Of a DNA stretch of 64,000 bases, positions 1 through 64,000 are shown piece by piece. Location of the stretch: assembly GCF_014836425.1 (NCBI RefSeq), contig NZ_JACSQW010000008.1, positions 1 through 64,000 on the forward strand, written 5' to 3'. Position 1 is the first letter of the stretch, and each line of letters starts with the position of its first letter. The position numbers were made by a program, and so were the translations under genes. The notes beneath the pieces were generated by a model, which saw nothing but the letters and a program-made list of their open reading frames with translations, had not been told where the DNA came from and ran no database searches. This DNA is from Limosilactobacillus avistercoris (GTDB lineage Bacteria; Bacillota; Bacilli; Lactobacillales; Lactobacillaceae).

Positions 1-61
1 CTTTAGCCTTTAAACACATAAGCATTTCACGTTCTTTTATAGTAAGATGTATATAGCTCAT
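1..61 (-). CDS. IS30-family transposase, N-terminal fragment (window edge)
   Basis: Reading left from the ATG at 59-61, the minus strand gives MSYIHLTIKEREMLMCLKAK, open to the window edge. IS30-family transposases typically begin with this kind of sequence (M-[ST]-Y-x-H-L-T-x-x-E-R), which starts the N-terminal helix-turn-helix that binds the terminal repeats; the DDE catalytic domain would lie outside the window. Only 20 residues are visible, so the family call rests on the start motif and on the terminal-repeat-like sequence upstream. Whether the element is intact cannot be told. Confidence 0.65.
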   Translation of the reverse strand, partial: MSYIHLTIKEREMLMCLKAK

Positions 62-155
62 AACGGGTTACCTCGAATAGTTTGATTTGGTCGTTAAACA
101 TATTCTACCCGCTATGGGTTTATTTTTTAAAATCTGTTGCACTTAGATTGTAAAT
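1..155 (-). mobile_element. IS30-family insertion sequence, terminal part cut by window edge
   Basis: The window opens inside an insertion sequence that is transcribed leftwards. Seen: the first codons of an IS30-type transposase on the minus strand, a partly matching inverted repeat around 63-117 (aacgggtta and tacccgctat), and near 133-152 a sequence (minus strand attTACAATCTAAGTGCAACA) resembling the terminal repeats of lactobacillar IS30 elements. The outer boundary at about 152-155 is an inference from that resemblance; the other end lies outside the window and no target duplication can be checked. Confidence 0.6.
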
Positions 156-230
156 ACTCAATTAAAAAAATCTGGAATGGAATCTCTATCCATACCAGAA
201 AGTGTATACCCATTTAATTAGAATTTGGTA

Positions 231-262
231 TTGACAATAAAAAGTGAACTTAGTATTATAAT
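231..262 (+). promoter_or_regulatory. Promoter of the metNIQ leader
   Basis: TTGACA at 231-236 and TATTAT at 254-259 with a 17-bp spacer form a near-consensus sigma-A promoter. An overlapping TATAAT at 257-262 would give a 20-bp spacer and is less likely. Transcription would start at about 266, giving a leader of about 310 nt before metN. Confidence 0.75.
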
Positions 263-265
263 AGC

Positions 266-556
266 AATCGAAATATTAGAATACTATTTGAAAAGATGAG
301 TAGATACTAATTAATCACTCAGAGAGTTCTTGATTGGTGTAAGAGAATTGATTAGTGGTATTGAAGATGGTCTTTGAGTAAAGTGTGTTAGTGAGTCAAA
401 TGATAAGCTAATGTTGGTTACTGCCCATTATCGCAGCTAAGTGTTAGATGACACTTTTTGAGATGGTTACTGTGAGGTAATCATGAACTGCGGTGGTACC
501 ACGAAACCTTTCGTCCGTTTAATAGTTTGACTATTAAACGAGCGGAAGGTTTTTTT
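266..556 (+). promoter_or_regulatory. T-box riboswitch (methionine), upstream of metNIQ
   Basis: A T-box leader senses uncharged tRNA and switches between antiterminator and terminator. Seen: an AGAGAG box at 321-326; a candidate Stem I base pairing aaaga 292-296 with tcttt 371-375; the codon ATG (Met) at 367-369 directly before that closing strand; a Stem III hairpin ggttac/gtaatc around 465-482; the T-box GGTGGTACCACG at 492-503; and a terminator hairpin with U-run at about 504-556. The Met specifier agrees with the downstream methionine importer. The specifier is inferred from its position, not proven. Confidence 0.9.
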
Positions 557-577
557 ATTGAAAAGGAGGAAGAGTAA

Positions 578-1630
578 TTGATTCGGTTTAAAGATGTCTC
601 AAAAACATATGATGGTAAGGAAGGTCCCGTAAAGGCAATCAAAGATGTTAACTTAACAATTCCTGACGGAAAGATTTACGGTATTATTGGTTATTCTGGA
701 GCCGGGAAAAGTACTCTAATCCGGATGATTAATGGCCTTGAAACACCGACTACTGGTTCCGTTACCGTTAATGGTCAAGAAATTAGTCAATTAAAGGGTG
801 AATCGTTACGGGAGGCCCGCCTGAAGATTGGAATGATTTTCCAACACTTTGATCTTCTCTGGTCACGGACCGTTTTGGAAAATGTTGAGTTCCCGTTAGA
901 GCTTTCAAAAGAAGGAAGCAAAGAAGAACGACGGCAAAAAGCTGAAGAACTAGTTAAGTTAGTTGGCCTCCAGGGAAAGGAAAAAGCTTATCCTTCAGAA
1001 CTATCTGGTGGACAAAAGCAACGGGTTGGTATTGCCCGTGCGTTGGCGAATGACCCCAAGATCCTTCTTTCTGATGAAGCAACTAGTGCGCTTGACCCGA
1101 AGACAACTGATGAAGTATTAGATTTACTGGTCGATATTAATCGCCGGTTAGGATTAACGATTGTTGTAATTACTCACGAAATGCACGTTATCCGTAAAGT
1201 CTGTGATCACGTTGCGGTTCTTGACGCCGGAACAATTGTTGAAGAGGGGCCAGTATTGGATGTCTTTAAGCATCCCCAACAGGCAATTACTAAGCGGTTT
1301 GTTAACCAAGAAACTTCCACCGGTTCTGCTGATGATACGCAAGCTGTTGTTGAGCAACTCTTGGAATCACATCCTGACGGTGTAATTGTAAAATTAACAT
1401 TCCATGGTGACCAAGCGAAGTTACCAATTGTTTCTGAAATGTTGCGTCAATTCCCTGAAACAAATATGAGCATCATTGAAGGTAATATTCACCAGACACA
1501 AGAAGGATCGATTGGCTCCTTGTATATTCAATTAACGGTGGATAATGATAAGCAGGAACAAATCAAGGGTGCGTTAGAGTATCTGAAAACGATGAGAGTA
1601 GAGACAGAGGTGATTAGTCGTGAACAATAG
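578..1630 (+). CDS. metN: Methionine ABC transporter, ATP-binding protein MetN
   Basis: ATPase subunit of the D/L-methionine importer MetNIQ; hydrolyses ATP at the inner face of the membrane to drive uptake through MetI. The 350-residue protein has Walker [11 protein letters not shown] (about residues 38-47), a Q-loop, the signature LSGGQKQR (about 142), a D-loop region with the unusual [11 protein letters not shown] (family usually has [11 protein letters not shown]), and a C-terminal ACT-like NIL domain (about 270-345) that in this family gives feedback inhibition by methionine. Start is TTG at 578 with AAAGGAGGA at 562-570. First gene of the T-box controlled operon; its end overlaps metI by 11 bp. 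Confidence 0.95.
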
Positions 1631-2306
1631 TGGATTTGCTTCATTCTTTGAATTTAATAATGTTGATTGGCCGAAAATGGGACAAGCAACCTGGGAAACA
1701 ATTTGGATGACAGTAGTTTCAATGATTGTGGTTGCAATTCTGGGGATTATCCTTGGTTTAATCCTTTTTGAAACTCAGCATAGCAATTCAATTGGGGCCA
1801 AGATTATTAACTGGATTGTTGCCGCTTTGGTAAACATCTTTCGGTCAATCCCGTTTATTATCTTAATTGTCCTCTTACTTCCGGCGACCCAGGCACTTGT
1901 TGGTACGATTATGGGACCACGAGCCGCCCTACCGTCATTGATTATTTCGGCGGCACCATTCTATGCCCGTCTTGTTCAAATCGCCTTTGATGATTTGGAT
2001 CACGGTGTTATTGAAGCCGCTAAGGCAATGGGATCCACACGCTGGCAAATTGTTACTAAGGTATTAATTCCAGAAAGTTCACCAGCATTGGTTTCAGGGA
2101 TTACTGTTACAACCATCTCATTGATTGGTTACACTGCTATGGCCGGAGCAATTGGTGCTGGTGGCCTTGGAAATTTGGCTTACTTAGATGGTTTCCAAGC
2201 TAGTAACAACGCCATTACGATGATGGCTACAATTATTATTGTCGTGATTGTCTTCGTCTTCCAGTTCTTGGGTGACATGGTTGTAAAGAAAATTGATAAG
2301 CGTTAA
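1620..2306 (+). CDS. metI: Methionine ABC transporter, permease MetI
   Basis: Membrane subunit of the methionine importer. The 228-residue protein has about five or six hydrophobic segments and the binding-protein-dependent permease loop [20 protein letters not shown], where the EAA motif contacts the MetN ATPase. Start is GTG at 1620, inside the end of metN, with a weak ribosome site (agaggtga), so translation is probably coupled to metN. Length and motif are normal for the family. Confidence 0.94.
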
Positions 2307-2328
2307 TTGAAATTAGGAGGGAATAATT

Positions 2329-3150
2329 ATGAAGAAAAAATGGTTAGCAGCAATTGCAACATTAGCATTAGGAGCACTAATCCTTACGGGTTGTGGAAAA
2401 CAAAAGGAGCAAACCCTTACAGTAGGTGCCTCCTCAACCCCACATGCGGAAATCTTGAAGCATGTTCAACCTCAACTGAAGAAGGAAGGAATTAACCTAA
2501 AGATTAAGACTTTCCAAGATTATGTATTGCCAAATAAGGAATTAGCTAGTGGTGACTTGGATGCCAACTACTTCCAACACAAGCCATTCTTGAATAATTG
2601 GAACAAAAAGAATCACGGAACCTTAGTTAGTGCTGGTAATGTTCACCTTGAACCAATTGGATTTTACTCTAAAAAGTACAAGAAGTTATCAGACTTACCA
2701 AATGGTTCCACGATCTTAGTCTCCAATAATGTTTCAGACTATGGACGGGTTCTTCAAATCTTAAAGGATGCCGGATTAATCACTTTGAAACCTGGTACTA
2801 AGATTGAATCCGCTAACTTTAATGATATTCAAACTAATAAGAAGAACCTAAAATTTAAGACGGATCTCGAACCAAAATTGATGACTCAGTTCTACAAGCG
2901 TGGCGAAGGAGCTGCTGTTGTGATTAACGCCAACTATGCTGTTCAAGCAGGCTTAAATCCAAAGAAGGATGCAATTGCCCTTGAAAAGAACACCTCCCCT
3001 TACGCTAACTTGGTTGCAGTTCAAAAGAAGAATAAGAATAACCCAGCAATTAAGAAGTTAATGAAGGCACTTCAGTCTAAGTCAACACAACAATGGATCA
3101 ATAAACACTACAATGGTGGTGTTGTTCCTGTATACCCTAATGGTAAATAA
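2329..3150 (+). CDS. metQ: Methionine-binding lipoprotein MetQ
   Basis: Substrate-binding lipoprotein of the NlpA/MetQ family that captures methionine outside the membrane and delivers it to MetI. The 273-residue precursor has a lipoprotein signal peptide, with basic MKKK, a hydrophobic stretch and the lipobox LTGC (Cys at about residue 22, the lipidation site). The mature part has the family's SSTPHAEILK and ANYFQHKPFL segments. Start ATG at 2329 has TAGGAGGG at 2314-2321. Last gene of metNIQ; a strong terminator follows 8 bases after the stop. Confidence 0.94.
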   Translation: MKKKWLAAIATLALGALILTGCGKQKEQTLTVGASSTPHAEILKHVQPQLKKEGINLKIKTFQDYVLPNKELASGDLDANYFQHKPFLNNWNKKNHGTLVSAGNVHLEPIGFYSKKYKKLSDLPNGSTILVSNNVSDYGRVLQILKDAGLITLKPGTKIESANFNDIQTNKKNLKFKTDLEPKLMTQFYKRGEGAAVVINANYAVQAGLNPKKDAIALEKNTSPYANLVAVQKKNKNNPAIKKLMKALQSKSTQQWINKHYNGGVVPVYPNGK

Positions 3151-3158
3151 GATTACTA

Positions 3159-3198
3159 AAAATCCAGCAATTGCTATTGAGCGGTTGCTGGATTTTTT
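3159..3198. terminator. Bidirectional terminator between metQ and the MFS gene
   Basis: AAAATCCAGCAA at about 3159 pairs with TTGCTGGATTTTTT at about 3184-3198. There are T-runs on both sides, so it can end metNIQ (plus) and the convergent MFS gene (minus), whose stop codon lies in the right arm. Confidence 0.85.
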
Positions 3199-4402
3199 AA
3201 TTAAGTGAATTAATAACATTGAGCTTGAAGAGAAGAAGGTTAAGGACAACGATTGCAGCGGTGATGATAAAGACCATACTGTAACTTGAGGCTCCCGCAA
3301 TTGCGGAACCAAGTAATGGGCCAAAGATGTTTCCAATATACATTGCACTCTGGTTCCAAGAAAAAATTCGTCCAGTAACCATTGCAGGAGAATTTTTAGT
3401 GAGGAGTGTCTGTACCTGAGGGAAAAGACAAGCATCGGTGAAACCAACAAGAAATCGTAGAATTCCTAACTCAATGGTATTTTGCACAAAGGCGGTAAGA
3501 AAGAAGAGGATGATTGCCCCAACAAAGCCAGCAACAATTATTTTTTGCGTTCCAATCCGGTCACCGATTGCCCCAAAACGTGAAGCAGTAATAAAGGTTG
3601 CAATTCCAGGAAGAGCAGCAATCACTCCAGAAATAAAGACAACATTTCCTTGATGATGCATTAATTGACTAACGTAAAGGGAGACGATTGGGTTAATCGA
3701 ATTATTTGCAGCTTGGATAATTAGGGTAGTTAAAAGAAGACCAAAAATTAGTCGAGGTTCTTTGAGGGCTGCAATAACACCACGAGAACTTTCCAGCTTC
3801 TTACTGGTTACAGGTTTAAAGTCATCCTCGTGAACGAAGAAAAGGCAAAGGAGGAAAGCAATAAGGAGGAGAAAACCAGTAATAAAGAAAGTAACGCGGT
3901 AACCAAAAGCTGAAGCAAGTGCACCACCAACAAATGGCCCTAAAAGGTTACCAGCAGTAAATGAGGAGGCCATTGTTCCCAGAGCTTGCCCTGATTTTTC
4001 CTTCGGTGTCTCCGTAGCGATAAGGGCGTTAGAGTTTGAAACAAAACCAGCAAAAAATCCCTGAACCATCCGGAGAATAAATAATTGCCAGACATTGGTG
4101 ACAATTCCCATTGCCGCCAAAACAACTGCCATTCCAAGTGAAGCACGGAGGATCATTAATTTACGTCCCTTTTTATCTGCAAGTTTCCCCCACAGTGGCG
4201 AGGTAAATGCGGAAACAAAGTAAATTCCCGAAAAAACTAACCCAGCCCACATATTTAATTGCTGGTGAGAAAAGTGGCCTAAGGTATTAATATAAAGTGG
4301 AAGAAAGGGCATTACCTCTGAAAAGGCGATCCCGGCAATGAAAACAGCAACTGCGAGAATTCGTAAGTTACGTTTCCAAATTGGTGCTTTAGTTTGTACC
4401 AT
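3197..4402 (-). CDS. MFS transporter, drug-efflux type
   Basis: Predicted proton-driven exporter of the major facilitator superfamily (DHA1-like, PmrA/MdtG type). The 401 residues hold about 12 hydrophobic segments. The conserved loop after TM2 reads GKLADKKGRKLMI (about residues 72-84), matching the MFS motif A, and GPFVGG in TM5 (about 153) resembles motif C of exporters. Start ATG at 4402 with GGAGTT upstream. It stands alone, convergent with metQ and sharing its terminator. The substrate cannot be read from the sequence. Confidence 0.85.
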   Translation of the reverse strand: MVQTKAPIWKRNLRILAVAVFIAGIAFSEVMPFLPLYINTLGHFSHQQLNMWAGLVFSGIYFVSAFTSPLWGKLADKKGRKLMILRASLGMAVVLAAMGIVTNVWQLFILRMVQGFFAGFVSNSNALIATETPKEKSGQALGTMASSFTAGNLLGPFVGGALASAFGYRVTFFITGFLLLIAFLLCLFFVHEDDFKPVTSKKLESSRGVIAALKEPRLIFGLLLTTLIIQAANNSINPIVSLYVSQLMHHQGNVVFISGVIAALPGIATFITASRFGAIGDRIGTQKIIVAGFVGAIILFFLTAFVQNTIELGILRFLVGFTDACLFPQVQTLLTKNSPAMVTGRIFSWNQSAMYIGNIFGPLLGSAIAGASSYSMVFIITAAIVVLNLLLFKLNVINSLN

Positions 4403-4508
4403 ACGATAACTCCTTTAATTTGAGAAAATTGTTTTCATTATAGCGCAAAGTCCTAGTAAGGTTAATGCCAAAATTTGTGATTAGGAACTAGTAAGGGAAA
4501 TTAATCCA

Positions 4509-4517
4509 TGTTATACT
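4509..4517 (+). promoter_or_regulatory. Extended -10 promoter element of ddl
   Basis: TG at 4509-4510 followed by TATACT at 4512-4517 is an extended -10 element. No good -35 is visible at the right distance, which extended -10 promoters can tolerate. The ddl start is 58 bp downstream. Confidence 0.55.
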
Positions 4518-4574
4518 AGAGGTTCTAGGAAAACGGTAAGAAATTAAATTAAACTAAATAAGGTGGTACACGCA

Positions 4575-5705
4575 ATGACTAAAAAGTTAAACATCGCATT
4601 GTTGTTTGGTGGTAACTCATCTGAGCATGATGTTTCAAAACGTTCGGCGCATAATATTTATGACGCCCTTGATAAGGAAAAGTATGATGTTAGCTTGTTT
4701 ATGTTTACTAAGGATGGGGTTCTCCTTGGTAATAGCGCGTCGCAACGAATCTTTAATGGTGATGATGAGGACCAAGTTGTTAAAGAAGAATATCAAAAGA
4801 TGGATTTGAGTCAGCCATTAGCCCCAATCATGGCATTAAACGAAATGAAGTCAATTGACCTCTTCTTCCCGGTAATTCATGGTAATTTAGGGGAAGATGG
4901 TACTGTTCAAGGATTATTTAAGCTTTTAAAGAAGCCTTACGTTGGTTCAAACATCGCTGCGAGTGCAATGGCCTTTGATAAGGATTTAACTAAGAAGATT
5001 CTTACAGAGGCTGGTATTCGGAATACTCCTTACGTAGTAGTTACTCCTGAAAACCGGGCAGAATACCCATGGGATAAGGTTGAAGAACAGATTGGTGATT
5101 TAGCCTTTGTTAAGCCCGCTAAGCAAGGATCTTCTGTTGGAATTCATAAAGTAACTAATGCTGAAGAATACGAAAAAGCGTTAGATGATGCTTTTAAGTA
5201 CGACTACAAGATTCTTGTAGAACAAGGGATTGATCACCCACAAGAAGTTGAAATCTCAATTCTTGGTAACGAACACCCAGTTGCTTCAAAGCTTGGCGCA
5301 GTCCGGGTTCCTGAAGGGGATTCGTTCTACAACTATGAAAACAAGTTTGTGGACGCTAGTGGGGTTGTTTTTGAGTTGCCCGTAAAACTACCAGAATACT
5401 TAACTGAAGAAATCACGTCAATGGCCCTGAAGGCATACAAGGTCTTGGGGATGAAGGGGATGGCCCGGATTGACTTCTTAGTTGATTCTAATAATGTCCC
5501 ATACCTAGGTGAACCAAATACTTTACCAGGCTTTACTAATATTAGCTTGTATCCACAAATGTGGGAAGTTTCTGGAATTGGTTACTCAGATCTAATTGAT
5601 CGCCTTATTCAACTTGGCTTGGAAGAGTTTGATCGTAATAGTAAAATTAAGTACGATTTCCAAAAGCTTGGTGATGAAAAAGTAGGGACAAAGAAGTATA
5701 ATTAA
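4575..5705 (+). CDS. ddl: D-alanine--D-alanine/D-lactate ligase (Phe-type, predicted D-Ala-D-Lac)
   Basis: ATP-grasp ligase that makes the terminal dipeptide or depsipeptide of the peptidoglycan precursor in the cytoplasm. The 376-residue protein shows the N-terminal LLFGGNSSEHDVS, the ATP-grasp KQGSSVGIHKV and the Mg-site segment IDFLVDSN...LGEPNTLPG. In the omega loop it reads NYENKF, with Phe (codon 5346-5348, residue 258) where E. coli DdlB has Tyr216. In Leuconostoc and vancomycin-resistant lactobacilli this Phe marks D-Ala-D-Lac synthesis, so intrinsic vancomycin resistance is inferred. ATG 4575 was chosen over GTG 4563 because AAGGTGG at 4559-4565 is correctly spaced. Monocistronic. 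Confidence 0.93.
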   Translation: MTKKLNIALLFGGNSSEHDVSKRSAHNIYDALDKEKYDVSLFMFTKDGVLLGNSASQRIFNGDDEDQVVKEEYQKMDLSQPLAPIMALNEMKSIDLFFPVIHGNLGEDGTVQGLFKLLKKPYVGSNIAASAMAFDKDLTKKILTEAGIRNTPYVVVTPENRAEYPWDKVEEQIGDLAFVKPAKQGSSVGIHKVTNAEEYEKALDDAFKYDYKILVEQGIDHPQEVEISILGNEHPVASKLGAVRVPEGDSFYNYENKFVDASGVVFELPVKLPEYLTEEITSMALKAYKVLGMKGMARIDFLVDSNNVPYLGEPNTLPGFTNISLYPQMWEVSGIGYSDLIDRLIQLGLEEFDRNSKIKYDFQKLGDEKVGTKKYN

Positions 5706-5798
5706 AGTTAAATGAATGCAAATTAATTCATAATATCTAGTTTATGTTCATATTTATTAAAAGTGTCTATTAAGTAGAAACTGATCATGTAAAGTGGA

Positions 5799-5835
5799 AG
5801 GGCTGGTAAAAAATGTGTCTTACCGGTCCTTTTTA
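5799..5835 (+). terminator. Probable terminator after ddl
   Basis: GGCTGGTAA at 5801-5809 pairs with TTACCGGTCC at 5820-5829 (one bulge), followed by TTTTT. It sits about 95 bp after the ddl stop and ahead of the next gene's promoter region. Confidence 0.6.
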
Positions 5836-5969
5836 GTACGATTTTTTTAGCATAAATTAATGATTAGTGCTATAATGCATAAGGATATTTTCAACTATGG
5901 TTTGTAGATCATTTGATCTTTCCAATAATTTTAGTCATATTATTAAATAAGTTGAGGAAGGGAAGAAAA

Positions 5970-6815
5970 ATGAAACTCCGAGGAGACGTCTTAAAGAAAA
6001 TTCGCCGCAAAAGAGGTTTATCACAGACAGCATTGGCAGAAGGTATCTGTACTCAGGCAACAATTAGTTTAATGGAAAAGCAAAACCGGTTGCCTAAAAT
6101 GAATATTCTGACTGCAATTTGTGAACGCCTAAATATTCCCACAGAACGAATCGTGGAGAATAACGGAAACGGCATTAATGACCAATTTAATATCATTGTA
6201 AATGATCTAGTTAGTGGGAAATTTGAAAGTGCTGCTGAAGCATTAGATAAGATTCCGGTAAAGAAACTAGAGAGTGACTTTGATAAGCAACGTTACTACT
6301 ACTTATTGGGAATGGTTCAAGTTAATTCCGATAAGATTGACGAAGCCATTTTTAACTTTGAGTTAGTATTAACACAATTTGCAACAACTAGTGCCAATAT
6401 TTACCTCGCAATGACCACTGCAGGGATGGCACTTGCTTATTACAAGCGTAATGATCCAGAACGGGCTCAACGATTAACAGATCGTGCCGTTCGTTTGATC
6501 GATAATAAAAAGTTAATCGGGAGTTTACACCAATGGGCATCAATTTATTACCAACTTGGTCAACTTTACGGTGACTTAGGCAACTACAAAGATTCTAAGG
6601 AAATTGTTAACCGGGGGATTGAACTTTGTCGACAACATGATTCCTTGTTTATTCTTGATGAACTCTACCTTATTCGGGGAAAAGATGAGTTAGCATTGGG
6701 TGAGAAAGAACAAGCTAAGGAATCTCTGGAAATTGCCCGGAGTATTAGTTTGGCTCGTCGTGAATCTTTTGTTAAGGATGAGATTGCGGCTGAGTTAGCT
6801 AAGCTTAAAGACTGA
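5970..6815 (+). CDS. HTH (XRE) regulator with TPR-like C-terminal domain
   Basis: Predicted DNA-binding regulator. Residues about 5-60 form an XRE-type helix-turn-helix (GDVLKKIRRKRGLSQTALAE ... ATISLMEK). The rest (about 70-275) is a helical repeat with alternating aromatic and Ala positions like TPRs. This architecture is found in the Rgg/PlcR/PrgX-like group, whose TPR domain binds signalling peptides; no adjacent small peptide gene was recognised, so peptide sensing is only a possibility. ATG at 5970 was chosen over an upstream start at 5913 because GAGGAAGGGA lies at 5954-5963. Length 281 residues. Followed by a strong terminator. Confidence 0.75.
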   Translation: MKLRGDVLKKIRRKRGLSQTALAEGICTQATISLMEKQNRLPKMNILTAICERLNIPTERIVENNGNGINDQFNIIVNDLVSGKFESAAEALDKIPVKKLESDFDKQRYYYLLGMVQVNSDKIDEAIFNFELVLTQFATTSANIYLAMTTAGMALAYYKRNDPERAQRLTDRAVRLIDNKKLIGSLHQWASIYYQLGQLYGDLGNYKDSKEIVNRGIELCRQHDSLFILDELYLIRGKDELALGEKEQAKESLEIARSISLARRESFVKDEIAAELAKLKD

Positions 6816-6833
6816 ATATTAATTCAATGATGG

Positions 6834-6865
6834 GAGAGATTGAGGAAACTCAATCTCTCTTTTTT
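6834..6865 (+). terminator. Terminator after the HTH/TPR gene
   Basis: GAGAGATTGA (6834-6843) and TCAATCTCTC (6850-6859) form a perfect 10-bp stem with a 6-nt loop, followed by TTTTTT at 6860-6865. Classic Rho-independent terminator 19 bp after the stop codon. Confidence 0.9.
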
Positions 6866-6900
6866 GCTATCAACAATTAGTGAACTAATTGTTGATAGCA
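6865..6900. repeat. Perfect 16-bp inverted repeat
   Basis: TGCTATCAACAATTAG (6865-6880) and CTAATTGTTGATAGCA (6885-6900) are exact reverse complements separated by TGAA. The repeat directly abuts the T-run of the preceding terminator. It has no good T-run of its own on either side (CCATTTTTAG on the plus strand), so it may be a second terminator hairpin, an operator or a small mobile remnant. It lies downstream of the araR pseudogene. Confidence 0.7.
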
Positions 6901-6939
6901 CCATTTTTAGTATTAATTAATTACTCGGCAGCTATTATT

Positions 6940-7554
6940 TTAGAGATAACAGATCTGATCCTCTTCAGCCTCTTTATCACGGGTAAGGAGTGGGGAAAGC
7001 TGAATCCAGGATAGGTAGAGTAGATTAAATTTGTAGAAATTCGGTAATTTTCCACCTGCTGGTTAAGAGCGAGGTTTGGTTAGGCATGGCACTTTCTGTT
7101 GGCTCAATGATTAATCCAGCAATTTTTAGATCCAGCATATTTAGAATTGTTTATCGTTTCCGTTCGTGATTGTTAAGAGTGTTGCCGACAATTGACAATT
7201 AATGAAATACCCCTTATCAGCAATGACGCTATCAATTCAGGAAATAATTGAAGGGAAGATATAATCAGCCATGTGGGTACTGATTACACCGATAACTTTA
7301 TTCTTTTCGATGTCAGTCCAGTCTTTTTTCCAATCTTGGACAAACATTCTACCACCTTGAATCCGATAAATATAGTGTCCATTTTCAAGGTCACCAACGG
7401 CACGGCGAATCGTATAGCGAGAAACATTGAAGCGTTTCATTAATTCGCTTTCGGTTGGTAGTTTAGCGTTAATTTGGTATTTACCGTCAATAATTTCGTT
7501 ACGGAGAGTTTGTTTAACTGTTTCGTATTTCACTTCCAATGGCCGCTGCTCCAA
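6940..7554 (-). pseudogene. araR: AraR-type (GntR/LacI) arabinose repressor, decayed
   Basis: The first 105 residues are intact: a GntR winged helix (YETVKQTLRNEIIDGKYQ ... SELMKRFNVSRYTIRRAVG) then a linker into a LacI-like sugar domain (KVIGVISTHMADYIFPSIIS). The next codon is TGA (7239-7237) where the family has Gly (GGA). Beyond it the same frame continues IDSVIADKGYF, and after frame changes recognisable pieces follow: NMLDLKIAGLIIEPTESAMP, then LLTRDKEAEED at about 6955-6987. AraR proteins are about 360 residues. A nonsense mutation plus at least two frameshifts show a dead gene. No arabinose genes lie nearby. A truncated DNA-binding fragment could still be made. Confidence 0.85.
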
Positions 7555-7575
7555 TCTTTTCCCTATCTAAAATAA

Positions 7576-7608
7576 AAGGCCCTATAACTAATTCGATTAT
7601 AGGACCAA
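7576..7608 (-). terminator. Terminator after uspA
   Basis: On the minus strand TTGGTCCTATAATC pairs with TATAGGGCC and is followed by TTTTATTTT. It lies about 20 bp beyond the uspA stop and just before the araR remnant. Confidence 0.75.
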
Positions 7609-7628
7609 AAACCGTTAAAGTGGTTAAC

Positions 7629-8114
7629 TTATTTCTTCTTTTTGTCAATTTCAATTGGCTTGTTATCTAAGTCAGTCCGTACAACTAAAACATCACAGAT
7701 GGCTGTCCGGGTAACAAATTCGGTAACAGAACCGATTAGGATTCGTTCAACGGCGTTTAAACCAGTGGCACCAATCATAATCAAGTCAGCATTCATTTCC
7801 TTAGGTACATCACGGGCAATAATTGTCTTTGGTGCACCATATTCAATTGAGTAGTTGACATTCTTAACGCCTTTTTCCTTGGCGTAATCGATGTACTTAT
7901 CGAGAGTCTTCTTTGCGGTTTCAGTAACTTGTTCAACCATTGAGCTATCAAAACTAGAAATGTTTTGGAATGCTCGAGTATCTACGACGTGTAGTAAGCG
8001 TAATTCTGTTTCTTCACCGTTCCGCTTAGCAACAGCAACAGCCTTCTTGAAAGCTAATTCAGCTTCTTCAGAACCATCTACTGGAACCAAAATATGTTTG
8101 TATTGTTGAGCCAT
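7629..8114 (-). CDS. Universal stress protein, UspA family
   Basis: Single-domain 161-residue Usp protein, a cytoplasmic alpha/beta dimer linked to stress survival. It starts with the family's YKHILVPVDGSEEAELA (about residues 5-21) and carries the ATP-binding signature G-x2-G-x9-GS (GATGLNAVERILIGS, about 114-128), so it belongs to the ATP-binding class. Start ATG at 8114 with AGGAGGC upstream. Flanked by its own terminator; no operon partner. Confidence 0.92.
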   Translation of the reverse strand: MAQQYKHILVPVDGSEEAELAFKKAVAVAKRNGEETELRLLHVVDTRAFQNISSFDSSMVEQVTETAKKTLDKYIDYAKEKGVKNVNYSIEYGAPKTIIARDVPKEMNADLIMIGATGLNAVERILIGSVTEFVTRTAICDVLVVRTDLDNKPIEIDKKKK

Positions 8115-8185
8115 ATTGTGGTGCCTCCTTAATTATTTACTTCTATTATACACTGAAATAAAAATGACAGTAAAGCCTCAGGCGT

Positions 8186-8485
8186 CTAGTTTTTTCGTTG
8201 TTCTGCTTGAAAATAACCCATTAGTGAGTAGGCCATTAATGTTTCACAGACACAACCAATTACCACCATGGTAACAATAAAGAGAATCGAATCTGTCCAC
8301 GCTGCAATGATTGCGAGAATACCAATTATTAAAAGGAGGATTCCCCATACCAGCAGTGCTTTTGAAAGTGCCGATTGCCGTTCGGGATGAAAAATCAGAA
8401 AGGGCTTGTGAAGATGGGTTAGGAAAAAGCAACCTTCATAAGCGGCAATTAAACCAAAAATAGTCATAAGAATAGCTAGTAACAT
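8186..8485 (-). CDS. Small membrane protein of unknown function
   Basis: 99 residues with about three hydrophobic segments (about 1-22, 42-62 and 67-90) and a hydrophilic EQRKN tail. I do not recognise a family. Start ATG at 8485 with a weak site (GAGG) upstream. It stands alone between uspA and the 6S RNA region, on the same strand as both, and the terminator at 8521-8557 separates it from the RNA gene upstream. Confidence 0.6.
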   Translation of the reverse strand: MLLAILMTIFGLIAAYEGCFFLTHLHKPFLIFHPERQSALSKALLVWGILLLIIGILAIIAAWTDSILFIVTMVVIGCVCETLMAYSLMGYFQAEQRKN

Positions 8486-8520
8486 GATTTAAACCTCATA
8501 ATTTGTGATATTTTAGAAAG

Positions 8521-8557
8521 AAAAAGGCCGGTAAAACATCAAAGTTTTCCGGCCTTT
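8521..8557 (-). terminator. Terminator downstream of 6S RNA
   Basis: On the minus strand GGCCGGAAAAC pairs with GTTTTACCGGCC and is followed by TTTTTC. It is the likely primary 3' end of the 6S RNA transcript. The hairpin also has T's on the plus side. Confidence 0.85.
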
Positions 8558-8570
8558 TAACTTATTATGT

Positions 8571-8762
8571 ACGAAAACTCCGTTAGTGCCGTTAATTGTC
8601 ATTCAGTGTTGACCTGTGTTTAAGACAGGTGGGACACGGTTGCTAGCTATTCAGTTACCAAGTGAAAAGGCATACTGGCCAACTAGCAAAACACTAGTCC
8701 CAATTTTATAAGACTGTAAGGCAAACCTGCGTTTAGACAACGCGTACACCACAGAATTTTCA
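8571..8762 (-). ncRNA. ssrS: 6S RNA
   Basis: Regulatory RNA that mimics an open promoter and sequesters RNA polymerase. Recognised by architecture: the 5' end AAAATTCTG (8760-8752) and 3' end CGGAGTTTT (8582-8574) form a 9-bp closing stem with two G-U pairs; TTGTC/GACAA forms the next helix; then comes a large central bubble with a hairpin on its 3' side (ACCTG..CAGGT); then a long terminal stem starting GGGAC/GTCCC and continuing TGCTAG/CTAGCA. Length about 190 nt. It lies directly downstream of rarA, where several Firmicutes have it, with its own promoter and terminator. Ends are accurate to a few bases. Confidence 0.82.
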
Positions 8763-8768
8763 TTAATT

Positions 8769-8797
8769 ATGTTAGCATGATCTGGTGTAATGATCAA
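8769..8797 (-). promoter_or_regulatory. Promoter of 6S RNA
   Basis: On the minus strand TTGATC (8797-8792) and TAACAT (8774-8769) are separated by 17 bp, which places the start at about 8762, exactly where the 6S closing stem begins. The promoter lies just beyond the rarA stop codon. Confidence 0.65.
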
Positions 8798-8801
8798 TCG
8801 A

Positions 8802-10100
8802 TCAGTGATTTTGATGTTGTTGGTAGAGCCCCTTTTTCTGGGCATTTTTAAGTTGCCAGTATTGATTGCCAAGTGCTTGCTCAAAGCGACCATTTTTCTT
8901 TGGATGGAAGTACTGGGCATTCTTGATACGGTCTGGAAGATATTGCTGGGCAACCCAATTTTGCGGATAGTCATGGGGAAAAAGATAATCGTTTCCGTGC
9001 CCCAGTTTATTGGCTCCCTTATAATGGGCATCTTTCAGGTGGTTAGGGACTTCGCCAACCCCACCTGCCTTTACTTGCTCAAGCGCACTATCGATTGCAC
9101 TGATCCCGGAATTTGATTTTGGTGAGAGGCATAACTCAATCACAACATCAGCTAAAGGAATTCGTGCCTCAGGGAGACCGATTTGTTGGGCTGCCTGGAC
9201 AGCCGTCACAGCACGTTGAACAGCGGGCATGTTTGCCAAACCAATATCCTCATAAGCAATCACGATTAGGCGTCGGCAAATACTAATTAAGTCGCCTGCT
9301 TCAATTAACCGCGCAAGGTAATGTAAAGCTGCGTCGGTATCTGATCCTCGAATTGACTTTTGAAAAGCAGAGATAACGTCGTAGTGAGCATCACCATCCC
9401 GATCACTGTTAATTATTTTCTTCTGGAAACTTTCTTCAATTACTGAAAGGGTAAGATGAATGATTCCGTCTTCATTTGGGTCAGTAGATTTTGCCGCTAG
9501 TTCTAGACCGTTTAAGGCGATTCGGAGATCACCATTTGTTGCAGTTAAAAGGTGTTCTTCAGCATCTGAGTCTAATTTAATGGGCATTTTACCCAAACCA
9601 CGTTCTGAATCAGTGAGGGCTCGTTTAACAGCGATTTTCATCTCATCAATACTTAAAGGATGAACCGGAAAAATTTGGGTACGACTCCGGATGGCGGGAT
9701 TAATACTAATATAGGGATTTTCGGTTGTTGCGCCGATTAAAATGATTCGGCCACTTTCTAAGTGAGGAAGTAAGAAATCCTGTTTGCTTTTATCCAAACG
9801 ATGGATTTCATCAAGCAAAAGGATTACGGTACCACTCATTTTTGCTTCTTCGGCCACAATCTGCAGATCCTTTTTGGTATCTGTGGCTGCGTTAAGTTTA
9901 CGAAAAGCATACTTAGTTGAACCAGCAATTGCACTCGCAATACTAGTTTTTCCGGTCCCTGGCGGCCCATAAAGGATAAGAGAAGAGAGCATCTTGGCCT
10001 TTACCATCCGGGAAATGATTTTACCAGGGCCCACAAGGTGTTGTTGGCCGACAACTTCATTAAGGTTTCGTGGCCGCATTCGATATGCTAGAGGCTGCAA
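8802..10100 (-). CDS. rarA: Replication-associated recombination protein A (RarA/MgsA)
   Basis: AAA+ ATPase acting at stalled or gapped replication forks. The 432 residues show the clamp-loader-like AAA+ core with Walker A YGPPGTGKTSIA (about residues 44-55), Walker B LLDEIHR (about 96-102), sensor-1 IGATTENP (about 123-130) and arginine-finger RSRTQIF. The C-terminal half is the MgsA/RarA tetramerisation domain (HYKGANKLGHGNDYLFPHDY). Length is normal for the family. Start ATG at 10100. It follows the YueI gene by 2 bp, implying an operon. Confidence 0.95.
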   Translation of the reverse strand: MQPLAYRMRPRNLNEVVGQQHLVGPGKIISRMVKAKMLSSLILYGPPGTGKTSIASAIAGSTKYAFRKLNAATDTKKDLQIVAEEAKMSGTVILLLDEIHRLDKSKQDFLLPHLESGRIILIGATTENPYISINPAIRSRTQIFPVHPLSIDEMKIAVKRALTDSERGLGKMPIKLDSDAEEHLLTATNGDLRIALNGLELAAKSTDPNEDGIIHLTLSVIEESFQKKIINSDRDGDAHYDVISAFQKSIRGSDTDAALHYLARLIEAGDLISICRRLIVIAYEDIGLANMPAVQRAVTAVQAAQQIGLPEARIPLADVVIELCLSPKSNSGISAIDSALEQVKAGGVGEVPNHLKDAHYKGANKLGHGNDYLFPHDYPQNWVAQQYLPDRIKNAQYFHPKKNGRFEQALGNQYWQLKNAQKKGLYQQHQNH

Positions 10101-10102
10101 AG

Positions 10103-10576
10103 TTATTCTTCCTTCCTATCAAATAATTTTTTCCAAAAATGCTTTTTCTTCGGCGTGTGAATTTGGGGAGACTGCTTGGTAATATCAGAGTACCGTTTTT
10201 GAACATCAACTGGTGACTGGTAAACAGCAGTTTTGGCTGCTACGACAACTGCTAATGAATCGGGAGTAGTTCGAAATTCTGATTCAGTTTTTAAGGTAAA
10301 GTTAGCATTGGCCTCAGTAGCAACCTTAATGTAATTTCGGAGTTCTGAATGGGGAAGGTTACCGTTTAAGAAAACTTGATTGCCGATTCCGCGTTCTAGT
10401 TCCTTAGCAACTGCAAAGGACCAATCACGTTCTTCAAGTTCAGCAATGCTAATTGTTAAACAGACCCGTTCGCGAAAGGTACCGAGGTATTTTCGTTGCT
10501 CATCTGGTTTGATTTTCGGGGTTCCATAGATTGCGTTATCGATTCGTTGTTCCATTGCGGATTTATCTTTTGCCAT
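10103..10576 (-). CDS. yueI: YueI family protein (DUF1694)
   Basis: 157-residue cytoplasmic protein with no signal or membrane segment. It matches the YueI family by its N-terminal GTPKIKPDEQRKYLGTFRER and central PHSELRNYIKVA segments; the family has no settled function. The C-terminal 30 residues are basic (KKKHFWKKLFDRKEE). Start ATG at 10576 with GGAGG upstream. Its stop is 2 bp before the rarA start, so the two are probably co-transcribed, a common arrangement in lactobacilli. Confidence 0.8.
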   Translation of the reverse strand: MAKDKSAMEQRIDNAIYGTPKIKPDEQRKYLGTFRERVCLTISIAELEERDWSFAVAKELERGIGNQVFLNGNLPHSELRNYIKVATEANANFTLKTESEFRTTPDSLAVVVAAKTAVYQSPVDVQKRYSDITKQSPQIHTPKKKHFWKKLFDRKEE

Positions 10577-10637
10577 AGCACTAACCTCCCATTAATGTTT
10601 TTACTATTATACCAATAATAATTAATTGGAGATATAT

Positions 10638-10672
10638 AAAAAGCCCCTTAGCAGTGAACCTGCTAGGGAGCG
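10638..10672 (-). terminator. Terminator after the YczE-like gene
   Basis: On the minus strand GCTCCCTAGCA pairs with TGCTAAGGGGC and is followed by TTTTTATA. It lies just after the stop at 10678. Confidence 0.8.
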
Positions 10673-10677
10673 AAATA

Positions 10678-11418
10678 TTAATTACCAATATCCAATGCTT
10701 GGTGCTTTAACTTAGGGAAGATCTTCTTGTCAGCCCAACCAGTAATTGCTCCTTGAAAAGCAAGGGCAAATAAGGTACCAAGACCAAAGTTGTAGATTCC
10801 GCCTTGCATGAAGGCTGCAATGATTGCCATGATTGTAGGTGGAATGTATGATAACCACATTGCTATTGTTGCATTCCCCTTGCAGTAACGGAAACGAATA
10901 ATTTGGAAAAGATCATCTGCTGGATGAAGGACAAGGTTAGCCCGTTGGTAAATAGAAATAGCTGTTCCAATGAAGGCAACCCCTAAGAAGTTAATAAATA
11001 CGTAGAGGATAATCATTGGAAGAGTAGTGGCATCGGGCATAATCCGGTTGAAAATATTTGAGAACCATTGGATAAATAGTGAAAATGGCAGCATAAAAAT
11101 AAAGTTACCACCAATTCGCCGCCAATCCCACTTGTGCATCAAAATAGCATTTAAAACGGATGTCAGCATCCCAAGAACCATAAATGCCCAGAAAAGGGTT
11201 GTTGGTTTATTACCTAAAACAGCAATCCCCAAGTTGTTTTCAGCAGCGGTCCAGTATGCTGAACCTAAAAACTGGGGGTGAATATGGGAACTGGTTACTA
11301 GGGTTAAAACATTTCCCATTGAATTAATTACAATTGAAAAAGCAAAGAAAGCCCAACTTGCAGCTAAAGAAATTGTTCGTTCTTGTACTTTTCCTTGTGT
11401 TGGAACATCGTCGTTCAT
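10678..11418 (-). CDS. YczE/YitT-like multi-pass membrane protein
   Basis: 246 residues with about six hydrophobic segments. It resembles the YczE/YyaS family of integral membrane proteins (N-terminal SIVINSMGNVLT, then GTAISIYQRANLVLHPADDL where the family has G-[ST]-x-x-P-x-D); function unknown. Start ATG at 11418 with AGGAGG upstream. Its promoter (11483-11511) carries a cre-like site just downstream of the predicted start point, suggesting catabolite repression. Monocistronic with its own terminator. Confidence 0.7.
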   Translation of the reverse strand: MNDDVPTQGKVQERTISLAASWAFFAFSIVINSMGNVLTLVTSSHIHPQFLGSAYWTAAENNLGIAVLGNKPTTLFWAFMVLGMLTSVLNAILMHKWDWRRIGGNFIFMLPFSLFIQWFSNIFNRIMPDATTLPMIILYVFINFLGVAFIGTAISIYQRANLVLHPADDLFQIIRFRYCKGNATIAMWLSYIPPTIMAIIAAFMQGGIYNFGLGTLFALAFQGAITGWADKKIFPKLKHQALDIGN

Positions 11419-11452
11419 TATTATCCTCCTTTAATGAGTTAACTTACAATCG

Positions 11453-11466
11453 TGAAACCGTTCACG
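11453..11466. promoter_or_regulatory. cre-like CcpA operator before the YczE-like gene
   Basis: TGAAACCGTTCACG matches 13 of 14 positions of the catabolite-responsive element TGWAANCGNTNWCA. It is centred about 15 bp downstream of the predicted transcription start, a position where CcpA normally represses. Confidence 0.6.
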
Positions 11467-11482
11467 CTTTTTACGAAAAGTA

Positions 11483-11511
11483 AATTTACAACCTTCTGTA
11501 AGGGTTGTCAA
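11483..11511 (-). promoter_or_regulatory. Promoter of the YczE-like gene with dyad in the spacer
   Basis: On the minus strand TTGACA (11511-11506) and TAAATT (11488-11483) are 17 bp apart. The spacer is filled by a dyad, ACAACC and GGTTGT separated by 9 bp, which looks like a repressor operator. Both the dyad and the cre-like site lie within the first 60 bp of the control region. Confidence 0.6.
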
Positions 11512-11652
11512 TAGCGTAATAGCGATATATTAAAACTGTATAAATATTTTTATGATATTATATATTAACCGGTTGACACATAAGTGATTTTAAACACAAA
11601 AATTGCAAATTAAAAAAATTTCAGTTATTTTGATTAGGAGGAGGGAAAGGCA

Positions 11653-12405
11653 ATGAAAATTATTATCTCACCAGCAAGAACAATGAAAAGCGATCTAGAT
11701 TCTTTGCCATATTCTGGCCTTCCCAAGTACTTGGAGCAAAGCAAAGAAATATTAAGTTGGTTAAGAACACGTAATTATGATCAATTGCATCAATTATGGT
11801 GGAATTGTAGTGAGCGTCTGGCACGAATAAATTATCAACGAATTAAAGGGATGGATCTTATCACAAATTTAACTCCAGCAATTTTAGCTTTTCATGGGCT
11901 TCAGTACCAATATATTGGCGCAGGAGTGATGACTGATCAGCAGTTAAAATACCTTCAAGAACATTTGCGGATTTTATCGGGATTTTATGGAATTTTAAGG
12001 CCGTTTGATGGGATTACTTTATATCGTCTTGGAATGGGGGATAAGGCAACCGTTAACCATACTAAAAGCCTATATGAATTTTGGGGTGACCGATTATACC
12101 AAGATCTTTTTAAAGATAATCATTTAGTGGTTAATTTAGCTTCAAATGAATATAGCAAAGCAATTCGTCCTTTTTTAAAGAGGAACGATAAGATGATTAC
12201 CTGTGTTTTTGGTGAAATGGTTGATGGCAAGATCAAACAAAAAGCGACTTTAGCAAAGATGGCTCGTGGAAATATGGTCCGGTTTTTAACGGAGATTGGT
12301 GCTGAAAAAGTAGCTGATCTGAAGAAATTTTCTACTGGTGGATACAGGTTTAGGACTGATCTTTCTACAGAAGATACATTTTATTTTGAATTAGTTAAGG
12401 CGTAA
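11653..12405 (+). CDS. yaaA: Peroxide stress protein YaaA (UPF0246/DUF328)
   Basis: 250-residue cytoplasmic protein of the YaaA family, which in E. coli lowers free intracellular iron and limits oxidative DNA damage. Seen: the family start KIIISPARTMK, the segments LAFHGLQYQYIGA and LRILSGFYGILRPFDGITLYRLGMG (the most conserved part, about residues 105-130), and VVNLASNEYSKAI. Start ATG at 11653 with AGGAGGAGG at 11637-11645. Transcribed alone and divergent from the YczE-like gene. Confidence 0.92.
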   Translation: MKIIISPARTMKSDLDSLPYSGLPKYLEQSKEILSWLRTRNYDQLHQLWWNCSERLARINYQRIKGMDLITNLTPAILAFHGLQYQYIGAGVMTDQQLKYLQEHLRILSGFYGILRPFDGITLYRLGMGDKATVNHTKSLYEFWGDRLYQDLFKDNHLVVNLASNEYSKAIRPFLKRNDKMITCVFGEMVDGKIKQKATLAKMARGNMVRFLTEIGAEKVADLKKFSTGGYRFRTDLSTEDTFYFELVKA

Positions 12406-12411
12406 ATAAAA

Positions 12412-12450
12412 AGGCCCTAGAAACTTCTTAGTGGTTTCTAGAGTCTTAGC
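12412..12450. terminator. Terminator hairpin after yaaA, stronger on the minus strand
   Basis: CTAGAAAC (12417-12424) pairs with GTTTCTAG (12434-12441). On the minus strand it is followed by GGCCTTTTTA, a proper U-tract; on the plus strand the following AGTCTTAGCTTTT is weaker. It could therefore end yaaA and also a minus-strand transcript from 12.9 kb. Confidence 0.6.
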
Positions 12451-12936
12451 TTTTAATTAATTAAAAGTGTTTGTGTAATACAATATTCTGTGGGAAGGAA
12501 AATGGTTGGTTTAAATATTAAGCTTAAAATTTTCACTAGTGATAAAACTTAACTTTTAAATTTTATTAGTCTTATGATCGACTAAGTTTACATTAATTAA
12601 TTCCTGAACATCATATTTTATAAGTTAAACCAACAGATGATTTATTGAATTTTTAGAAGTGAGAAAATAGGAGAGTAGCACTTCTAAGTGACTAGTATTC
12701 AAATTATTCATCTGGCGAAAATGGTCCTAAACATTTAGTATCTTGTTACAACATAGTTTAGTAAAAGATACACATATCTGAAGTCTTAATCTAAGTAGTC
12801 CCTTTTGTAGTTATCACTACTGTCATTAGCAAATAGGGTAGGTATATTTAAAGGTGGATATAAGGGACTCATAGATAAGAGAGTTAGACTAATAGTCTAT
12901 TAATTGGTTAAACATAAATAATAATTATCATTTACT
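12412..12936 (-). ncRNA. Candidate structured non-coding RNA in a gene-free 675-bp gap
   Basis: Between yaaA and rpsD (12406-13080) no reading frame is credible, yet the AT-rich sequence holds nested inverted repeats: 12505-12514 with 12625-12634 (10 bp); 12566-12571 with 12580-12585; 12634-12640 with 12708-12714 enclosing 12645-12650/12697-12702 and 12653-12661/12679-12687 (9 bp); 12738-12744 with 12765-12771; 12797-12804 with 12862-12869 enclosing 12807-12811/12816-12820; 12885-12890 with 12894-12899. A weak minus-strand promoter (TTTACC 12972-12967, TATATT 12948-12943) and the terminator at 12412-12450 bracket it, giving about 525 nt. Strand and ends are inference. It is not RNase P, tmRNA or SRP RNA by motif. 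A decayed element is the alternative. Confidence 0.35.
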
Positions 12937-13025
12937 GCTATGAATATATAATATTTTTAATTTTTTGGTAAATGAAACGACACAAAAAATTGCTTTTCTA
13001 CTATCAATTGATAATTAATTTAAAC

Positions 13026-13060
13026 AAAAAAGGAACCGGAATTTCCGGTTCCCTTTTTTG
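13026..13060. terminator. Terminator after rpsD
   Basis: AAAAAAGGAACCGGA and TCCGGTTCCCTTTTTT form a strong hairpin about 20 bp beyond the rpsD stop, with T-runs in both directions. Confidence 0.9.
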
Positions 13061-13080
13061 TAACAAGTAATAGTTAAATA

Positions 13081-13686
13081 TTACTTGTTGTAGAATTCAA
13101 CGATAAGTGATTCGTCGATATCAGCATCCATGTCTTCACGAGCAGGGATACGGTTTAACTTACCTTCAAGCTTATCAGCGTCGAAATCAACGTATGATGG
13201 ACGAGAAACAACTGCTTCAACAGCGTTCTTAATAACATCAAGGTTCTTTGACTTATCACGAACAGCGATAACTTGATCAACGTCAACTTCGTATGAAGGA
13301 ATGTCAACGCGCTTACCATCAACTGTGATGTGACCGTGGTTAACCAATTGACGAGCTTGACGACGAGTAGTAGCCAAACCAAGACGGTAAACCATGTTGT
13401 CAAGACGACGTTCAAGTAAGGCCATGAAGTTAGCACCGTGAGTACCTTCCTTGATCTTACCGGCACGTACGAAAAGATTTGAGAATTGACGTTCAGTCAT
13501 TCCGTACATGAAACGAAGCTTTTGCTTTTCACGAAGTTGAGTACCGTATTCGGAAAGCTTACCATGACGGTCACGACCGTGATCACCAGGAGCGTAAGCC
13601 CGACGAGCTAATTCCTTACCAGTACCTGAAAGTGAAACACCTAAACGGCGTGAAAGACGCCAACTAGGACCTGTATAACGTGACAT
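13081..13686 (-). CDS. rpsD: 30S ribosomal protein S4
   Basis: Primary 16S rRNA-binding protein that nucleates 30S assembly and, in Firmicutes, represses its own synthesis. The 201 residues start [16 protein letters not shown], contain the linker [12 protein letters not shown], and have the S4 RNA-binding domain at about residues 92-155 ([28 protein letters not shown]). The start ATG at 13686 with GGAGGA at 13694-13699 was chosen over an upstream in-frame start at 13770 that lies in the leader. Monocistronic, as in other Firmicutes, with a structured leader. Confidence 0.97.
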
Positions 13687-13699
13687 AAATAAAATCCTC

Positions 13700-13853
13700 C
13701 AATATTTTTGTTGGAGTAAAATAATCCGATGTGAGATTGACATTCGTGCAGGCTGATTTGAATCTTTCACCCTTGCAGCTGGGTTACTAAAAACACCTTT
13801 TGGGCACCAGTCTGTTGACGAGCTTGCCCCTCACTGCTGCATTATTTTACACA
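13700..13853 (-). promoter_or_regulatory. rpsD 5' leader, probable S4 autoregulatory element
   Basis: The leader of about 165 nt contains GCAGC (minus strand, about 13845) that can pair with GCTGC (about 13775), and inside it GGGGC pairs with GCCC followed by the AAAAGGTG segment. This compact multi-helix element ahead of a lone rpsD matches the position of the known S4-binding leaders of Firmicutes. The fold is judged by eye. Confidence 0.55.
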
Positions 13854-13859
13854 AAGACT

Positions 13860-13889
13860 AATATACAACAGCTTACCCTACTTAGTCAA
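13860..13889 (-). promoter_or_regulatory. rpsD promoter
   Basis: On the minus strand TTGACT (13889-13884) and TATATT (13865-13860) are 18 bp apart, with predicted start at about 13853. The -35 box overlaps the end of the upstream GAF-domain gene. Confidence 0.7.
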
Positions 13890-14340
13890 TAGTGGACATA
13901 AGCCGCTTAGCAAATTCGTTCATTTGATCAGCAAATGATTGATCAAAACGACTAAGAATTGGTGCATCAAGGTCAAGAACACCGTAAAGTGAACCATCTT
14001 CTTTTAGCATCGGGACGACAAGCTCTGATTTAGCGGCACTATCACAAGCAATGTATGAAGCAAACTTAGAGACGTCATCGACAATTTGCGTTTCCTTAGT
14101 TGATGCTGCAACTCCACAAACTCCCTTACCAAGTTCAATGTGCATGCATGCAACTTTTCCTTGAAATGGTCCAAGATCAAGTTGGTTACTTTGGGAATTG
14201 TAGAGATAAAAGCCTGCCCAGTTTAAGTCAGGTACACTTTCGTTAATTAGTGCACTGGCGTTTGCTAGGTTTGCAATCGCTGAGTGTTCATCAGTTAAAA
14301 GTGCTGAAACTTGTTCGTTCAATAGTGAAAGCTCTGTCAT
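13882..14340 (-). CDS. msrC: Free methionine-(R)-sulfoxide reductase (GAF domain)
   Basis: Cytoplasmic GAF-domain enzyme that reduces free Met-R-O. The 152 residues form one GAF domain. The three cysteines of the E. coli enzyme (Cys84, Cys94, Cys118) have counterparts in KVACMHI, GKGVCGVAA and YIACDSAAKSE, and the NWAGFYLY and GVLDLDAP segments are typical. ATG at 14340 was preferred to TTG at 14346 because AGAAAGGA then has a 6-base spacing. It lies just upstream of rpsD on the same strand, with the rpsD promoter overlapping its end. Confidence 0.88.
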   Translation of the reverse strand: MTELSLLNEQVSALLTDEHSAIANLANASALINESVPDLNWAGFYLYNSQSNQLDLGPFQGKVACMHIELGKGVCGVAASTKETQIVDDVSKFASYIACDSAAKSELVVPMLKEDGSLYGVLDLDAPILSRFDQSFADQMNEFAKRLMSTID

Positions 14341-14467
14341 GTTCAATCCTTCTTTCTTCTAAATAAGTATTAAATTGATCCCAGTAATGGTGACTCATTA
14401 TGGTATAATTTTCATAGAATTTTAGAGCCTTTATGGAGACTTTGTCAATGATGGCTTAAAGATGTAG

Positions 14468-16174
14468 GTGGATAAATTGGTTTTTCAAATAATAATTGGG
14501 ATTTTAATTGTTCTTGCAATTATCTTAGCTGGCTTATATTACTACCAAAAGCGGGTTATTCGGCAATATGAGCAAGTAGACATGCAGCTTAAAAAAATAA
14601 GTGATATGAAGATTGAACAACAGTTTGAAAAGGTTGATCAACTTAGTGTTACTGGTGATTCGCAGGAACAATTGACGAAACTAAAAAAAGAGTTTAAAGA
14701 GAAAATTGTTCCACAAGAAAAGAAACTTGCGGATCAGTTGAAGACGGCTAAGTCATTGATTCATACAAGTAAGCTCTTTACCCTTTCTGGTAAATTAAGT
14801 GATTTAAGTACGGTAATCCAGAGTTTAAGTGACCAGTGCTTGCAAGTTAAATCGGCACTTCACCATCTAGAAGAACTTCATCGGGCTCATAAGCAAGCAA
14901 TTGATCAGATTAAACAGCGTTATCGTCATTTTCACCATGTCCTTGATGAAAAGAGTTTTGAGTATGGTGACAGCATTAAGGTATTGAATAATCAGCTTGA
15001 TGATCTCGAACAACAGTATGATCGGTTCACTAAGCTTAGCCGATCTGGTGATTATGATGCCGCTCAACAGGTTTTAACTGATTTAAAGAAAGAAAACCAA
15101 CATTTAGCTGAACTGATTGACCAAGTTCCAAAACTTTATAAGCCACTAATCGCTGAATTCCCGACTCAATTGGATGAGTTAGCAAGTGGTTATAAACAAT
15201 TGGCAAGCCAAAATTACCGTTTTACTACGGATAATATTCCGGGAAAGATTAATCAGCTTCGTCAATTATGTCAAGAAAATCTGGAACAAATTAATCGACT
15301 TGAGCTGGACGGAGTTGAGAATTCAAATAAGGATATTGCTGATCAAATTGATGACTTATATGCGACGATGCAAAGTGAAATTGATGCACAGCCACAAGTT
15401 AAACATTTGATGGGTGTTTTAGGTGAATTCATCACGCATGCGGCAAGACAAAATAATGAATTAACCGCTGAATTGGATCGTCTTAGTATTAACTACACAT
15501 TAAATAATCATGAAATTGAAACGACCCGATCATTGAATGAACAAATTATTAATATTAAGAAAGAATATGAAGATGATCGAGAAGCTATCAAGAACCATAC
15601 TGCAATTTATAGTCAGGTACTTGCTCGGCAAAGTAAGAATGATCAGTCATTAACTGAAATTGAAAAGCAGCAGGCAAAAATTAATGATGAAGTTGCTAAG
15701 TTGCAAGGAGATCAACAGCGGGCCGAGCAAATGTTGCAAAAATATTCAACCAGATTAAGAACTACTCGGCGACAAGTTGAACGACTAAACCTGCCTGGCT
15801 TGCCAAAAGATTACCTAAACTACTTCTTTGGTGTAAGTGATGAAATCAAGCGCTTAGCTGATGAGTTACAAAAATACAAGGTTAATATGGATGAGGTAAC
15901 TAAGCAATTAATTATCGTTGAATCTGATCTGGAAACCCTTGGTGAAAAGACCAGTGATATTTATGATAGTGTCGAATTAACTGAGCGGCTTCAACAATAT
16001 GCAAACCGTTTTAGTGATAACCAAAAGATTGTCACTGCGGCGGCAAAGTCACAAGAAGAATTTAATAAATTTAATTACACCGCTAGTTTAGAGACGATTG
16101 CTACGGCATTAGAAGAAGTCGAACCAGGTAGCTATAAGCGAATTGAAGATAGCTACTATCATGAAAAACAGTAA
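14468..16174 (+). CDS. ezrA: Septation ring formation regulator EzrA
   Basis: Membrane-anchored division protein that acts on FtsZ ring placement and links division to wall synthesis in low-GC Gram-positives. The 568 residues have one N-terminal transmembrane helix (about 4-24: FQIIIGILIVLAIILAGLYY) and a long cytoplasmic region of heptad-rich, spectrin-like helices with many QL, EL and KL steps. Length is typical. Start is GTG at 14468 with a poor ribosome site (GATGTAGG). Followed by a strong terminator. Upstream of the cysteine desulfurase gene, as in many lactobacilli and bacilli. Confidence 0.92.
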   Translation: MDKLVFQIIIGILIVLAIILAGLYYYQKRVIRQYEQVDMQLKKISDMKIEQQFEKVDQLSVTGDSQEQLTKLKKEFKEKIVPQEKKLADQLKTAKSLIHTSKLFTLSGKLSDLSTVIQSLSDQCLQVKSALHHLEELHRAHKQAIDQIKQRYRHFHHVLDEKSFEYGDSIKVLNNQLDDLEQQYDRFTKLSRSGDYDAAQQVLTDLKKENQHLAELIDQVPKLYKPLIAEFPTQLDELASGYKQLASQNYRFTTDNIPGKINQLRQLCQENLEQINRLELDGVENSNKDIADQIDDLYATMQSEIDAQPQVKHLMGVLGEFITHAARQNNELTAELDRLSINYTLNNHEIETTRSLNEQIINIKKEYEDDREAIKNHTAIYSQVLARQSKNDQSLTEIEKQQAKINDEVAKLQGDQQRAEQMLQKYSTRLRTTRRQVERLNLPGLPKDYLNYFFGVSDEIKRLADELQKYKVNMDEVTKQLIIVESDLETLGEKTSDIYDSVELTERLQQYANRFSDNQKIVTAAAKSQEEFNKFNYTASLETIATALEEVEPGSYKRIEDSYYHEKQ

Positions 16175-16184
16175 TTAGTAGCAT

Positions 16185-16230
16185 AAAACGCAGATCTTTT
16201 GTCTATTGGGGACAAAAGATCTGCGTTTTT
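16185..16230 (+). terminator. Terminator after ezrA
   Basis: AAAACGCAGATCTTTTGTC and GACAAAAGATCTGCGTTTT form a perfect 19-bp stem with a short loop, ending in TTTTTAATT. Strong on both strands. Confidence 0.92.
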
Positions 16231-16348
16231 AATTATTATCTGTTATAATTAAAAATCGGTTTAATGGCGTCGCAACCAAATATCTATCCAATTTTAGCGC
16301 ATTGATAAAATTTATAATCAAGCTTTGTTTGATGAAAGGAAAATAAGC

Positions 16349-17497
16349 ATGATCTATTTTGATAATAGTGCGACAACTCAGGTAGCACCTGAAGTTCTCC
16401 AAACCTATAACACGGTTAGCCAAAGAATTTGGGGTAATCCAAGCAGTCTTCATAATTTTGGAGAAGAAGCTTGGAATTTATTGGAACAAGCACGGCAACA
16501 AATTGCTAACTTATTCCACGTTAAACCTGGTGAAATTATTTTTACCAGTGGTGGCTCTGAAGGAGACAACTGGGTAGTCAAGGGAACTGCGATGGCTAAA
16601 CAACGATTCGGTAAGCATATCATTACTACTTCCGTTGAGCATGCAGCTGTGCGGAACCCGGCTGAACAGTTAAAAGAGCTTGGCTTTGATGTGACCTATC
16701 TTCCGGTTGACAAGGAAGGACGGATTAATCCGGCTGACTTAAAGGCGGTAATTCGTCCTGACACAATTTTGGTTTCAATTATGGCAGTCAATAATGAAAT
16801 CGGGACAATTCAACCAATTAAAGAAGTTGGTGAAATCTTGAAGGATTATCCTAATATTCACTTCCATGTTGATGCAGTTCAAGCAATTGGTAAGGGCCTC
16901 GATGATATTATCTTCAGTGATCGTGTTGACTTTGCAACCTTTTCTGGACATAAATTCCATGCACCACGGGGAACTGGATTTGTTTATGTTAAGGCTGGCC
17001 GGAAAATTGCACCATTAGTTGCTGGTGGGGGACAAGAACGTGGCCTTAGAAGTGGAACGGAAAATACTCCCGGCGATGTAGCAATGGCACGGGCAATTCG
17101 TTTGGTCAAAGAAGGCGAAGATGCTGCTGTTAAGCGAGAACAAGCGATTAAGGAACGAATTTATGATCACATTAAGCAATTCGATCACGTGAAGATCTTT
17201 TCTGGACGCGATCAAGGATTTGCTTCCCATGTACTTTGCTTTGCAATTGTGGGTGTTCGTGGTGAGACAATTGTTCATGCATTTGAGGATCAGGGTATTT
17301 ATATTTCTACTACTAGTGCTTGTTCATCAAAGAAGCATGCAGAAGCAGGAACTCTTGCTGCAATGAAAGTTCCTGAAAAGGAAGCAACTAGTGCAGTGCG
17401 GATCAGCTTAGGTGATCAAAATACGCTTGAAGAAGCAGATAAGTTTAACGAAACCTTTGATAAACTTTATGTAGGCTTTAAGAAAATTATTGAATAA
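16349..17497 (+). CDS. Cysteine desulfurase, NifS/IscS family
   Basis: PLP enzyme that takes sulfur from cysteine as a persulfide and passes it to acceptors. The 382 residues start [11 protein letters not shown], have [10 protein letters not shown] near the PLP phosphate site, [10 protein letters not shown] with the PLP lysine (about residue 200), and [11 protein letters not shown] with the persulfide Cys (about 322). ATG 16349 with GAAAGGA is the likely start rather than 16325. The gene lies 14 bp before thiI, the arrangement of B. subtilis nifZ-thiI, so its job is probably sulfur supply for 4-thiouridine in tRNA; a role in Fe-S or other thiolation is possible. Confidence 0.92.
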
Positions 17498-17511
17498 GGA
17501 GGGGAAAATTA

Positions 17512-18732
17512 GTGGATTACACTGAAATTATGGTTCGTTATGGTGAATTATCGACCAAGGGCCATAACAAGAAAAACTTTATTGACCGTCTTGGTGCGAA
17601 TGTGCGAAAAGCCCTTCACCACTTTGATCAAGTTAAAGTGCATGCTCAACGTGACCGGCTTCACGTTGAATTAAACGAGGCTGACTACAACCAAGTAATG
17701 GACCGGTTACAAGATGTTTTTGGAATTCAAAACTTTTCACCATCCATTAGGGTCGAAAAGACGTTTGAGGCGACCGCTAAGGCTGCTGAACAGATGATTC
17801 GTGAACAAGTTAAGAAGCCAATCACGTTTAAGATTAATACCCGACGTTCAGACCATAAGTTTCCAATTGATACGTTTGAAATGAATGATCAGCTTGGTGG
17901 TTACCTCTTAAAGAAGTTCCCGGACTTGTTGAAGGTGGATGTTCATAATCCTGATTTAACTCTTCGGGTAGAAATTCGTCTAAACGGGATTTTCCTTTCA
18001 AGTGAAACGATTGATGGTGCTGGTGGCCTCCCAGTTGGAACTGCTGGTAAGGGAATGATGATGCTCTCCGGTGGAATTGATTCACCAGTTGCAGCGTACT
18101 TAGGGATGAAGCGTGGTGTTTCCATGGAAATGGTCCACTTCTTTAGTCCTCCATACACTAGTCCTCAGGCCCTAGCTAAGGCAAAGCAACTAACGAGTAA
18201 ACTCGCTCGTTATAGTGGTAGTATCCGTTTTATCCAAGTTCCGTTTGCTGAAATTCAAGAAACCGTTAAGGAAAAGATTCCCGAAGGTTACTTGATGACA
18301 GTCCAACGACGGATGATGTTACGGTTAGCGGCAGCAATTACAATGAAGCGTCATGGCCTTGCGATCTTTAACGGTGAGTCTTTAGGGCAGGTAGCCTCCC
18401 AAACAATGGAAAGTATGTTAGTAATTAATGATGTTACTAATCTTCCGGTATTACGACCGGTTCTTTCTTACGATAAGACAGAGATTATTGATGTGGCAAA
18501 AAAAATTGATACGTATGATCTTTCGATTTTGCCGTATGAAGATTGCTGTACTGTCTTTACACCACCTTCGCCAAAGACTAAGCCAAATCTTGAAAAGACG
18601 CGGAAATATGAAGAACGGTTAGACATTGATGGTCTCCTTAAACGAGCCCTTGATGGAATTGAAATTACGGAAATTCATTCTGGTGAAGACTTCTTAAACC
18701 AAAATGAGGATGTTTTTGCAGAACTTCTTTAA
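17512..18732 (+). CDS. thiI: tRNA 4-thiouridine synthase ThiI
   Basis: Adenylates and thiolates U8 of tRNA using sulfur from the upstream desulfurase. The 406 residues comprise a ferredoxin-like/THUMP region (about 60-165) and a PP-loop ATP pyrophosphatase domain with [11 protein letters not shown] (about residues 184-194). The protein ends after the PP-loop domain without the C-terminal rhodanese domain of E. coli ThiI (482 residues), the usual Gram-positive form that works with a dedicated NifS-like partner. Start GTG at 17512 with AAGGAGGGG at 17497-17505. Confidence 0.95.
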
Positions 18733-18795
18733 ACTTCTGCTTGACGATGGTTTTTAAATTGGCTATCATTACAAACAAATAGTAAATGCGTTGAT

Positions 18796-19026
18796 CAAAA
18801 GAGTAGCTAGTTGTTTTTTTAACAGAGAGGGAATAATTGATGGGAAATTCCTAGAAGACAGTTAGCGAAAGTAGTTTGGTAGCACTCTAGCTGAATTAGT
18901 AGTAAGTTAGAGCGGTTCATTTTACCGTTATAAAATGAATGAGTGAGGTTACACTCGATGGTAGTGTAACCTAAAATAGGTGGTACCGCGGAACTCGTCC
19001 TATCTTTTAGGACGGGTTCTTTTTTT
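18796..19026 (+). promoter_or_regulatory. T-box riboswitch (valine), upstream of valS
   Basis: Seen: a Stem I base AGAGT 18800-18804 with ACTCT 18884-18888; an AGAGAGG box at 18824-18830; GTA (Val) at 18879-18881 next to the closing strand, with another GTA at 18871-18873; a Stem III hairpin AGGTTACACT/AGTGTAACCT around 18946-18972; the T-box GGTGGTACCGCG at 18979-18990; and a terminator GAACTCGTCCTA/TAGGACGGGTTC with a T-run to 19026. The specifier is inferred from position and agrees with valS. Confidence 0.92.
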
Positions 19027-19071
19027 CAGCGTAAAATACTTGATAATTAATTACTTAGAGGAGGACTCTCA

Positions 19072-21729
19072 ATGAGTACTGATAAGGAAATGTCCACTAA
19101 GTATGACCCCACAGCTGTTGAAGCTGGTCGTTATCAATGGTGGATTGATCAAGGCTTGTTTAAGCCTAGCGGAGATAAAAAGGCACACCCATATTCAATT
19201 GTTATTCCACCGCCGAATGTTACAGGAAAGCTTCACCTCGGACATGCTTGGGATACAACATTACAAGATATGATTATCCGGCAAAAGCGGATGCAGGGTT
19301 ATGATGTACTCTGGCTTCCGGGGATGGATCATGCCGGTATTGCTACCCAAGCAAAGGTTGAAGCTCGGTTGCGGAAACAAGGAATTTCTCGTTATGACTT
19401 AGGTCGGGAAAAGTTTGTCCAACAAGTTTGGGACTGGAAAGATGAATATGCTGATATCATTCATAAGCAATGGGCCAGAATGGGGATTTCTGTTGATTAT
19501 GATCGCGAACGGTTTACCCTTGATAAGGGGTTAAACGAAGCGGTTCGGAAAGTCTTTGTTGACCTTTACAATAAGGGCTTAATTTACCGGGGAACTTACA
19601 TTATTAACTGGGATCCACAAGCACGGACAGCATTATCAGACATCGAAGTTATCCACAAGGACGACAAGGGTGCCTTCTACCATGTTAAGTACCCATTTAC
19701 TGATGGAACAAAGTTTAATGGTAAGGACTACATTGAAATTGCAACAACTCGTCCAGAAACCATGTTTGGGGATGAAGCAGTTGCTGTTAATCCACATGAT
19801 GAACGTTACAAGGACCTGGTTGGTAAGCATGTTCGAGTTCCGTTAGTCGATCGGGAAATCGAAATCATTGCGGATGATTACGTTACTCCTGACTTTGGTA
19901 CTGGGATGGTAAAGATTACACCAGCCCATGATCCAAACGACTTTAAGGTTGGTAAGCGTCATAATCTTCCTGAATTAAATACAATGAACGAAGACGCCTC
20001 GATGAATGAAAATGCCGGAAAGTACGAAGGGATGGACCGGTTTGAAGCACGAAAGGCAATGGTAAAGGATCTCGAAGATCGGGGTTACATGCTTAAAGTT
20101 GACCCAATTGTTCACTCAGTTGGTCACTCTGAACGGACTGGTGTTCAAGTTGAAGCACGGCTTTCAACTCAATGGTTTGTCAAGATGAAGCCATTGGCAG
20201 AAGCCGCATTGAAGAATCAGGAAACTGATGATCGGGTTAACTTTATTCCTGGCCGGTTTGAACACACCTTTACTCAATGGATGGAAAATATTCATGATTG
20301 GGTTATTTCCCGTCAATTATGGTGGGGACACCGGATTCCAGCCTGGTATAACAAGAAGACTGGTGAAGTTTATGTTGGCATGGAAGCACCTAAGGATGCC
20401 GAAAATTGGGAGCAAGACAAGGATGTCCTTGATACTTGGTTCTCTAGTGCTCTTTGGCCATTCTCAACAATGGGTTGGCCAGACACTGACTCTGCCGACT
20501 TTAAGCGTTACTTCCCAACTAATACTTTAGTAACTGGTTATGACATTATCTTCTTCTGGGTTTCCCGGATGATCTTCCAGTCACTTGAATTTACTGGGAA
20601 AGCACCATTTAAGAATGTCCTCCTTCACGGATTGATTCGTGACGAACAAGGACGGAAGATGAGTAAGTCTCTTGGTAACGGGATTGATCCAATGGATGTA
20701 ATCAAGAAGTACGGTGTTGACGCATTACGCTGGTTCTTGATTACCGGTTCTACTCCAGGACAAGATATTCGCTTCAGTTACACGAAGATGGATGCTGCCT
20801 GGAACTTCATCAACAAGATCTGGAATGCTAGTCGTTACGTTATTATGAACCTTGGTGATATGCCGGCACCAGTTCTTCCTGATAAGAGCAAGTGGGATCT
20901 TGCAGATCGGTGGATCCTAAGTCGCTTAAACGCTACTGTTAAACAAGTTAACGCCCAATTTGAAAAGTTTGAATTTGGTGAAGCTGGTCGTGCTTTGTAC
21001 AACTTCATTTGGAATGATTTCTGTGACTGGTACATTGAAATGACTAAGGAAAAGCTAAACAATGGTTCTGAAGAGGAAAAAGCTAACACCAAGAATATCT
21101 TGGGTTATGTTCTTGACCAGATCTTGAAGTTGATGCACCCAATTATGCCATTTGTTACCGAAAAGCTTTGGCAATCAATGCCTCATGATGGGAAGTCAAT
21201 TATGGTTGCCAAGTATCCAGTTGCCCATGATGAATTTGATGACAATGCTGCCACCGAACAGATGAACCACTTGATCGAATTAATTACTGCTGTTCGGAAT
21301 ATTCGGAACCAAGCAAATGCACCAATGTCAAAACCAGTGGATTTGATTATCAAGGTTGAAAACGAACATTTGGCAGAAATCTTCAAGGAAAACAAGGATT
21401 ACATTGATCGCTTCTGTCATCCAGAAAAGCTGATTATTGGTACTGATGTTGAAACACCTAAGCTTGCCTTGTCTGGAATTTTAACTGGGGCTGAAGTTGA
21501 TATTCCAATGGCAGAATTAGTTGATTTAGATGAAGAGCGAGCACGGATGAAGAAAGAAATTGCCAACCTTGAAAAGGAAGTTCAACGTTCTGCAAAGAAG
21601 TTGGGAAACGAAAACTTTGTTAAGAATGCTCCAGAAAAGGTTGTTGAAGAGGAACGGACTAAGGCTAAGGATTGGCAACAAAAGCTTGATGCTGCTAAGG
21701 ATCGTTTGGCTTCACTTCAGGATGCTTAA
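19072..21729 (+). CDS. valS: Valine--tRNA ligase
   Basis: Class I aminoacyl-tRNA synthetase charging tRNA-Val. The 885 residues show the HIGH motif as HLGHAW (about 55-60), the KMSKS motif (about 525-529: [11 protein letters not shown]), a CP1 editing domain ([15 protein letters not shown]) that clears mischarged Thr, an anticodon-binding helical domain, and a C-terminal coiled coil ([20 protein letters not shown]). Length and domain order are normal. Start ATG at 19072 with AGAGGAGGA at 19057-19065. Controlled by the Val T-box and transcribed alone. Confidence 0.97.
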
Positions 21730-21758
21730 TATTTAGATCTTCTTTAATAAACGAAAAA

Positions 21759-21801
21759 GAAAAACGTGTATGATGAAAAATTCATTTATACACGTTTTTT
21801 A
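21759..21801 (+). terminator. Terminator after valS
   Basis: AAAACGTGTA and TACACGTTTT, separated by an AT-rich loop of about 19 nt that can itself pair partly, are followed by TTTATTT. Confidence 0.8.
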
Positions 21802-21942
21802 TTTATACTTTTTATGAATTGTATATCATTTGATAAGACGGAAAATTCAACTATAACAAGCACTTAGATTCGAAAAAAAGATTGAAATAATTATTAATAA
21901 AAATTGTAATTATTTATCAACAGTATTATTATTGAAGATAAA

Positions 21943-21963
21943 TGAAACGCGGTAACGGTTTCA
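21943..21963. promoter_or_regulatory. Operator-like dyad (possible cre) upstream of cydA
   Basis: TGAAAC at 21943-21948 and GTTTCA at 21958-21963 form a dyad. Read on the minus strand, TGAAACCGTTACCG matches 12 of 14 positions of the cre consensus. It is 35 bp before cydA in a 268-bp gap that otherwise holds only AT-rich sequence and an inverted repeat AAATAATTA/TAATTATTT near 21886-21916. CcpA control of cyd operons is known in other Firmicutes. Confidence 0.45.
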
Positions 21964-21997
21964 CGTATATTACTTTTTTCGGAGGGAGGCCTTTATT

Positions 21998-23413
21998 ATG
22001 AGTATTCTTAGTCTTGCACGATTTCAATTCGCAATGACAACGGTATACCACTTTTTCTTTGTTCCTTTTACTATTGGGACAGCGTTTATCGTTGCAATTA
22101 TGGAATCAATGTATGTCCATACTAAGAATGAGTCATATAAAAAGATGACGAAATTTTGGGGAAATATTTTTCTCTTGAGTTTTGCCGTCGGTGTTGTTAC
22201 AGGTATTATTCAAGAATTCCAATTTGGGATGAACTGGTCTGATTATTCACGGTTTATGGGAGACATTTTTGGTGCCCCATTAGCTTTGGAAGCTTTGCTA
22301 TCATTCTTTATTGAATCTACTTTTATTGGTCTCTGGGTATTTACCTGGGATAAGGTAAAGCCGGAACTTCATGCTTTCTTTATTTGGATGACTAGTTTTG
22401 GTTCACTTACTTCTGCCCTATGGATTTTAACCGCGAACTCATTTATGCAACACCCGGTTGGTTATGCAATCCGTGGTGGCCGTGCAGTGATGGTTAATTT
22501 TGGTGCGTTGCTAAAGAACCCCCAGTTATGGTTTGAATATGGTCACGTTATTTTGAACGCGATCATGATGGGCGGCGTTATCTTTGCCGGATTAACTGCT
22601 TTCCAATTATTAAAGAAACGGTCAATTTCAAATGAAGCACGGACAATTTACAAGAAGACAATGCGTCTAAGCCTATGGATGTCATTGATTTTTGCTATCT
22701 GTGGTCTTGTTCTTGGTGATATGCAAATGCAATACCTTGTTAAGGAACAGCCAATGAAGTTTGCTGCAACTGAAGATGTTTACACAACTACTGGTAATCA
22801 TGCCCCATGGACGATTGTGGGAATAGCGAATACGAAGGAACATAAAGTTCAGGACAATATCGATATTCCAGATATGTTAAGTATTTTGTCTTATCACAAG
22901 ACTACCGGAGCCGTTACCGGGATGAATGAACTAAATGCACAGTACAAGAAGAAATACGGTAAGGATATCGATTATTATCCACCGGTAAATACGCTGTTCT
23001 ACAGTTTCCGGATCATGTGTGCAATTTCTGCCTGGATTATTTTGGTTTCATTCGTTGGCTTAATTATGAGTCGCAAGAAGTCCGGTTACCTTTACAAGCA
23101 TAAGTGGACACTATGGGTACTAGCACTGACAACCTTCTCACCATTCATTGGGAACACTGCTGGTTGGTTTGTTACAGAATTCGGTCGTGTTCCGTGGACT
23201 GTTTACGGACTCTTCACTATCCAGCAAAGTGTTTCGCCAAATGTTTCGGTAGCTTCGCTGTTAACCTCTAACATTGTCTACTTTGTATTGTTTACAGCAT
23301 TAGCGATCACCTTAATTGGTTTAATCGTTCGTGAATTAAAGAAGGATCCAACTCAAGTAATTGAACCGAAATTCAAGAAGGTTCTCGATCCATTTGATAA
23401 GGAGGCGTTCTAA
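21998..23413 (+). CDS. cydA: Cytochrome bd ubiquinol/menaquinol oxidase subunit I
   Basis: Heme-binding subunit of the bd-type quinol oxidase, which reduces O2 to water without proton pumping. The 471 residues carry about nine hydrophobic segments, the N-terminal His ligand (TVYHFFFVPFTIG, about residue 18), the second His in EYGHVILNAIMMGG (about 186) and the family motif TEFGRVPWTVYG (about 390). The short Q-loop is of the Gram-positive class. Start ATG at 21998 with CGGAGGG upstream. First gene of cydABDC; these bacteria usually need external heme and quinone to use it. Confidence 0.96.
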   Translation: MSILSLARFQFAMTTVYHFFFVPFTIGTAFIVAIMESMYVHTKNESYKKMTKFWGNIFLLSFAVGVVTGIIQEFQFGMNWSDYSRFMGDIFGAPLALEALLSFFIESTFIGLWVFTWDKVKPELHAFFIWMTSFGSLTSALWILTANSFMQHPVGYAIRGGRAVMVNFGALLKNPQLWFEYGHVILNAIMMGGVIFAGLTAFQLLKKRSISNEARTIYKKTMRLSLWMSLIFAICGLVLGDMQMQYLVKEQPMKFAATEDVYTTTGNHAPWTIVGIANTKEHKVQDNIDIPDMLSILSYHKTTGAVTGMNELNAQYKKKYGKDIDYYPPVNTLFYSFRIMCAISAWIILVSFVGLIMSRKKSGYLYKHKWTLWVLALTTFSPFIGNTAGWFVTEFGRVPWTVYGLFTIQQSVSPNVSVASLLTSNIVYFVLFTALAITLIGLIVRELKKDPTQVIEPKFKKVLDPFDKEAF

Positions 23414-24430
23414 ATGAGTTTTCTCCAATTATTATGGTTTGTTTTGATTGGTGTTCTCTTTGCCGGCTTCTTCTTCCTTGATGGATTTGATTACGGTGTT
23501 GGAATGGCAACTGTTACATTAACTAGTGACGAAGCAGAACGTGACCAAACGGTTCGGACAATTGGCCCGGTTTGGGATGGTAATGAAGTTTGGTTAATCA
23601 CTGCTGGTGGGGCAATGTTTGCCTCATTCCCATTCTGGTATGCCAGCCTGTTTAGTGGTTACTATATTATCCTGATGTTAGTTTTAGTTGGTTTAATTAT
23701 TCGTGGGGCTTCCTTCGAATTTCGGAAGAGATCCCCAATGCCCCAGAAACGAATTTGGGACTGGGCACTGGGAATTGGAAGCTTCATGGCACCGTTCTTC
23801 CTTGGAATCATGTTTATTAGTATGATTCAGGGAATGCCAATCGATGCTAACGGTAACTTCCATGCCACTTTCTTTGACTACATTAACTGGTTCTCAGTTG
23901 TTGGTGGGGTTGCCCTTTCTCTCTTAACGTACCTTCATGGTCTTAATTATATTGCTTTGAAGACGGCTGGGGATATTCGGCAACGAGCAAATAACGTTGC
24001 TCAATTCCTCTACTGGGTACTCTATGTTGGCCTGGTTGTCTTTGCATTAATGCTGATCTTTATGACAGACTTTATGAAGGTTCATCCAGTTGCCACAATT
24101 GTAATGTTGGTTGTAATGGTTGTTTTGACAATTATTGCTCAAGTAGCTGCAATTAAGGGTAAAGAATTAACGGCCTTTATAGCTAGTGGATTAACATTAG
24201 TTGCTCTAGTAGTTCTTCTATTTATTGGGTTATTCCCACGGGTACTGATTAGTTCAATTAGTCCACGTTATGACTTGTTGATTCAAAACGCGTCATCCAC
24301 CCAGTACACATTGACAGTAATGACAATTGCTACATGCTGCTTATTGCCATTTGTCCTTGCTTACACAATTTGGGCATACTGGATTTTCCGGAAGCGGATT
24401 GCAATGCCAGTAATTACGGAGGCTAAGTAA
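23414..24430 (+). CDS. cydB: Cytochrome bd oxidase subunit II
   Basis: Second membrane subunit of the bd oxidase. The 338 residues form about eight transmembrane helices and begin with the typical LDGFDYGVGM segment (about residues 24-33); GPVWDGNEVWLITAGGAMFA (about 50-70) is the most conserved family motif. The start ATG immediately follows the cydA stop, with AAGGAGGCG in the end of cydA, so translation is coupled. Confidence 0.96.
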   Translation: MSFLQLLWFVLIGVLFAGFFFLDGFDYGVGMATVTLTSDEAERDQTVRTIGPVWDGNEVWLITAGGAMFASFPFWYASLFSGYYIILMLVLVGLIIRGASFEFRKRSPMPQKRIWDWALGIGSFMAPFFLGIMFISMIQGMPIDANGNFHATFFDYINWFSVVGGVALSLLTYLHGLNYIALKTAGDIRQRANNVAQFLYWVLYVGLVVFALMLIFMTDFMKVHPVATIVMLVVMVVLTIIAQVAAIKGKELTAFIASGLTLVALVVLLFIGLFPRVLISSISPRYDLLIQNASSTQYTLTVMTIATCCLLPFVLAYTIWAYWIFRKRIAMPVITEAK

Positions 24431-24435
24431 GTATT

Positions 24436-26154
24436 ATGATTGATCGACTACTCTTCACGCTGAAGGGGAGCAAGCAGATCATGGTAAAGCTTGTAGGGGT
24501 TTACGTCCTGCAAGCTTTTCTTATCATTGGTCAAGCGATTTCTTTAGCATCACTTTTAACAAACCTTTGGGCTGGTCACCCCTTAGTAAGTGAGTGGGGC
24601 TGGCTGCTAGGGTTTGTTGGTTGTTTTATTGGTCGACACGTTATTAATTGGCTTGATACGGTATTACTTGATAATTATGCCCGGAAAACCGCACAAGAAC
24701 TACGACAACAGTTATTAGCCAAGTTATTTAAGCTTGGCCCTCGATTAGTTCAACAACAAGGAACCGGTAATATTGTCACTCTAACTTTAGATGGGATATC
24801 TGAAGTGGAAAATTATATTAACCTGCTTTTTAGTAAGTTTGTCAGTATGATGATTATTCCGGTAATGCTCCTAGTGGTTTGCTTTTGGTTAGACTGGATA
24901 TCGGGAGTTGTGATGCTCCTTGTTTATCCGTTAATCATTCTATTTATGATTATTCTTGGTTATGCAGCCAAGGCGAAGGCGGATCGGCAATACGCAAGTT
25001 TTCAAGTCCTTTCAAACCATTTTATTGATTCATTGCGGGGAATTGATACTTTGAAATATTTTGGTTTGAGTAAACGCTATTCTAAGAGCATTTTTCGCTC
25101 AAGTGAACGTTTTCGGAAGTCAACGATGAGCGTTATCCGTGTAGCAATGTTATCTACCTTTGCACTTGACTTTTTCACGACCTTATCGATTGCGGTTCTT
25201 GCTGTTTTCCTTGGCTTAAGGTTGATAGATGGTCGGCTATTATTATTTCCAGCTCTTGGGATCTTGATCTTAGCTCCAGAATATTTTATGCCAATTCGTA
25301 ATTTTGCTAATGATTACCATGCTACCTTGAATGGTAAAAATTCTTTTCATGCGGTTGAAAAGATTTTACATGAAGAAGTGCCTCCTGAACCCCACGTTGA
25401 TATCAAACAGTGGCAGGACAGTAGTCAATTGGAACTTGATAAAGTTGAATTTCAATATCAACATGGTAGTCGTTTGGCGCCAGTAAACTTAAGACTTCAT
25501 GGCTTTCAAAAAGTCGGGATTGTTGGAATGAGTGGTGCAGGGAAAACTACCTTGATTAACCTTCTTGGTGGCTTCCTTCAACCAACGGCCGGAACGATCA
25601 AGATTCAAGGGCAAAATGTAAAAACCCTAAATATTGAGGACTGGCAAAAACAGATTATCTATATTCCGCAGGATCCGTATATCTTTGATGATACGTTGAG
25701 AAATAATATCAGTTTCTATACGCCGGACGTTAGCCAAGTACAAATTGAAAAAGCGGTTGAAATGATGGGGCTTGGTTCGTTAGTTGCTGAATTACCTAAT
25801 GGGTTGGATACAATGATCGGTAAGGGACATCGCCAATTAAGTGGTGGTCAGGCTCAACGAATTGCTCTTGCGCGAGCCTTCTTGGACCAATCCCGGCGAG
25901 TCCTAATTTTAGATGAGCCAACCGCCCATTTGGATATTGAAACCGAGTTGGAACTAAAAGAACGAATGATTCCAATTATGAAAAATCACTTAGTCTTATT
26001 TGCCACTCACCGTCTTCATTGGATGAAGCAAATGGATTATATTGTAGTGATGAAACATGGTCAGGTTATTGAACAAGGAACATACGATCAATTAATGGAT
26101 AAGCCAGGCTACTTTACAGATCTCGTTTTTGATCGTTCAAAGGAGGGAGAATGA
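24436..26154 (+). CDS. cydD: Thiol/heme ABC exporter, CydD-type subunit
   Basis: One half of the heterodimeric ABC transporter needed for cytochrome bd assembly. In E. coli CydDC exports cysteine and glutathione and binds heme. The 572 residues have an N-terminal six-helix exporter domain and a C-terminal ATPase with Walker A GMSGAGKTTL (about 362-371), signature LSGGQAQRIALARA (about 468) and Walker B VLILDEPTAHLD. PIRNFANDYHATLNGKNSF resembles the CydD family rather than CydC. In Bacillus nomenclature this first gene is called cydC. Five bases after cydB; the end overlaps the next start. Confidence 0.9.
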   Translation: MIDRLLFTLKGSKQIMVKLVGVYVLQAFLIIGQAISLASLLTNLWAGHPLVSEWGWLLGFVGCFIGRHVINWLDTVLLDNYARKTAQELRQQLLAKLFKLGPRLVQQQGTGNIVTLTLDGISEVENYINLLFSKFVSMMIIPVMLLVVCFWLDWISGVVMLLVYPLIILFMIILGYAAKAKADRQYASFQVLSNHFIDSLRGIDTLKYFGLSKRYSKSIFRSSERFRKSTMSVIRVAMLSTFALDFFTTLSIAVLAVFLGLRLIDGRLLLFPALGILILAPEYFMPIRNFANDYHATLNGKNSFHAVEKILHEEVPPEPHVDIKQWQDSSQLELDKVEFQYQHGSRLAPVNLRLHGFQKVGIVGMSGAGKTTLINLLGGFLQPTAGTIKIQGQNVKTLNIEDWQKQIIYIPQDPYIFDDTLRNNISFYTPDVSQVQIEKAVEMMGLGSLVAELPNGLDTMIGKGHRQLSGGQAQRIALARAFLDQSRRVLILDEPTAHLDIETELELKERMIPIMKNHLVLFATHRLHWMKQMDYIVVMKHGQVIEQGTYDQLMDKPGYFTDLVFDRSKEGE

Positions 26155-27893
26155 TGAATAAGATTCCATTACTAAAAGCCCTCCGCAACGATCGCTGGGT
26201 TCGCCCCTTTTTGCGAAAGTATCGCTGGACACTAGCATTAGCAATTTCGTTAGGGATTTTAACGTTTGTCTGTGCCGGAGGGCTAATGTTTACGGCTGGA
26301 TACCTAATTAGTAGGTGTGCGACGATGCCGTTTAACATTTTGCTGGTTTACGTTCCAATTGTTTTAACGCGGGCATTTGGGATCTTCCGTCCTGTATTTC
26401 ACTATGCTGAACGTCTTACTAGTCATAACTGGGTTTTTAAGATGACGTCAATGTTTCGGAAAAAGCTTTATGACTCACTTGAAAAGGACGCGGTATTTTT
26501 TAATAGTAAGTATCGGATTGGTGATATTCTAGGTCTCCTTTCTGAAGATGTTGCCCATATTCAAAATTTATATTTACGAACAATTTTTCCAATGCTGGTC
26601 GCATGTGGACTGTACCTAATTATTGTAATTGGTCTTGGTGTTCTAACGCCGTGGATGGGATTATTAATGTTAGTCTTGTTTGGCTTAATTATTTTTGGAA
26701 TTCCAGTATGGTCGATCTTGGTTAATGGTGCTCGTCAAGAGCAGGAAAAACAGGCAACTAACCGACTATATTCTGATCTGACTGATAATGTAATGGGAAT
26801 TACCGACTGGGTACTTTCCGGAAATTCTGGTAAGTATATCAGGCGGCATGATAGCGATGAGGAGAAGCTCCTTAGTTCCCAAAAGTCAATGCACCGTTTT
26901 AATAATTTCCGTGACTTTGTTCTTCAAATGATGATCCTTTTGGTTATTATCTCTTTGATCGCTTGGGCGTCATATCGATTTGGTGGTCATTGGGGTGCTA
27001 ATTGGATTGCTGCCTTTGTTTTGTGTGTATTTCCACTTGATGAGGCACTCGTTGGCCTTCCGGCAGCTGCCCAACAAACGAATGTTTATACCGATTCACT
27101 AGTGCGCCTTAATAAACTTCCAGAACCAATTAAGGCAAATAAGCAAGTTCCGCAAATTGAAGCACCATATCAAATTAAAGTAGACGATGTTAGCTTTAGG
27201 TATTCATCATCTAAAAAGCTAATCTTGGATAACTTAAACTTAACCATTAAGCCGGGAGAAAAATTAGCTATTCTTGGTCGAAGTGGAGCCGGAAAAAGCA
27301 CCCTGGCAAGTTTGACTCGTGGCGATCTCCACCCAATAAAGGGACAAATAACAATTAATGGTGTACCTACGGATAAGTTTGGTGATCACATTGCTGACTA
27401 TATTGGTGTTGTTCACCAGTCACCTTACTTATTCAATACCACCGTTTTGAACAATATTCGTTTAGGAAATGAAGATGCTACGGAGGAAGATGTCTGGGAT
27501 GTCTTAAAACGGGTTGGCCTTGAAGAAAAAATTCGTCAGTTACCAGATGGGTTAAACACAAAGATTGGTGAAGCAGGATTAATCTTTTCTGGTGGTGAAC
27601 GTCACCGGTTATCGTTAGCCCGAATTCTACTGAAGGATGTTCCAATTGTGATTCTGGATGAGCCGACAGTTGGGCTTGATCCATTAACTGAGCAACAGGT
27701 GATTGATACTTTTATGAATGAATTAGCTGGGAAAACACTTATTTGGATTACTCATCATTTGCAGGGAATTGATGCGATGGATCGTGTTATTTTTCTTGAA
27801 AATGGTAAAATAACAATGAGTGGGACACCACAGAAATTATGGGAAACAAACTCCCGTTATCGAAAATTAAAAAAAGCAGATCAAGGGTTGTAA
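26151..27893 (+). CDS. cydC: Thiol/heme ABC exporter, CydC-type subunit
   Basis: Partner half-transporter for cytochrome bd assembly. The 580 residues have a transmembrane exporter domain with the CydC-like GDILGLLSEDVAHIQNLYLR (about 124-143) and a C-terminal ATPase with Walker [12 protein letters not shown] (about 376-386), signature FSGGERHRLSLARI (about 481) and Walker B IVILDEPTVGLD. The signature has Phe in place of the usual Leu. The start ATG overlaps the cydD stop (ATGATGA), preceded by AGGAGGGAG. Last gene of cydABDC; named cydD in Bacillus nomenclature. Confidence 0.9.
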   Translation: MMNKIPLLKALRNDRWVRPFLRKYRWTLALAISLGILTFVCAGGLMFTAGYLISRCATMPFNILLVYVPIVLTRAFGIFRPVFHYAERLTSHNWVFKMTSMFRKKLYDSLEKDAVFFNSKYRIGDILGLLSEDVAHIQNLYLRTIFPMLVACGLYLIIVIGLGVLTPWMGLLMLVLFGLIIFGIPVWSILVNGARQEQEKQATNRLYSDLTDNVMGITDWVLSGNSGKYIRRHDSDEEKLLSSQKSMHRFNNFRDFVLQMMILLVIISLIAWASYRFGGHWGANWIAAFVLCVFPLDEALVGLPAAAQQTNVYTDSLVRLNKLPEPIKANKQVPQIEAPYQIKVDDVSFRYSSSKKLILDNLNLTIKPGEKLAILGRSGAGKSTLASLTRGDLHPIKGQITINGVPTDKFGDHIADYIGVVHQSPYLFNTTVLNNIRLGNEDATEEDVWDVLKRVGLEEKIRQLPDGLNTKIGEAGLIFSGGERHRLSLARILLKDVPIVILDEPTVGLDPLTEQQVIDTFMNELAGKTLIWITHHLQGIDAMDRVIFLENGKITMSGTPQKLWETNSRYRKLKKADQGL

Positions 27894-27952
27894 AAGTAGA
27901 GTAATTTATAAAAGATGTTCTATACTAATAGTTAATAGGGGATGAATTATTT

Positions 27953-29170
27953 ATGAAGAAGATTGTTGTACTGGGTGCCGGATATGCGGGCCTAAAAACG
28001 GTTGTTCTCCTTCAAAAGAAATTGAAGGGTGAAGGACGGATTGTTTTAGTTGACCGGAATACTTATCACTATGAAGCTACTGATCTTCATGAAGTTGCCG
28101 CTGGGAATGTTCCACCTGCAAAGATTTCATACCAAGTTAGTGATTTGATTAATTCTAAGGTAACTACTTTTATTCATGATGAGGTTGTTAAGATTAATCC
28201 TGACGACAAGACTGTTGAGTTAGCTCATCGTGAACAACCATTAGACTATGACTACTGTGTTGTTGGTCTTGGCTTTACTTCTGAAACATTCGGCATTGAA
28301 GGAGCAAAAGAAAATGCTCTTCAGATGACTAATGTTAAAGAGTCTTTAGAGATTCATAGCCATATTATTGATAAAATGAAGGATTATAAGATTACCAAGA
28401 ATCCTGATGATTTGAAGATCATTGTCTGTGGTGCTGGTTTTACTGGAATTGAATTAGCTGGTGCATTAGTTGATGCACGACCACGGTACGCACAAATTGC
28501 GGGTGTCAAGCCTGAGGATATTCAAATTTCTCTTATTGAAGCTTCAGAACGACTTTTGCCAATGTTTAATCAGGATCTGGCTGATTACGGAGTTAACCTT
28601 GTTAAGAAGCTTGGGGTTCACCTTTACACAAGTTGCTTAATTTCACGGATTAAGCCAAGTACAGTTATTTATCAACATGGTCGTGGTAATGGTGATGAAT
28701 CAATGACTGCGGGAACTATCATTTGGACAACTGGTGTTAGTGGTAGTCCTGTAATGGCAGAATCTGGTTTTAATGAACGTCGGGGTCGGGTTGTTGTTAC
28801 CGATCACTTGAATGATCCAGATCATGATGATCTTTACATTATCGGAGATGTGGCTGCAGTAATGGCACCTGGTTCTCCTCGTCCATACCCAACTACAGCA
28901 CAACTGGCTCTTTCGATGGCTGATTATGTTGCTGATGACATTGCTGACCGGATTAAGAAGGGTCAGCGGTTAAGTGAACCATATTCATACAAGTCACTTG
29001 GAACCGTGGCTTCAGTTGGTAATACGCGTGGCTTTGGGGTAGCTATGGGACACGAAGTAAAGGGTTACCCTGGTTCATTTATGAAGAAGATGATTGCCAA
29101 CCGGTCGCTTTTAGAAGTAGGTGGGCTTAAAGAACTATTTGCCAAGGGACGTTTTGATTTATACCACTAG
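27953..29170 (+). CDS. ndh: Type II NADH dehydrogenase (NAD(P)/FAD-dependent oxidoreductase)
   Basis: Peripheral flavoprotein that passes electrons from NADH to quinone without proton pumping. The 405 residues have the FAD-binding GAGYAGL at the N-terminus (about 7-13), a second Rossmann GAGFTGIELAG for NADH (about 161-171), and the FAD segment YIIGDVAAV (about 298-306). The C-terminal part (FMKKMIANRSLLEVGG) is the amphipathic membrane anchor region. Start ATG at 27953. It lies 59 bp after cydC; together they make a short NADH to quinone to O2 chain. A quinone-independent NADH oxidase role is possible but less likely. Confidence 0.88.
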   Translation: MKKIVVLGAGYAGLKTVVLLQKKLKGEGRIVLVDRNTYHYEATDLHEVAAGNVPPAKISYQVSDLINSKVTTFIHDEVVKINPDDKTVELAHREQPLDYDYCVVGLGFTSETFGIEGAKENALQMTNVKESLEIHSHIIDKMKDYKITKNPDDLKIIVCGAGFTGIELAGALVDARPRYAQIAGVKPEDIQISLIEASERLLPMFNQDLADYGVNLVKKLGVHLYTSCLISRIKPSTVIYQHGRGNGDESMTAGTIIWTTGVSGSPVMAESGFNERRGRVVVTDHLNDPDHDDLYIIGDVAAVMAPGSPRPYPTTAQLALSMADYVADDIADRIKKGQRLSEPYSYKSLGTVASVGNTRGFGVAMGHEVKGYPGSFMKKMIANRSLLEVGGLKELFAKGRFDLYH

Positions 29171-29197
29171 AATCTTTTAAATTATCAATAGAACTAT

Positions 29198-29243
29198 AAA
29201 TGGATCGCTATAGGGAGAAATCCCTAAGGTTAGCGATCCATTT
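29198..29243 (+). terminator. Double-stacked hairpin after ndh
   Basis: AAATGGATCGCTA (29198-29210) and TAGCGATCCATTT (29231-29243) pair perfectly over 13 bp, and the enclosed TAGGGA/TCCCTA (29211-29226) forms a second helix with a GAAA tetraloop. The T-run is poor (ATGGTTT), so it may be a terminator or an RNA-stabilising 3' structure. Confidence 0.65.
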
Positions 29244-29317
29244 ATGGTTTAAATTATGGTAAGATGTTGTATTAATAATCTGTATTAATTTCTAAATTGA
29301 TGATGGGGGAAAACAGG

Positions 29318-30628
29318 ATGATTGAATCTTATACCGATGCGTTGAATTTTATTCATGGCCGGACAAAGTTTAAAAAGATTCCAACATTAGACCGGATGCG
29401 ACTTTTTTTAGACCGCTTGGGAAATCCGCAAAGGGGATTGCAATACATTCATGTTACTGGAACTAATGGTAAGGGTTCAACAGTAGCGATGATGAGATCA
29501 ATGTTGATGGCGACCGGATTAAATGTGGGGAGTTTTACGTCACCTTTCATAACTCGTTTTAACGAACGGATTGCTTTTAACGCAGAGCCAATAAGCGATA
29601 CTGATTTAACGAGGTTGGCAAAAAAGGTCGAGCCAGTTGTTCATCAATTAGACCAAGAGATACCCACGGGAGGCCCTACTGAATTTGAGATTGATACAGC
29701 CATTATGTTTTGCTACTTTGCTGAAAAGAAACCGGACTTAGTATTGCTTGAAGTAGGAATTGGCGGTCTATATGATTCAACGAATGTGATTACACCATTG
29801 GTAAGCGTAATCACAACGATTGGCTGGGATCACATGAAGTACCTCGGTAATACGTTAGCTAAGATCGCCCACCAAAAGGCTGGAATTATTAAGAAAAATG
29901 TTCCCGTAGTGATTGGTTATCTCCCCTTATCAGCACATGAAGTTATTGTTAAAGAGGCAGCAGAGAAAAAAGCCCAGATTTATGAACTGGGAAAGGAGTT
30001 TTCGACAAGAAAGCTTAATCGGCATGCAATGAATGCAGAGATTGAGTATGATGGTGGAGAATTACACCATTTTCGGGAGAAACTTAATTTAGCCGGAGAT
30101 TACCAGGTAGGAAACGCCGCAATTGCAATAACGACAGTTCAAGTAGTACTGAATAAATTAGGAATTCCGGTGAATGCAGTAGACTTAAAAAAGGGATTAG
30201 CAACAACATGGTGGCCGGGACGGATGGAAACTGTAATTGATGAGCCACTAGTAATGCTTGATGGTGCACATAACCTTCCCGGAATTCAGGAATTAGTAAA
30301 ATCGATTCGGGATGATTTTAGTGATCGTAATGTTTATATTCTTGTTGCAATATTAGCTGATAAGCAGTATGAACTGATGCTTGGGGAATTAGCCAGTCTA
30401 GCAAATGTTCATTTAATGGTGACTAACTTTGCAGGTCCGGGTCCCAAGCGACCAAGTGCTGACCTGACCAGTGTTATTGGTGAGTTTAAGACAAAATACC
30501 CAATTCAAATTGCCGAAAATTGGCAAAGTGGTTTTATTAAATTATCTCAAGAATTAGGAGCTGACGATGTGATGATTATCACGGGATCACTCTACTTTAT
30601 TTCGGAAGTCAGAAAAATTTTAAAATAA
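29318..30628 (+). CDS. folC: Folylpolyglutamate synthase / dihydrofolate synthase
   Basis: Mur-ligase-family enzyme that adds glutamates to folates (and may make dihydrofolate). The 436 residues show the P-loop VTGTNGKGSTVAMM (about residues 46-59), GGLYDSTNVITP, the HQKAGIIKK carbamate-lysine segment and LDGAHNLPG of the C-terminal domain. Start ATG at 29318 is the best supported of three nearby ATGs, because the homologous N-terminus is MIESYTDAL; ribosome-site spacing is ambiguous. It precedes radC-mreBCD, a common order in lactobacilli. Confidence 0.94.
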   Translation: MIESYTDALNFIHGRTKFKKIPTLDRMRLFLDRLGNPQRGLQYIHVTGTNGKGSTVAMMRSMLMATGLNVGSFTSPFITRFNERIAFNAEPISDTDLTRLAKKVEPVVHQLDQEIPTGGPTEFEIDTAIMFCYFAEKKPDLVLLEVGIGGLYDSTNVITPLVSVITTIGWDHMKYLGNTLAKIAHQKAGIIKKNVPVVIGYLPLSAHEVIVKEAAEKKAQIYELGKEFSTRKLNRHAMNAEIEYDGGELHHFREKLNLAGDYQVGNAAIAITTVQVVLNKLGIPVNAVDLKKGLATTWWPGRMETVIDEPLVMLDGAHNLPGIQELVKSIRDDFSDRNVYILVAILADKQYELMLGELASLANVHLMVTNFAGPGPKRPSADLTSVIGEFKTKYPIQIAENWQSGFIKLSQELGADDVMIITGSLYFISEVRKILK

Positions 30629-30635
30629 AATAATG

Positions 30636-30690
30636 CAAATCTTCTTTTTTTCCGTTTTATATATATAGAACGGAAAAAGGAGATTTTTTA
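30636..30690 (+). terminator. Terminator hairpin that contains the radC ribosome-binding site
   Basis: AAATCTTCTTTTTTTCCGTT (30637-30656) pairs with AACGGAAAAAGGAGATTT (about 30669-30686) and is followed by TTTTA. The radC Shine-Dalgarno AAAGGAGA (30676-30683) lies in the descending arm, so the hairpin both ends folC transcripts and masks radC translation in read-through RNA. Confidence 0.7.
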
Positions 30691-30693
30691 TTT

Positions 30694-31332
30694 ATGTTTT
30701 CAGCAGAATCGACTCAATATCTTGAACTTGTCGCAAGAATTTTAATTGATGGTAGTGAGAAAGGAAATGCCCTTTTTCACCAATTTATTAAAAGCTTTCC
30801 CACACCCCTTGCCGTGAAAAATATGACAATTGATGAAAAGAAAGAACTTCTTGAAGAGGGAGAACAAATGGAAATTCTTTTAGCAGCATTAGAATTAGGA
30901 GAATTGGTTGTTCGAAGTAAGGCTTGTTTGTTTGGTCATGCCTACTCTAGTCAATTATTGAGTACCGAAATGATGGATCGATTAAGCGGTGAGAGTCAGG
31001 AAAGTTTATATTTAGTTGGAACTGACATCCATAACGATATTATCGACATCAAGCAAATGTTTATCGGTGGCCTTAGCGAATGCAATGTTTATCCTGATCA
31101 GATTTTTCGGCGGGCATTAATTCAGTCTGCTAGTGGGATTGCAGTTGTTCATAACCATCCCTCCGGAAGTGTTGAACCCTCATCGGCTGATCGTGCAATG
31201 ATTAAACGGTTAGAAAAGGGTTGCCGAATGTTAGGATTAACCTTTCTCGACTTTCTAATTGTTGCCCAGGATAATTATTATAGTTGGCGTGAAAATCAAG
31301 CTTTTCAAAAAAATGACGAAACGAAAAATTAA
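30694..31332 (+). CDS. radC: RadC/YsnA family JAB-domain protein
   Basis: 212-residue protein with an N-terminal helix-hairpin-helix-like part and a C-terminal MPN/JAB domain with the metal-binding HNHPSGSVEPSSAD motif (His, His and Asp; about residues 150-163). The family was named for a supposed DNA-repair role that has not held up; its function is open. Start ATG at 30694 with AAAGGAGA inside the upstream hairpin. Upstream of mreBCD as in many Firmicutes. Confidence 0.92.
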   Translation: MFSAESTQYLELVARILIDGSEKGNALFHQFIKSFPTPLAVKNMTIDEKKELLEEGEQMEILLAALELGELVVRSKACLFGHAYSSQLLSTEMMDRLSGESQESLYLVGTDIHNDIIDIKQMFIGGLSECNVYPDQIFRRALIQSASGIAVVHNHPSGSVEPSSADRAMIKRLEKGCRMLGLTFLDFLIVAQDNYYSWRENQAFQKNDETKN

Positions 31333-31472
31333 AGAAATCCTTAATTTATCAAAGAATTAGTCTTCTCTAGTAATATATTATGTATATTAAAGTTCGTATA
31401 TGGCGTTTGCTATGGTATAATATGCTCGATATTAGATAAAAAATAATTTACTAGATGAAGGGAAGAAGCAGA

Positions 31473-32477
31473 TTGCTAGGAATCGGAACCAAAAATATTG
31501 GCATCGACCTCGGAACAGCAAACACCATTGTGTATGTTGAAGGCAAGGGAATTGTATTGCGTGAACCATCAGTTGTTGCTCGTAATACCAAAACCAATGA
31601 AGTCATCTCTGTAGGTAAAGATGCTCGTGATATGATCGGCCGGACTCCGGGTAGCATTACAGCTATTCGACCAATGAAGGACGGAGTAATTGCTGATTAC
31701 GACACTACTGTTGCAATGATGAAGTACTATATCGAAAAGGCTTTGGGGAATTCTAACGGAAAGCCTTACGTAATGGTATGTGTCCCAAGTGGAATTACTG
31801 AAGTTGAGAAGCGGGCCGTAATTGATGCTACTCGTGTTGCAGGTGCCCGTGACGCTTACGTTATTGAAGAACCATTTGCTGCTGCGATCGGTGCAGGCCT
31901 TCCAGTAATGGATCCAACCGGTAGTATGGTTGTTGATATTGGTGGTGGAACTACCGATGTGGCAACCATTTCCTTAGGTGGGATTGTTTCTAGTCGTTCA
32001 ATTCGAATGGCTGGGGATGAAATGAATGATGCAATTGCACAATATGTTCGCCAAAACATGAACTTGTTAATCGGTGAGAGAACAGCTGAAAAGATTAAGT
32101 GGGATATTGGTTCTGCTTCGGTCGATGCAGCCGCTGAAATGGGTTCAACCGAGGTTCGTGGTCGTGACCTTGTTACGGGACTACCAAAAACAATGGAGGT
32201 TTCTGCAAAGGATGTTTCCATTGCTCTACAAGACGTTGTTAATTCAATTATCGATGCAATTAAGGGAACATTGGAAGAAACTTCTCCAGAAATTGCAGCC
32301 GATGTTATTGATCACGGAATCGTCCTTACAGGTGGTGGTGCACTATTGAAGCACCTTCCTAACGTGATTGCTGATGCTACTAAGGTTCCAGTATTTATTG
32401 CAAACGATCCACTGGACTGTGTTGCAACTGGTACTGGTGAATCATTAAAGAGTATCGACGTAATGAAAAAGAAGTAA
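31473..32477 (+). CDS. mreB: Rod shape-determining protein MreB
   Basis: Actin-like filament protein that guides lateral wall synthesis at the membrane. The 334 residues start [18 protein letters not shown]; the phosphate-1 (IDLGTANT), phosphate-2 ([12 protein letters not shown], about residues 154-165) and adenosine (LTGGGALLK, about 284-292) motifs are present. TTG at 31473 was chosen over ATG 31455 because AAGGGAAG lies about nine bases upstream and because family members begin M-x-G-I-G. A hairpin with T-run between mreB and mreC suggests partial termination, giving more MreB than MreCD. Confidence 0.94.
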
Positions 32478-32483
32478 TAAGTA

Positions 32484-32536
32484 ACGGGATGGGGCTGGTC
32501 GCAAAACGATTTGTTTTGTCCAGTCCTTTCTTTTTA
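32484..32536 (+). terminator. Hairpin between mreB and mreC
   Basis: GGCTGGTCGCAAAAC (about 32492-32506) pairs with GTTTTGTCCAGTCC (about 32512-32526) and is followed by TTTCTTTTTAG. Since mreC has no obvious promoter of its own, this is probably an attenuating terminator with read-through. Confidence 0.65.
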
Positions 32537-32558
32537 GTAAAAATGCTGGAGGAATAAA

Positions 32559-33407
32559 ATGCGCAAGTTTTTTTCCAATCGACGGCTTGTTATCCTTGTG
32601 CTAATTCTAATTGCTTGTTTTGGTTTGATGGCTGGGTCAGTTTCGATGCGTAATCGTCGGAATACACCACCGCTAATTCAGCAATTTGGTAATGACATTG
32701 TTGGTTTTGTAGATAGTGTAGTTGCTATCCCAGTAAATGCAGTTCAGGGTGGCTTTAGTTCTGTTGGTCAACTAATGGATACGTATTCTGAAAACCGGGA
32801 ACTAAAGCAACAGGTAACTGAATTAGCTCAAACCAAGGTCCGCGATCAGACTTTAGCAAAGGAAAATAAAGAGCTTAAGCAAGAATTAAAGCTTAATAAG
32901 TCATTAACTGATTACAATACGATTACTGCTTCAGTAATGATGAGAACACCATCTTCATGGCAAAAGCAACTGGTAATTAATAAGGGTCAATCTAACGGGA
33001 TCAAGAAAAACATGCCCGTAATGAGTGGTAGTGGTTTGATTGGTCGAATCAGTGAAGTAAATAAGACTAATAGTAAGGTTGAACTATTAAGTAATACTAG
33101 TGAGTCAGCAAACCGCTTTGCCATCACCATTGATGGTTCAAATGGTCAAACTGTTAATGGACTCATTACCGACTATAATGCTTCAACGGGCGAATTAATT
33201 GTGGGACAAGTTAGTTCCAAAGCTAAGTTGAAGAAGGGTACAAAGGTAATGACGAGTGGTATGGGAGGTGTAATACCAAGGGGCCTCTATGTTGGTCGTG
33301 TAACTCGGATTGGGAAAGACGACTACGGGTTAGCCCAAAAGGTATACATTAAGCCCGCTGCTAATATGAATGACGTTAATATTGTGACCGTTGCGGAACC
33401 TGCTTAA
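32559..33407 (+). CDS. mreC: Rod shape-determining protein MreC
   Basis: Bitopic membrane protein of the elongasome that connects MreB filaments with the wall synthases outside. The 282 residues have one N-terminal transmembrane helix (about 8-27: RLVILVLILIACFGLMAGSV), a coiled coil (about 70-110: ENRELKQQVTELAQ) and a beta-barrel C-terminal domain (VMSGSGLIGRISEV, GMGGVIPRGLYVGRV). Length is normal. Start ATG at 32559 with GGAGG upstream; followed directly by mreD. Confidence 0.94.
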   Translation: MRKFFSNRRLVILVLILIACFGLMAGSVSMRNRRNTPPLIQQFGNDIVGFVDSVVAIPVNAVQGGFSSVGQLMDTYSENRELKQQVTELAQTKVRDQTLAKENKELKQELKLNKSLTDYNTITASVMMRTPSSWQKQLVINKGQSNGIKKNMPVMSGSGLIGRISEVNKTNSKVELLSNTSESANRFAITIDGSNGQTVNGLITDYNASTGELIVGQVSSKAKLKKGTKVMTSGMGGVIPRGLYVGRVTRIGKDDYGLAQKVYIKPAANMNDVNIVTVAEPA

Positions 33408-33420
33408 TCGAGGTGATTGG

Positions 33421-33966
33421 ATGTATAGATTATCGCGATTAAAGTATATATTTCCGCTAGGGTTATTTATCTCATTATTTTTAGATGGCTCTTTAAGTAG
33501 TGTTTGGGCAAAGTTTTTCTTTAGCTATCCTTATTCAATGATGAGTGAGTTAGTTTTACTTTGGCTAGTGTTTTCGTACTACTTTGAAGAAGATATTGAA
33601 ATTCCATTAATTCCCTTTGCAGCACTTGCGGGAATTGTATTTGATGTTTACTTTACCGGTATTTTGGGGTTAGATATCTTCCTCTTTCCGCTAATTGTTG
33701 AGCTTACGAAGATTCTATCAAGATATTTTGATCAATCGTTTTTGACGGTTATTATGATATTCTTTATTGATATTGTAGTTTTTGTAACATTAACATACTG
33801 GGCATACTTACTAGTAGGAATTACTCATATGAATGTTGGGGACTATCTTGTGTATACTTTAGCGCCAACACTTGCTGTTAATCTGGTTTACTTTGTAATT
33901 CTTTATTGGCCAATTCAATCAATTTATACATGGGCTTTGAAGCAAAAAAATCCTAAAAGGGATTGA
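33421..33966 (+). CDS. mreD: Rod shape-determining protein MreD
   Basis: Small membrane partner of MreC. The 181 residues have about five hydrophobic segments; sequence similarity in this family is low, so the call rests on topology, size and its place after mreC. ATG 33421 preceded by GAGGTGA at 33411-33417 is preferred to a TTG at 33391 inside mreC. The promoter of the next operon overlaps the stop codon. Confidence 0.88.
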   Translation: MYRLSRLKYIFPLGLFISLFLDGSLSSVWAKFFFSYPYSMMSELVLLWLVFSYYFEEDIEIPLIPFAALAGIVFDVYFTGILGLDIFLFPLIVELTKILSRYFDQSFLTVIMIFFIDIVVFVTLTYWAYLLVGITHMNVGDYLVYTLAPTLAVNLVYFVILYWPIQSIYTWALKQKNPKRD

Positions 33967-33991
33967 CAAAGTGAATTATCAAGTGTAGGAT
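33963..33991 (+). promoter_or_regulatory. Promoter of the T-box amino-acid ABC operon
   Basis: TTGACA at 33963-33968 (overlapping the mreD stop) and TAGGAT at 33986-33991 with a 17-bp spacer. Predicted start at about 33998, giving a leader of about 415 nt. Confidence 0.75.
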
Positions 33992-33997
33992 ACATGA

Positions 33998-34266
33998 CAA
34001 TATCAAAAAGCGAAGAACAGACTAGTAAAGAATTAACTAGCTCTTCAGAGAGTTCGTGATGATGGGAAGCGAACGGGTTAGTGTTCTTGAATCACATCTG
34101 CAAGTTGATCTGTTGAATTAAGTAGGCAGATCCGGGGTAGCCCGTTACAGCGCGGAGTTTAATTAATGAACTTACTGAGGTTACTTTTGTGAGAAAGTAA
34201 CAACATGAGGTGGAACCGCGTAAAACGCCCTCATAGTCGAAAGACTGTGAGGGCGTTTTCTTTTTT
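33998..34266 (+). promoter_or_regulatory. T-box riboswitch 1, complete
   Basis: Seen: a candidate Stem I base AAGAACA 34013-34019 with TGTTCTT 34082-34088; an AGAGAG box at 34047-34052; GATGATGGG at 34058-34066; a Stem III GTTACT/AGTAAC around 34181-34202; the T-box GAGGTGGAACCGCG at 34207-34220; and a terminator AAAACGCCCTCA/TGAGGGCGTTTT with T-run to 34266. The base pairing places TTA (34078-34080) or GTT just before the closing strand, but GGG or CGG are also near, so I do not assign the amino acid. Confidence 0.9.
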
Positions 34267-34283
34267 CTACAGTAAATTAGTTA

Positions 34284-34385
34284 AACTCATGAGGTAATTA
34301 CTGTGAGGTAATTATAAAATGAGGTGGAACCACGACTTGCTCGTCCTCTTAGGCTAATTAATTAGCTTAAGAGGATTTTTTGTTT
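34284..34385 (+). promoter_or_regulatory. T-box module 2, Stem III plus antiterminator/terminator without Stem I
   Basis: Directly after the first terminator the leader repeats only the distal T-box parts: a Stem III-like hairpin AATTAC/GTAATT at 34295-34312, the T-box GAGGTGGAACCACG at 34321-34334, and a second terminator GTCCTCTTA..TTAAGAGGATTTTTT to about 34382. No room exists for another Stem I, only about 18 nt separating the modules. This is a partial duplication giving two serial decision points before the ABC genes. Confidence 0.85.
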
Positions 34386-34414
34386 AACGTTTTTTAATTC
34401 AAGGAGGTTTTAAA

Positions 34415-35062
34415 ATGTCGCTTAATTACGTATCACAAATCTTGCCTTCACTTATTCAGGGGGCTGGATTAACATTACAGATCTTTTTTTGGACACTGAT
34501 TATTTCAATCCCCTTAGGAATTATTGTAAGTCTAGGGCTGACTTCAAAAATAAAACCCCTTAAGTGGATCCTTGAAATTTATGTTTGGTTAATGCGGGGA
34601 ACACCGTTACTTTTACAATTGATTTTTGTTTTTTATGGACTACCAATTGTTGGAATTGTATTTGAGCGGTACGATGCAGCACTTGTAGCGTTTATTCTTA
34701 ACTATGCGGCCTACTTCGCTGAAATTTTCCGTGGTGGTTTTCAATCCGTCAGTGTTGGTCAATACGAAGCTGCTAAGGTATTGCGGTTGAATTATTGGCA
34801 AACGGTTCGAAAAATTATCATCCCTCAGGTTGTTAAAATCGTTATTCCTTCGATTGGAAATGAAGTTATTAACTTGGTAAAGGATTCTTCACTTGTTTAC
34901 GTGATTGGACTTGGTGATCTTCTTCGGGCAGGAAATATTGCTACCTCTCGAGACGTAACTCTTATTCCACTTCTCCTTGTTGGGTTAATTTACCTAATTC
35001 TTGTTGGTATTTGTACGTTAATCTTACGTCAAGTTGAAAAACGTTATTCATATTTTAAGTAA
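34415..35062 (+). CDS. Amino-acid ABC transporter, permease
   Basis: HisM/GlnP-type permease of a polar-amino-acid importer. The 215 residues have about five hydrophobic segments and the EAA loop YEAAKVLRLNYWQTVRKIIIP (about residues 117-137), preceded by the family's RGTPLLLQL (about 61-69). Start ATG at 34415 with AAGGAGG upstream. First gene of a permease-ATPase-binding-protein operon under tandem T-box control; 13 bp before the ATPase gene. Confidence 0.9.
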   Translation: MSLNYVSQILPSLIQGAGLTLQIFFWTLIISIPLGIIVSLGLTSKIKPLKWILEIYVWLMRGTPLLLQLIFVFYGLPIVGIVFERYDAALVAFILNYAAYFAEIFRGGFQSVSVGQYEAAKVLRLNYWQTVRKIIIPQVVKIVIPSIGNEVINLVKDSSLVYVIGLGDLLRAGNIATSRDVTLIPLLLVGLIYLILVGICTLILRQVEKRYSYFK

Positions 35063-35075
35063 GGAGGAATAGCCG

Positions 35076-35723
35076 ATGTTAGAAGTTAAAAATCTGAAGA
35101 AAAGTTTTGGCGATCGGGTAATTCTCGATGATGTTAACTTGACCGTTAAAGATGATGAAATCCTTTGCATTGTTGGTCCTTCAGGAGCAGGAAAAACAAC
35201 TTTGCTCCGTTGTATTACTGGATTAGATACTCCTGATAGTGGTGAATTCCTAATGGATGGCAAACCGTTTGATCCTTCAGGAACTGGCGCATCTGACCGA
35301 GTAATTGGGGTTGTTTTCCAAGACTTTAACCTTTTTCCTAACCTATCAGTAATGGAAAACATTACCTTAGCGCCAACGATGGTTCTTAAGCAGTCAAAAG
35401 ATGAAGCCACGAAGAATGCTCAAGAATTATTGGCCAAGTTAGGGCTATCAACGAAAGAAAATCTTTATCCTTGGCAATTGTCTGGGGGACAAAAACAGCG
35501 GGTGGCAATTGCACGTGCTTTAGCGATGAAGCCGAAGATCCTTTGCTATGATGAACCAACATCAGCGCTTGATCCAAATCTTCGTCAAGACGTTGCAAAC
35601 ATCATTCTTTCACTAAAGAAGAGTGGTGTAACTCAATTAGTAGTTACTCACGATTTTGATTTTGCTGAAGAAATTGCTGACGAATTGTTAAAGGTTAACC
35701 CGATTGATCAGAGTCAAGATTAA
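35076..35723 (+). CDS. Amino-acid ABC transporter, ATP-binding protein
   Basis: Cytoplasmic ATPase (GlnQ-type) of the importer. The 215 residues show Walker A GPSGAGKTTLL (about 33-43), Q-loop FQDFNLFPNLSVMEN (about 87-101), signature [15 protein letters not shown] (about 136-150) and Walker B ILCYDEPTSALDP. It is about 25-30 residues shorter at the C-terminus than GlnQ-type ATPases (around 240-245) but retains the H-loop (VTHDFDFA). Start ATG at 35076 with AAGGAGGA upstream. Confidence 0.92.
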   Translation: MLEVKNLKKSFGDRVILDDVNLTVKDDEILCIVGPSGAGKTTLLRCITGLDTPDSGEFLMDGKPFDPSGTGASDRVIGVVFQDFNLFPNLSVMENITLAPTMVLKQSKDEATKNAQELLAKLGLSTKENLYPWQLSGGQKQRVAIARALAMKPKILCYDEPTSALDPNLRQDVANIILSLKKSGVTQLVVTHDFDFAEEIADELLKVNPIDQSQD

Positions 35724-35741
35724 AAATGGGAGGTGCTTGCT

Positions 35742-36584
35742 ATGCGAAAAATTAGATATTGGCTGGTGCTCCTGATTTTAGTCGCTCCTGCTCTTGTTCT
35801 CAGTGGTTGTCAAAGCGTTACTCAACGGGCAAATACTCAGGATACTTGGAACCGGATTGAAAAACGAAAGCGTGTTGTAATTGGGTTAGATGATAGTTTT
35901 GTTCCAATGGGCTTTCGGCAAAAGAACGGTAAACTTGTTGGGTATGATGTTGATTTAGCACGAGCTGTTTTTAAGCAATACGGAATAAAGGCTGACTTCC
36001 AACCTATTGATTGGTCAATGAAGGAAACAGAGTTGAAGAACGGGACAATCGACTTGCTGTGGAATGGTTACTCAATTAACGCTAGTCGCCGAAAAAAAGT
36101 TACGTTTAGCCGGCCGTACTTAAAGAATGAGCAAGTTTTGGTCACAAAAAAAGCTTCTAATATTCTGAATTTTGCTGATATGAAGGAAAAATCTTTAGGG
36201 GTTCAAAATGGTTCAACAGGATTAACAGCGTTGGATGAACGGCCAAAAGTTCTGAAGGATTTAATTAAGAATAAGAAGCCAATTCTTTATGATACTTTTC
36301 CGGATGCCTTCATCGATTTAAATGCTAACCGAATTCAAGGAATCTTAATGGATCAAGTTTATGCTGATTACTATATTAAGCACCAAAAGGATAGTTCTTC
36401 ATATCGAACCTATACAAGTAAGGCCCTTCCAGTTGAATACTATGCTGTCGGAATGCGGAAAGGCGATAAGACCTTGCGACAAAAGATTAACGCTGGTTTA
36501 GGACGACTACAGAAAAATGGTGAGTTAAGAAAAATTAATCAGAAGTGGTTTGGTACTAATAGTAATTACCTAGGTGCGGATTAA
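35742..36584 (+). CDS. Amino-acid ABC transporter, substrate-binding lipoprotein
   Basis: Family-3 solute-binding protein that presents the amino acid to the permease. The 280-residue precursor has a signal peptide with lipobox VLSGC (Cys at about residue 23) and the domain RKRVVIGLDDSFVPMGFRQ, GYDVDLARAVFKQYG, SFSRPYL-like VTFSRPYLKNEQV. ATG 35742 was chosen because GGGAGGTGC lies 8-16 bases upstream; 35733 is too close to it. The ligand is not clear; lack of a firm T-box specifier leaves it open. Confidence 0.9.
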   Translation: MRKIRYWLVLLILVAPALVLSGCQSVTQRANTQDTWNRIEKRKRVVIGLDDSFVPMGFRQKNGKLVGYDVDLARAVFKQYGIKADFQPIDWSMKETELKNGTIDLLWNGYSINASRRKKVTFSRPYLKNEQVLVTKKASNILNFADMKEKSLGVQNGSTGLTALDERPKVLKDLIKNKKPILYDTFPDAFIDLNANRIQGILMDQVYADYYIKHQKDSSSYRTYTSKALPVEYYAVGMRKGDKTLRQKINAGLGRLQKNGELRKINQKWFGTNSNYLGAD

Positions 36585-36600
36585 AAAATTTAATTATAAA

Positions 36601-36643
36601 AATGACTCCTGGCATTTTTAAGGGTGCCAAGAGTCATTTCTTT
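36601..36643 (+). terminator. Terminator after the amino-acid ABC operon
   Basis: AATGACTCCTGGCA and TGCCAAGAGTCATT pair almost fully, followed by TCTTTG. About 17 bp after the stop codon. Confidence 0.8.
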
Positions 36644-36761
36644 GTATATAAGAATTTAATTTTCACCAGAGTTTGTAATTTAGCACGGGATAAAGTATCA
36701 TTAATCAGTATGATTTAATTTCGAGATATAGTTAATGACATTGGGGAAGGGAGATATATCA

Positions 36762-38015
36762 GTGGATTATCGTCTTGCTAAAGGTGTCGATCTTCATGTT
36801 ATTCCGACAGAGCAGTTTAAGATGACCCATATCTTAATTGACTTTGCGACACCACAGACAACTACGAATGCCACAGCAAGGAACCTCCTTGCTAACCTAT
36901 TAGAAACAAGCACCCATCTTTACCCGACGCAAACTGCCCTTGCTCGGCAAATGGCTAAGTTGTATGGTGCATTTGCTTCGCTTGGGGTTGGTCGAGTTGG
37001 ACGTTTGCATACCGTTCGCTTACGGTCAAGTTTTATCAATAATCACTTGGCGCAAAAAGATTTATTTATACAGGTAACTGAATTAATTAATCAAATACTA
37101 TTTCATCCGTTAATCGATGATGGAGAATTTGATAGTCCAACGTTCCGTCTTCAGGTAAATAACCTTACTAGTTCAATCAAGGCGTTGTACGATGATAAGC
37201 AATTTTATGCTAACCAGCAGTTATTAAAGTTGTATTATAATTCTGATTCAGTTATGCAGGTACCGAGCTTTGGAAGAATTTCTGATCTTGATTACTGTAC
37301 TCCAGCAAGCTTGGTCCAGACATATGAAAAGATGATTAATCAAGATAAAGTGGATATATTCGTTCTGGGAAATGTTGAACCAGAAAGGGTATGTTCAGCA
37401 ATTTGTCAATTACCATTTGGTGATCGAGATCCATTGCTTCCGGAAACAACCTTTTATTTTCAAGAGCCTCATGAAGGTGTGTTTAATAAAAGAGAGCAGC
37501 AACGGGTTAGTCAGGCTAAGCTAGATTTAGGGTATAATCTACCGATTTATTATCGTGATCCGCTATACCCGGCTGCCTTAGTTTTTAATGGCCTTTTTGG
37601 AGGAACTCCATATTCAAAGCTCTTTACTAATGTTCGGGAAAAAGCTGGTCTAGCCTACTATGCTTCTAGTCGCCTAGCTCCTTTTTCTGGATTAATTAAT
37701 GTGCAAACTGGCATTCAACCAGCCGATTATCAAACTACTCTAGAAATGATTCAGGAGCAGGTAGCCGAACTGCAAGCAGGGAATTTTACTGCAGAGGTAA
37801 TGCGTGAGGTTCAAGACGCATTGATTAATCAGCATTATGCCGGCTTTGATTTAGCAAATAACATATTAGAGCATCACTTGGTTAACCAGTTACTTTCGTT
37901 ACCAGAGCAAACTGATTTTGCACAGCAAATTAACCGGGTGACCAAAGATGATGTGACAAAGGTTGCATCAATGATTAAACTACAAGCAAGCTATTTATTG
38001 AGTGGTGAGAAATAA
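36762..38015 (+). CDS. yfmF: M16-family peptidase-like protein YfmF
   Basis: 417 residues of the M16 (insulinase/pitrilysin-like) fold without the catalytic HxxEH at the N-terminus, which is normal for this member of the YfmF/YfmH pair; current annotation links the pair to maturation of 5-aminopentanol-modified EF-P. GTG at 36762 with GGAAGGGAGA upstream was chosen over ATG 36735 because it has proper spacing. Contains GGTPYSKLFTNVREKAGLAYY, the family's C-terminal helper motif. Six bp before its active partner. Confidence 0.85.
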   Translation: MDYRLAKGVDLHVIPTEQFKMTHILIDFATPQTTTNATARNLLANLLETSTHLYPTQTALARQMAKLYGAFASLGVGRVGRLHTVRLRSSFINNHLAQKDLFIQVTELINQILFHPLIDDGEFDSPTFRLQVNNLTSSIKALYDDKQFYANQQLLKLYYNSDSVMQVPSFGRISDLDYCTPASLVQTYEKMINQDKVDIFVLGNVEPERVCSAICQLPFGDRDPLLPETTFYFQEPHEGVFNKREQQRVSQAKLDLGYNLPIYYRDPLYPAALVFNGLFGGTPYSKLFTNVREKAGLAYYASSRLAPFSGLINVQTGIQPADYQTTLEMIQEQVAELQAGNFTAEVMREVQDALINQHYAGFDLANNILEHHLVNQLLSLPEQTDFAQQINRVTKDDVTKVASMIKLQASYLLSGEK

Positions 38016-38021
38016 AACTAT

Positions 38022-39320
38022 ATGAATAAAGAAATTTATGAAGAATTTAACCAGCCAATTTACCGACAACAATTAGCGAATGGCTTGACATTACAGATGA
38101 TGCCGATGGCTGGGTATCATAAGACATATGCAAGTTATACTACCGATTTTGGCTCAATTGATAATTGTTTTGTTCCATATGGTAAACAGGATGCTATTAA
38201 AGTGCCAGATGGAATTGCTCACTTTTTGGAACATAAGATGTTTGAGAAAGCTGACCATGATGCATTTGACTTATTTGGAAAGCTTGGTGCTGATTCCAAT
38301 GCCTTTACTAGTTTTACCCAAACGAGTTATCTTTTTTCAACTACGAGTCATGTTCATGAAAGTTTGGATGTTCTCTTAGATTTTGTTCAGGAACCGTATT
38401 TTACCGAACAGACGGTAAATAAGGAACAAGGAATTATCGCTCAGGAAATTAAGATGTATGAAGATGATGCATCTTGGCGACTGTATCTTGGTATCCTGGG
38501 GAACCTTTATCCTCATGATCCAATGCATATCGATATAGCAGGAACAGTGGAAAGTATCAGTAAGATTACCCCTGAATACTTGATGGAGACATATAAGACA
38601 TTTTATCAGCCAAGTAACATGAACTTAGTTCTAGCTGGTAACTTGAATCCTGACGAAATTGTTGATTGGGTAACCCAAAATCAAAGCCAGCGGCAATTTT
38701 TACCTGCAATCAAGCCAAACCGGATTTTTAACCTTAATGATCCATCGGCTCACGATGTAATTCCATTTAGATCCTTAACCATGGACGTTGCTCGGCCAAA
38801 AGTAATTGTTGGTTTACGGGGAATTGAGATGCCTGAGGATGGTCAGGAACGGCTGCGTTATAAGTTAGCAATTGATTTATTACTGGACGTTCTTTTTGAT
38901 GATACTTCGGATAATTACCTCCGCTTGTACAACAATGAAGTTCTTGATGATTCATTTGCTTATAATCTAGAAATGCAACGTGATTTTTACTTTGCATATT
39001 TCAGTTCAGATACCGATCAGATGGAACGATTTGCGGATGAAGTAATTGCTATTTTAGAAAGTGCTGATCAACAGATCGATGCTGCAAGAACACGTTTTAA
39101 TGAGATTAAAAATGCAGAAATTGGTCGTTTAACGGGCTTGCTGGATTCACCAGAAGCGGTTGCTAATCATTATGGAGGAAAGTTCTTTGACGGGGCCAAT
39201 CTGATGGATGAAATTAGGGTGCTACGGTCAATTAACCTAGATGATCTCTATGATGTTGCTAAGCGATTCATCGTTTCTCAAGGAATTTCTGTATTCCAAA
39301 TTATCCCGCAACACCGTTAA
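38022..39320 (+). CDS. yfmH: M16-family zinc peptidase YfmH
   Basis: 432-residue metallopeptidase with the inverted zinc motif HFLEH (GIAHFLEHKMF, about residues 65-75) and the downstream Glu in the KEQGIIAQEIKMYEDD region (about 134-148). It likely pairs with YfmF, the inactive partner upstream, as in other M16B two-gene systems. Start ATG at 38022, six bases after the yfmF stop, without a strong ribosome site, so coupling is likely. Followed by the rodZ-like gene and pgsA, the conserved order in Firmicutes. Confidence 0.9.
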   Translation: MNKEIYEEFNQPIYRQQLANGLTLQMMPMAGYHKTYASYTTDFGSIDNCFVPYGKQDAIKVPDGIAHFLEHKMFEKADHDAFDLFGKLGADSNAFTSFTQTSYLFSTTSHVHESLDVLLDFVQEPYFTEQTVNKEQGIIAQEIKMYEDDASWRLYLGILGNLYPHDPMHIDIAGTVESISKITPEYLMETYKTFYQPSNMNLVLAGNLNPDEIVDWVTQNQSQRQFLPAIKPNRIFNLNDPSAHDVIPFRSLTMDVARPKVIVGLRGIEMPEDGQERLRYKLAIDLLLDVLFDDTSDNYLRLYNNEVLDDSFAYNLEMQRDFYFAYFSSDTDQMERFADEVIAILESADQQIDAARTRFNEIKNAEIGRLTGLLDSPEAVANHYGGKFFDGANLMDEIRVLRSINLDDLYDVAKRFIVSQGISVFQIIPQHR

Positions 39321-39405
39321 TTCAAGATTTTCTTAATAATTGATAACGGAATGCCATGCTATAATTAGCAGGTAGGAATTAAAATTCAGAGATGGAGATA
39401 TCACA

Positions 39406-40500
39406 ATGAGTGAAAACGATAATGAACAACGGATCGAAATTGGTAAGAAACTTCGTGATGCTCGACAGGCAAAGGGCTACACGTTAGATGACTTACAACA
39501 ATTAACTAAAATTCAAAAGCGGTACTTAATTGCGATCGAAGATGAAAAATTTGATGAGTTACCGGGCGACTTTTATGTTCGGGCTTTTATTAAACAATAC
39601 GCAGATACTGTTGGTCTTGATGGCAATGAGCTGCTAAAAGAATTTAATGAACAGCTGCCACAAACTAAGACAAAAGAATATTCTGAGCACATTAGTCAAG
39701 CAGTAGAAACACGGGCTAACCGACGGAAAACAGTTAGTCAGGGTGTCAGCAAAGTTCGCCAGTACTTGCCAACAATTATTATTGCCTGTGTAATCGTGAT
39801 TGTTTTGGCAGCAATTTGGGTGACCGCAATTGTGCGTGGTCATCAAGATGCTTCCACGAAGATTGATAATAGCTCTGTTTCAGTTTCTGGTGAAAGCCGG
39901 AAAAAGAGTAGTAGCTCTGTAAAGAAACACTCAACTAAGTCGCCGAAGAAGAGCACTGCAATTAAACTAACGGAAGTTAGTCGGAATAACAATAGTGTTA
40001 CCTATAACGCTGCTTCACTGAAGAAAGATACAAAATTACAAATTAAGACAAGCGGCCGGGCATGGAACAGTGTGACTACTGATGGAACCAGTGCCTTAAG
40101 TCGGACGATGGATGCTAATTCAACGGCTGACGTAACCATTAAACGGACTGCTAATACCGTTGTGATTACGGTTGGAAATGCTTCAGCAACGAGTTTGAAG
40201 CTTGGTAATAAGAAGATTAACTTTACTGATAACGGTCGTTACAATAATACTCGAACAGTTACGATTCACTTTGGTAATTCTTCTAGTTCGTCAGCTTCTA
40301 GCAGTGCATCCTCTACTCGGACAACAACTACTAACAATAACCAACGGACTACGACTCAGACAACAAGGACAAACGAAACAAATCGGAATACAACCACAAC
40401 TCCGGTTCGTTCAACTAACGCTCCTGCAACAAACCAGGGGCAAAATCAAAGTCGGTCACAGAACCAACAACCACAGACTAACCAAACGCAATCACGCTAA
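39406..40500 (+). CDS. RodZ/YmfM-like protein with HTH domain and low-complexity tail
   Basis: Membrane protein related to RodZ, which links MreB to the wall machinery. The 364 residues have an N-terminal Cro-type HTH (about 10-75: GKKLRDARQAKGYTLDDLQQ), one transmembrane helix (about 123-143: YLPTIIIACVIVIVLAAIWV), a Ser/Lys linker, a beta-rich DUF4115-like extracellular domain (about 185-290) and an unusual Ser, Thr, Asn, Gln-rich tail (about 290-364). Start ATG at 39406 with GGAGAT upstream. The tail is longer and more repetitive than in most family members, probably spanning the wall. Confidence 0.85.
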   Translation: MSENDNEQRIEIGKKLRDARQAKGYTLDDLQQLTKIQKRYLIAIEDEKFDELPGDFYVRAFIKQYADTVGLDGNELLKEFNEQLPQTKTKEYSEHISQAVETRANRRKTVSQGVSKVRQYLPTIIIACVIVIVLAAIWVTAIVRGHQDASTKIDNSSVSVSGESRKKSSSSVKKHSTKSPKKSTAIKLTEVSRNNNSVTYNAASLKKDTKLQIKTSGRAWNSVTTDGTSALSRTMDANSTADVTIKRTANTVVITVGNASATSLKLGNKKINFTDNGRYNNTRTVTIHFGNSSSSSASSSASSTRTTTTNNNQRTTTQTTRTNETNRNTTTTPVRSTNAPATNQGQNQSRSQNQQPQTNQTQSR

Positions 40501-40521
40501 TTGTTATGAGGAGGAAGTAAT

Positions 40522-41109
40522 TTGAATTTACCTAATAAATTAACAGTTGTGCGTTTAACCATCATTCCCTTTTTCTTGTTGTTAATGGTTTTGCCATTGA
40601 AATCATGGGGTGCCATTAGTTTCTGGGGAGCAACAATTCCGGTTTCCCAATTTATTGCAGCAATCTTGTTTATTGCAGCAACATTGACCGATAATTTAGA
40701 TGGTCGAATTGCACGAAAGCATCATTTAGTAACTAATTTTGGTAAGTTTACTGATCCATTAGCAGATAAATTACTAGTAATGACAGCATTTATTGTCTTG
40801 ACTGGAAATCAAGTAGTTCCTGCATGGGTAACCTCAATTATTATCTGGCGAGAACTATCTGTTACTGGATTGCGTCTCTTGTTGGTAGAACAAGATGGGG
40901 TTGTTTTGGCTGCCAAAATGCCGGGAAAGATCAAGACGACTACCCAGTTCATTGCGATTATTTTCTTATTGCTTAATAACGTAATTTTTGCAATCTGGGG
41001 GATACCATTTGGACAAATCATGCTATATATTTGCCTATTCTTTACTATTTACTCTGGTGTTGATTACTTTATTCAGGGTAGAGATGTCTTTTCAGATGGT
41101 TTTAAATAG
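40522..41109 (+). CDS. pgsA: CDP-diacylglycerol--glycerol-3-phosphate 3-phosphatidyltransferase
   Basis: Membrane enzyme making phosphatidylglycerol phosphate, the committed step of anionic lipid synthesis. The 195 residues have about six hydrophobic segments and the CDP-alcohol transferase motif D-x2-DG-x2-AR-x8-G-x3-D-x3-D (DNLDGRIARKHHLVTNFGK, about residues 57-75, then FTDPLADK). Start TTG at 40522 with GAGGAGGAAG upstream. Ends the yfmF-yfmH-rodZ-pgsA cluster with a strong terminator behind it. Confidence 0.95.
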   Translation: MNLPNKLTVVRLTIIPFFLLLMVLPLKSWGAISFWGATIPVSQFIAAILFIAATLTDNLDGRIARKHHLVTNFGKFTDPLADKLLVMTAFIVLTGNQVVPAWVTSIIIWRELSVTGLRLLLVEQDGVVLAAKMPGKIKTTTQFIAIIFLLLNNVIFAIWGIPFGQIMLYICLFFTIYSGVDYFIQGRDVFSDGFK

Positions 41110-41114
41110 TAAAT

Positions 41115-41179
41115 AAAAACGAAGAGCGAACTTTAGGAGTCATGAATAGCTTCTTACATTCGCTCTTTGTTTTTATTTT
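41115..41179 (+). terminator. Terminator after pgsA
   Basis: AAAAACGAAGAGCGAA (41115-41130) pairs with TTCGCTCTTTGTTTTT (about 41159-41174) around an internal partly paired loop, followed by ATTTTT. Confidence 0.85.
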
Positions 41180-41293
41180 TAAATAATTATAGATGTTTTG
41201 GCGGAAAACGTTCATTTTAGTTTTGAAATATGATGACATTGGTCTGTACCTTTTAAAAGAAGGGTTCAATTTTTATGATAAGAAGATGAAACT

Positions 41294-42243
41294 ATGCTTT
41301 TATTCTTAAAGCCGGCTCCTGATGCTAAGGTTAAAGTCCCAAAGAATAAGATTGCGACCGTCTATAAGTGGCGTCAGGTCGGTGTGTTATTGTCAATCTG
41401 TATCGGTTACATTGGCTATTATGTTATTCGTCTTATTTTTACAACCGAGCAGAATGATATTATGAAGCAGTACGGCTTTACCACTGCTGATATTGGAATG
41501 GTCCTTTCGTGTTTTGGTATCGGTTATGGTATTTCCAAGCTATTCATGGGAGCACTTAGTGATAAGAGTAACCCCAACTACTACCTAGCAACTGGTTTGA
41601 TTATTTCAGCAATTTTGAACTTTGGCTTGGGTGCCACGAGAAACCTTTACGTAATGATGTTCCTGATATTGGTAATGTCAATTGCGCAGGGGATGGGGGC
41701 TGCTGCTTGTCAACGGATTATCCAACTATGGTGGGGAAAGAAACACCGTGGGGCAATCTACTCTATTTGGTCATCCGCTCATAATGCTGGTGCATTTGTC
41801 TGTGTTGCCGTTGTTCAATTAGCAACTTTCATGATCTCCGGCTCAATTCCTGCAGTATTCTACACTGCATCAGTTGTGTCATCTTACTATTTATTTGTCT
41901 GACAACCTATTTCTTTAGCACTAGTTATGTTTTGATTGTTACCGTCCTTTTTATCATGGGAACGTTAATTTACGCACCGTTAACTTTGGTTGGTTTAATG
42001 GTAAACGAAGCCGTTCCAAAGTTTGCTGTTGGTTCATCAACAGGATTTATGGGCTTTTTCCAGTATATCTTTGGTGAAACCTTAGCAACGGCCTTAATTG
42101 GTGTTTTGGTCTCCAAGTATGGATGGTTGGCAAGTAATATTGTTCTTTATTCAGCAGCAGCTCTTGCGTTATTGTTATTAATCTACATTATGTTTAATGA
42201 GAATAGAGTTGCTAAGCTTGCTAAAGAAGGTATAAAAGAATAA
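41294..42243 (+). pseudogene. OPA/GlpT-type MFS transporter (organophosphate:phosphate), internal deletion and frameshift
   Basis: The first 202 residues give about six transmembrane segments of the GlpT/UhpT family (YYVIRLIFTTEQNDIMKQYGF, ACQRIIQLWWGKKHRGAIYS) and end at TGA 41900-41902 after VVSSYYLFV. The C-terminal part continues in another frame: from about 41881 the frame of 41932 reads LLFICLTTYFFSTSYVLIVT, then MGTLIYAPLTLVGLMVNEAVPKFAVGSSTGFMGFF to the stop at 42243. Together about 320 codons remain of about 440-450, so the central loop and about two helices are lost and the join is out of frame. The flanking sequence is well conserved, so the deletion looks recent. The start ATG is 41294. 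Confidence 0.85.
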
Positions 42244-42267
42244 AGGCTTGCTAATATTATTTATTTT

Positions 42268-42309
42268 GGGCACTAGTTTCAATTTTTATTGGATACTAGG
42301 CCCTTTTTA
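42268..42309 (+). terminator. Terminator after the GlpT-like pseudogene
   Basis: GGGCACTAG (42268-42276) pairs with CTAGGCCC (42296-42303 region) and is followed by TTTTTAG. Confidence 0.75.
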
Positions 42310-42424
42310 GATCAAGGCTTATATTAATAGGGGATTAGTTATATGATTGATCTAGAATTTAGAATAGAAATTAAAAAGTAGGATTAGACAATTTTTACGT
42401 TATTAATACTTGGAGGCAAAAAAC

Positions 42425-43666
42425 ATGAATGCAGAAATTATTTCGGTTGGTGATGAGCTCCAACGTGGTGAAATCACTAATACTAATTCAGCGTTCTTAA
42501 CAAAAAAATTGAATTCTTTAGGAATTGTTATAATGTCACAAGTAACTATTGGTGATGATCCAGACGCTATTATTAGCAGTGTTCATGGAGGAAAAGGGCA
42601 AGCTGATTTGCTCTTTGTTTGCGGTGGCTTAGGGCCTACTGCAGATGACGTTACCTTATCAGCAGTTGCTAAGGCTGTTGATATGCCAGTAAAGACTGAT
42701 ATCCCAACATGGCAACATCTTTTAAGCATTTTTGCTCAACGCCAAATTGACGTTCAACCAGAGAATAAGCGCCAGGCACAATATGTTGGTAAATTGATTC
42801 CTAATTCGCGGGGACTAGCTTTAGGAAGTTGGGTTAAGCTGGGTAAGCAACGCGTCGTTGTCCTTCCAGGGCCACCTTCTGAATTTCAAGCAATGGTGGA
42901 ACAAGAAGTGATTCCCATGATTATTAAAGAATTTAATATTCAAAAGACAATTAAAACCCGGGCACTCCATTTTCTCGGGAGACCTGAGTCGATTTTGATG
43001 AATGATTTGAAATCGGTGATGGAAACTTATCCAGACATCACGATTACTTCGTATGTTAAGCCTACTAATATTGAGCTCCGGTTAACTGGCTTTATGAATA
43101 AGCAAATAGATATTGATGCCCGGTTTGATCAGGTAACAAAGATGATTCTTGAAAAAGAGGGTGAATATTACCTGGGAATGGGAAATAATTTCAGCCTAGT
43201 AAATAAGGTAGTTAACTTACTTAAACAACAAAAATTGAAAATTACTGGAGCTGAAAGTTTAACTGGCGGTCTCTTTCAGAGTACGATTTGTTCAGTTCCT
43301 GGTGCTTCAGAAATTTTTGATGGAGGATTTGTCACTTATGCCGCATCAGCAAAGGTTAAATTGCTAGGGATCCCTTCTACGTTGATTGAACATAATGGGG
43401 TAGTAAGTAGTGCTACTGCTGAAGCAATGGCTGAATATTCTCGTAAAAAACTTGGTGCTGACTTTGGGCTTGGCTTTACCGGGGTTGCAGGTCCAGATAG
43501 CCTAGAAGGTAATCCGGCAGGGACTGTTTGGATTGGATTAGCGCGTAAGGGGGAAAAGCCAATTTCAAAACAATTACACCTAGCGGGTTACTTAGGCCGA
43601 CAAGAGATTCGTTTGTTAAGTGTCCAGTATGGTTTACAAATGGTTTTACGAGAAATTAAAAAATAA
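42425..43666 (+). CDS. cinA: Competence/damage-inducible protein CinA
   Basis: 413-residue protein with an N-terminal MoCF-like domain (AEIISVGDELQRGEITNTN, GGLGPTADDVT, LPGPPSEFQAM) and a C-terminal nicotinamide-nucleotide amidase domain from about residue 255 (TGAESLTGGLFQSTICSVPGAS, GFTGVAGPD). The C-terminal domain deamidates NMN in related bacteria; the N-terminal domain is an ADP-ribose pyrophosphatase in some. ATG 42425 with GGAGG at 42412-42416 was chosen. It sits before recA as in many Firmicutes, where cinA-recA can be co-induced by DNA damage or competence. Confidence 0.94.
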   Translation: MNAEIISVGDELQRGEITNTNSAFLTKKLNSLGIVIMSQVTIGDDPDAIISSVHGGKGQADLLFVCGGLGPTADDVTLSAVAKAVDMPVKTDIPTWQHLLSIFAQRQIDVQPENKRQAQYVGKLIPNSRGLALGSWVKLGKQRVVVLPGPPSEFQAMVEQEVIPMIIKEFNIQKTIKTRALHFLGRPESILMNDLKSVMETYPDITITSYVKPTNIELRLTGFMNKQIDIDARFDQVTKMILEKEGEYYLGMGNNFSLVNKVVNLLKQQKLKITGAESLTGGLFQSTICSVPGASEIFDGGFVTYAASAKVKLLGIPSTLIEHNGVVSSATAEAMAEYSRKKLGADFGLGFTGVAGPDSLEGNPAGTVWIGLARKGEKPISKQLHLAGYLGRQEIRLLSVQYGLQMVLREIKK

Positions 43667-43667
43667 T

Positions 43668-43681
43668 CGAACCATTGTTCG
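43668..43681. promoter_or_regulatory. LexA/DinR (SOS) box before recA
   Basis: CGAACCATTGTTCG is a perfect dyad (CGAAC..GTTCG) matching the Gram-positive LexA box CGAAC-N4-GTTCG. It begins one base after the cinA stop codon and 9 bp upstream of the recA -35 box. Confidence 0.9.
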
Positions 43682-43690
43682 CTAAAATTC

Positions 43691-43718
43691 TTGTTTTTTT
43701 GTCCAAAACTGTTATGAT
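43691..43718 (+). promoter_or_regulatory. recA promoter
   Basis: TTGTTT at 43691-43696 and TATGAT at 43713-43718 with a 16-bp spacer, just downstream of the LexA box. Confidence 0.65.
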
Positions 43719-43754
43719 TATTAACGGATATTCCGTTTCAAAGGAGGAATTATT

Positions 43755-44840
43755 TTGGCTGATCAACGAAAAGCAGCACTTGATGTCGCAATTCGTAAAA
43801 TTGAAAAGAATTTCGGTAAGGGTTCCATCATGCGGATGGGTGACGCAGCCGATATGAAGATTGCAACGGTGTCAAGTGGCTCATTAGCAATTGACAAGGC
43901 CCTTGGGGTAGGTGGCTATCCCCGTGGTCGAATTGTTGAAATTTATGGTCCTGAAAGTTCAGGAAAGACAACTGTTGCATTGCAAGCAGTTGCTGAAGTT
44001 CAACGTCAAGGTGGTACAGCAGCTTATATTGATGCTGAAAATGCCCTTGATCCTCAATATGCAGAGGCATTAGGGGTAAATATTGATGATCTACTTCTTT
44101 CCCAGCCTGATACTGGTGAAGAAGGGTTGGAGATTGCTGACGCATTGATTTCAAGTGGAGCAGTGGACTTAGTTGTTGTTGATTCAGTTGCTGCCCTTGT
44201 ACCACGTGCTGAAATTGAAGGTGAGATGGGAGATGCTCACGTCGGTCTCCAAGCACGGTTAATGTCACAAGCATTGCGGAAGCTTTCTGGAGAAATCAAT
44301 AAAACAAAGACAATTGCAATCTTTATTAACCAAATTCGTGAAAAAGTTGGTGTAATGTTCGGTAATCCTGAGACGACTACTGGTGGTCGGGCATTAAAGT
44401 TCTATTCGACCATTCGGATGGAAATTCGTCGTTCTGAACAAATTAAGAACGGGACGAATGTTATCGGTAACCGAACTAAGATTAAGATTGTTAAAAATAA
44501 GGTTGCTCCACCGTTCAAGCGTGCCGAAGTTGATATCATGTATGGTGAAGGAATTTCTAAGACCGGTGAACTTCTTGATATGGCCGTTGATAAGGACCTT
44601 GTTAATAAGTCTGGTGCATGGTACTCATACGGAGACGAACGCATTGGCCAAGGTCGTGAAAATGCAAAGAAATGGTTAGCAGAACATCCTGATAGTATGG
44701 CAGAACTAATGAATAAGGTTCGTGAAGCTTATGGGATGGAGCCATTGAAGGGTACTGCTAACGACAAAGATAAAAGCGAAAAGCAAGATTCTAAAACTGG
44801 TTCTAAGCAGGAAACTATCGAAGAAGCAAGTAAAAAGTAA
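43755..44840 (+). CDS. recA: Recombinase RecA
   Basis: DNA strand-exchange ATPase and co-protease for LexA. The 361 residues show Walker [11 protein letters not shown] (about 67-76), Walker [13 protein letters not shown] (about 141-152), the L1 and L2 loops ([35 protein letters not shown]) and a variable acidic and basic C-terminal tail (about 330-361). Start TTG at 43755 with AAAGGAGGAA at 43739-43748. Own LexA-controlled promoter; strong terminator behind. Confidence 0.98.
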
Positions 44841-44854
44841 AGATTTTTAATTTT

Positions 44855-44894
44855 AGGAGGAGAATTACTAAATTAGTAGTTCTCCTCCTTTTAA
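44855..44894 (+). terminator. Terminator after recA
   Basis: AGGAGGAGAATTACTA pairs with TAGTAGTTCTCCTCCT (one mismatch), followed by TTTTAATT. Confidence 0.9.
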
Positions 44895-45027
44895 TTATTA
44901 AAAGAGTGGTTGACACTAATTAACCGCAAGCTTAAAATTTAACTTGTGTGATATTTAATTTATCATACGGTTAAATTAAACTAATTAATTGAACCAATAA
45001 TAAAAATATAGTGAAAGCGGAGGTGAA

Positions 45028-46590
45028 ATGATGGAAGCTTTCGGCTTAGTTTTCGCCGCGCTTGCTATGGTTGTCGGTATTATTATTGGATATGCAATTC
45101 ATAAGGTTTCTGTTGAGAAGCAACTTAAAGTTGCAAACCAAAGTGCAGACCAAATTCTTTCCACTGCAAAGCAGGATGCAGCGACGGCGAAAAAAGAGGC
45201 AATTTTAGAAGCTAAGGAAGAAAGCCATCGTTACCGGGAAAGTGTTGAACAAGAATTAAAACAACGGCGAAGCGAAGTTCAAAAGCAAGAGGATCGGCTC
45301 TTGCAACGAGAAACATCATTGGATCGTAAGGATGATGCTTTAGAAAAACGTGAAGATGCTGTTGGTAAACGAGAACACCAACTTGAACAACAAACAAACC
45401 AGTTAAAGTTATCCCAAGAAAAGGCTGATTCATTAATCGAAGAACGGCAACAAGAATTAGAAAAGGTTGCCCAATTATCCCATGATGAAGCTAAAAAGCA
45501 GGTCTTAGATCAAGTTAAGGAAGAGTTGAAGACTGAGCGTGCAATCATGATTCGTGATAGTGAACAGAATGCGGAATTAACTGCTGATAAGACAGCAAAG
45601 AAGTTAATTGTCGAAGCAATTCAACGGAGTGCAGCCGATGTTGTCTCCGAAGCTACCGTTTCCGTTGTTAATTTACCAAATGACGACATGAAGGGGAGAA
45701 TTATAGGTCGTGAAGGTCGTAATATTCGGACCCTTGAAACATTGACCGGGATTGATTTAATTATTGATGATACTCCTGAAGCTGTTGTGTTAAGTGGGTT
45801 TGACCCGGTTCGACGTGAAATTGCTAAGATCGCGTTGGAGAAACTGATCCAGGATGGTCGGATCCATCCAGCAAGAATTGAAGAGGCTGTTGATAAGGCT
45901 CGCCAAGAAATGGACGCTAACCTCCGGGAAACTGGGGAACAAGCACTCTTTGATCTTGGAATTCACTCGATGCATCCTGATTTGATTAAGACGGTTGGTC
46001 GAATGAAGTACCGGACAAGTTATGGTCAAAATGTTCTAGATCACTCTATTGAGGTTGCTAAGCTTGCTGGAATAATGGCTGCTGAACTAGGTGAAGATGT
46101 AACTCTTGCTAAGCGTGCTGGCTTATTGCACGATATTGGAAAGGCAATTGACCATGAAGTTGATGGTTCACACGTTGAACTTGGTGTCGAATTAACTACG
46201 AAGTATAAGGAAAATAAGGTAGTTATTAATACGATTGCCTCACACCATGGTGACGTACCGGCTAAATCAGTAATTGCAGCTCTTGTTCAAGCTGCTGATG
46301 CTATTTCTGGTGCTCGTCCTGGTGCGCGGAGTGAATCACTTGAACAATATATTCAACGATTAAAGAAACTAGAAAGTATTGCAAATGACCATGATGGTGT
46401 CGATCATAGTTACGCAATTCAGGCAGGTCGTGAATTACGGGTAATTGTAAAGCCAAAGAAGATTTCTGATCTTCAAGCGACTGTTTTATCTCATGACATT
46501 AAGCACGAGATTGAACAAGAACTTGAATATCCAGGGCACATTAAGGTAACGGTTATTCGTGAAGTTCGTGCGATCGACTATGCAAAATAA
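45028..46590 (+). CDS. rny: Ribonuclease Y
   Basis: Membrane-anchored endoribonuclease that starts mRNA decay in Gram-positives. The 520 residues have an N-terminal transmembrane helix (about 5-25), a long charged coiled coil (about 30-200), a KH RNA-binding domain (about 210-270: [15 protein letters not shown]) and an HD domain with the metal-binding [10 protein letters not shown] (about 366-375). Length and order match the family. ATG 45028 (or 45031) with GGAGGTG at 45019-45025. The 187-bp gap before it holds the recA terminator and an AT-rich promoter region. Confidence 0.96.
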
Positions 46591-46617
46591 ATGTTAGCTA
46601 AGGCATTTTAATATAGG

Positions 46618-46650
46618 AAAGAGACCGGGGATGCTCCTGGCCTCTTTCTT
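46618..46650 (+). terminator. Terminator after rny
   Basis: AAAGAGACCGGGGA and TCCTGGCCTCTTT form the stem with an ATGC loop, followed by CTTTATTT. The rest of the 150 bp up to mutS is AT-rich and shows nothing else I can name. Confidence 0.8.
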
Positions 46651-46802
46651 TATTTAAAAAATAGTTAATACTGGAGTAATAGCTTTATTTTGTTTTTCAC
46701 TTTCTTGCACTTGAATTATGCAAAAAATATAATAAGTAAAGTATAGTTGCACGAAAAAAACGTTCTATTTATGTAGAGAGAAAATTTGCGGGGTGAAATT
46801 AG

Positions 46803-49448
46803 GTGGCAAAGAAAATGACGCCAATGATGGAACAGTACCAAAAGGTTAAGGATCAGTATCCGGATGCATTTTTATTTTATCGTTTAGGAGACTTTTATGA
46901 ACTCTTTAACGATGATGCTGTTAAAGGTGCACAGTTACTTGAATTAACTCTGACAACAAGAAATCATAGTGCAAAGAACCCGATCCCAATGTGTGGGGTT
47001 CCACATCGAGCAGTTAATAGCTATGTGGATGTCTTGATTGACAAGGGATATAAGGTAGCAATCTGTGAACAAATGGAGGATCCCAAGAAGGCTAAGGGAA
47101 TGGTTAAGCGGGCCGTTACCCGGTTAATTACACCAGGAACCCAGATGGATTTAAATGGTGATCAAGCAAAGAGCAATAATTACTTAGCTGGGATTATGCG
47201 CCAAGATGATTACTACTATTTAGCATATACTGACTTATCAACTGGTGAATTAAAGACCACTGATTTTTCAAGTGAAGATGAGACGATTAATGAGTTAATC
47301 AACTTGCAAAGTCGTGAAGTAGTCATTGATGATTCGGTTGAAGATGACTTTAAACAACAATTAACTAAGCGCAATATTCTTCAATCGCACCAACCAGAAA
47401 TTGTTAAGGGCGCTGAAGTGAGTTATTTAACCCAGGATTTAACTGATAAGGGGCAGCAAGCAGTTGTCTCACTTTTGGTTTCTTATCTGTTAACAACCCA
47501 AAAACGGTCACTTGCTCACTTACAAAAAGCAATTTCTTACCGGCCAAGTTCCTTTATGAAGATCGATCATTATTCTAAAACGAACCTTGAATTGATGACC
47601 AATATGAGAAGTGGTAAGCGTCAAGGAACGTTAGCCTGGTTGCTTGATGAAACTAAAACGGCAATGGGGAGTCGCCTTTTAAAGCGGTGGCTCGATCGGC
47701 CGCTCATTGATCCTAAGCAGATTAGTGCCCGTCAGGATAAGGTTCAGGAACTTCTTGAACACTATTTTGAGCGCAATAATATCCAGCAAGAATTAATTAA
47801 GGTATATGATCTAGAGCGGCTTGCTGGACGTGTAGCATACGGAAGCGTTAATGGACGTGATCTGATCCAGCTTAAGACGTCGCTGCTCCAGGTCCCGAAG
47901 ATTAAGTATACTTTGGAGACGCTTGATGCGCCTGCATTTACTGACTTGGAAAAACAACTGGATCCACTAACTGATATTGCATCACTGATTGATAATTCGA
48001 TTGTGGATGATCCACCAATTAGTGTCACTGAGGGTGGAGTAATCAAGGATGGTTACGATAAACAACTTGACGAATATCGGGATGCAATGAATAACGGTAA
48101 ACAATGGATTGCTGACTTACAGGAGCAAGAGCGCAAGGTGACTGGGATTAATAACCTTAAGATTGGATACAACCATGTCTTTGGTTATTACATTGAAGTA
48201 ACCAAGGTTAACCTCAGTAAGATTCCTCGTGATCGTTATGAACGAAAGCAAACATTAGTAAATGCGGAACGGTTCTCAACCCCTGAATTAAAAGAAAAGG
48301 AGGCATTGATTTTAGGTGCTCAGGAGAAGTCAACTGCGCTTGAATACGATGTCTTTGTTAAAATACGGGAGAAAGTTAAAAAGCAAATTAAACGTTTACA
48401 AAGCCTAGCTAAAGCATTATCTGAATTAGATGTTTTACAAAGTTTTGCGGTAGTTAGTGAGGATTACCATTTTGTTCGTCCAGCAATGAATACGGGTCAT
48501 GTGTTAAAGATCAAGGATGGTCGCCATCCCGTTGTTGAAAAGTTTATGGGACATCAGGAATATGTACCTAATGATGTTTTAATGGATGATTCTACTGATA
48601 TTCTCCTAATTACTGGTCCTAACATGTCTGGTAAGAGTACTTATATGCGTCAATTGGCATTGACTGCGGTAATGGCACAGATGGGGTGTTTTGTTCCTGC
48701 TGAGCGGGCGGAATTACCGATTTTTGATCAGATCTTTACTCGAATTGGGGCAGCTGATGACTTAATTTCTGGGGAAAGTACCTTTATGGTTGAAATGATG
48801 GAAGCAAATAATGCTTTAGTTCATGCGACGGATCGAAGTTTAATCCTATTCGATGAAATTGGTCGGGGGACTGCTACCTATGACGGGATGGCACTTGCTC
48901 AAGCGATTATTGAATATATCCACGAGCATTTACGGGCAAAGACGCTTTTCTCAACTCACTACCATGAATTAACTGCGCTTGAAACAACCCTACCACGGTT
49001 AAAAAATGTCCACGTTGGAGCAACTGAAAAGAATGGGGAACTGGTCTTCCTTCATAAGGTTAGTGCTGGTCCTGCTGATAAGTCATACGGGATTCACGTG
49101 GCTAAATTAGCGGGGATGCCAGATAAGTTGCTCAAACGTGCTGACCAAATCCTCAGTTTGTTAGAAAAGAAGGATGTAAAATTACCAACGATTTCTTCAA
49201 CGACTAATCAGCAAACGGAACCAAATAAGATTAAAGAAAAGGCAGTTCAGCCACTGAAGCCGACGGTCACCGAACAGCCATTAGTCGATCCCAATGGTCA
49301 AATGGAACTATTTGGTACTCCTAAACCAAAGCCAAAGGATCCGGCTGCAACGAAGATTATTAAACAGTTAAAGAACCTCAACCTAATGGGGATGACACCA
49401 ATGGATGTGATGAATCAGATCTATCAATGGCAGCAAAAGTTAAAGTAA
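46803..49448 (+). CDS. mutS: DNA mismatch repair protein MutS
   Basis: Mismatch-recognition ATPase. The 881 residues start with the mismatch-binding domain carrying the F-x-E wedge ([11 protein letters not shown], about residues 24-34). Further on come the connector, core and clamp domains, then the ATPase with Walker [13 protein letters not shown] (about 610-621), Walker [17 protein letters not shown] (about 681-696) and STHYHELT. The C-terminal 60 residues form the typical linker and tetramerisation part. Start GTG at 46803 with GGGGTGA upstream. First of mutS-mutL-ruvA-ruvB. Confidence 0.97.
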
Positions 49449-49458
49449 GGTGACATAG

Positions 49459-51450
49459 ATGGGAAAGATCCATGAATTAACAAATGTTTTAGCAGATCAG
49501 ATTGCCGCAGGTGAAGTGATTGAACGCCCTGCATCGATTGTTAAGGAATTGGTAGAAAATTCTTTGGATGCTGATAGCAAGAGAATCGATATTATTGTTG
49601 AGAATTCTGGATTAGATAGCATTAGGGTAATTGATGATGGCTCGGGAATCGCTTCTGATGACGTAAAAATTGCGTTTAAGCGTCATGCTACCAGTAAGAT
49701 TGCGACGAGACGGGATCTTTTTAAGGTAAAAACAATGGGCTTTCGGGGTGAAGCTTTACCAAGTATTGCTTCTGTTGCTGATGTTACTTTAACGACAGCA
49801 ACTCCAGAAAGTACCAGTGGTTCTTTAATCCATATTCATGGTGGTGAATTGGTTGATTTAAAACCAGGGCCAGCACGTCAGGGGACTGATGTAGTCGTCC
49901 GTGAATTATTTTTTAATACCCCAGCCCGGTTAAAGTACCTCAAATCACCACAGACAGAATTAGCCCGAATTACTGATATCGTAAACCGATTGGCATTAGC
50001 TAACCCCCAAGTAGCGTTTAGCCTTACTCATAACAATAAGGAATTATTTCGAACTGCCGGAAATGATAATCTCCAACAGGTTGTGGCAGCTATTTATGGA
50101 ATTCAAGTCGGTAAAAAGATGTTACCGTTTGCGGGTGAAGATAATGATTTTCAGATTGATGGTTTAGTATCGTTACCTGAACTTACGCGAGCATCACGGC
50201 AATACATTACAATTACTATTAACCACCGTTATATTCGTAATTTTGAATTGACTAAGGCAATTATCAATGGTTATGAATCAAAGTTAATGGTTGGCCGCTA
50301 CCCAATTGCCGTTCTTAATATTCAACTTGATCCGGTGTTGGTTGACGTCAATGTTCACCCAGCAAAACGGGAAGTACGATTAAGCAAAGAACCGGAACTA
50401 TCAGCATTAATCTCTAAAGTGATTCGTCAGCGGATATCAACAGAAAATCTTATTCCTGATGTTGATGCTAACCAATTTATCCCGGATGAACCAGATGTGG
50501 ATAATTTGGAGCACCAATTAAGTGAAGCCGCTAAGCAATACACAACCCCAAGTACTGCTTTTCATCCCCAGTCTTCAGCTACCGTAGTTAAGAATGGGGG
50601 ACCAGCAGATGCTGATGCTAGTGATAGTGTCGTTCGGGAGCCCATTGTAATTCACAAAAAAGATGAATTAGCGAGTTCGCAAATGCAGGCATTCGACCAG
50701 CGGTATCAGGATGAGGGGATTGCATACCCATTTGGAAGTCCAGATGAACAGGCACCGCAAAAGCCTGTAAAAGCAGAAAATATTGAGCTAGATGTTCAAG
50801 ATAAGAGTGATCAATCTAAGAAACGTTTTCCAAACTTACAGTATATCGGTCAGTTACAGGGAACATTCCTGTTAGCTCAAGCAAGTGATGGTCTGTATAT
50901 TGTTGATCAACATGCGGCGCAGGAGCGGATTAATTATGAACGATTCCGAAAAGAGATTGGCCAGGTAAGTGATGATCAACAAGCCTTTTTAGTACCGTTA
51001 GTTCTAAATTATTCAACGGTTGATACAATGACAATCACTCAGCATTTAGATGTGCTTGAAGCTGTTGGTCTCCATCTCGAATCGTTTGGTCCTAATAGCT
51101 TTATCCTGCGTTCCCATCCAACCTGGTTTGCGGAGGGGCAAGAAGAAGCAACCACTAATGAAATGATTGAATGGTTAATTAATGACGGTAAGATCTCAGT
51201 CCATGATTTTCGTCAACGAACCGCAATCATGATGAGTTGTAAACGGGCGATTAAAGCCAATCACCACCTTGATGATCGTGAAGCAAAAGCACTTTTACAA
51301 CGGCTACCAAAATGTGAGAATCCCTTTAATTGTCCTCACGGGCGGCCTGTGACCGTGCACTTTAATGATCGAGATCTGGAAAAAATGTTTAAACGGATTC
51401 AAGATTCACATGTTCCGTTTGCTCAAGATTTTGATGAACACGAATTTTAA
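49459..51450 (+). CDS. mutL: DNA mismatch repair protein MutL
   Basis: GHKL ATPase coordinating mismatch repair after MutS. The 663 residues have the N-terminal ATPase motifs [20 protein letters not shown] (about 14-33), [14 protein letters not shown] and [10 protein letters not shown], and after a variable linker (about 335-460) a C-terminal dimerisation domain with [12 protein letters not shown] (about 481-492), [15 protein letters not shown] and CPHGRP, motifs of the endonuclease-active MutL type. Start ATG at 49459, 10 bp after mutS. Confidence 0.96.
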
Positions 51451-51467
51451 AAGAGGAGTACAAGAGA

Positions 51468-52070
51468 ATGTATGAATACCTAACAGGATTGGTTACAATC
51501 GTTAAGCCACGTTACATTGTAGTAGAGGTAAATGGCATTGGTTACCAGTTGCTAGTTGCAAACCCCTATCGTTACCATGTCGACAAGCAGGAGAAAGTAA
51601 CAGTATATGTTTACCAGGCAGTTCGTGATGATGATATTTCACTGTTTGGCTTTAATGATGAGGATGAAAAACAACTTTTCTTGCAATTAATTAACGTTTC
51701 GGGAATTGGTCCCAAGAGCGCTTTAGCGATTTTGGCTAACCCGGATCATGATGGGTTGATTAATGCAATTGCAAATGATGATGTTAAGTATTTGACTAAG
51801 TTCCCAGGAATTGGTAAAAAGACCGCTTCACAAATCTGCTTGGATCTTAAGGATAAGATTGAACAATTAACCACAACCGAAACGGATCTCTTCAAACCAT
51901 TATCAACAGCCGAGGCAGCTGCTAACGATGCCTTGCAAGATGCACTAGAAGCATTAACTGCCTTAGGTTACAAGGAACGAGATGTTAAACGAATCAAGAA
52001 AGAATTAGAGAAAGAACCAGTAACTTCTACAGAAGAATACCTTCGCCATGCGTTAAGACTATTAAATTAA
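51468..52070 (+). CDS. ruvA: Holliday junction branch migration protein RuvA
   Basis: Tetrameric junction-binding partner of RuvB. The 200 residues have the N-terminal OB fold ([21 protein letters not shown]), two helix-hairpin-helix motifs ([25 protein letters not shown], about 75-125) and the C-terminal RuvB-binding domain ([19 protein letters not shown]). Start ATG at 51468 with AGAGGAG upstream. Co-transcribed with mutL and ruvB. Confidence 0.96.
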
Positions 52071-52087
52071 AGGAGGGTGGTTAAAGG

Positions 52088-53104
52088 ATGGCAAACCAGG
52101 ATGAACATGAAATTGTTTCTGGTGAGACAACAGGAAAGGAAGAGGCAGCAATTGAACTAACACTTCGTCCACAAACACTAGCTGATTATATTGGCCAAAC
52201 AAAAATCAAGCACGAATTAAGTGTTTATATTAAGGCAGCTAAAGAACGTGAAGAAGCTTTAGATCATGTCCTTTTATATGGCCCACCAGGTCTAGGGAAA
52301 ACTACCCTAGCGATGGTAATTGCAAATGAATTAGGAGTAAACATTAAAACCACCAGTGGTCCGGCAATTGAAAAGCCGGGTGATTTGGTTGCACTGTTAA
52401 ATGAGCTAAAACCAGGTGATGTTTTGTTTATTGACGAAATTCACCGGTTACCAAAAATGGTTGAAGAAATGCTATATTCTGCCATGGAGGATTACTATAT
52501 TGATATTGTGATTGGTGAAGGACCAACAGCCCATCCTGTTCATTTTCCTTTACCGCCATTCACCTTAATTGGGGCTACTACTCGTGCAGGGATGTTGTCT
52601 GCACCATTGCGGGATCGTTTTGGAATTGTGGAACACATGAACTACTATAACCAGGATGAATTAACTAAGATTATTTTTCGTTCTGCAAAAATTTTCCAAA
52701 CCAAAATTGAGGATGAAGGTGCTCACGAATTAGCCCTTCGCTCTCGGGGAACGCCACGGATTGCTAACCGACTATTAAAGCGGGTGCGTGACTTTGCTCA
52801 GGTTGCGGGAAAAGGTTCAATTGATTCGGTTAGTGTTCAACGGGCACTTAAATTGCTTCAAGTTGATGATCAGGGACTTGATGAGATTGACCGTAAACTT
52901 CTGCTAACAATGATCAACTACTATAATGGCGGACCAGTTGGCCTAAAAACGATTGCTGCTAATATTGGTGAAGAGAAATCAACAATTGAAGAAATGTATG
53001 AGCCATACCTTCTCCAGATTGGTTATTTAACAAGAACGGCACGGGGACGAATGGTGACTGCAGCAGCCTATAAGCATTTAGGCTTAGAGTACCCAACAAA
53101 GTGA
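52088..53104 (+). CDS. ruvB: Holliday junction branch migration ATPase RuvB
   Basis: Hexameric AAA+ motor driving branch migration. The 338 residues show [12 protein letters not shown], Walker [13 protein letters not shown] (about 64-75), Walker [10 protein letters not shown] (about 115-123), the family's [21 protein letters not shown] with arginine finger, and a C-terminal winged helix ([17 protein letters not shown]). Start ATG at 52088 with AAAGGAGGG upstream. The stop overlaps an in-frame GTG of the next gene by four bases. Confidence 0.97.
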
Positions 53105-53112
53105 GGCAGGCA

Positions 53113-54135
53113 ATGAGTAAATATTTTGAAATTGAGCGTTCTAAGAATGGTTTGCGGGCCGGAAAGTTAGTTCTCGATAATTTCCAGTTAGCAACGCCAT
53201 TACTTGTTCATTCAGGAAGGGTAAACCATTACTTGCTTCCAAAACAAGTCTGGGAAACAAACACGCGGGCCCTGTATTATGATCCAGTTATTTTTGCAGA
53301 GGAATTGGGGAAAAAGCAGTTAAGTGACTTACCTAATTTACGTCAATTGTTCGCCTGGAAAGGGGCATTGTTTACCACTTCTGGAGCAGAAGAAATAGCA
53401 AGATTAGCTAAACCACGAGGGTATAAAGCTAATGGGGTTAATTTTCGTTTGCCAAATGAAGGACAGTTAATAAGCCTATCTCCTAAAGAAGCGCTTCAGC
53501 TACAAGAACATTTAGGAGCCAATATAAGTGAACAACTTTATCGGGCGGTTGATTATTATGCGCCAGTTGATGACTTAACTGCCGGAGTAGAATTGACTAA
53601 TCGGTGGGCTATTAACGCTGATAATTCACTTTTTCCGGTCACGGGCGGTGGATTAAAGGAGCTTCATCGTAAGAGTCTTGCTTCATTAGAGGGACAGTTT
53701 GGCTACCGAATTACCCAAATAGAACAGATTGACACGATTATGGAAGTAAAACGCAATCTTTCAACTGTTATAAAAATGCTACCATCTGAAAGCCTTCGGG
53801 TAACTAAGGTCAAGGCTAATCTTGAGCAAGTAATAGCTGCATTGTCTGCAGGAATTGATGTTATTTATTCTGACGTTGCTGTTCATGAGGCAGTAATGGG
53901 GAATGTATTGGTAGCAGATGGAAAACGACTTAACTTTGATCATGCCCACTTTGCTAATGACTGGGGACCAATTGATCAAAATTGTGGTTGTCCTGTATGT
54001 ACTAGTCATTATTCACGGGCATTCCTTCATTACCTTGCAAAAACTGATTCGTCACAATATTTGAATTTGATTTTGGAACATAATTTATTTTGGCTTAATC
54101 AATTTATTATTAAGTTTCGTTCCCAGATTAATTGA
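53113..54135 (+). CDS. Tgt-like protein (tRNA-guanine transglycosylase paralogue) lacking canonical catalytic residues
   Basis: 340 residues, colinear with Tgt from end to end. The zinc site survives: CGCPVC (first Cys codon 53983, residue 291) then His in LEHNLFWL, matching CxCxxC...H of Tgt. Matching but altered segments: FAWKGALFTTSGAEE for MxWDxPILTDSGGFQ (base Asp becomes Thr); VTGGGLKELHRKSL for IVQGGxxxDLRxxS (Gln lost); AGIDVIYSDVAVHEAVMGN for RGVDMFDCVLPTRxxRNG (nucleophile Asp aligns with Tyr ungapped). The GVGSP motif is absent. It occupies the ruvB-[queA-tgt]-yajC slot and no queA is present. A non-catalytic or changed role is inferred. ATG 53113 follows GAGG. Confidence 0.8.
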   Translation: MSKYFEIERSKNGLRAGKLVLDNFQLATPLLVHSGRVNHYLLPKQVWETNTRALYYDPVIFAEELGKKQLSDLPNLRQLFAWKGALFTTSGAEEIARLAKPRGYKANGVNFRLPNEGQLISLSPKEALQLQEHLGANISEQLYRAVDYYAPVDDLTAGVELTNRWAINADNSLFPVTGGGLKELHRKSLASLEGQFGYRITQIEQIDTIMEVKRNLSTVIKMLPSESLRVTKVKANLEQVIAALSAGIDVIYSDVAVHEAVMGNVLVADGKRLNFDHAHFANDWGPIDQNCGCPVCTSHYSRAFLHYLAKTDSSQYLNLILEHNLFWLNQFIIKFRSQIN

Positions 54136-54225
54136 TTTAGGCCACTATTCTCCCTAGGTATGTAGCTTTTTACCGTGTTTTTTGTTACAGTTAAACTTGA
54201 AGAATTTTGAAGGGATGGATATTCA

Positions 54226-54684
54226 GTGAACGGGTTAAACTTTTTAAACCTCGGTGCTGCCTCAAGCAGTGCCAGCAGTTATTCTGGAATGATTTTGATC
54301 ATTCTGATGATTGCTTTAATGTATTTCTTTATGATTCGCCCACAACAAAAGCAACGGAAGCAACATCAAGATATGATGAGTCAGTTGCACAAGGGTGATG
54401 AAGTTGTCACTATTGGTCGGATGCACGGGAAGATTGATTCAATTAACCATGAAGACCGGACAGTTACTTTAGACTGTGAAGGAATTTACTTAACCTTTGA
54501 TATGGTTGCAATTGCGCGGGTCGTTAAGCCCGCTACTGATGCAAAAGATAAGGCTGAAAGTAAGGAAAACAAGGAATCATCTAAAAAGGATGAAGCTAGC
54601 TCAGATGCAAAAGAAGAACTAGCTGCATCTGATTCTGCCAAGAGTGAAGCACCAGCATCAGATGCTGATAATGACGAAAAGTAA
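54226..54684 (+). CDS. yajC: Preprotein translocase subunit YajC
   Basis: Small accessory protein of the Sec translocon. The 152 residues have one N-terminal transmembrane helix (about 22-40: MILIILMIALMYFFMIRPQQ), followed by the conserved RPQQKQRKQHQDM and KGDEVVTIGRMHGKI segments. After about residue 105 an extra acidic, Lys/Ser/Ala-rich tail is present, longer than in the 85-110-residue norm. Start GTG at 54226 with AGGGATGG upstream. It normally follows tgt, supporting the orthology of the preceding gene by position. Confidence 0.93.
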   Translation: MNGLNFLNLGAASSSASSYSGMILIILMIALMYFFMIRPQQKQRKQHQDMMSQLHKGDEVVTIGRMHGKIDSINHEDRTVTLDCEGIYLTFDMVAIARVVKPATDAKDKAESKENKESSKKDEASSDAKEELAASDSAKSEAPASDADNDEK

Positions 54685-54838
54685 TTGACACGTTTGGCAA
54701 AACGTGGGACACTTTTAAAGAATGTTATTGCAAGCCTTTTAGTTTGCAATTTCATAATGGTAATGATTGATTACCATTATTACTATTGAGTGTTGCATTT
54801 TCGCTCATCACGACTGTAAAACAGGAGGGAATTTTAGA

Positions 54839-55747
54839 ATGCAAATTGGATTGATTGGTTTAGGTAAGATGGGGATTCACCTTGCCCAAAACATGATGAA
54901 CAATGGTAACGATGTTGTTGCCTTTGATTTAAGCAAGGACCTTGTTGACGAAGCAGGTTCTTACGGTGCTACTAAGGCTTACAGCTTGGAAGAAATGGTT
55001 TCTAAGCTTGACAAGCCTCGTACAGTTTGGGTAATGGTTCCTGCTGGTAAGCCAACTGACGAAACCATGGACAAGTTAGCTGAATTACTTGATGCCGATG
55101 ACGTTGTTATTGACGGTGGTAATACTTTCTGGAAGGATTCTATGCGTCACAACCGCATGTTTACTGAAAAGGGTATTCACTACTTCGACTGCGGTTCCTC
55201 CGGTGGTTGGAAGGGTGCCCTTAAAGACGGTAACTTCATGATCGGTGGGGATGACAAGGAAGTCTTTGACGAACGTCTTGCCCCACTTTACGATGGTATC
55301 GCTGAAAAGGACGGTTACCTTTACACTGGTAAGGCTGGTTCAGGTCACTACCTTAAGATGGTTCACAACGCTATCGAATACGGTATGATGGAAGCAATTG
55401 GTGAAGGTTTCGAAATCCTTGAAGCTTCTGACTTTGATTACGATAACGCTGCTGTTTCTAAGATGTGGAACCATGGTTCAGTTATTCGTTCATGGCTGAT
55501 GGAATTGGCTCAAGAAGCCTTTGAAAAGGATCCACACCTTGATAAGATTGCTGGTCGGATGCACAGTTCTGGTGAAGCTCACTGGACTTTGATGGATGCA
55601 ATGGACAAGCATGTTCCAGCTCCAGTTATTTACGAAGCATTGAGTGCTCGTTTCCGTTCAATGCAAGATGACAGCTTCGATGGTAAGGTTGTTTCTGCAT
55701 TGCGGAATGGTTTCGGTGGCCACGCAATGGACAAGGCTAAGAAGTAA
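54839..55747 (+). CDS. gnd: 6-phosphogluconate dehydrogenase, decarboxylating (short form)
   Basis: Oxidises 6-phosphogluconate to ribulose-5-phosphate and CO2, a central step of heterofermentative sugar use. The 302 residues are the short, about 300-residue Gnd type (YqeC-like) rather than the 470-residue form. Seen: the Rossmann GLGKMGIHLAQNM (about 7-19), substrate motif GSSGGWKGALKDGNFMIGG (about 119-137) and the catalytic Lys in GSGHYLKMVHNAIEYGMM (about 176-193). Codon use is strongly biased (AAG, GGT, AAC), suggesting high expression. ATG 54839 with ACAGGAGGG at 54821-54829; an upstream frame from 54767 is not supported. Confidence 0.94.
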   Translation: MQIGLIGLGKMGIHLAQNMMNNGNDVVAFDLSKDLVDEAGSYGATKAYSLEEMVSKLDKPRTVWVMVPAGKPTDETMDKLAELLDADDVVIDGGNTFWKDSMRHNRMFTEKGIHYFDCGSSGGWKGALKDGNFMIGGDDKEVFDERLAPLYDGIAEKDGYLYTGKAGSGHYLKMVHNAIEYGMMEAIGEGFEILEASDFDYDNAAVSKMWNHGSVIRSWLMELAQEAFEKDPHLDKIAGRMHSSGEAHWTLMDAMDKHVPAPVIYEALSARFRSMQDDSFDGKVVSALRNGFGGHAMDKAKK

Positions 55748-55772
55748 ACCATTTAAATGCTAATAATAAAAC

Positions 55773-55825
55773 GGAAAGGATGATATAGGATTGTCCACGA
55801 TTTTATATTAAGCCTTTCCTCTTTT
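55773..55825 (+). terminator. First hairpin after gnd
   Basis: GGAAAGG (55773-55779) pairs with CCTTTCC (55813-55819) across a 33-nt, partly self-complementary loop, followed by TCTTTT. Confidence 0.65.
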
Positions 55826-55827
55826 AT

Positions 55828-55872
55828 AAATGGGTCTAGGTATTCATAAGTGAGTGCCTAGCCCCATTTTTA
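55828..55872 (+). terminator. Second terminator after gnd
   Basis: AAATGGGTCTAGGTA pairs with TGCCTAGCCCCATTT, followed by TTATG. Two tandem hairpins insulate the highly expressed gnd gene from nrnA. Confidence 0.75.
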
Positions 55873-55902
55873 TGTAGTAAACCTAGACTTTTAATTGCTT
55901 TG

Positions 55903-55939
55903 TCGGTAGAATTAATGTTTTTCGGTAGAATTAATGTTT
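55903..55939. repeat. Two tandem copies of an 18-bp sequence
   Basis: TCGGTAGAATTAATGTTT occurs exactly at 55903-55920 and 55922-55939 (period 19). It lies in the promoter region of the DHH-phosphoesterase gene, about 60 bp upstream of its start. Confidence 0.85.
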
Positions 55940-56001
55940 TAATCGAACTAGTTAGCAGTGATATAATTTAAAAAGCATTAATTTAGAAACGGAGATACAA
56001 C

Positions 56002-56955
56002 ATGGCTGATCAATTAGAAGTAATTCTTGAACAAATAAAAAAATATAATAAGATCATTATCCACCGTCACCAACGTCCCGATCCGGATGCAATTGGTTCA
56101 CAGGTTGGTTTAGCTGAGATTATCAAAGCTTCTTTCCCGTATAAGCAAGTTTACATTGTCGGAAAAGATATTCCTGGTCTAGATTGGATTGGACAAATGG
56201 ATGATATCGAAGGGCAAATGTTTGACGATGCATTAGTAATTGTTACTGATACGGCAAATGCTCCGCGGATTGATGATCGTCGGTTTGATAATGGTGATGA
56301 GTTAATTAAAATTGATCACCACCCTAATGATGAACCATACGGTGATCTAATGTGGGTTGAACCTGAAGCATCAAGTTGTTCGGAAATGGTCTATTCCTTT
56401 TATCAACACTTCGCAAAGGAATTAAAGTTACCGAAGAAGGCTGCTTCAGCACTTTATGCGGGTATCATTGGGGATACCGGACGGTTCTTGTATCCCGCTA
56501 CTACTCCACGAACAATGTTGGTTGCAGGTGCACTAATGGCAGCTGGCGCCGATGCTGCGGCAATTAGCCAACGGGAAAATGAAATTTCAGAACCGGTTGC
56601 TCGTTTATCCGCCTATGTTTATGAGAACCTAACGATTAATGATAGTGGTGCTGCTTATATTATTTTAGATAATGATACCTTAGCTAAATTTGGGATTGCT
56701 GAATCTGGTACCTCTGCTGTTGTTTCACTTCCAGGAAGGATCCAAGATGTCCTTGCCTGGGCAATCTTTGTAGAGCAGGAAGATGGCCACTTTAGAATTC
56801 GGTTACGCTCAAAAGGACCAGTTATTAATGAACTCGCCAAGCAGCATGATGGTGGTGGTCACCCCTTAGCAAGTGGTGCAAAGGCAGCTGATCGTGATGA
56901 AATTGAACAAGTTGTTAAAGAATTAGATATATTAGTAAGTAAATACCAAAAATAA
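56002..56955 (+). CDS. DHH-family phosphoesterase, NrnA-like oligoribonuclease/pAp phosphatase
   Basis: Degrades short RNA fragments and 3'-phosphoadenosine 5'-phosphate in related bacteria. The 317 residues show DHH motif I DPDAIGSQ (about 26-33), motif II VTDTAN (about 80-85), the DHH motif itself KIDHHPND (about 103-110), motif IV GDTGRF, and the DHHA1 nucleic-acid-binding GGGHPLASGAK (about 287-297). Length matches B. subtilis NrnA (313). Start ATG at 56002 with GGAGAT upstream. Co-transcribed with the DEAD helicase 16 bp downstream. Confidence 0.9.
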   Translation: MADQLEVILEQIKKYNKIIIHRHQRPDPDAIGSQVGLAEIIKASFPYKQVYIVGKDIPGLDWIGQMDDIEGQMFDDALVIVTDTANAPRIDDRRFDNGDELIKIDHHPNDEPYGDLMWVEPEASSCSEMVYSFYQHFAKELKLPKKAASALYAGIIGDTGRFLYPATTPRTMLVAGALMAAGADAAAISQRENEISEPVARLSAYVYENLTINDSGAAYIILDNDTLAKFGIAESGTSAVVSLPGRIQDVLAWAIFVEQEDGHFRIRLRSKGPVINELAKQHDGGGHPLASGAKAADRDEIEQVVKELDILVSKYQK

Positions 56956-56971
56956 GGAAGGGAGGCCAATA

Positions 56972-58348
56972 ATGAGCCAACAAAAAACATTTGCAGATTT
57001 TAAATTACAACCATATTTATTAGATGCTATTAAGGAGATTAATTTTCATCAGCCAACCCCAGTTCAGGAGAAGGTAATTCCGTTAATCTTAAAGGGAGAG
57101 AGTGTTGTTGGGCAATCAGCAACTGGTAGTGGGAAAACACATGCTTTCCTCTTACCAATCTTTTCTCAATTGGATCCAAATCAGCATGAAGTTCAAACTG
57201 TGATTACTACTCCAAGTCGGGAGCTAGCCTACCAAATTTATGCTGCCGCTAAACAATTAAATAAGCATTTACTAACGCCAGTAACAATTCATAATTATGT
57301 TGGCGGAACGGATAAGCAACACCAAATTGAACAATTAAAACGTCAGCAGCCACAACTAGTAATTGGGACACCAGGACGGGTACTAGACTTGGTTAAAAGT
57401 CAGGCCCTTGATATCCATACTGCTACTAAGTTTGTTGTTGATGAGGCTGATATGACCCTTGATATGGGATTCTTGGATCAGGTTGATCAAATTGCAAGTC
57501 GTTTCCCAGATGATTTACAAATGATGGTCTTTTCTGCAACGATTCCGCAAAAGCTCCGGCCATTTTTAAAGAAATATATGGAAAATCCAGTAATGGAAGA
57601 GATTCCAACTGAGACGGTGATCAATCCTGATGTTAAGAACTGGTTAATGTCAACTAAGGGTCGCGATAAGAACCAGTTGATTTACCAGTTGCTCACGATG
57701 GGTGAACCTTACTTGGCTTTAGTCTTTGCTAATACTAAGGAACGTGCAATTGAGCTTGCCCGTTACTTAGGTGAACAGGGGTTAAAAGTTGCTTTGATTC
57801 ATGGTGGCCTGGAGGCACGTCGCCGGAAACGAACGATGCGTCAGATTCGTGATCTCGATTTTCAATATGTAGTAGCGACAGATTTAGCCGCGCGGGGAAT
57901 TGATATTGATGGGGTTTCTTTAGTAATCAATGATGATATCCCGAGTGATCTCGAATACTTTATCCACCGTGTTGGGCGGACTGGTCGAAATGGAATGACC
58001 GGGACTGCAATTACTCTTTATGCACCTTCTGAAGATGACTTAATTGCTAAGTTAGAAGAGCGGGGAATTAAGTTTGTACCAAAAGAAATTCGTCATGGCC
58101 GAATCGTAACCACCCATGACCGTAACCGACGACAAAACTATAGTCGGCGGCAAGCTAAACTTGATCCAACAATGAAGGGCTTTGTAAAGAAAACAAAGAA
58201 GAAGGTTAAACCTGGTTACAAGAAACGGATTAAGCGAGCAATCCGTGAAGATGAACAACAGAAACGGAAACTTGAATTACGGCATAAAATTCGAAAGGCT
58301 AAGCGGGCTCGTCAACGGCAACACCGACGGGAACGAAATAGCCGTTGA
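56972..58348 (+). CDS. cshB: DEAD-box RNA helicase, CshB-like
   Basis: ATP-dependent RNA helicase for RNA remodelling and cold adaptation. The 458 residues have the Q-motif (FHQPTPVQEKVIP), Walker A ATGSGKTHAFLLP (about 50-62), PSRELAYQI, GTPGRVLDLV, DEAD in VVDEADMTLDMG (about 156-167), SATIP, ATDLAARGIDIDG and HRVGRTGRNG. The C-terminal 85 residues are very basic (Lys and Arg-rich), a likely RNA-binding tail. It resembles B. subtilis CshB (YqfR); assignment among CshA, CshB and others is by length and tail and is less sure than the family. Confidence 0.88.
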   Translation: MSQQKTFADFKLQPYLLDAIKEINFHQPTPVQEKVIPLILKGESVVGQSATGSGKTHAFLLPIFSQLDPNQHEVQTVITTPSRELAYQIYAAAKQLNKHLLTPVTIHNYVGGTDKQHQIEQLKRQQPQLVIGTPGRVLDLVKSQALDIHTATKFVVDEADMTLDMGFLDQVDQIASRFPDDLQMMVFSATIPQKLRPFLKKYMENPVMEEIPTETVINPDVKNWLMSTKGRDKNQLIYQLLTMGEPYLALVFANTKERAIELARYLGEQGLKVALIHGGLEARRRKRTMRQIRDLDFQYVVATDLAARGIDIDGVSLVINDDIPSDLEYFIHRVGRTGRNGMTGTAITLYAPSEDDLIAKLEERGIKFVPKEIRHGRIVTTHDRNRRQNYSRRQAKLDPTMKGFVKKTKKKVKPGYKKRIKRAIREDEQQKRKLELRHKIRKAKRARQRQHRRERNSR

Positions 58349-58389
58349 TCTTGAAACCATAATTGGTTATAATATGACTCGTTTGGGAC

Positions 58390-58595
58390 ATACCATTTAA
58401 ATCTTAGATTGCAGAGACAACTGGGTTGGTGTGACAGTTGAGAGAGGTTTAAGTGGGGCTACCCATACGAAAAATTTGATATTGAACTTGCCTTAGGGTA
58501 AGAAATAAGAGGTTAACGAAATCCATCGTTGCAATCAGAGTGGTACCGCGTCAGTTCGGCGTCTCTGAAAGCAGGGATGGATTTTGTTTTTTTTT
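58390..58595 (+). promoter_or_regulatory. T-box riboswitch (alanine), upstream of alaS
   Basis: Seen: an AGAGAGG box at 58441-58447; GCT (Ala) at 58458-58460 directly before ACCCA 58461-58465, which can pair with TGGGT 58422-58426; the T-box GTGGTACCGCG at 58540-58550; and a terminator formed by AAATCCATC (about 58519) with GATGGATTT (58576-58584) ahead of a long T-run to 58595. If that Stem I pairing is right, Stem I is only about 44 nt, much shorter than those of the other T-boxes here. Confidence 0.85.
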
Positions 58596-58609
58596 GAAAG
58601 GGAGATATT

Positions 58610-61264
58610 ATGAAGCAGTTAAAGAAGCTGAATAGTGCTCAAGTACGACGGATGTACTTGAAGTTCTTTGAAGAACACGGCCACAAGATTATGCCAAGCG
58701 CTTCCCTTGTCCCGGTTAATGATCCAACATTATTGTGGATTAATTCCGGTGTTGCAACAATGAAGAAGTACTTTGACGGAAAAGTTGTTCCTGAAAATCC
58801 ACGGATGACTAGTTCACAAAAGAGTATCCGGACCAACGATATTGAAAATGTTGGTAAGACTGCTCGTCACCATACTATGTTTGAAATGCTTGGTAACTTC
58901 TCAGTTGGTGATTACTTTAAGAATGAAGTTATTCCATGGGCATGGGAATTATTAACCAGTGATGATTGGTTTGGCTTTGATCCAGAACGGCTTTACATTA
59001 CCTACTACCCAAAGGATCACGATGCCTATAATAAGTGGCGTGAAGTTGGTGTCGCTAAGGATCACTTGATTCCTGATGAAGATAACTTCTGGGATATTGG
59101 TCAAGGTCCTTCTGGTCCAGATACTGAAATTTTCTATGATCGGGGTCAAGAATTTAATAATTTGGCTGACGATGATCCAGAAAGTTATCCGGGTGGCGAA
59201 AATGAACGTTACCTTGAAATTTGGAACATTGTGTTCAGTCAATTTAACCACACTCCTGAAGATACTTATGAACCACTTCCTCATAAGAACATTGATACGG
59301 GGATGGGCCTTGAACGGGTAGTTTCGATCTTTGAAAATGCGCCAACTAACTTTGAAACCGACCTCTTTATGCCATTGATTAAGCAAACTGAAGAATTTAG
59401 TGGTAGTAAGAAGTATGCTGAGAATAAGGAAGACGACATCCAATTCAAGATCATCGCTGATCACATTCGGACGATTACCTTTGCAATTGGTGATGGTGCA
59501 CTTCCTTCAAACGTTGGTCGAGGATACGTTATTCGGCGGTTACTTCGGCGTGCCGTTGTTGCCGGAAAGAAACTGGGAATAGATGAACCATTCCTTGCTA
59601 AGATGGTCCCAACCGTTGGTAAGATCATGGAAGATTACTACCCAGATGTCCTTGAAAATGCTGACTACATTGCATCAGTTATTAAGTCTGAAGAAGACCG
59701 CTTTAGCGCAACCTTAAATGGTGGCCTTAACCTCTTAAACAATGTGATTGCTAATGCTAAGCAAGACGGTACTAATGAAATTGATGGCCGGACTGCTTTC
59801 AAACTTTACGATACTTACGGCTTTCCAATTGAACTAACTAAGGAATATGCTAGTGATGAAGGCTTAAGTGTTGATGAAGAAGGCTTCCAAGCTGCAATGA
59901 CTGAGCAACAAAACCGGGCCCGGAATGCTCGTGACATGGATAACGGGATGGGGGTTCAAACCGATCTATGGACTGACTTTAAGGAAGACAGTAAGTATGT
60001 TGGTTATACCGACTTAACCGTTGATAATGCTAAGGTAATTGGCTTGGCTCATGATGGTAAGCAAGCTGATGAAGCCCAACCAGGTGATAAGAACATTGAA
60101 GTGATCTTTGATACAACACCATTCTATGCCGAAATGGGTGGCCAAGTTGCTGATACCGGTGACATTATTGATAATTACGGGAAGAAAGTCGGTCGGGTTG
60201 TTGATGTTCAACATGCTCCTAACCAGCAGAACCTTCACCGGGTTGAATTGAGTGAGCCATTGAAGAAGGGTGCTCGTTATAAACTCGTTGTTGATCGGAT
60301 CCGTCACTTGAAGATTGAAAAGAACCACACTGCAACACACTTGCTCGATCAAGCACTTCGGAACGTTCTTGGTGGTCATACTCAACAAGCTGGTTCACTA
60401 GTTGAAGAACATTACTTACGGTTTGATTTTAACCACTTTGGTCAAGTTACTGCTAAGGATCTTAAGGCAGTTGAGCAAATGGTTAACGAGCAAATCTGGA
60501 AGGAAATTCCGGTTAAGACCGTTGAAACTGATATTGATTCTGCTAAGGAAATGGGAGCAATTGCCCTCTTCTCTGACAAGTACGGTGATAAGGTTCGGGT
60601 TGTAAAGATCGGTGATTATAACACCGAGTTCTGTGGTGGAGATCATGTCAAGAATACAAACGAACTTGGCCTTTTCAAGATTGTTTCTGAAGGAGGAGTA
60701 GGTGCTGGTGTTCGGCGGATTGAAGCCGTAACCTCAAGCGATGCCTTTAAGTTCCTTCAAGATCGGGATGACCTTCTTAATGAAGTTGCTACTGACTTGA
60801 AGGTTGCCCAAATTAAGGAAGTTCCTCACCAAGTAGAAGCATTACAAAGTGACCTTAAAGAAGCACAAAAGCAAAGTGAAACTCTCCAAGCAAAGATTGC
60901 TGCCCAACAAGCTAATAGTGTCTTTGAAAATGTTCAAAAGACTCAAGATGGAAGCTTGATTGCTGCTGAAGTTCAGGTTGCTGGAATGGGTCAATTACGT
61001 CAATTGGCTGATAGCTGGCGTGCTAAGAATCTTTCAGATGTCCTTGTTCTCGGAACTGCTAATGATGGCAAGGCTAACTTATTGGTTGCTGTTAGTGATG
61101 ATAAGGTTAAGGATGGCCTCAAAGCTGGTGACCTTATTAAGGCGATTGCTCCTGCTATTAATGGTGGCGGTGGTGGTCGACCAAACCTTGCTCAAGCTGG
61201 TGGAAAGAAGCCTGAAGGAATCAAGGATGCATTAAAGCAAGCAGCTGATTACTTAAATAAATAA
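58610..61264 (+). CDS. alaS: Alanine--tRNA ligase
   Basis: Class II synthetase charging tRNA-Ala, with editing. The 884 residues show the N-terminal RRMYLKFFEEHGH, the motif 1-3 catalytic core (TSSQKSIRTNDIENVG, TARHHTMFEMLGNFS, GAGLER-like DTGMGLERVVS), the zinc-binding editing domain (HTATHLLDQALR at about 565, then CGGDHVKNTNELG at about 668) and the C-Ala domain ending in a Gly-rich GGGGGRPNLAQAGG. Length is normal. Start ATG at 58610 with AAAGGGAGA upstream. Controlled by the Ala T-box. Confidence 0.97.
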   Translation: MKQLKKLNSAQVRRMYLKFFEEHGHKIMPSASLVPVNDPTLLWINSGVATMKKYFDGKVVPENPRMTSSQKSIRTNDIENVGKTARHHTMFEMLGNFSVGDYFKNEVIPWAWELLTSDDWFGFDPERLYITYYPKDHDAYNKWREVGVAKDHLIPDEDNFWDIGQGPSGPDTEIFYDRGQEFNNLADDDPESYPGGENERYLEIWNIVFSQFNHTPEDTYEPLPHKNIDTGMGLERVVSIFENAPTNFETDLFMPLIKQTEEFSGSKKYAENKEDDIQFKIIADHIRTITFAIGDGALPSNVGRGYVIRRLLRRAVVAGKKLGIDEPFLAKMVPTVGKIMEDYYPDVLENADYIASVIKSEEDRFSATLNGGLNLLNNVIANAKQDGTNEIDGRTAFKLYDTYGFPIELTKEYASDEGLSVDEEGFQAAMTEQQNRARNARDMDNGMGVQTDLWTDFKEDSKYVGYTDLTVDNAKVIGLAHDGKQADEAQPGDKNIEVIFDTTPFYAEMGGQVADTGDIIDNYGKKVGRVVDVQHAPNQQNLHRVELSEPLKKGARYKLVVDRIRHLKIEKNHTATHLLDQALRNVLGGHTQQAGSLVEEHYLRFDFNHFGQVTAKDLKAVEQMVNEQIWKEIPVKTVETDIDSAKEMGAIALFSDKYGDKVRVVKIGDYNTEFCGGDHVKNTNELGLFKIVSEGGVGAGVRRIEAVTSSDAFKFLQDRDDLLNEVATDLKVAQIKEVPHQVEALQSDLKEAQKQSETLQAKIAAQQANSVFENVQKTQDGSLIAAEVQVAGMGQLRQLADSWRAKNLSDVLVLGTANDGKANLLVAVSDDKVKDGLKAGDLIKAIAPAINGGGGGRPNLAQAGGKKPEGIKDALKQAADYLNK

Positions 61265-61368
61265 TAAAAATATTTTGCCTTTACTTTAATTGAATTATTA
61301 TGGTGAAGTCTCAGATTAGAATATGGGAGAAGTTATTTACAGCTTCGTTTTCATATTCCGCATAAATA

Positions 61369-61414
61369 ATTGGGCTCCGGAGTTTGGATTTTCCGTACTT
61401 TGGAGCCCAATTTG
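61369..61414 (+). terminator. Terminator in the alaS-ireB gap
   Basis: ATTGGGCTCC (61369-61378) and GGAGCCCAAT (61402-61411) form a perfect 10-bp stem with an internal AGT/ACT pairing, followed by TTG. It is about 105 bp after the alaS stop; the sequence in between shows no gene. Confidence 0.8.
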
Positions 61415-61537
61415 TATAATTGTCTCTGGACTAGGAAAATAAGTTTGGTTCATGACCTATTTTTCATGCTAGTGAATTGTGATTTATCGGTGATTATAGT
61501 AAAATTAGACTATGAATAGTCACTGGAGGTGACAAGT

Positions 61538-61807
61538 GTGTCAGGGAATAATGATAAGACAATGTTTTTTGATTTTGGTCAAAACAGCCAAGAGGATATT
61601 AAACAAACATTAAAGACCGTTTATGAAGCACTAGAAGAAAAGGGATACAACCCAATTAACCAAATTGTTGGTTACCTTCTTTCAGGAGATCCAGCATATA
61701 TTCCACGTTTAAATGATGCCCGGAACTTAATCCGTCAGCATGAACGTGATGAAATTATTGAAGAGTTAGTTCGGTCATACCTTAAGAATAATGGGGAAAC
61801 CAAATGA
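61538..61807 (+). CDS. ireB: IreB family regulatory phosphoprotein (DUF965/YrzL)
   Basis: Small cytoplasmic protein; the Enterococcus homologue IreB is a substrate of the kinase IreK and tunes cell-wall stress and cephalosporin tolerance. The 89 residues contain the family's [40 protein letters not shown] and [24 protein letters not shown] at 61538 with GGAGG at 61525-61529 gives normal spacing; the longer frame from 61529 starts inside the ribosome site. Overlaps yqgF by 4 bp. Confidence 0.92.
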
Positions 61808-62247
61808 GATTATTAGGGTTAGATGTCGGTTCTAAAACCGTAGGAATTGCAGTTAGTGATCCACTGGGATGGACCGCTCAGGCAGTTGAGATTATCCCTA
61901 TTAATGAAGACGAGGAAGTCTTTGGAATTGACCGGGTTGCTGAAATCGTCAAGCAAAAACAAGTTGCGGGATTTGTGATCGGTTTACCCAAGAACATGAA
62001 TAATACTGAGGGCCCACGTGTTGAGGCTTCTCATCATTATGGTGAGTTGCTTAAGAAGCGTTTTCCATCGATTCCCATTGATTTTCAAGATGAACGGTTA
62101 ACAACTGTGGAAGCTCATCGGATGTTAGTTGAGGAAGCTGATATCTCTCGGGCTAAGCAGAAAAAAGTTATTGATGAAGTGGCGGCTACTTTTATTTTGC
62201 AAAGCTACTTAGATCGACACGGAAAACTTGTCCAAAAATTGAAATGA
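61804..62247 (+). CDS. yqgF: Holliday junction resolvase-like protein YqgF/RuvX
   Basis: RNase H-fold protein, in E. coli required for 16S rRNA 5' processing and long proposed as a Holliday-junction nuclease. The 147 residues show [19 protein letters not shown] (active-site Asp at about residue 7), [16 protein letters not shown] (about 57-72), DERLTT with the acidic active-site pair (about 98-103) and the C-terminal [15 protein letters not shown]. Start ATG overlaps the ireB stop. Second gene of ireB-yqgF-DUF1292. Confidence 0.95.
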
Positions 62248-62258
62248 GGTAAGAATTA

Positions 62259-62558
62259 ATGAGTAAGCAACAAAATACGGATGATCAAATGATTACTCTG
62301 ATTGATGAAAATGGTAATGAACAGCTCTTTAAGGAGCTTTTTACCTTTGATTCAGATGATTGGGGTAAATCGTACATCTTCATTTATCCAGCTGAACAAG
62401 AAAATGATGACTCAGTAGATATTCAAGCCTACGCTATTGCCGATAATCAAGATGGTGATGGTGAAGATTTGGTACCAATTGAAGATGATAAAGAATGGGA
62501 TATGGTTGAAGAAGTTTTAAATACTTTCTTGGATAATGATGGTAACTTTAAAGCTTAA
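62259..62558 (+). CDS. DUF1292 protein (YrzB family)
   Basis: 99-residue very acidic protein of the YrzB/DUF1292 family, unknown function. Seen: the family's MITLIDENGNEQLFKELFTFD, YIFIYPAEQ and PIEDDKEWDMVEEVLNTFLD. Always found behind ireB and yqgF in Firmicutes, as here (11 bp spacing). Start ATG at 62259 with GAGGTAAG upstream. Confidence 0.92.
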   Translation: MSKQQNTDDQMITLIDENGNEQLFKELFTFDSDDWGKSYIFIYPAEQENDDSVDIQAYAIADNQDGDGEDLVPIEDDKEWDMVEEVLNTFLDNDGNFKA

Positions 62559-62573
62559 TTTAACTTTATTCTA

Positions 62574-62613
62574 AAAAGGCTGGGATGTGACTAGTTCACG
62601 ATCCCAGTCTTTT
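62574..62613 (+). terminator. Terminator after the DUF1292 gene
   Basis: AAAAGGCTGGGATGTGA pairs with TTCACGATCCCAGTCTTTT over most of its length, CTAG loop, followed by GATTT. Confidence 0.85.
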
Positions 62614-62648
62614 GATTTGGTTTGCCATTTTAAATAGGGGATAGGCAA

Positions 62649-63176
62649 TTGATTCTTTCAACTATTATTTTATTATTACTACTAATAAGCGTTATTCGTG
62701 GTTACCGAATTGGCTTATTATCAATGGTAATTTCCGTTTTGACATATTTTATTAGCTATTTTGGTGCTAAATACTTGGCTCCACTGACTGGAAATTTGCT
62801 AATGAGCCTTTTTCCTGAGATTAATCACAGTACAGCAATTTCAGGAGAAAGCCTCGCAAGTTTAAACCTTAACCAATTCTTTTATCGCGGAATTGCATTT
62901 ATTATCAGTTTTACGGTTTTAACGATGATTATTAGGGTGCTATTGCGTCGGCTAAAATGGTTAGCAAGGTTACCCACCTTAGGAACCATCGATCGGTGGA
63001 TTGGTGCGGCAATTGATCTGATCATTTGTTATGTAATTATCTTCATTGTACTTATGGTATTTCAGTTATATCCTGCGGAATGGTGGCAAGTCCAGCTAGC
63101 TAATTCGGAAGTTGCCCAGTTAATTATTAAGGAAACACCATTTTTAACTCAAACGGTTATTAATCTTTTAGGTTAG
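62649..63176 (+). CDS. cvpA: CvpA family membrane protein
   Basis: 175-residue protein with about four hydrophobic segments (about 1-20, 25-45, 75-95 and 118-138), of the CvpA family named for colicin V production; molecular function not settled. RGYRIGLLSMVISVLTYFISYFGAKYLAP is the conserved N-terminal segment. Start TTG at 62649 with a weak AGGGGATAGG upstream. Lies 12 bp before mutS2, the usual Firmicutes order (cvpA-mutS2). Confidence 0.85.
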   Translation: MILSTIILLLLLISVIRGYRIGLLSMVISVLTYFISYFGAKYLAPLTGNLLMSLFPEINHSTAISGESLASLNLNQFFYRGIAFIISFTVLTMIIRVLLRRLKWLARLPTLGTIDRWIGAAIDLIICYVIIFIVLMVFQLYPAEWWQVQLANSEVAQLIIKETPFLTQTVINLLG

Positions 63177-63188
63177 AAAGGAAAAAAG

Positions 63189-64000
63189 ATGGATCAAAAA
63201 ACAATTTCAACAATGGAATTTGATCAAATTAAGCATGGATTAGGACGCTATCTTGTATCTGCTTCGGGTAAGCGAGAATTAGCAGCGTTAACTCCATCAG
63301 CTGACTATGATCAAATTCAATATTGGTTAAATGAAACGACAGACGGTGCTGATATTTTACGGTTAACAGGTGGTATTCCAATTCCAAAGTTAAAAAATAT
63401 TCAGCCTCAGTTAAAGCGATTGCGGATTAATGCAAACCTAAACGGAACGGAGCTTGCACAAATTACTAAAGTTCTTCAGACAAGTATGAGTGTGAAAAAC
63501 TTCTTTACAGAGTTTAAGGAACAGCAAAAGTTTGAGCTTCGGGTAATTAATGAAGCAGTCCAACAGTTAATAACGATTCCTTCGGTAACTAAGCGACTAA
63601 TTCAGTCAATTGATCCCGATGGGCGGGTTACTGATGAAGCTTCAACCAAGCTTCATGGAATTCGCCGTCTAATTACCAAAACAGAAACAGAGATTCACCA
63701 CCAGATGGAGCGTTTTACGCAAGGAAAAAATGCTAAGTACCTTAGTGATGCAATTGTAACTGTCCGGAATGACCGTTACGTTGTTCCTGTATTGGCCCGT
63801 TACCGGAATAAGTTTGGTGGAGTCGTTCATGATCAAAGTGCAAGTGGGCAAACATTATATATTGAGCCTGCAGCAGTTGTTGAATATAATAACCGTCTTC
63901 GCCAAGCACAGGTAGAGGAGAAACAGGCGATTTTAGAAGTATTAGCCGAGCTATCAAGCCTTATTTCGCCCTACCAAGATGAAATTAAGGAAAATGCGAA
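63189..64000 (+). CDS. mutS2: Endonuclease/ATPase MutS2, N-terminal part (window edge)
   Basis: The open frame runs from ATG 63189 (GAAAGGAAAA upstream) to the window end, 270 complete codons. MutS2 suppresses homologous recombination and, in B. subtilis, acts on collided ribosomes. The visible part is the core/lever region, with the family start STMEFDQIKHGLGRYLVSASGKRELAAL, YLSDAIVTVRNDRYVVPV and GGVVHDQSASGQTLYIEP. The ATPase, KOW and Smr domains lie beyond the window. Confidence 0.95.
   Translation, partial: MDQKTISTMEFDQIKHGLGRYLVSASGKRELAALTPSADYDQIQYWLNETTDGADILRLTGGIPIPKLKNIQPQLKRLRINANLNGTELAQITKVLQTSMSVKNFFTEFKEQQKFELRVINEAVQQLITIPSVTKRLIQSIDPDGRVTDEASTKLHGIRRLITKTETEIHHQMERFTQGKNAKYLSDAIVTVRNDRYVVPVLARYRNKFGGVVHDQSASGQTLYIEPAAVVEYNNRLRQAQVEEKQAILEVLAELSSLISPYQDEIKENA

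Follow-up and report, generated by a model that had tools for sequence, protein, structure and literature searches.

The window analysed here, a 64,000-nucleotide stretch of Limosilactobacillus avistercoris DNA, raises the question of why a gene of the tRNA-guanine transglycosylase (Tgt) family, hereafter X, stands intact between ruvB and yajC with the catalytic residues of Tgt replaced. The gene and its setting are as follows:

52,088-53,104, + strand: ruvB, the upstream neighbour of X, whose stop overlaps the ribosome-binding region of X
53,101, + strand: alternative GTG start of X, overlapping the ruvB stop
53,113-54,135, + strand: X, divergent Tgt-family protein of 340 amino acids with an ATG start (open reading frame and profile matches)
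54,226-54,684, + strand: yajC, the downstream neighbour of X

A GAGG lies 5' of the X start and overlaps the ruvB stop codon. The Pfam TGT profile (PF01702) covers residues 14-339 of X (149.4 bits, E = 1.8e-43), in line with the full-length colinearity proposed by an earlier, sequence-only reading of this DNA, and this match, together with the predicted fold, places X in the TGT superfamily. The NCBIfam Tgt superfamily model gave 136.7 bits, above its cutoff of 47.6, and the Tgt equivalog TIGR00430 gave 129.5 bits, below its curated cutoff of 306.75. In the whole source genome (1.8 Mb, listed as 99.99% complete), X is the sole PF01702 match, with no second Tgt homologue, and QueA was not found. 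The coordinates and this empty QueA search bear out the ruvB-X-yajC slot and the missing queA of the sequence-only reading, whereas its term "paralogue" is wrong, X being the only Tgt copy and in the ancestral position. As the one Tgt gene of this genome, and at the native locus, X is a diverged orthologue. Its nearest named relative, from L. fastidiosus, shares 86% identity, and the relatives retrieved by a genome contig search all belong to Limosilactobacillus (18 of 18, L. reuteri included).

Across 50 Limosilactobacillus genomes, X occurs in 46, with one PF01702 match each (36-288 bits), always as a single open frame and always in the ruvB-X-yajC slot; an in-frame start codon stands at most 20 nt from the ruvB stop in 43 of these 46 genes. 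The stops met in five of the 46 matches (G006, G049, G038, G042 and G008) lie beyond the open reading frame, where the alignment ends. The genome search suggested with the sequence-only reading, for canonical tgt, queA and queuosine transporters, returned X as the sole Tgt, while none of the 50 genomes yielded QueA, QueT or a YhhQ-family protein over cutoff (there was one weak YhhQ match, in G044). No genome of the 50 would thus count as a queuosine user by the presence of QueA or of a known transporter of queuosine precursors, as far as QueA, QueT and YhhQ are concerned. The preQ1-II riboswitch was found in 0 of 50 genomes, with the stricter filters of large searches. This salvage search covered two transporter families (QueT and YhhQ) and one preQ1 riboswitch class (preQ1-II).

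Among the four genomes without a match, G047 (L095, 99% complete) carries at about 2480-2720 ruvB and then yajC, separated by a spacer of about 100 nt, X being cleanly deleted. As this lineage deleted it, X is not indispensable everywhere. In G025 (L096), the sister of G047 in the ruvB tree, the contig ends just past ruvB, in sequence resembling the G047 spacer. The other two, G010 and G021, are incomplete genomes, and a true RuvB was found in neither.

Within our family, order and phylum samples, a sole, strongly diverged Tgt was observed in Limosilactobacillus alone. The family sample comprised 151 genomes, 145 of them outside the genus, and QueA was searched in it as in the genus sample. 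Tgt is present in 112 of these 145 genomes (475-551 bits) and absent from 33, and QueA has exactly the same distribution (112 with both, 33 with neither); a second, sub-cutoff Tgt match of 18 bits was seen in 2 of the 112. In the order sample (148 genomes), the 133 genomes outside the genus with a Tgt match all score at least 487 bits. In the phylum sample (119 genomes, each at least 90% complete), 116 genomes besides the source have a Tgt match, the main copy reaching at least 517 bits except in G428, where the gene is split between contigs (311-312 bits per piece); one genome shows a sub-cutoff match of 20 bits. Three genomes of this phylum encode, besides their canonical Tgt, an additional Tgt-family copy of 299-334 bits (G355:C64:3362-4423, G360:C25:8208-9272 and G400:C1:48169-49248).

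The positions of X that correspond to the catalytic and zinc-binding residues of Tgt are given below; D102, D156, Q203, D280, R286 and R289 follow the numbering of Z. mobilis Tgt.

53,377-53,379, + strand: T89, at the position of Tgt D102 (TDSGGFQ replaced by TTSGAEE; alignments)
53,539-53,541, + strand: Y143, at the position of Tgt D156 (alignments)
53,641-53,643, + strand: T177, at the position of Tgt Q203 (VQGG replaced by VTGGG; alignments)
53,866-53,868, + strand: Y252, at the position of the Tgt nucleophile D280 (alignments)
53,983-54,000, + strand: CGCPVC, with the zinc ligands C291, C293 and C296 kept
54,079-54,081, + strand: H323, the fourth zinc ligand, kept

We take D156 and Q203 of Z. 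mobilis Tgt to serve in base recognition, and R286 and R289 to be tRNA contacts. Compared with the Tgt family of TIGR00430, X of the window lacks both the D280/D102 and the D156/Q203 pairs and keeps the CxCxxC...H zinc site, which had rightly been read as intact from residue 291 (C291, C293, C296 and H323). In the portions available of the sources, the nucleophile of Z. mobilis Tgt is Asp280, the residue that acts on the incoming base is Asp102 (PMC6165067), and Glu235 and residue 158 are further residues of importance around the site (PMC3660597). The sequence-only reading had named what would overturn it, namely an Asp of YSDV at the nucleophile site. The series GVDMFDC, GVDLIDSD(LA), GIDVIYSD(VA), in which relatives have DSD where the window has YSD, shows that Y252 corresponds to the nucleophile, D254 being another residue. 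The realignment of YSDV that would restore the nucleophile was rejected, as relatives carry both residues as DSD, and the Asp of YSDV corresponds to the second of the two Asp in DSD, located two residues past the nucleophile.

The claim that every catalytic position is altered is true of X of the window and of its close relatives but not genus-wide, the loss being graded. Of the 46 X proteins, 16 have D102, 13 have D156, 7 have Q203 and 25 have D280, and none keeps all four together. Twelve, including the L. reuteri group and L. panis, retain the three Asp (D102, D156 and D280) with Q203 changed, and in these twelve the GGFQ segment is altered, partly or wholly. All the zinc ligands are present in 35 of 46; the other 11 proteins also lack D280. 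The presumed tRNA-contact positions R286 and R289 are kept in 8 and 6 of 46, respectively. By a rough count, X retains 20 of 201 canonical-invariant columns at a level of at least 80%; an unusual outgroup row distorts the column weights (effective n about 2), and the canonical frequencies are approximate. In a tree of representative X proteins, close relatives differ at D102 and D156, while all 15 rows on the reuteri/oris/kribbianus side have D280. The zinc ligands are present in L057 and missing from its sister L060, the two proteins being otherwise alignable, which suggests from the alignment more than one loss of zinc. The top-scoring members of the genus, L020-L022 (G026, G002 and G032; 268-288 bits), keep Gln203 and have Glu at the nucleophile position; they possibly represent an intermediate state.

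To what extent X is still maintained was assessed by pairwise dN/dS (Nei-Gojobori) across orthologues, as had been recommended with the sequence-only reading; the values argue against decay. Between the window and L. fastidiosus, dN/dS is 0.162 for X (95% bootstrap 0.108-0.233) and 0.029 for ruvB. Of 11 pairs tried, nine from several clades were usable, with dN/dS of 0.101-0.238, an upper confidence limit below 0.5 in all nine, and dS of 0.08-0.73 in eight and 1.56 in one; ruvB gave 0.006-0.036 over the same pairs. The two excluded pairs were L061-L062 (dN/dS 0.085 at a dS of 2.97, near saturation) and L058-L059 (saturated). A wider set, whose pairs overlap in lineage, gave medians of 0.177 for X (43 usable of 44 pairs) and 0.027 for ruvB (44 pairs), so that X evolves several-fold faster than ruvB; among the 40 of the 44 pairs listed, those involving L057 have dN/dS of 0.52-0.81 at a near-saturated distance. 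When the window gene was mutated neutrally, one of 2000 runs preserved an open frame at 0.22 substitutions per site, and none of 2000 did so at 0.44. Pseudogenes are expected to show broken frames or a dN/dS near 1; for X we found 46 of 46 frames open and 0.10-0.24. The low dN/dS, the open frames and the new near-invariant residues described below support the proposal of a maintained, repurposed protein.

X also carries a genus-specific motif:

53,551-53,577, + strand: DYYAPVDDL, residues 147-155 (alignments and structure model)

In the AlphaFold2 model of X from the window, built with 19 family sequences (pLDDT 93.6, pTM 0.92), this motif adjoins the old D156 position, between strand 138-140 and helix 152-165. 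The model matched Z. mobilis Tgt in Foldseek with a query-normalised TM of 0.89, and the zinc-less X of L. ingluviei (300 aa) was predicted with a pLDDT of 91.8 and a TM of about 0.85 to the same Tgt structures. The string PVDD is present in 42 of 46 X proteins and in none of 30 canonical rows, these being the best-scoring 30 of the 112 outside-genus Tgts and not a random draw. Its exceptions are G026 and G002 (YAPYDY), G032 (YATHDY) and L. fastidiosus (SPIDD); in L020-L022, without PVDD, the motif is half formed. The invariant residues of 19 aligned X proteins include W82, K100, G108, Y148, Y149, P151, D153, D154, L155, G178, G180, E211, R214, D249 and N324. Among all 46, D153, E211, R214, G178, G180, G108 and N324 are invariant, and P151 (45), K100 (44), Y148 (44), D154 (43), G84 (43) and V152 (42) nearly so. 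Several of these residues are common to canonical Tgt, since G108, G178, G180, E211, D249 and N324 occur in nearly all 30 rows, and others are partly so (D153 is Asp in 24 rows, K100 is Lys in 13 and R214 is Arg in 13). By comparison, G84, A150, P151, V152 and D154 are novel, with 0 of 30 canonical rows in the listed counts. P151 and D154 are, by these alignments, the clearest novelties of the YYAPVDDL stretch.

As to the origin of X, eleven groups among the 34 rows shared by the X and ruvB trees recur in both, the pattern expected from vertical descent. Both trees were quick searches, whose drawn roots carry no evidence, and they differ in their deep branches and in the placement of the L051/L055/L056 group. 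Horizontal replacement of tgt was rejected on the strength of the eleven common groups. A phage or defence origin was also rejected, X having no PHROGs match and a sole, weak PADLOC match, LmuB (E = 0.019). The tblastn search with X hit 17 phage and 52 plasmid records, all below 60% identity. The five phage and five plasmid matches listed have 24.9-27.1% identity, include no close relative of X and, in the four cases annotated under the match, are all tgt.

Similarly to bacterial Tgt (TIGR00430 and the Z. mobilis structures), X has homology over its full length, the predicted fold (TM 0.89), the gene slot and, in 35 of 46 proteins, the zinc ligands. It differs from Tgt in that its catalytic and base-binding residues are replaced, its score lies far under the equivalog cutoff, its YYAPVDDL motif is new and QueA was not found in its genus. 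DpdA, the phage 7-deazaguanine DNA transglycosylase, belongs to the same superfamily, whereas X has no PHROGs match and sits in the chromosomal tgt slot. The parallel drawn by the sequence-only reading was with eukaryotic QTRT2, which is a non-catalytic Tgt homologue, as X probably is too, and keeps zinc. QTRT2 is called a non-catalytic subunit in the part available of PMC6412123, and its nucleophile position is Glu according to that of PMC6165067, as it is in X of G026, G002 and G032. However, QTRT2 has the catalytic QTRT1 as its partner, whereas the genome of X has no second Tgt. A QTRT2-like partner role was rejected, with one Tgt per genome: because a second Tgt was found in 0 of 50 genus genomes, such a role is unlikely. 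The X family profile scores 236 bits with bacterial Tgt, 199 with QTRT1 and 67 with QTRT2 (its best stretch there being in the C-terminal part only), which indicates that X lost catalysis independently of QTRT2.

From the computed tgt ancestry, gene slot, replacement of the catalytic residues, purifying selection and new motif, and from the predicted fold, we infer with moderate confidence that X is a Tgt descendant which has lost base exchange and has been kept for a new binding-type role. For the window clade, to judge by its residues, the absence of base exchange is highly probable. The gut-dwelling genus Limosilactobacillus appears to have given up queuosine and to have kept a strongly altered Tgt descendant under selection, which probably now does a different job. 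In this reading, X descends vertically from the tgt of the Limosilactobacillus ancestor, in a lineage that lost QueA and in which the searched queuosine-salvage genes are missing. Unlike in the sampled queuosine-less relatives, where it was deleted, tgt was retained, and would have lost the exchange of the base at G34 and gained another job. The predicted fold stayed while the base-binding and nucleophile positions drifted, and YYAPVDDL became fixed beside the old D156 position, at the barrel mouth. There, X would most likely bind a small ligand or a partner, and would not exchange a tRNA base. A more specific version, which we hold only tentatively, is a stand-alone function acquired after the loss of queuosine, as an enzyme or a sensor with a putative site in the YYAPVDDL patch, outlasting the catalytic residues and, in several lineages, zinc.

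We prefer the binding role to a new catalytic site, a tRNA chaperone, slow decay or residual exchange. That X acts as an enzyme by another mechanism, as the sequence-only reading also envisaged, is possible. In particular, D153/D154 and Y148/Y149, perhaps with K100/R214, might form a putative active site for a nucleotide, a sugar or another substrate. The conserved polar residues include two adjacent acids, one of which (D154) is new relative to canonical Tgt, the motif stands in the modelled loop between strand 138-140 and helix 152-165, and D153 (46 of 46) and D154 (43 of 46) persist also in proteins that have lost zinc and the former catalytic Asp. However, D153 is already Asp in 24 of 30 canonical rows, position 154 is Tyr in G026, G002 and G032, and the pathway context consists of ruvB and yajC alone, so that we consider this new enzyme rather unlikely. 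RNA binding, the other suggestion of the sequence-only reading, is not borne out by the R286 and R289 positions (8 and 6 of 46), although X is no more acidic than canonical Tgt (median net charge of -1 vs -4.5), which leaves no charge argument against it. The same changes argue against a simple carry-over of a tRNA-folding, chaperone-like role that Tgt would already have had independently of catalysis. Such a role, for which the fold retained in the models and the charge would speak, has to face the few canonical-invariant columns kept (20 of 201 at 80% or more, with rough weights) and the loss of the zinc site in 11 of 46 proteins. TruB and TrmA are still enzymes, whereas X lacks the catalytic and the presumed RNA-contact residues. 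They nevertheless provide the precedent of tRNA-modifying enzymes of catalysis-independent value, being tRNA chaperones independent of catalysis in the part available of PMC12503941; for X, we regard this role as distinctly improbable.

Could X instead be a relic in slow decay, whose frame has stayed intact through chance or because its translation is coupled to that of ruvB and yajC? Its faster evolution than that of ruvB, the L057 pairs (0.52-0.81, near-saturated, among the 40 listed), the short open frames of some members (283-333 aa) and the clean deletion in G047 speak for decay. Yet nine pairs drawn from several clades have dN/dS of 0.10-0.24 with upper limits under 0.5, and P151 (45 of 46) and D154 (43 of 46) are conserved. 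Coupling would leave the amino acids unconserved, and G047 manages without X. Decay thus seems very improbable to us. As 12 of 46 proteins have the three Asp and 25 of 46 the nucleophile Asp, residual chemistry is conceivable in those clades, and X might there still exchange bases, its specificity for base or RNA having changed, at least among the three-Asp members such as the L. reuteri group and L. panis. Against this stand the change of Q203 in 12 of 12 and of GGFQ, partly or wholly, the lack of all three Asp in the window clade and the failure of QueA, QueT and YhhQ-family genes to appear over cutoff in the 50 genomes; of the readings considered, we give this one the least credence. The binding-type role remains the one that we favour.

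A diverged Limosilactobacillus Tgt was not found in the literature searched, nor was a stand-alone non-catalytic bacterial Tgt homologue, most subscription papers and all bioRxiv preprints being outside the scope of both searches. In the portions available, the non-catalytic Tgt homologue named in the literature is a eukaryotic subunit with a catalytic partner (PMC6412123, PMC6165067), and PMC12506659, PMC11703503 and PMC3962124 have no bearing on a diverged Limosilactobacillus Tgt. Many Lactobacillus species lack all queuosine enzymes, Tgt included, according to the part available of PMC6593275, and a survey, in its available part, takes the presence of tgt as the ability to use queuosine and calls Lactobacillus sp. 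queuosine-sink bacteria (PMC10570037). If X is inactive, this tgt-based call (PMC10570037, available part) would fail for Limosilactobacillus. More generally, a tgt homologue alone need not mean queuosine use. X offers a natural experiment on what stays useful in a tRNA-modifying enzyme after the modification is lost, and it spans dozens of species, including L. reuteri, which is amenable to genetic work.

The short X members mentioned above, L061-L064 (G012, G016, G015 and G008), score 36-49 bits with the Tgt profile, and annotation pipelines may miss or misname them.
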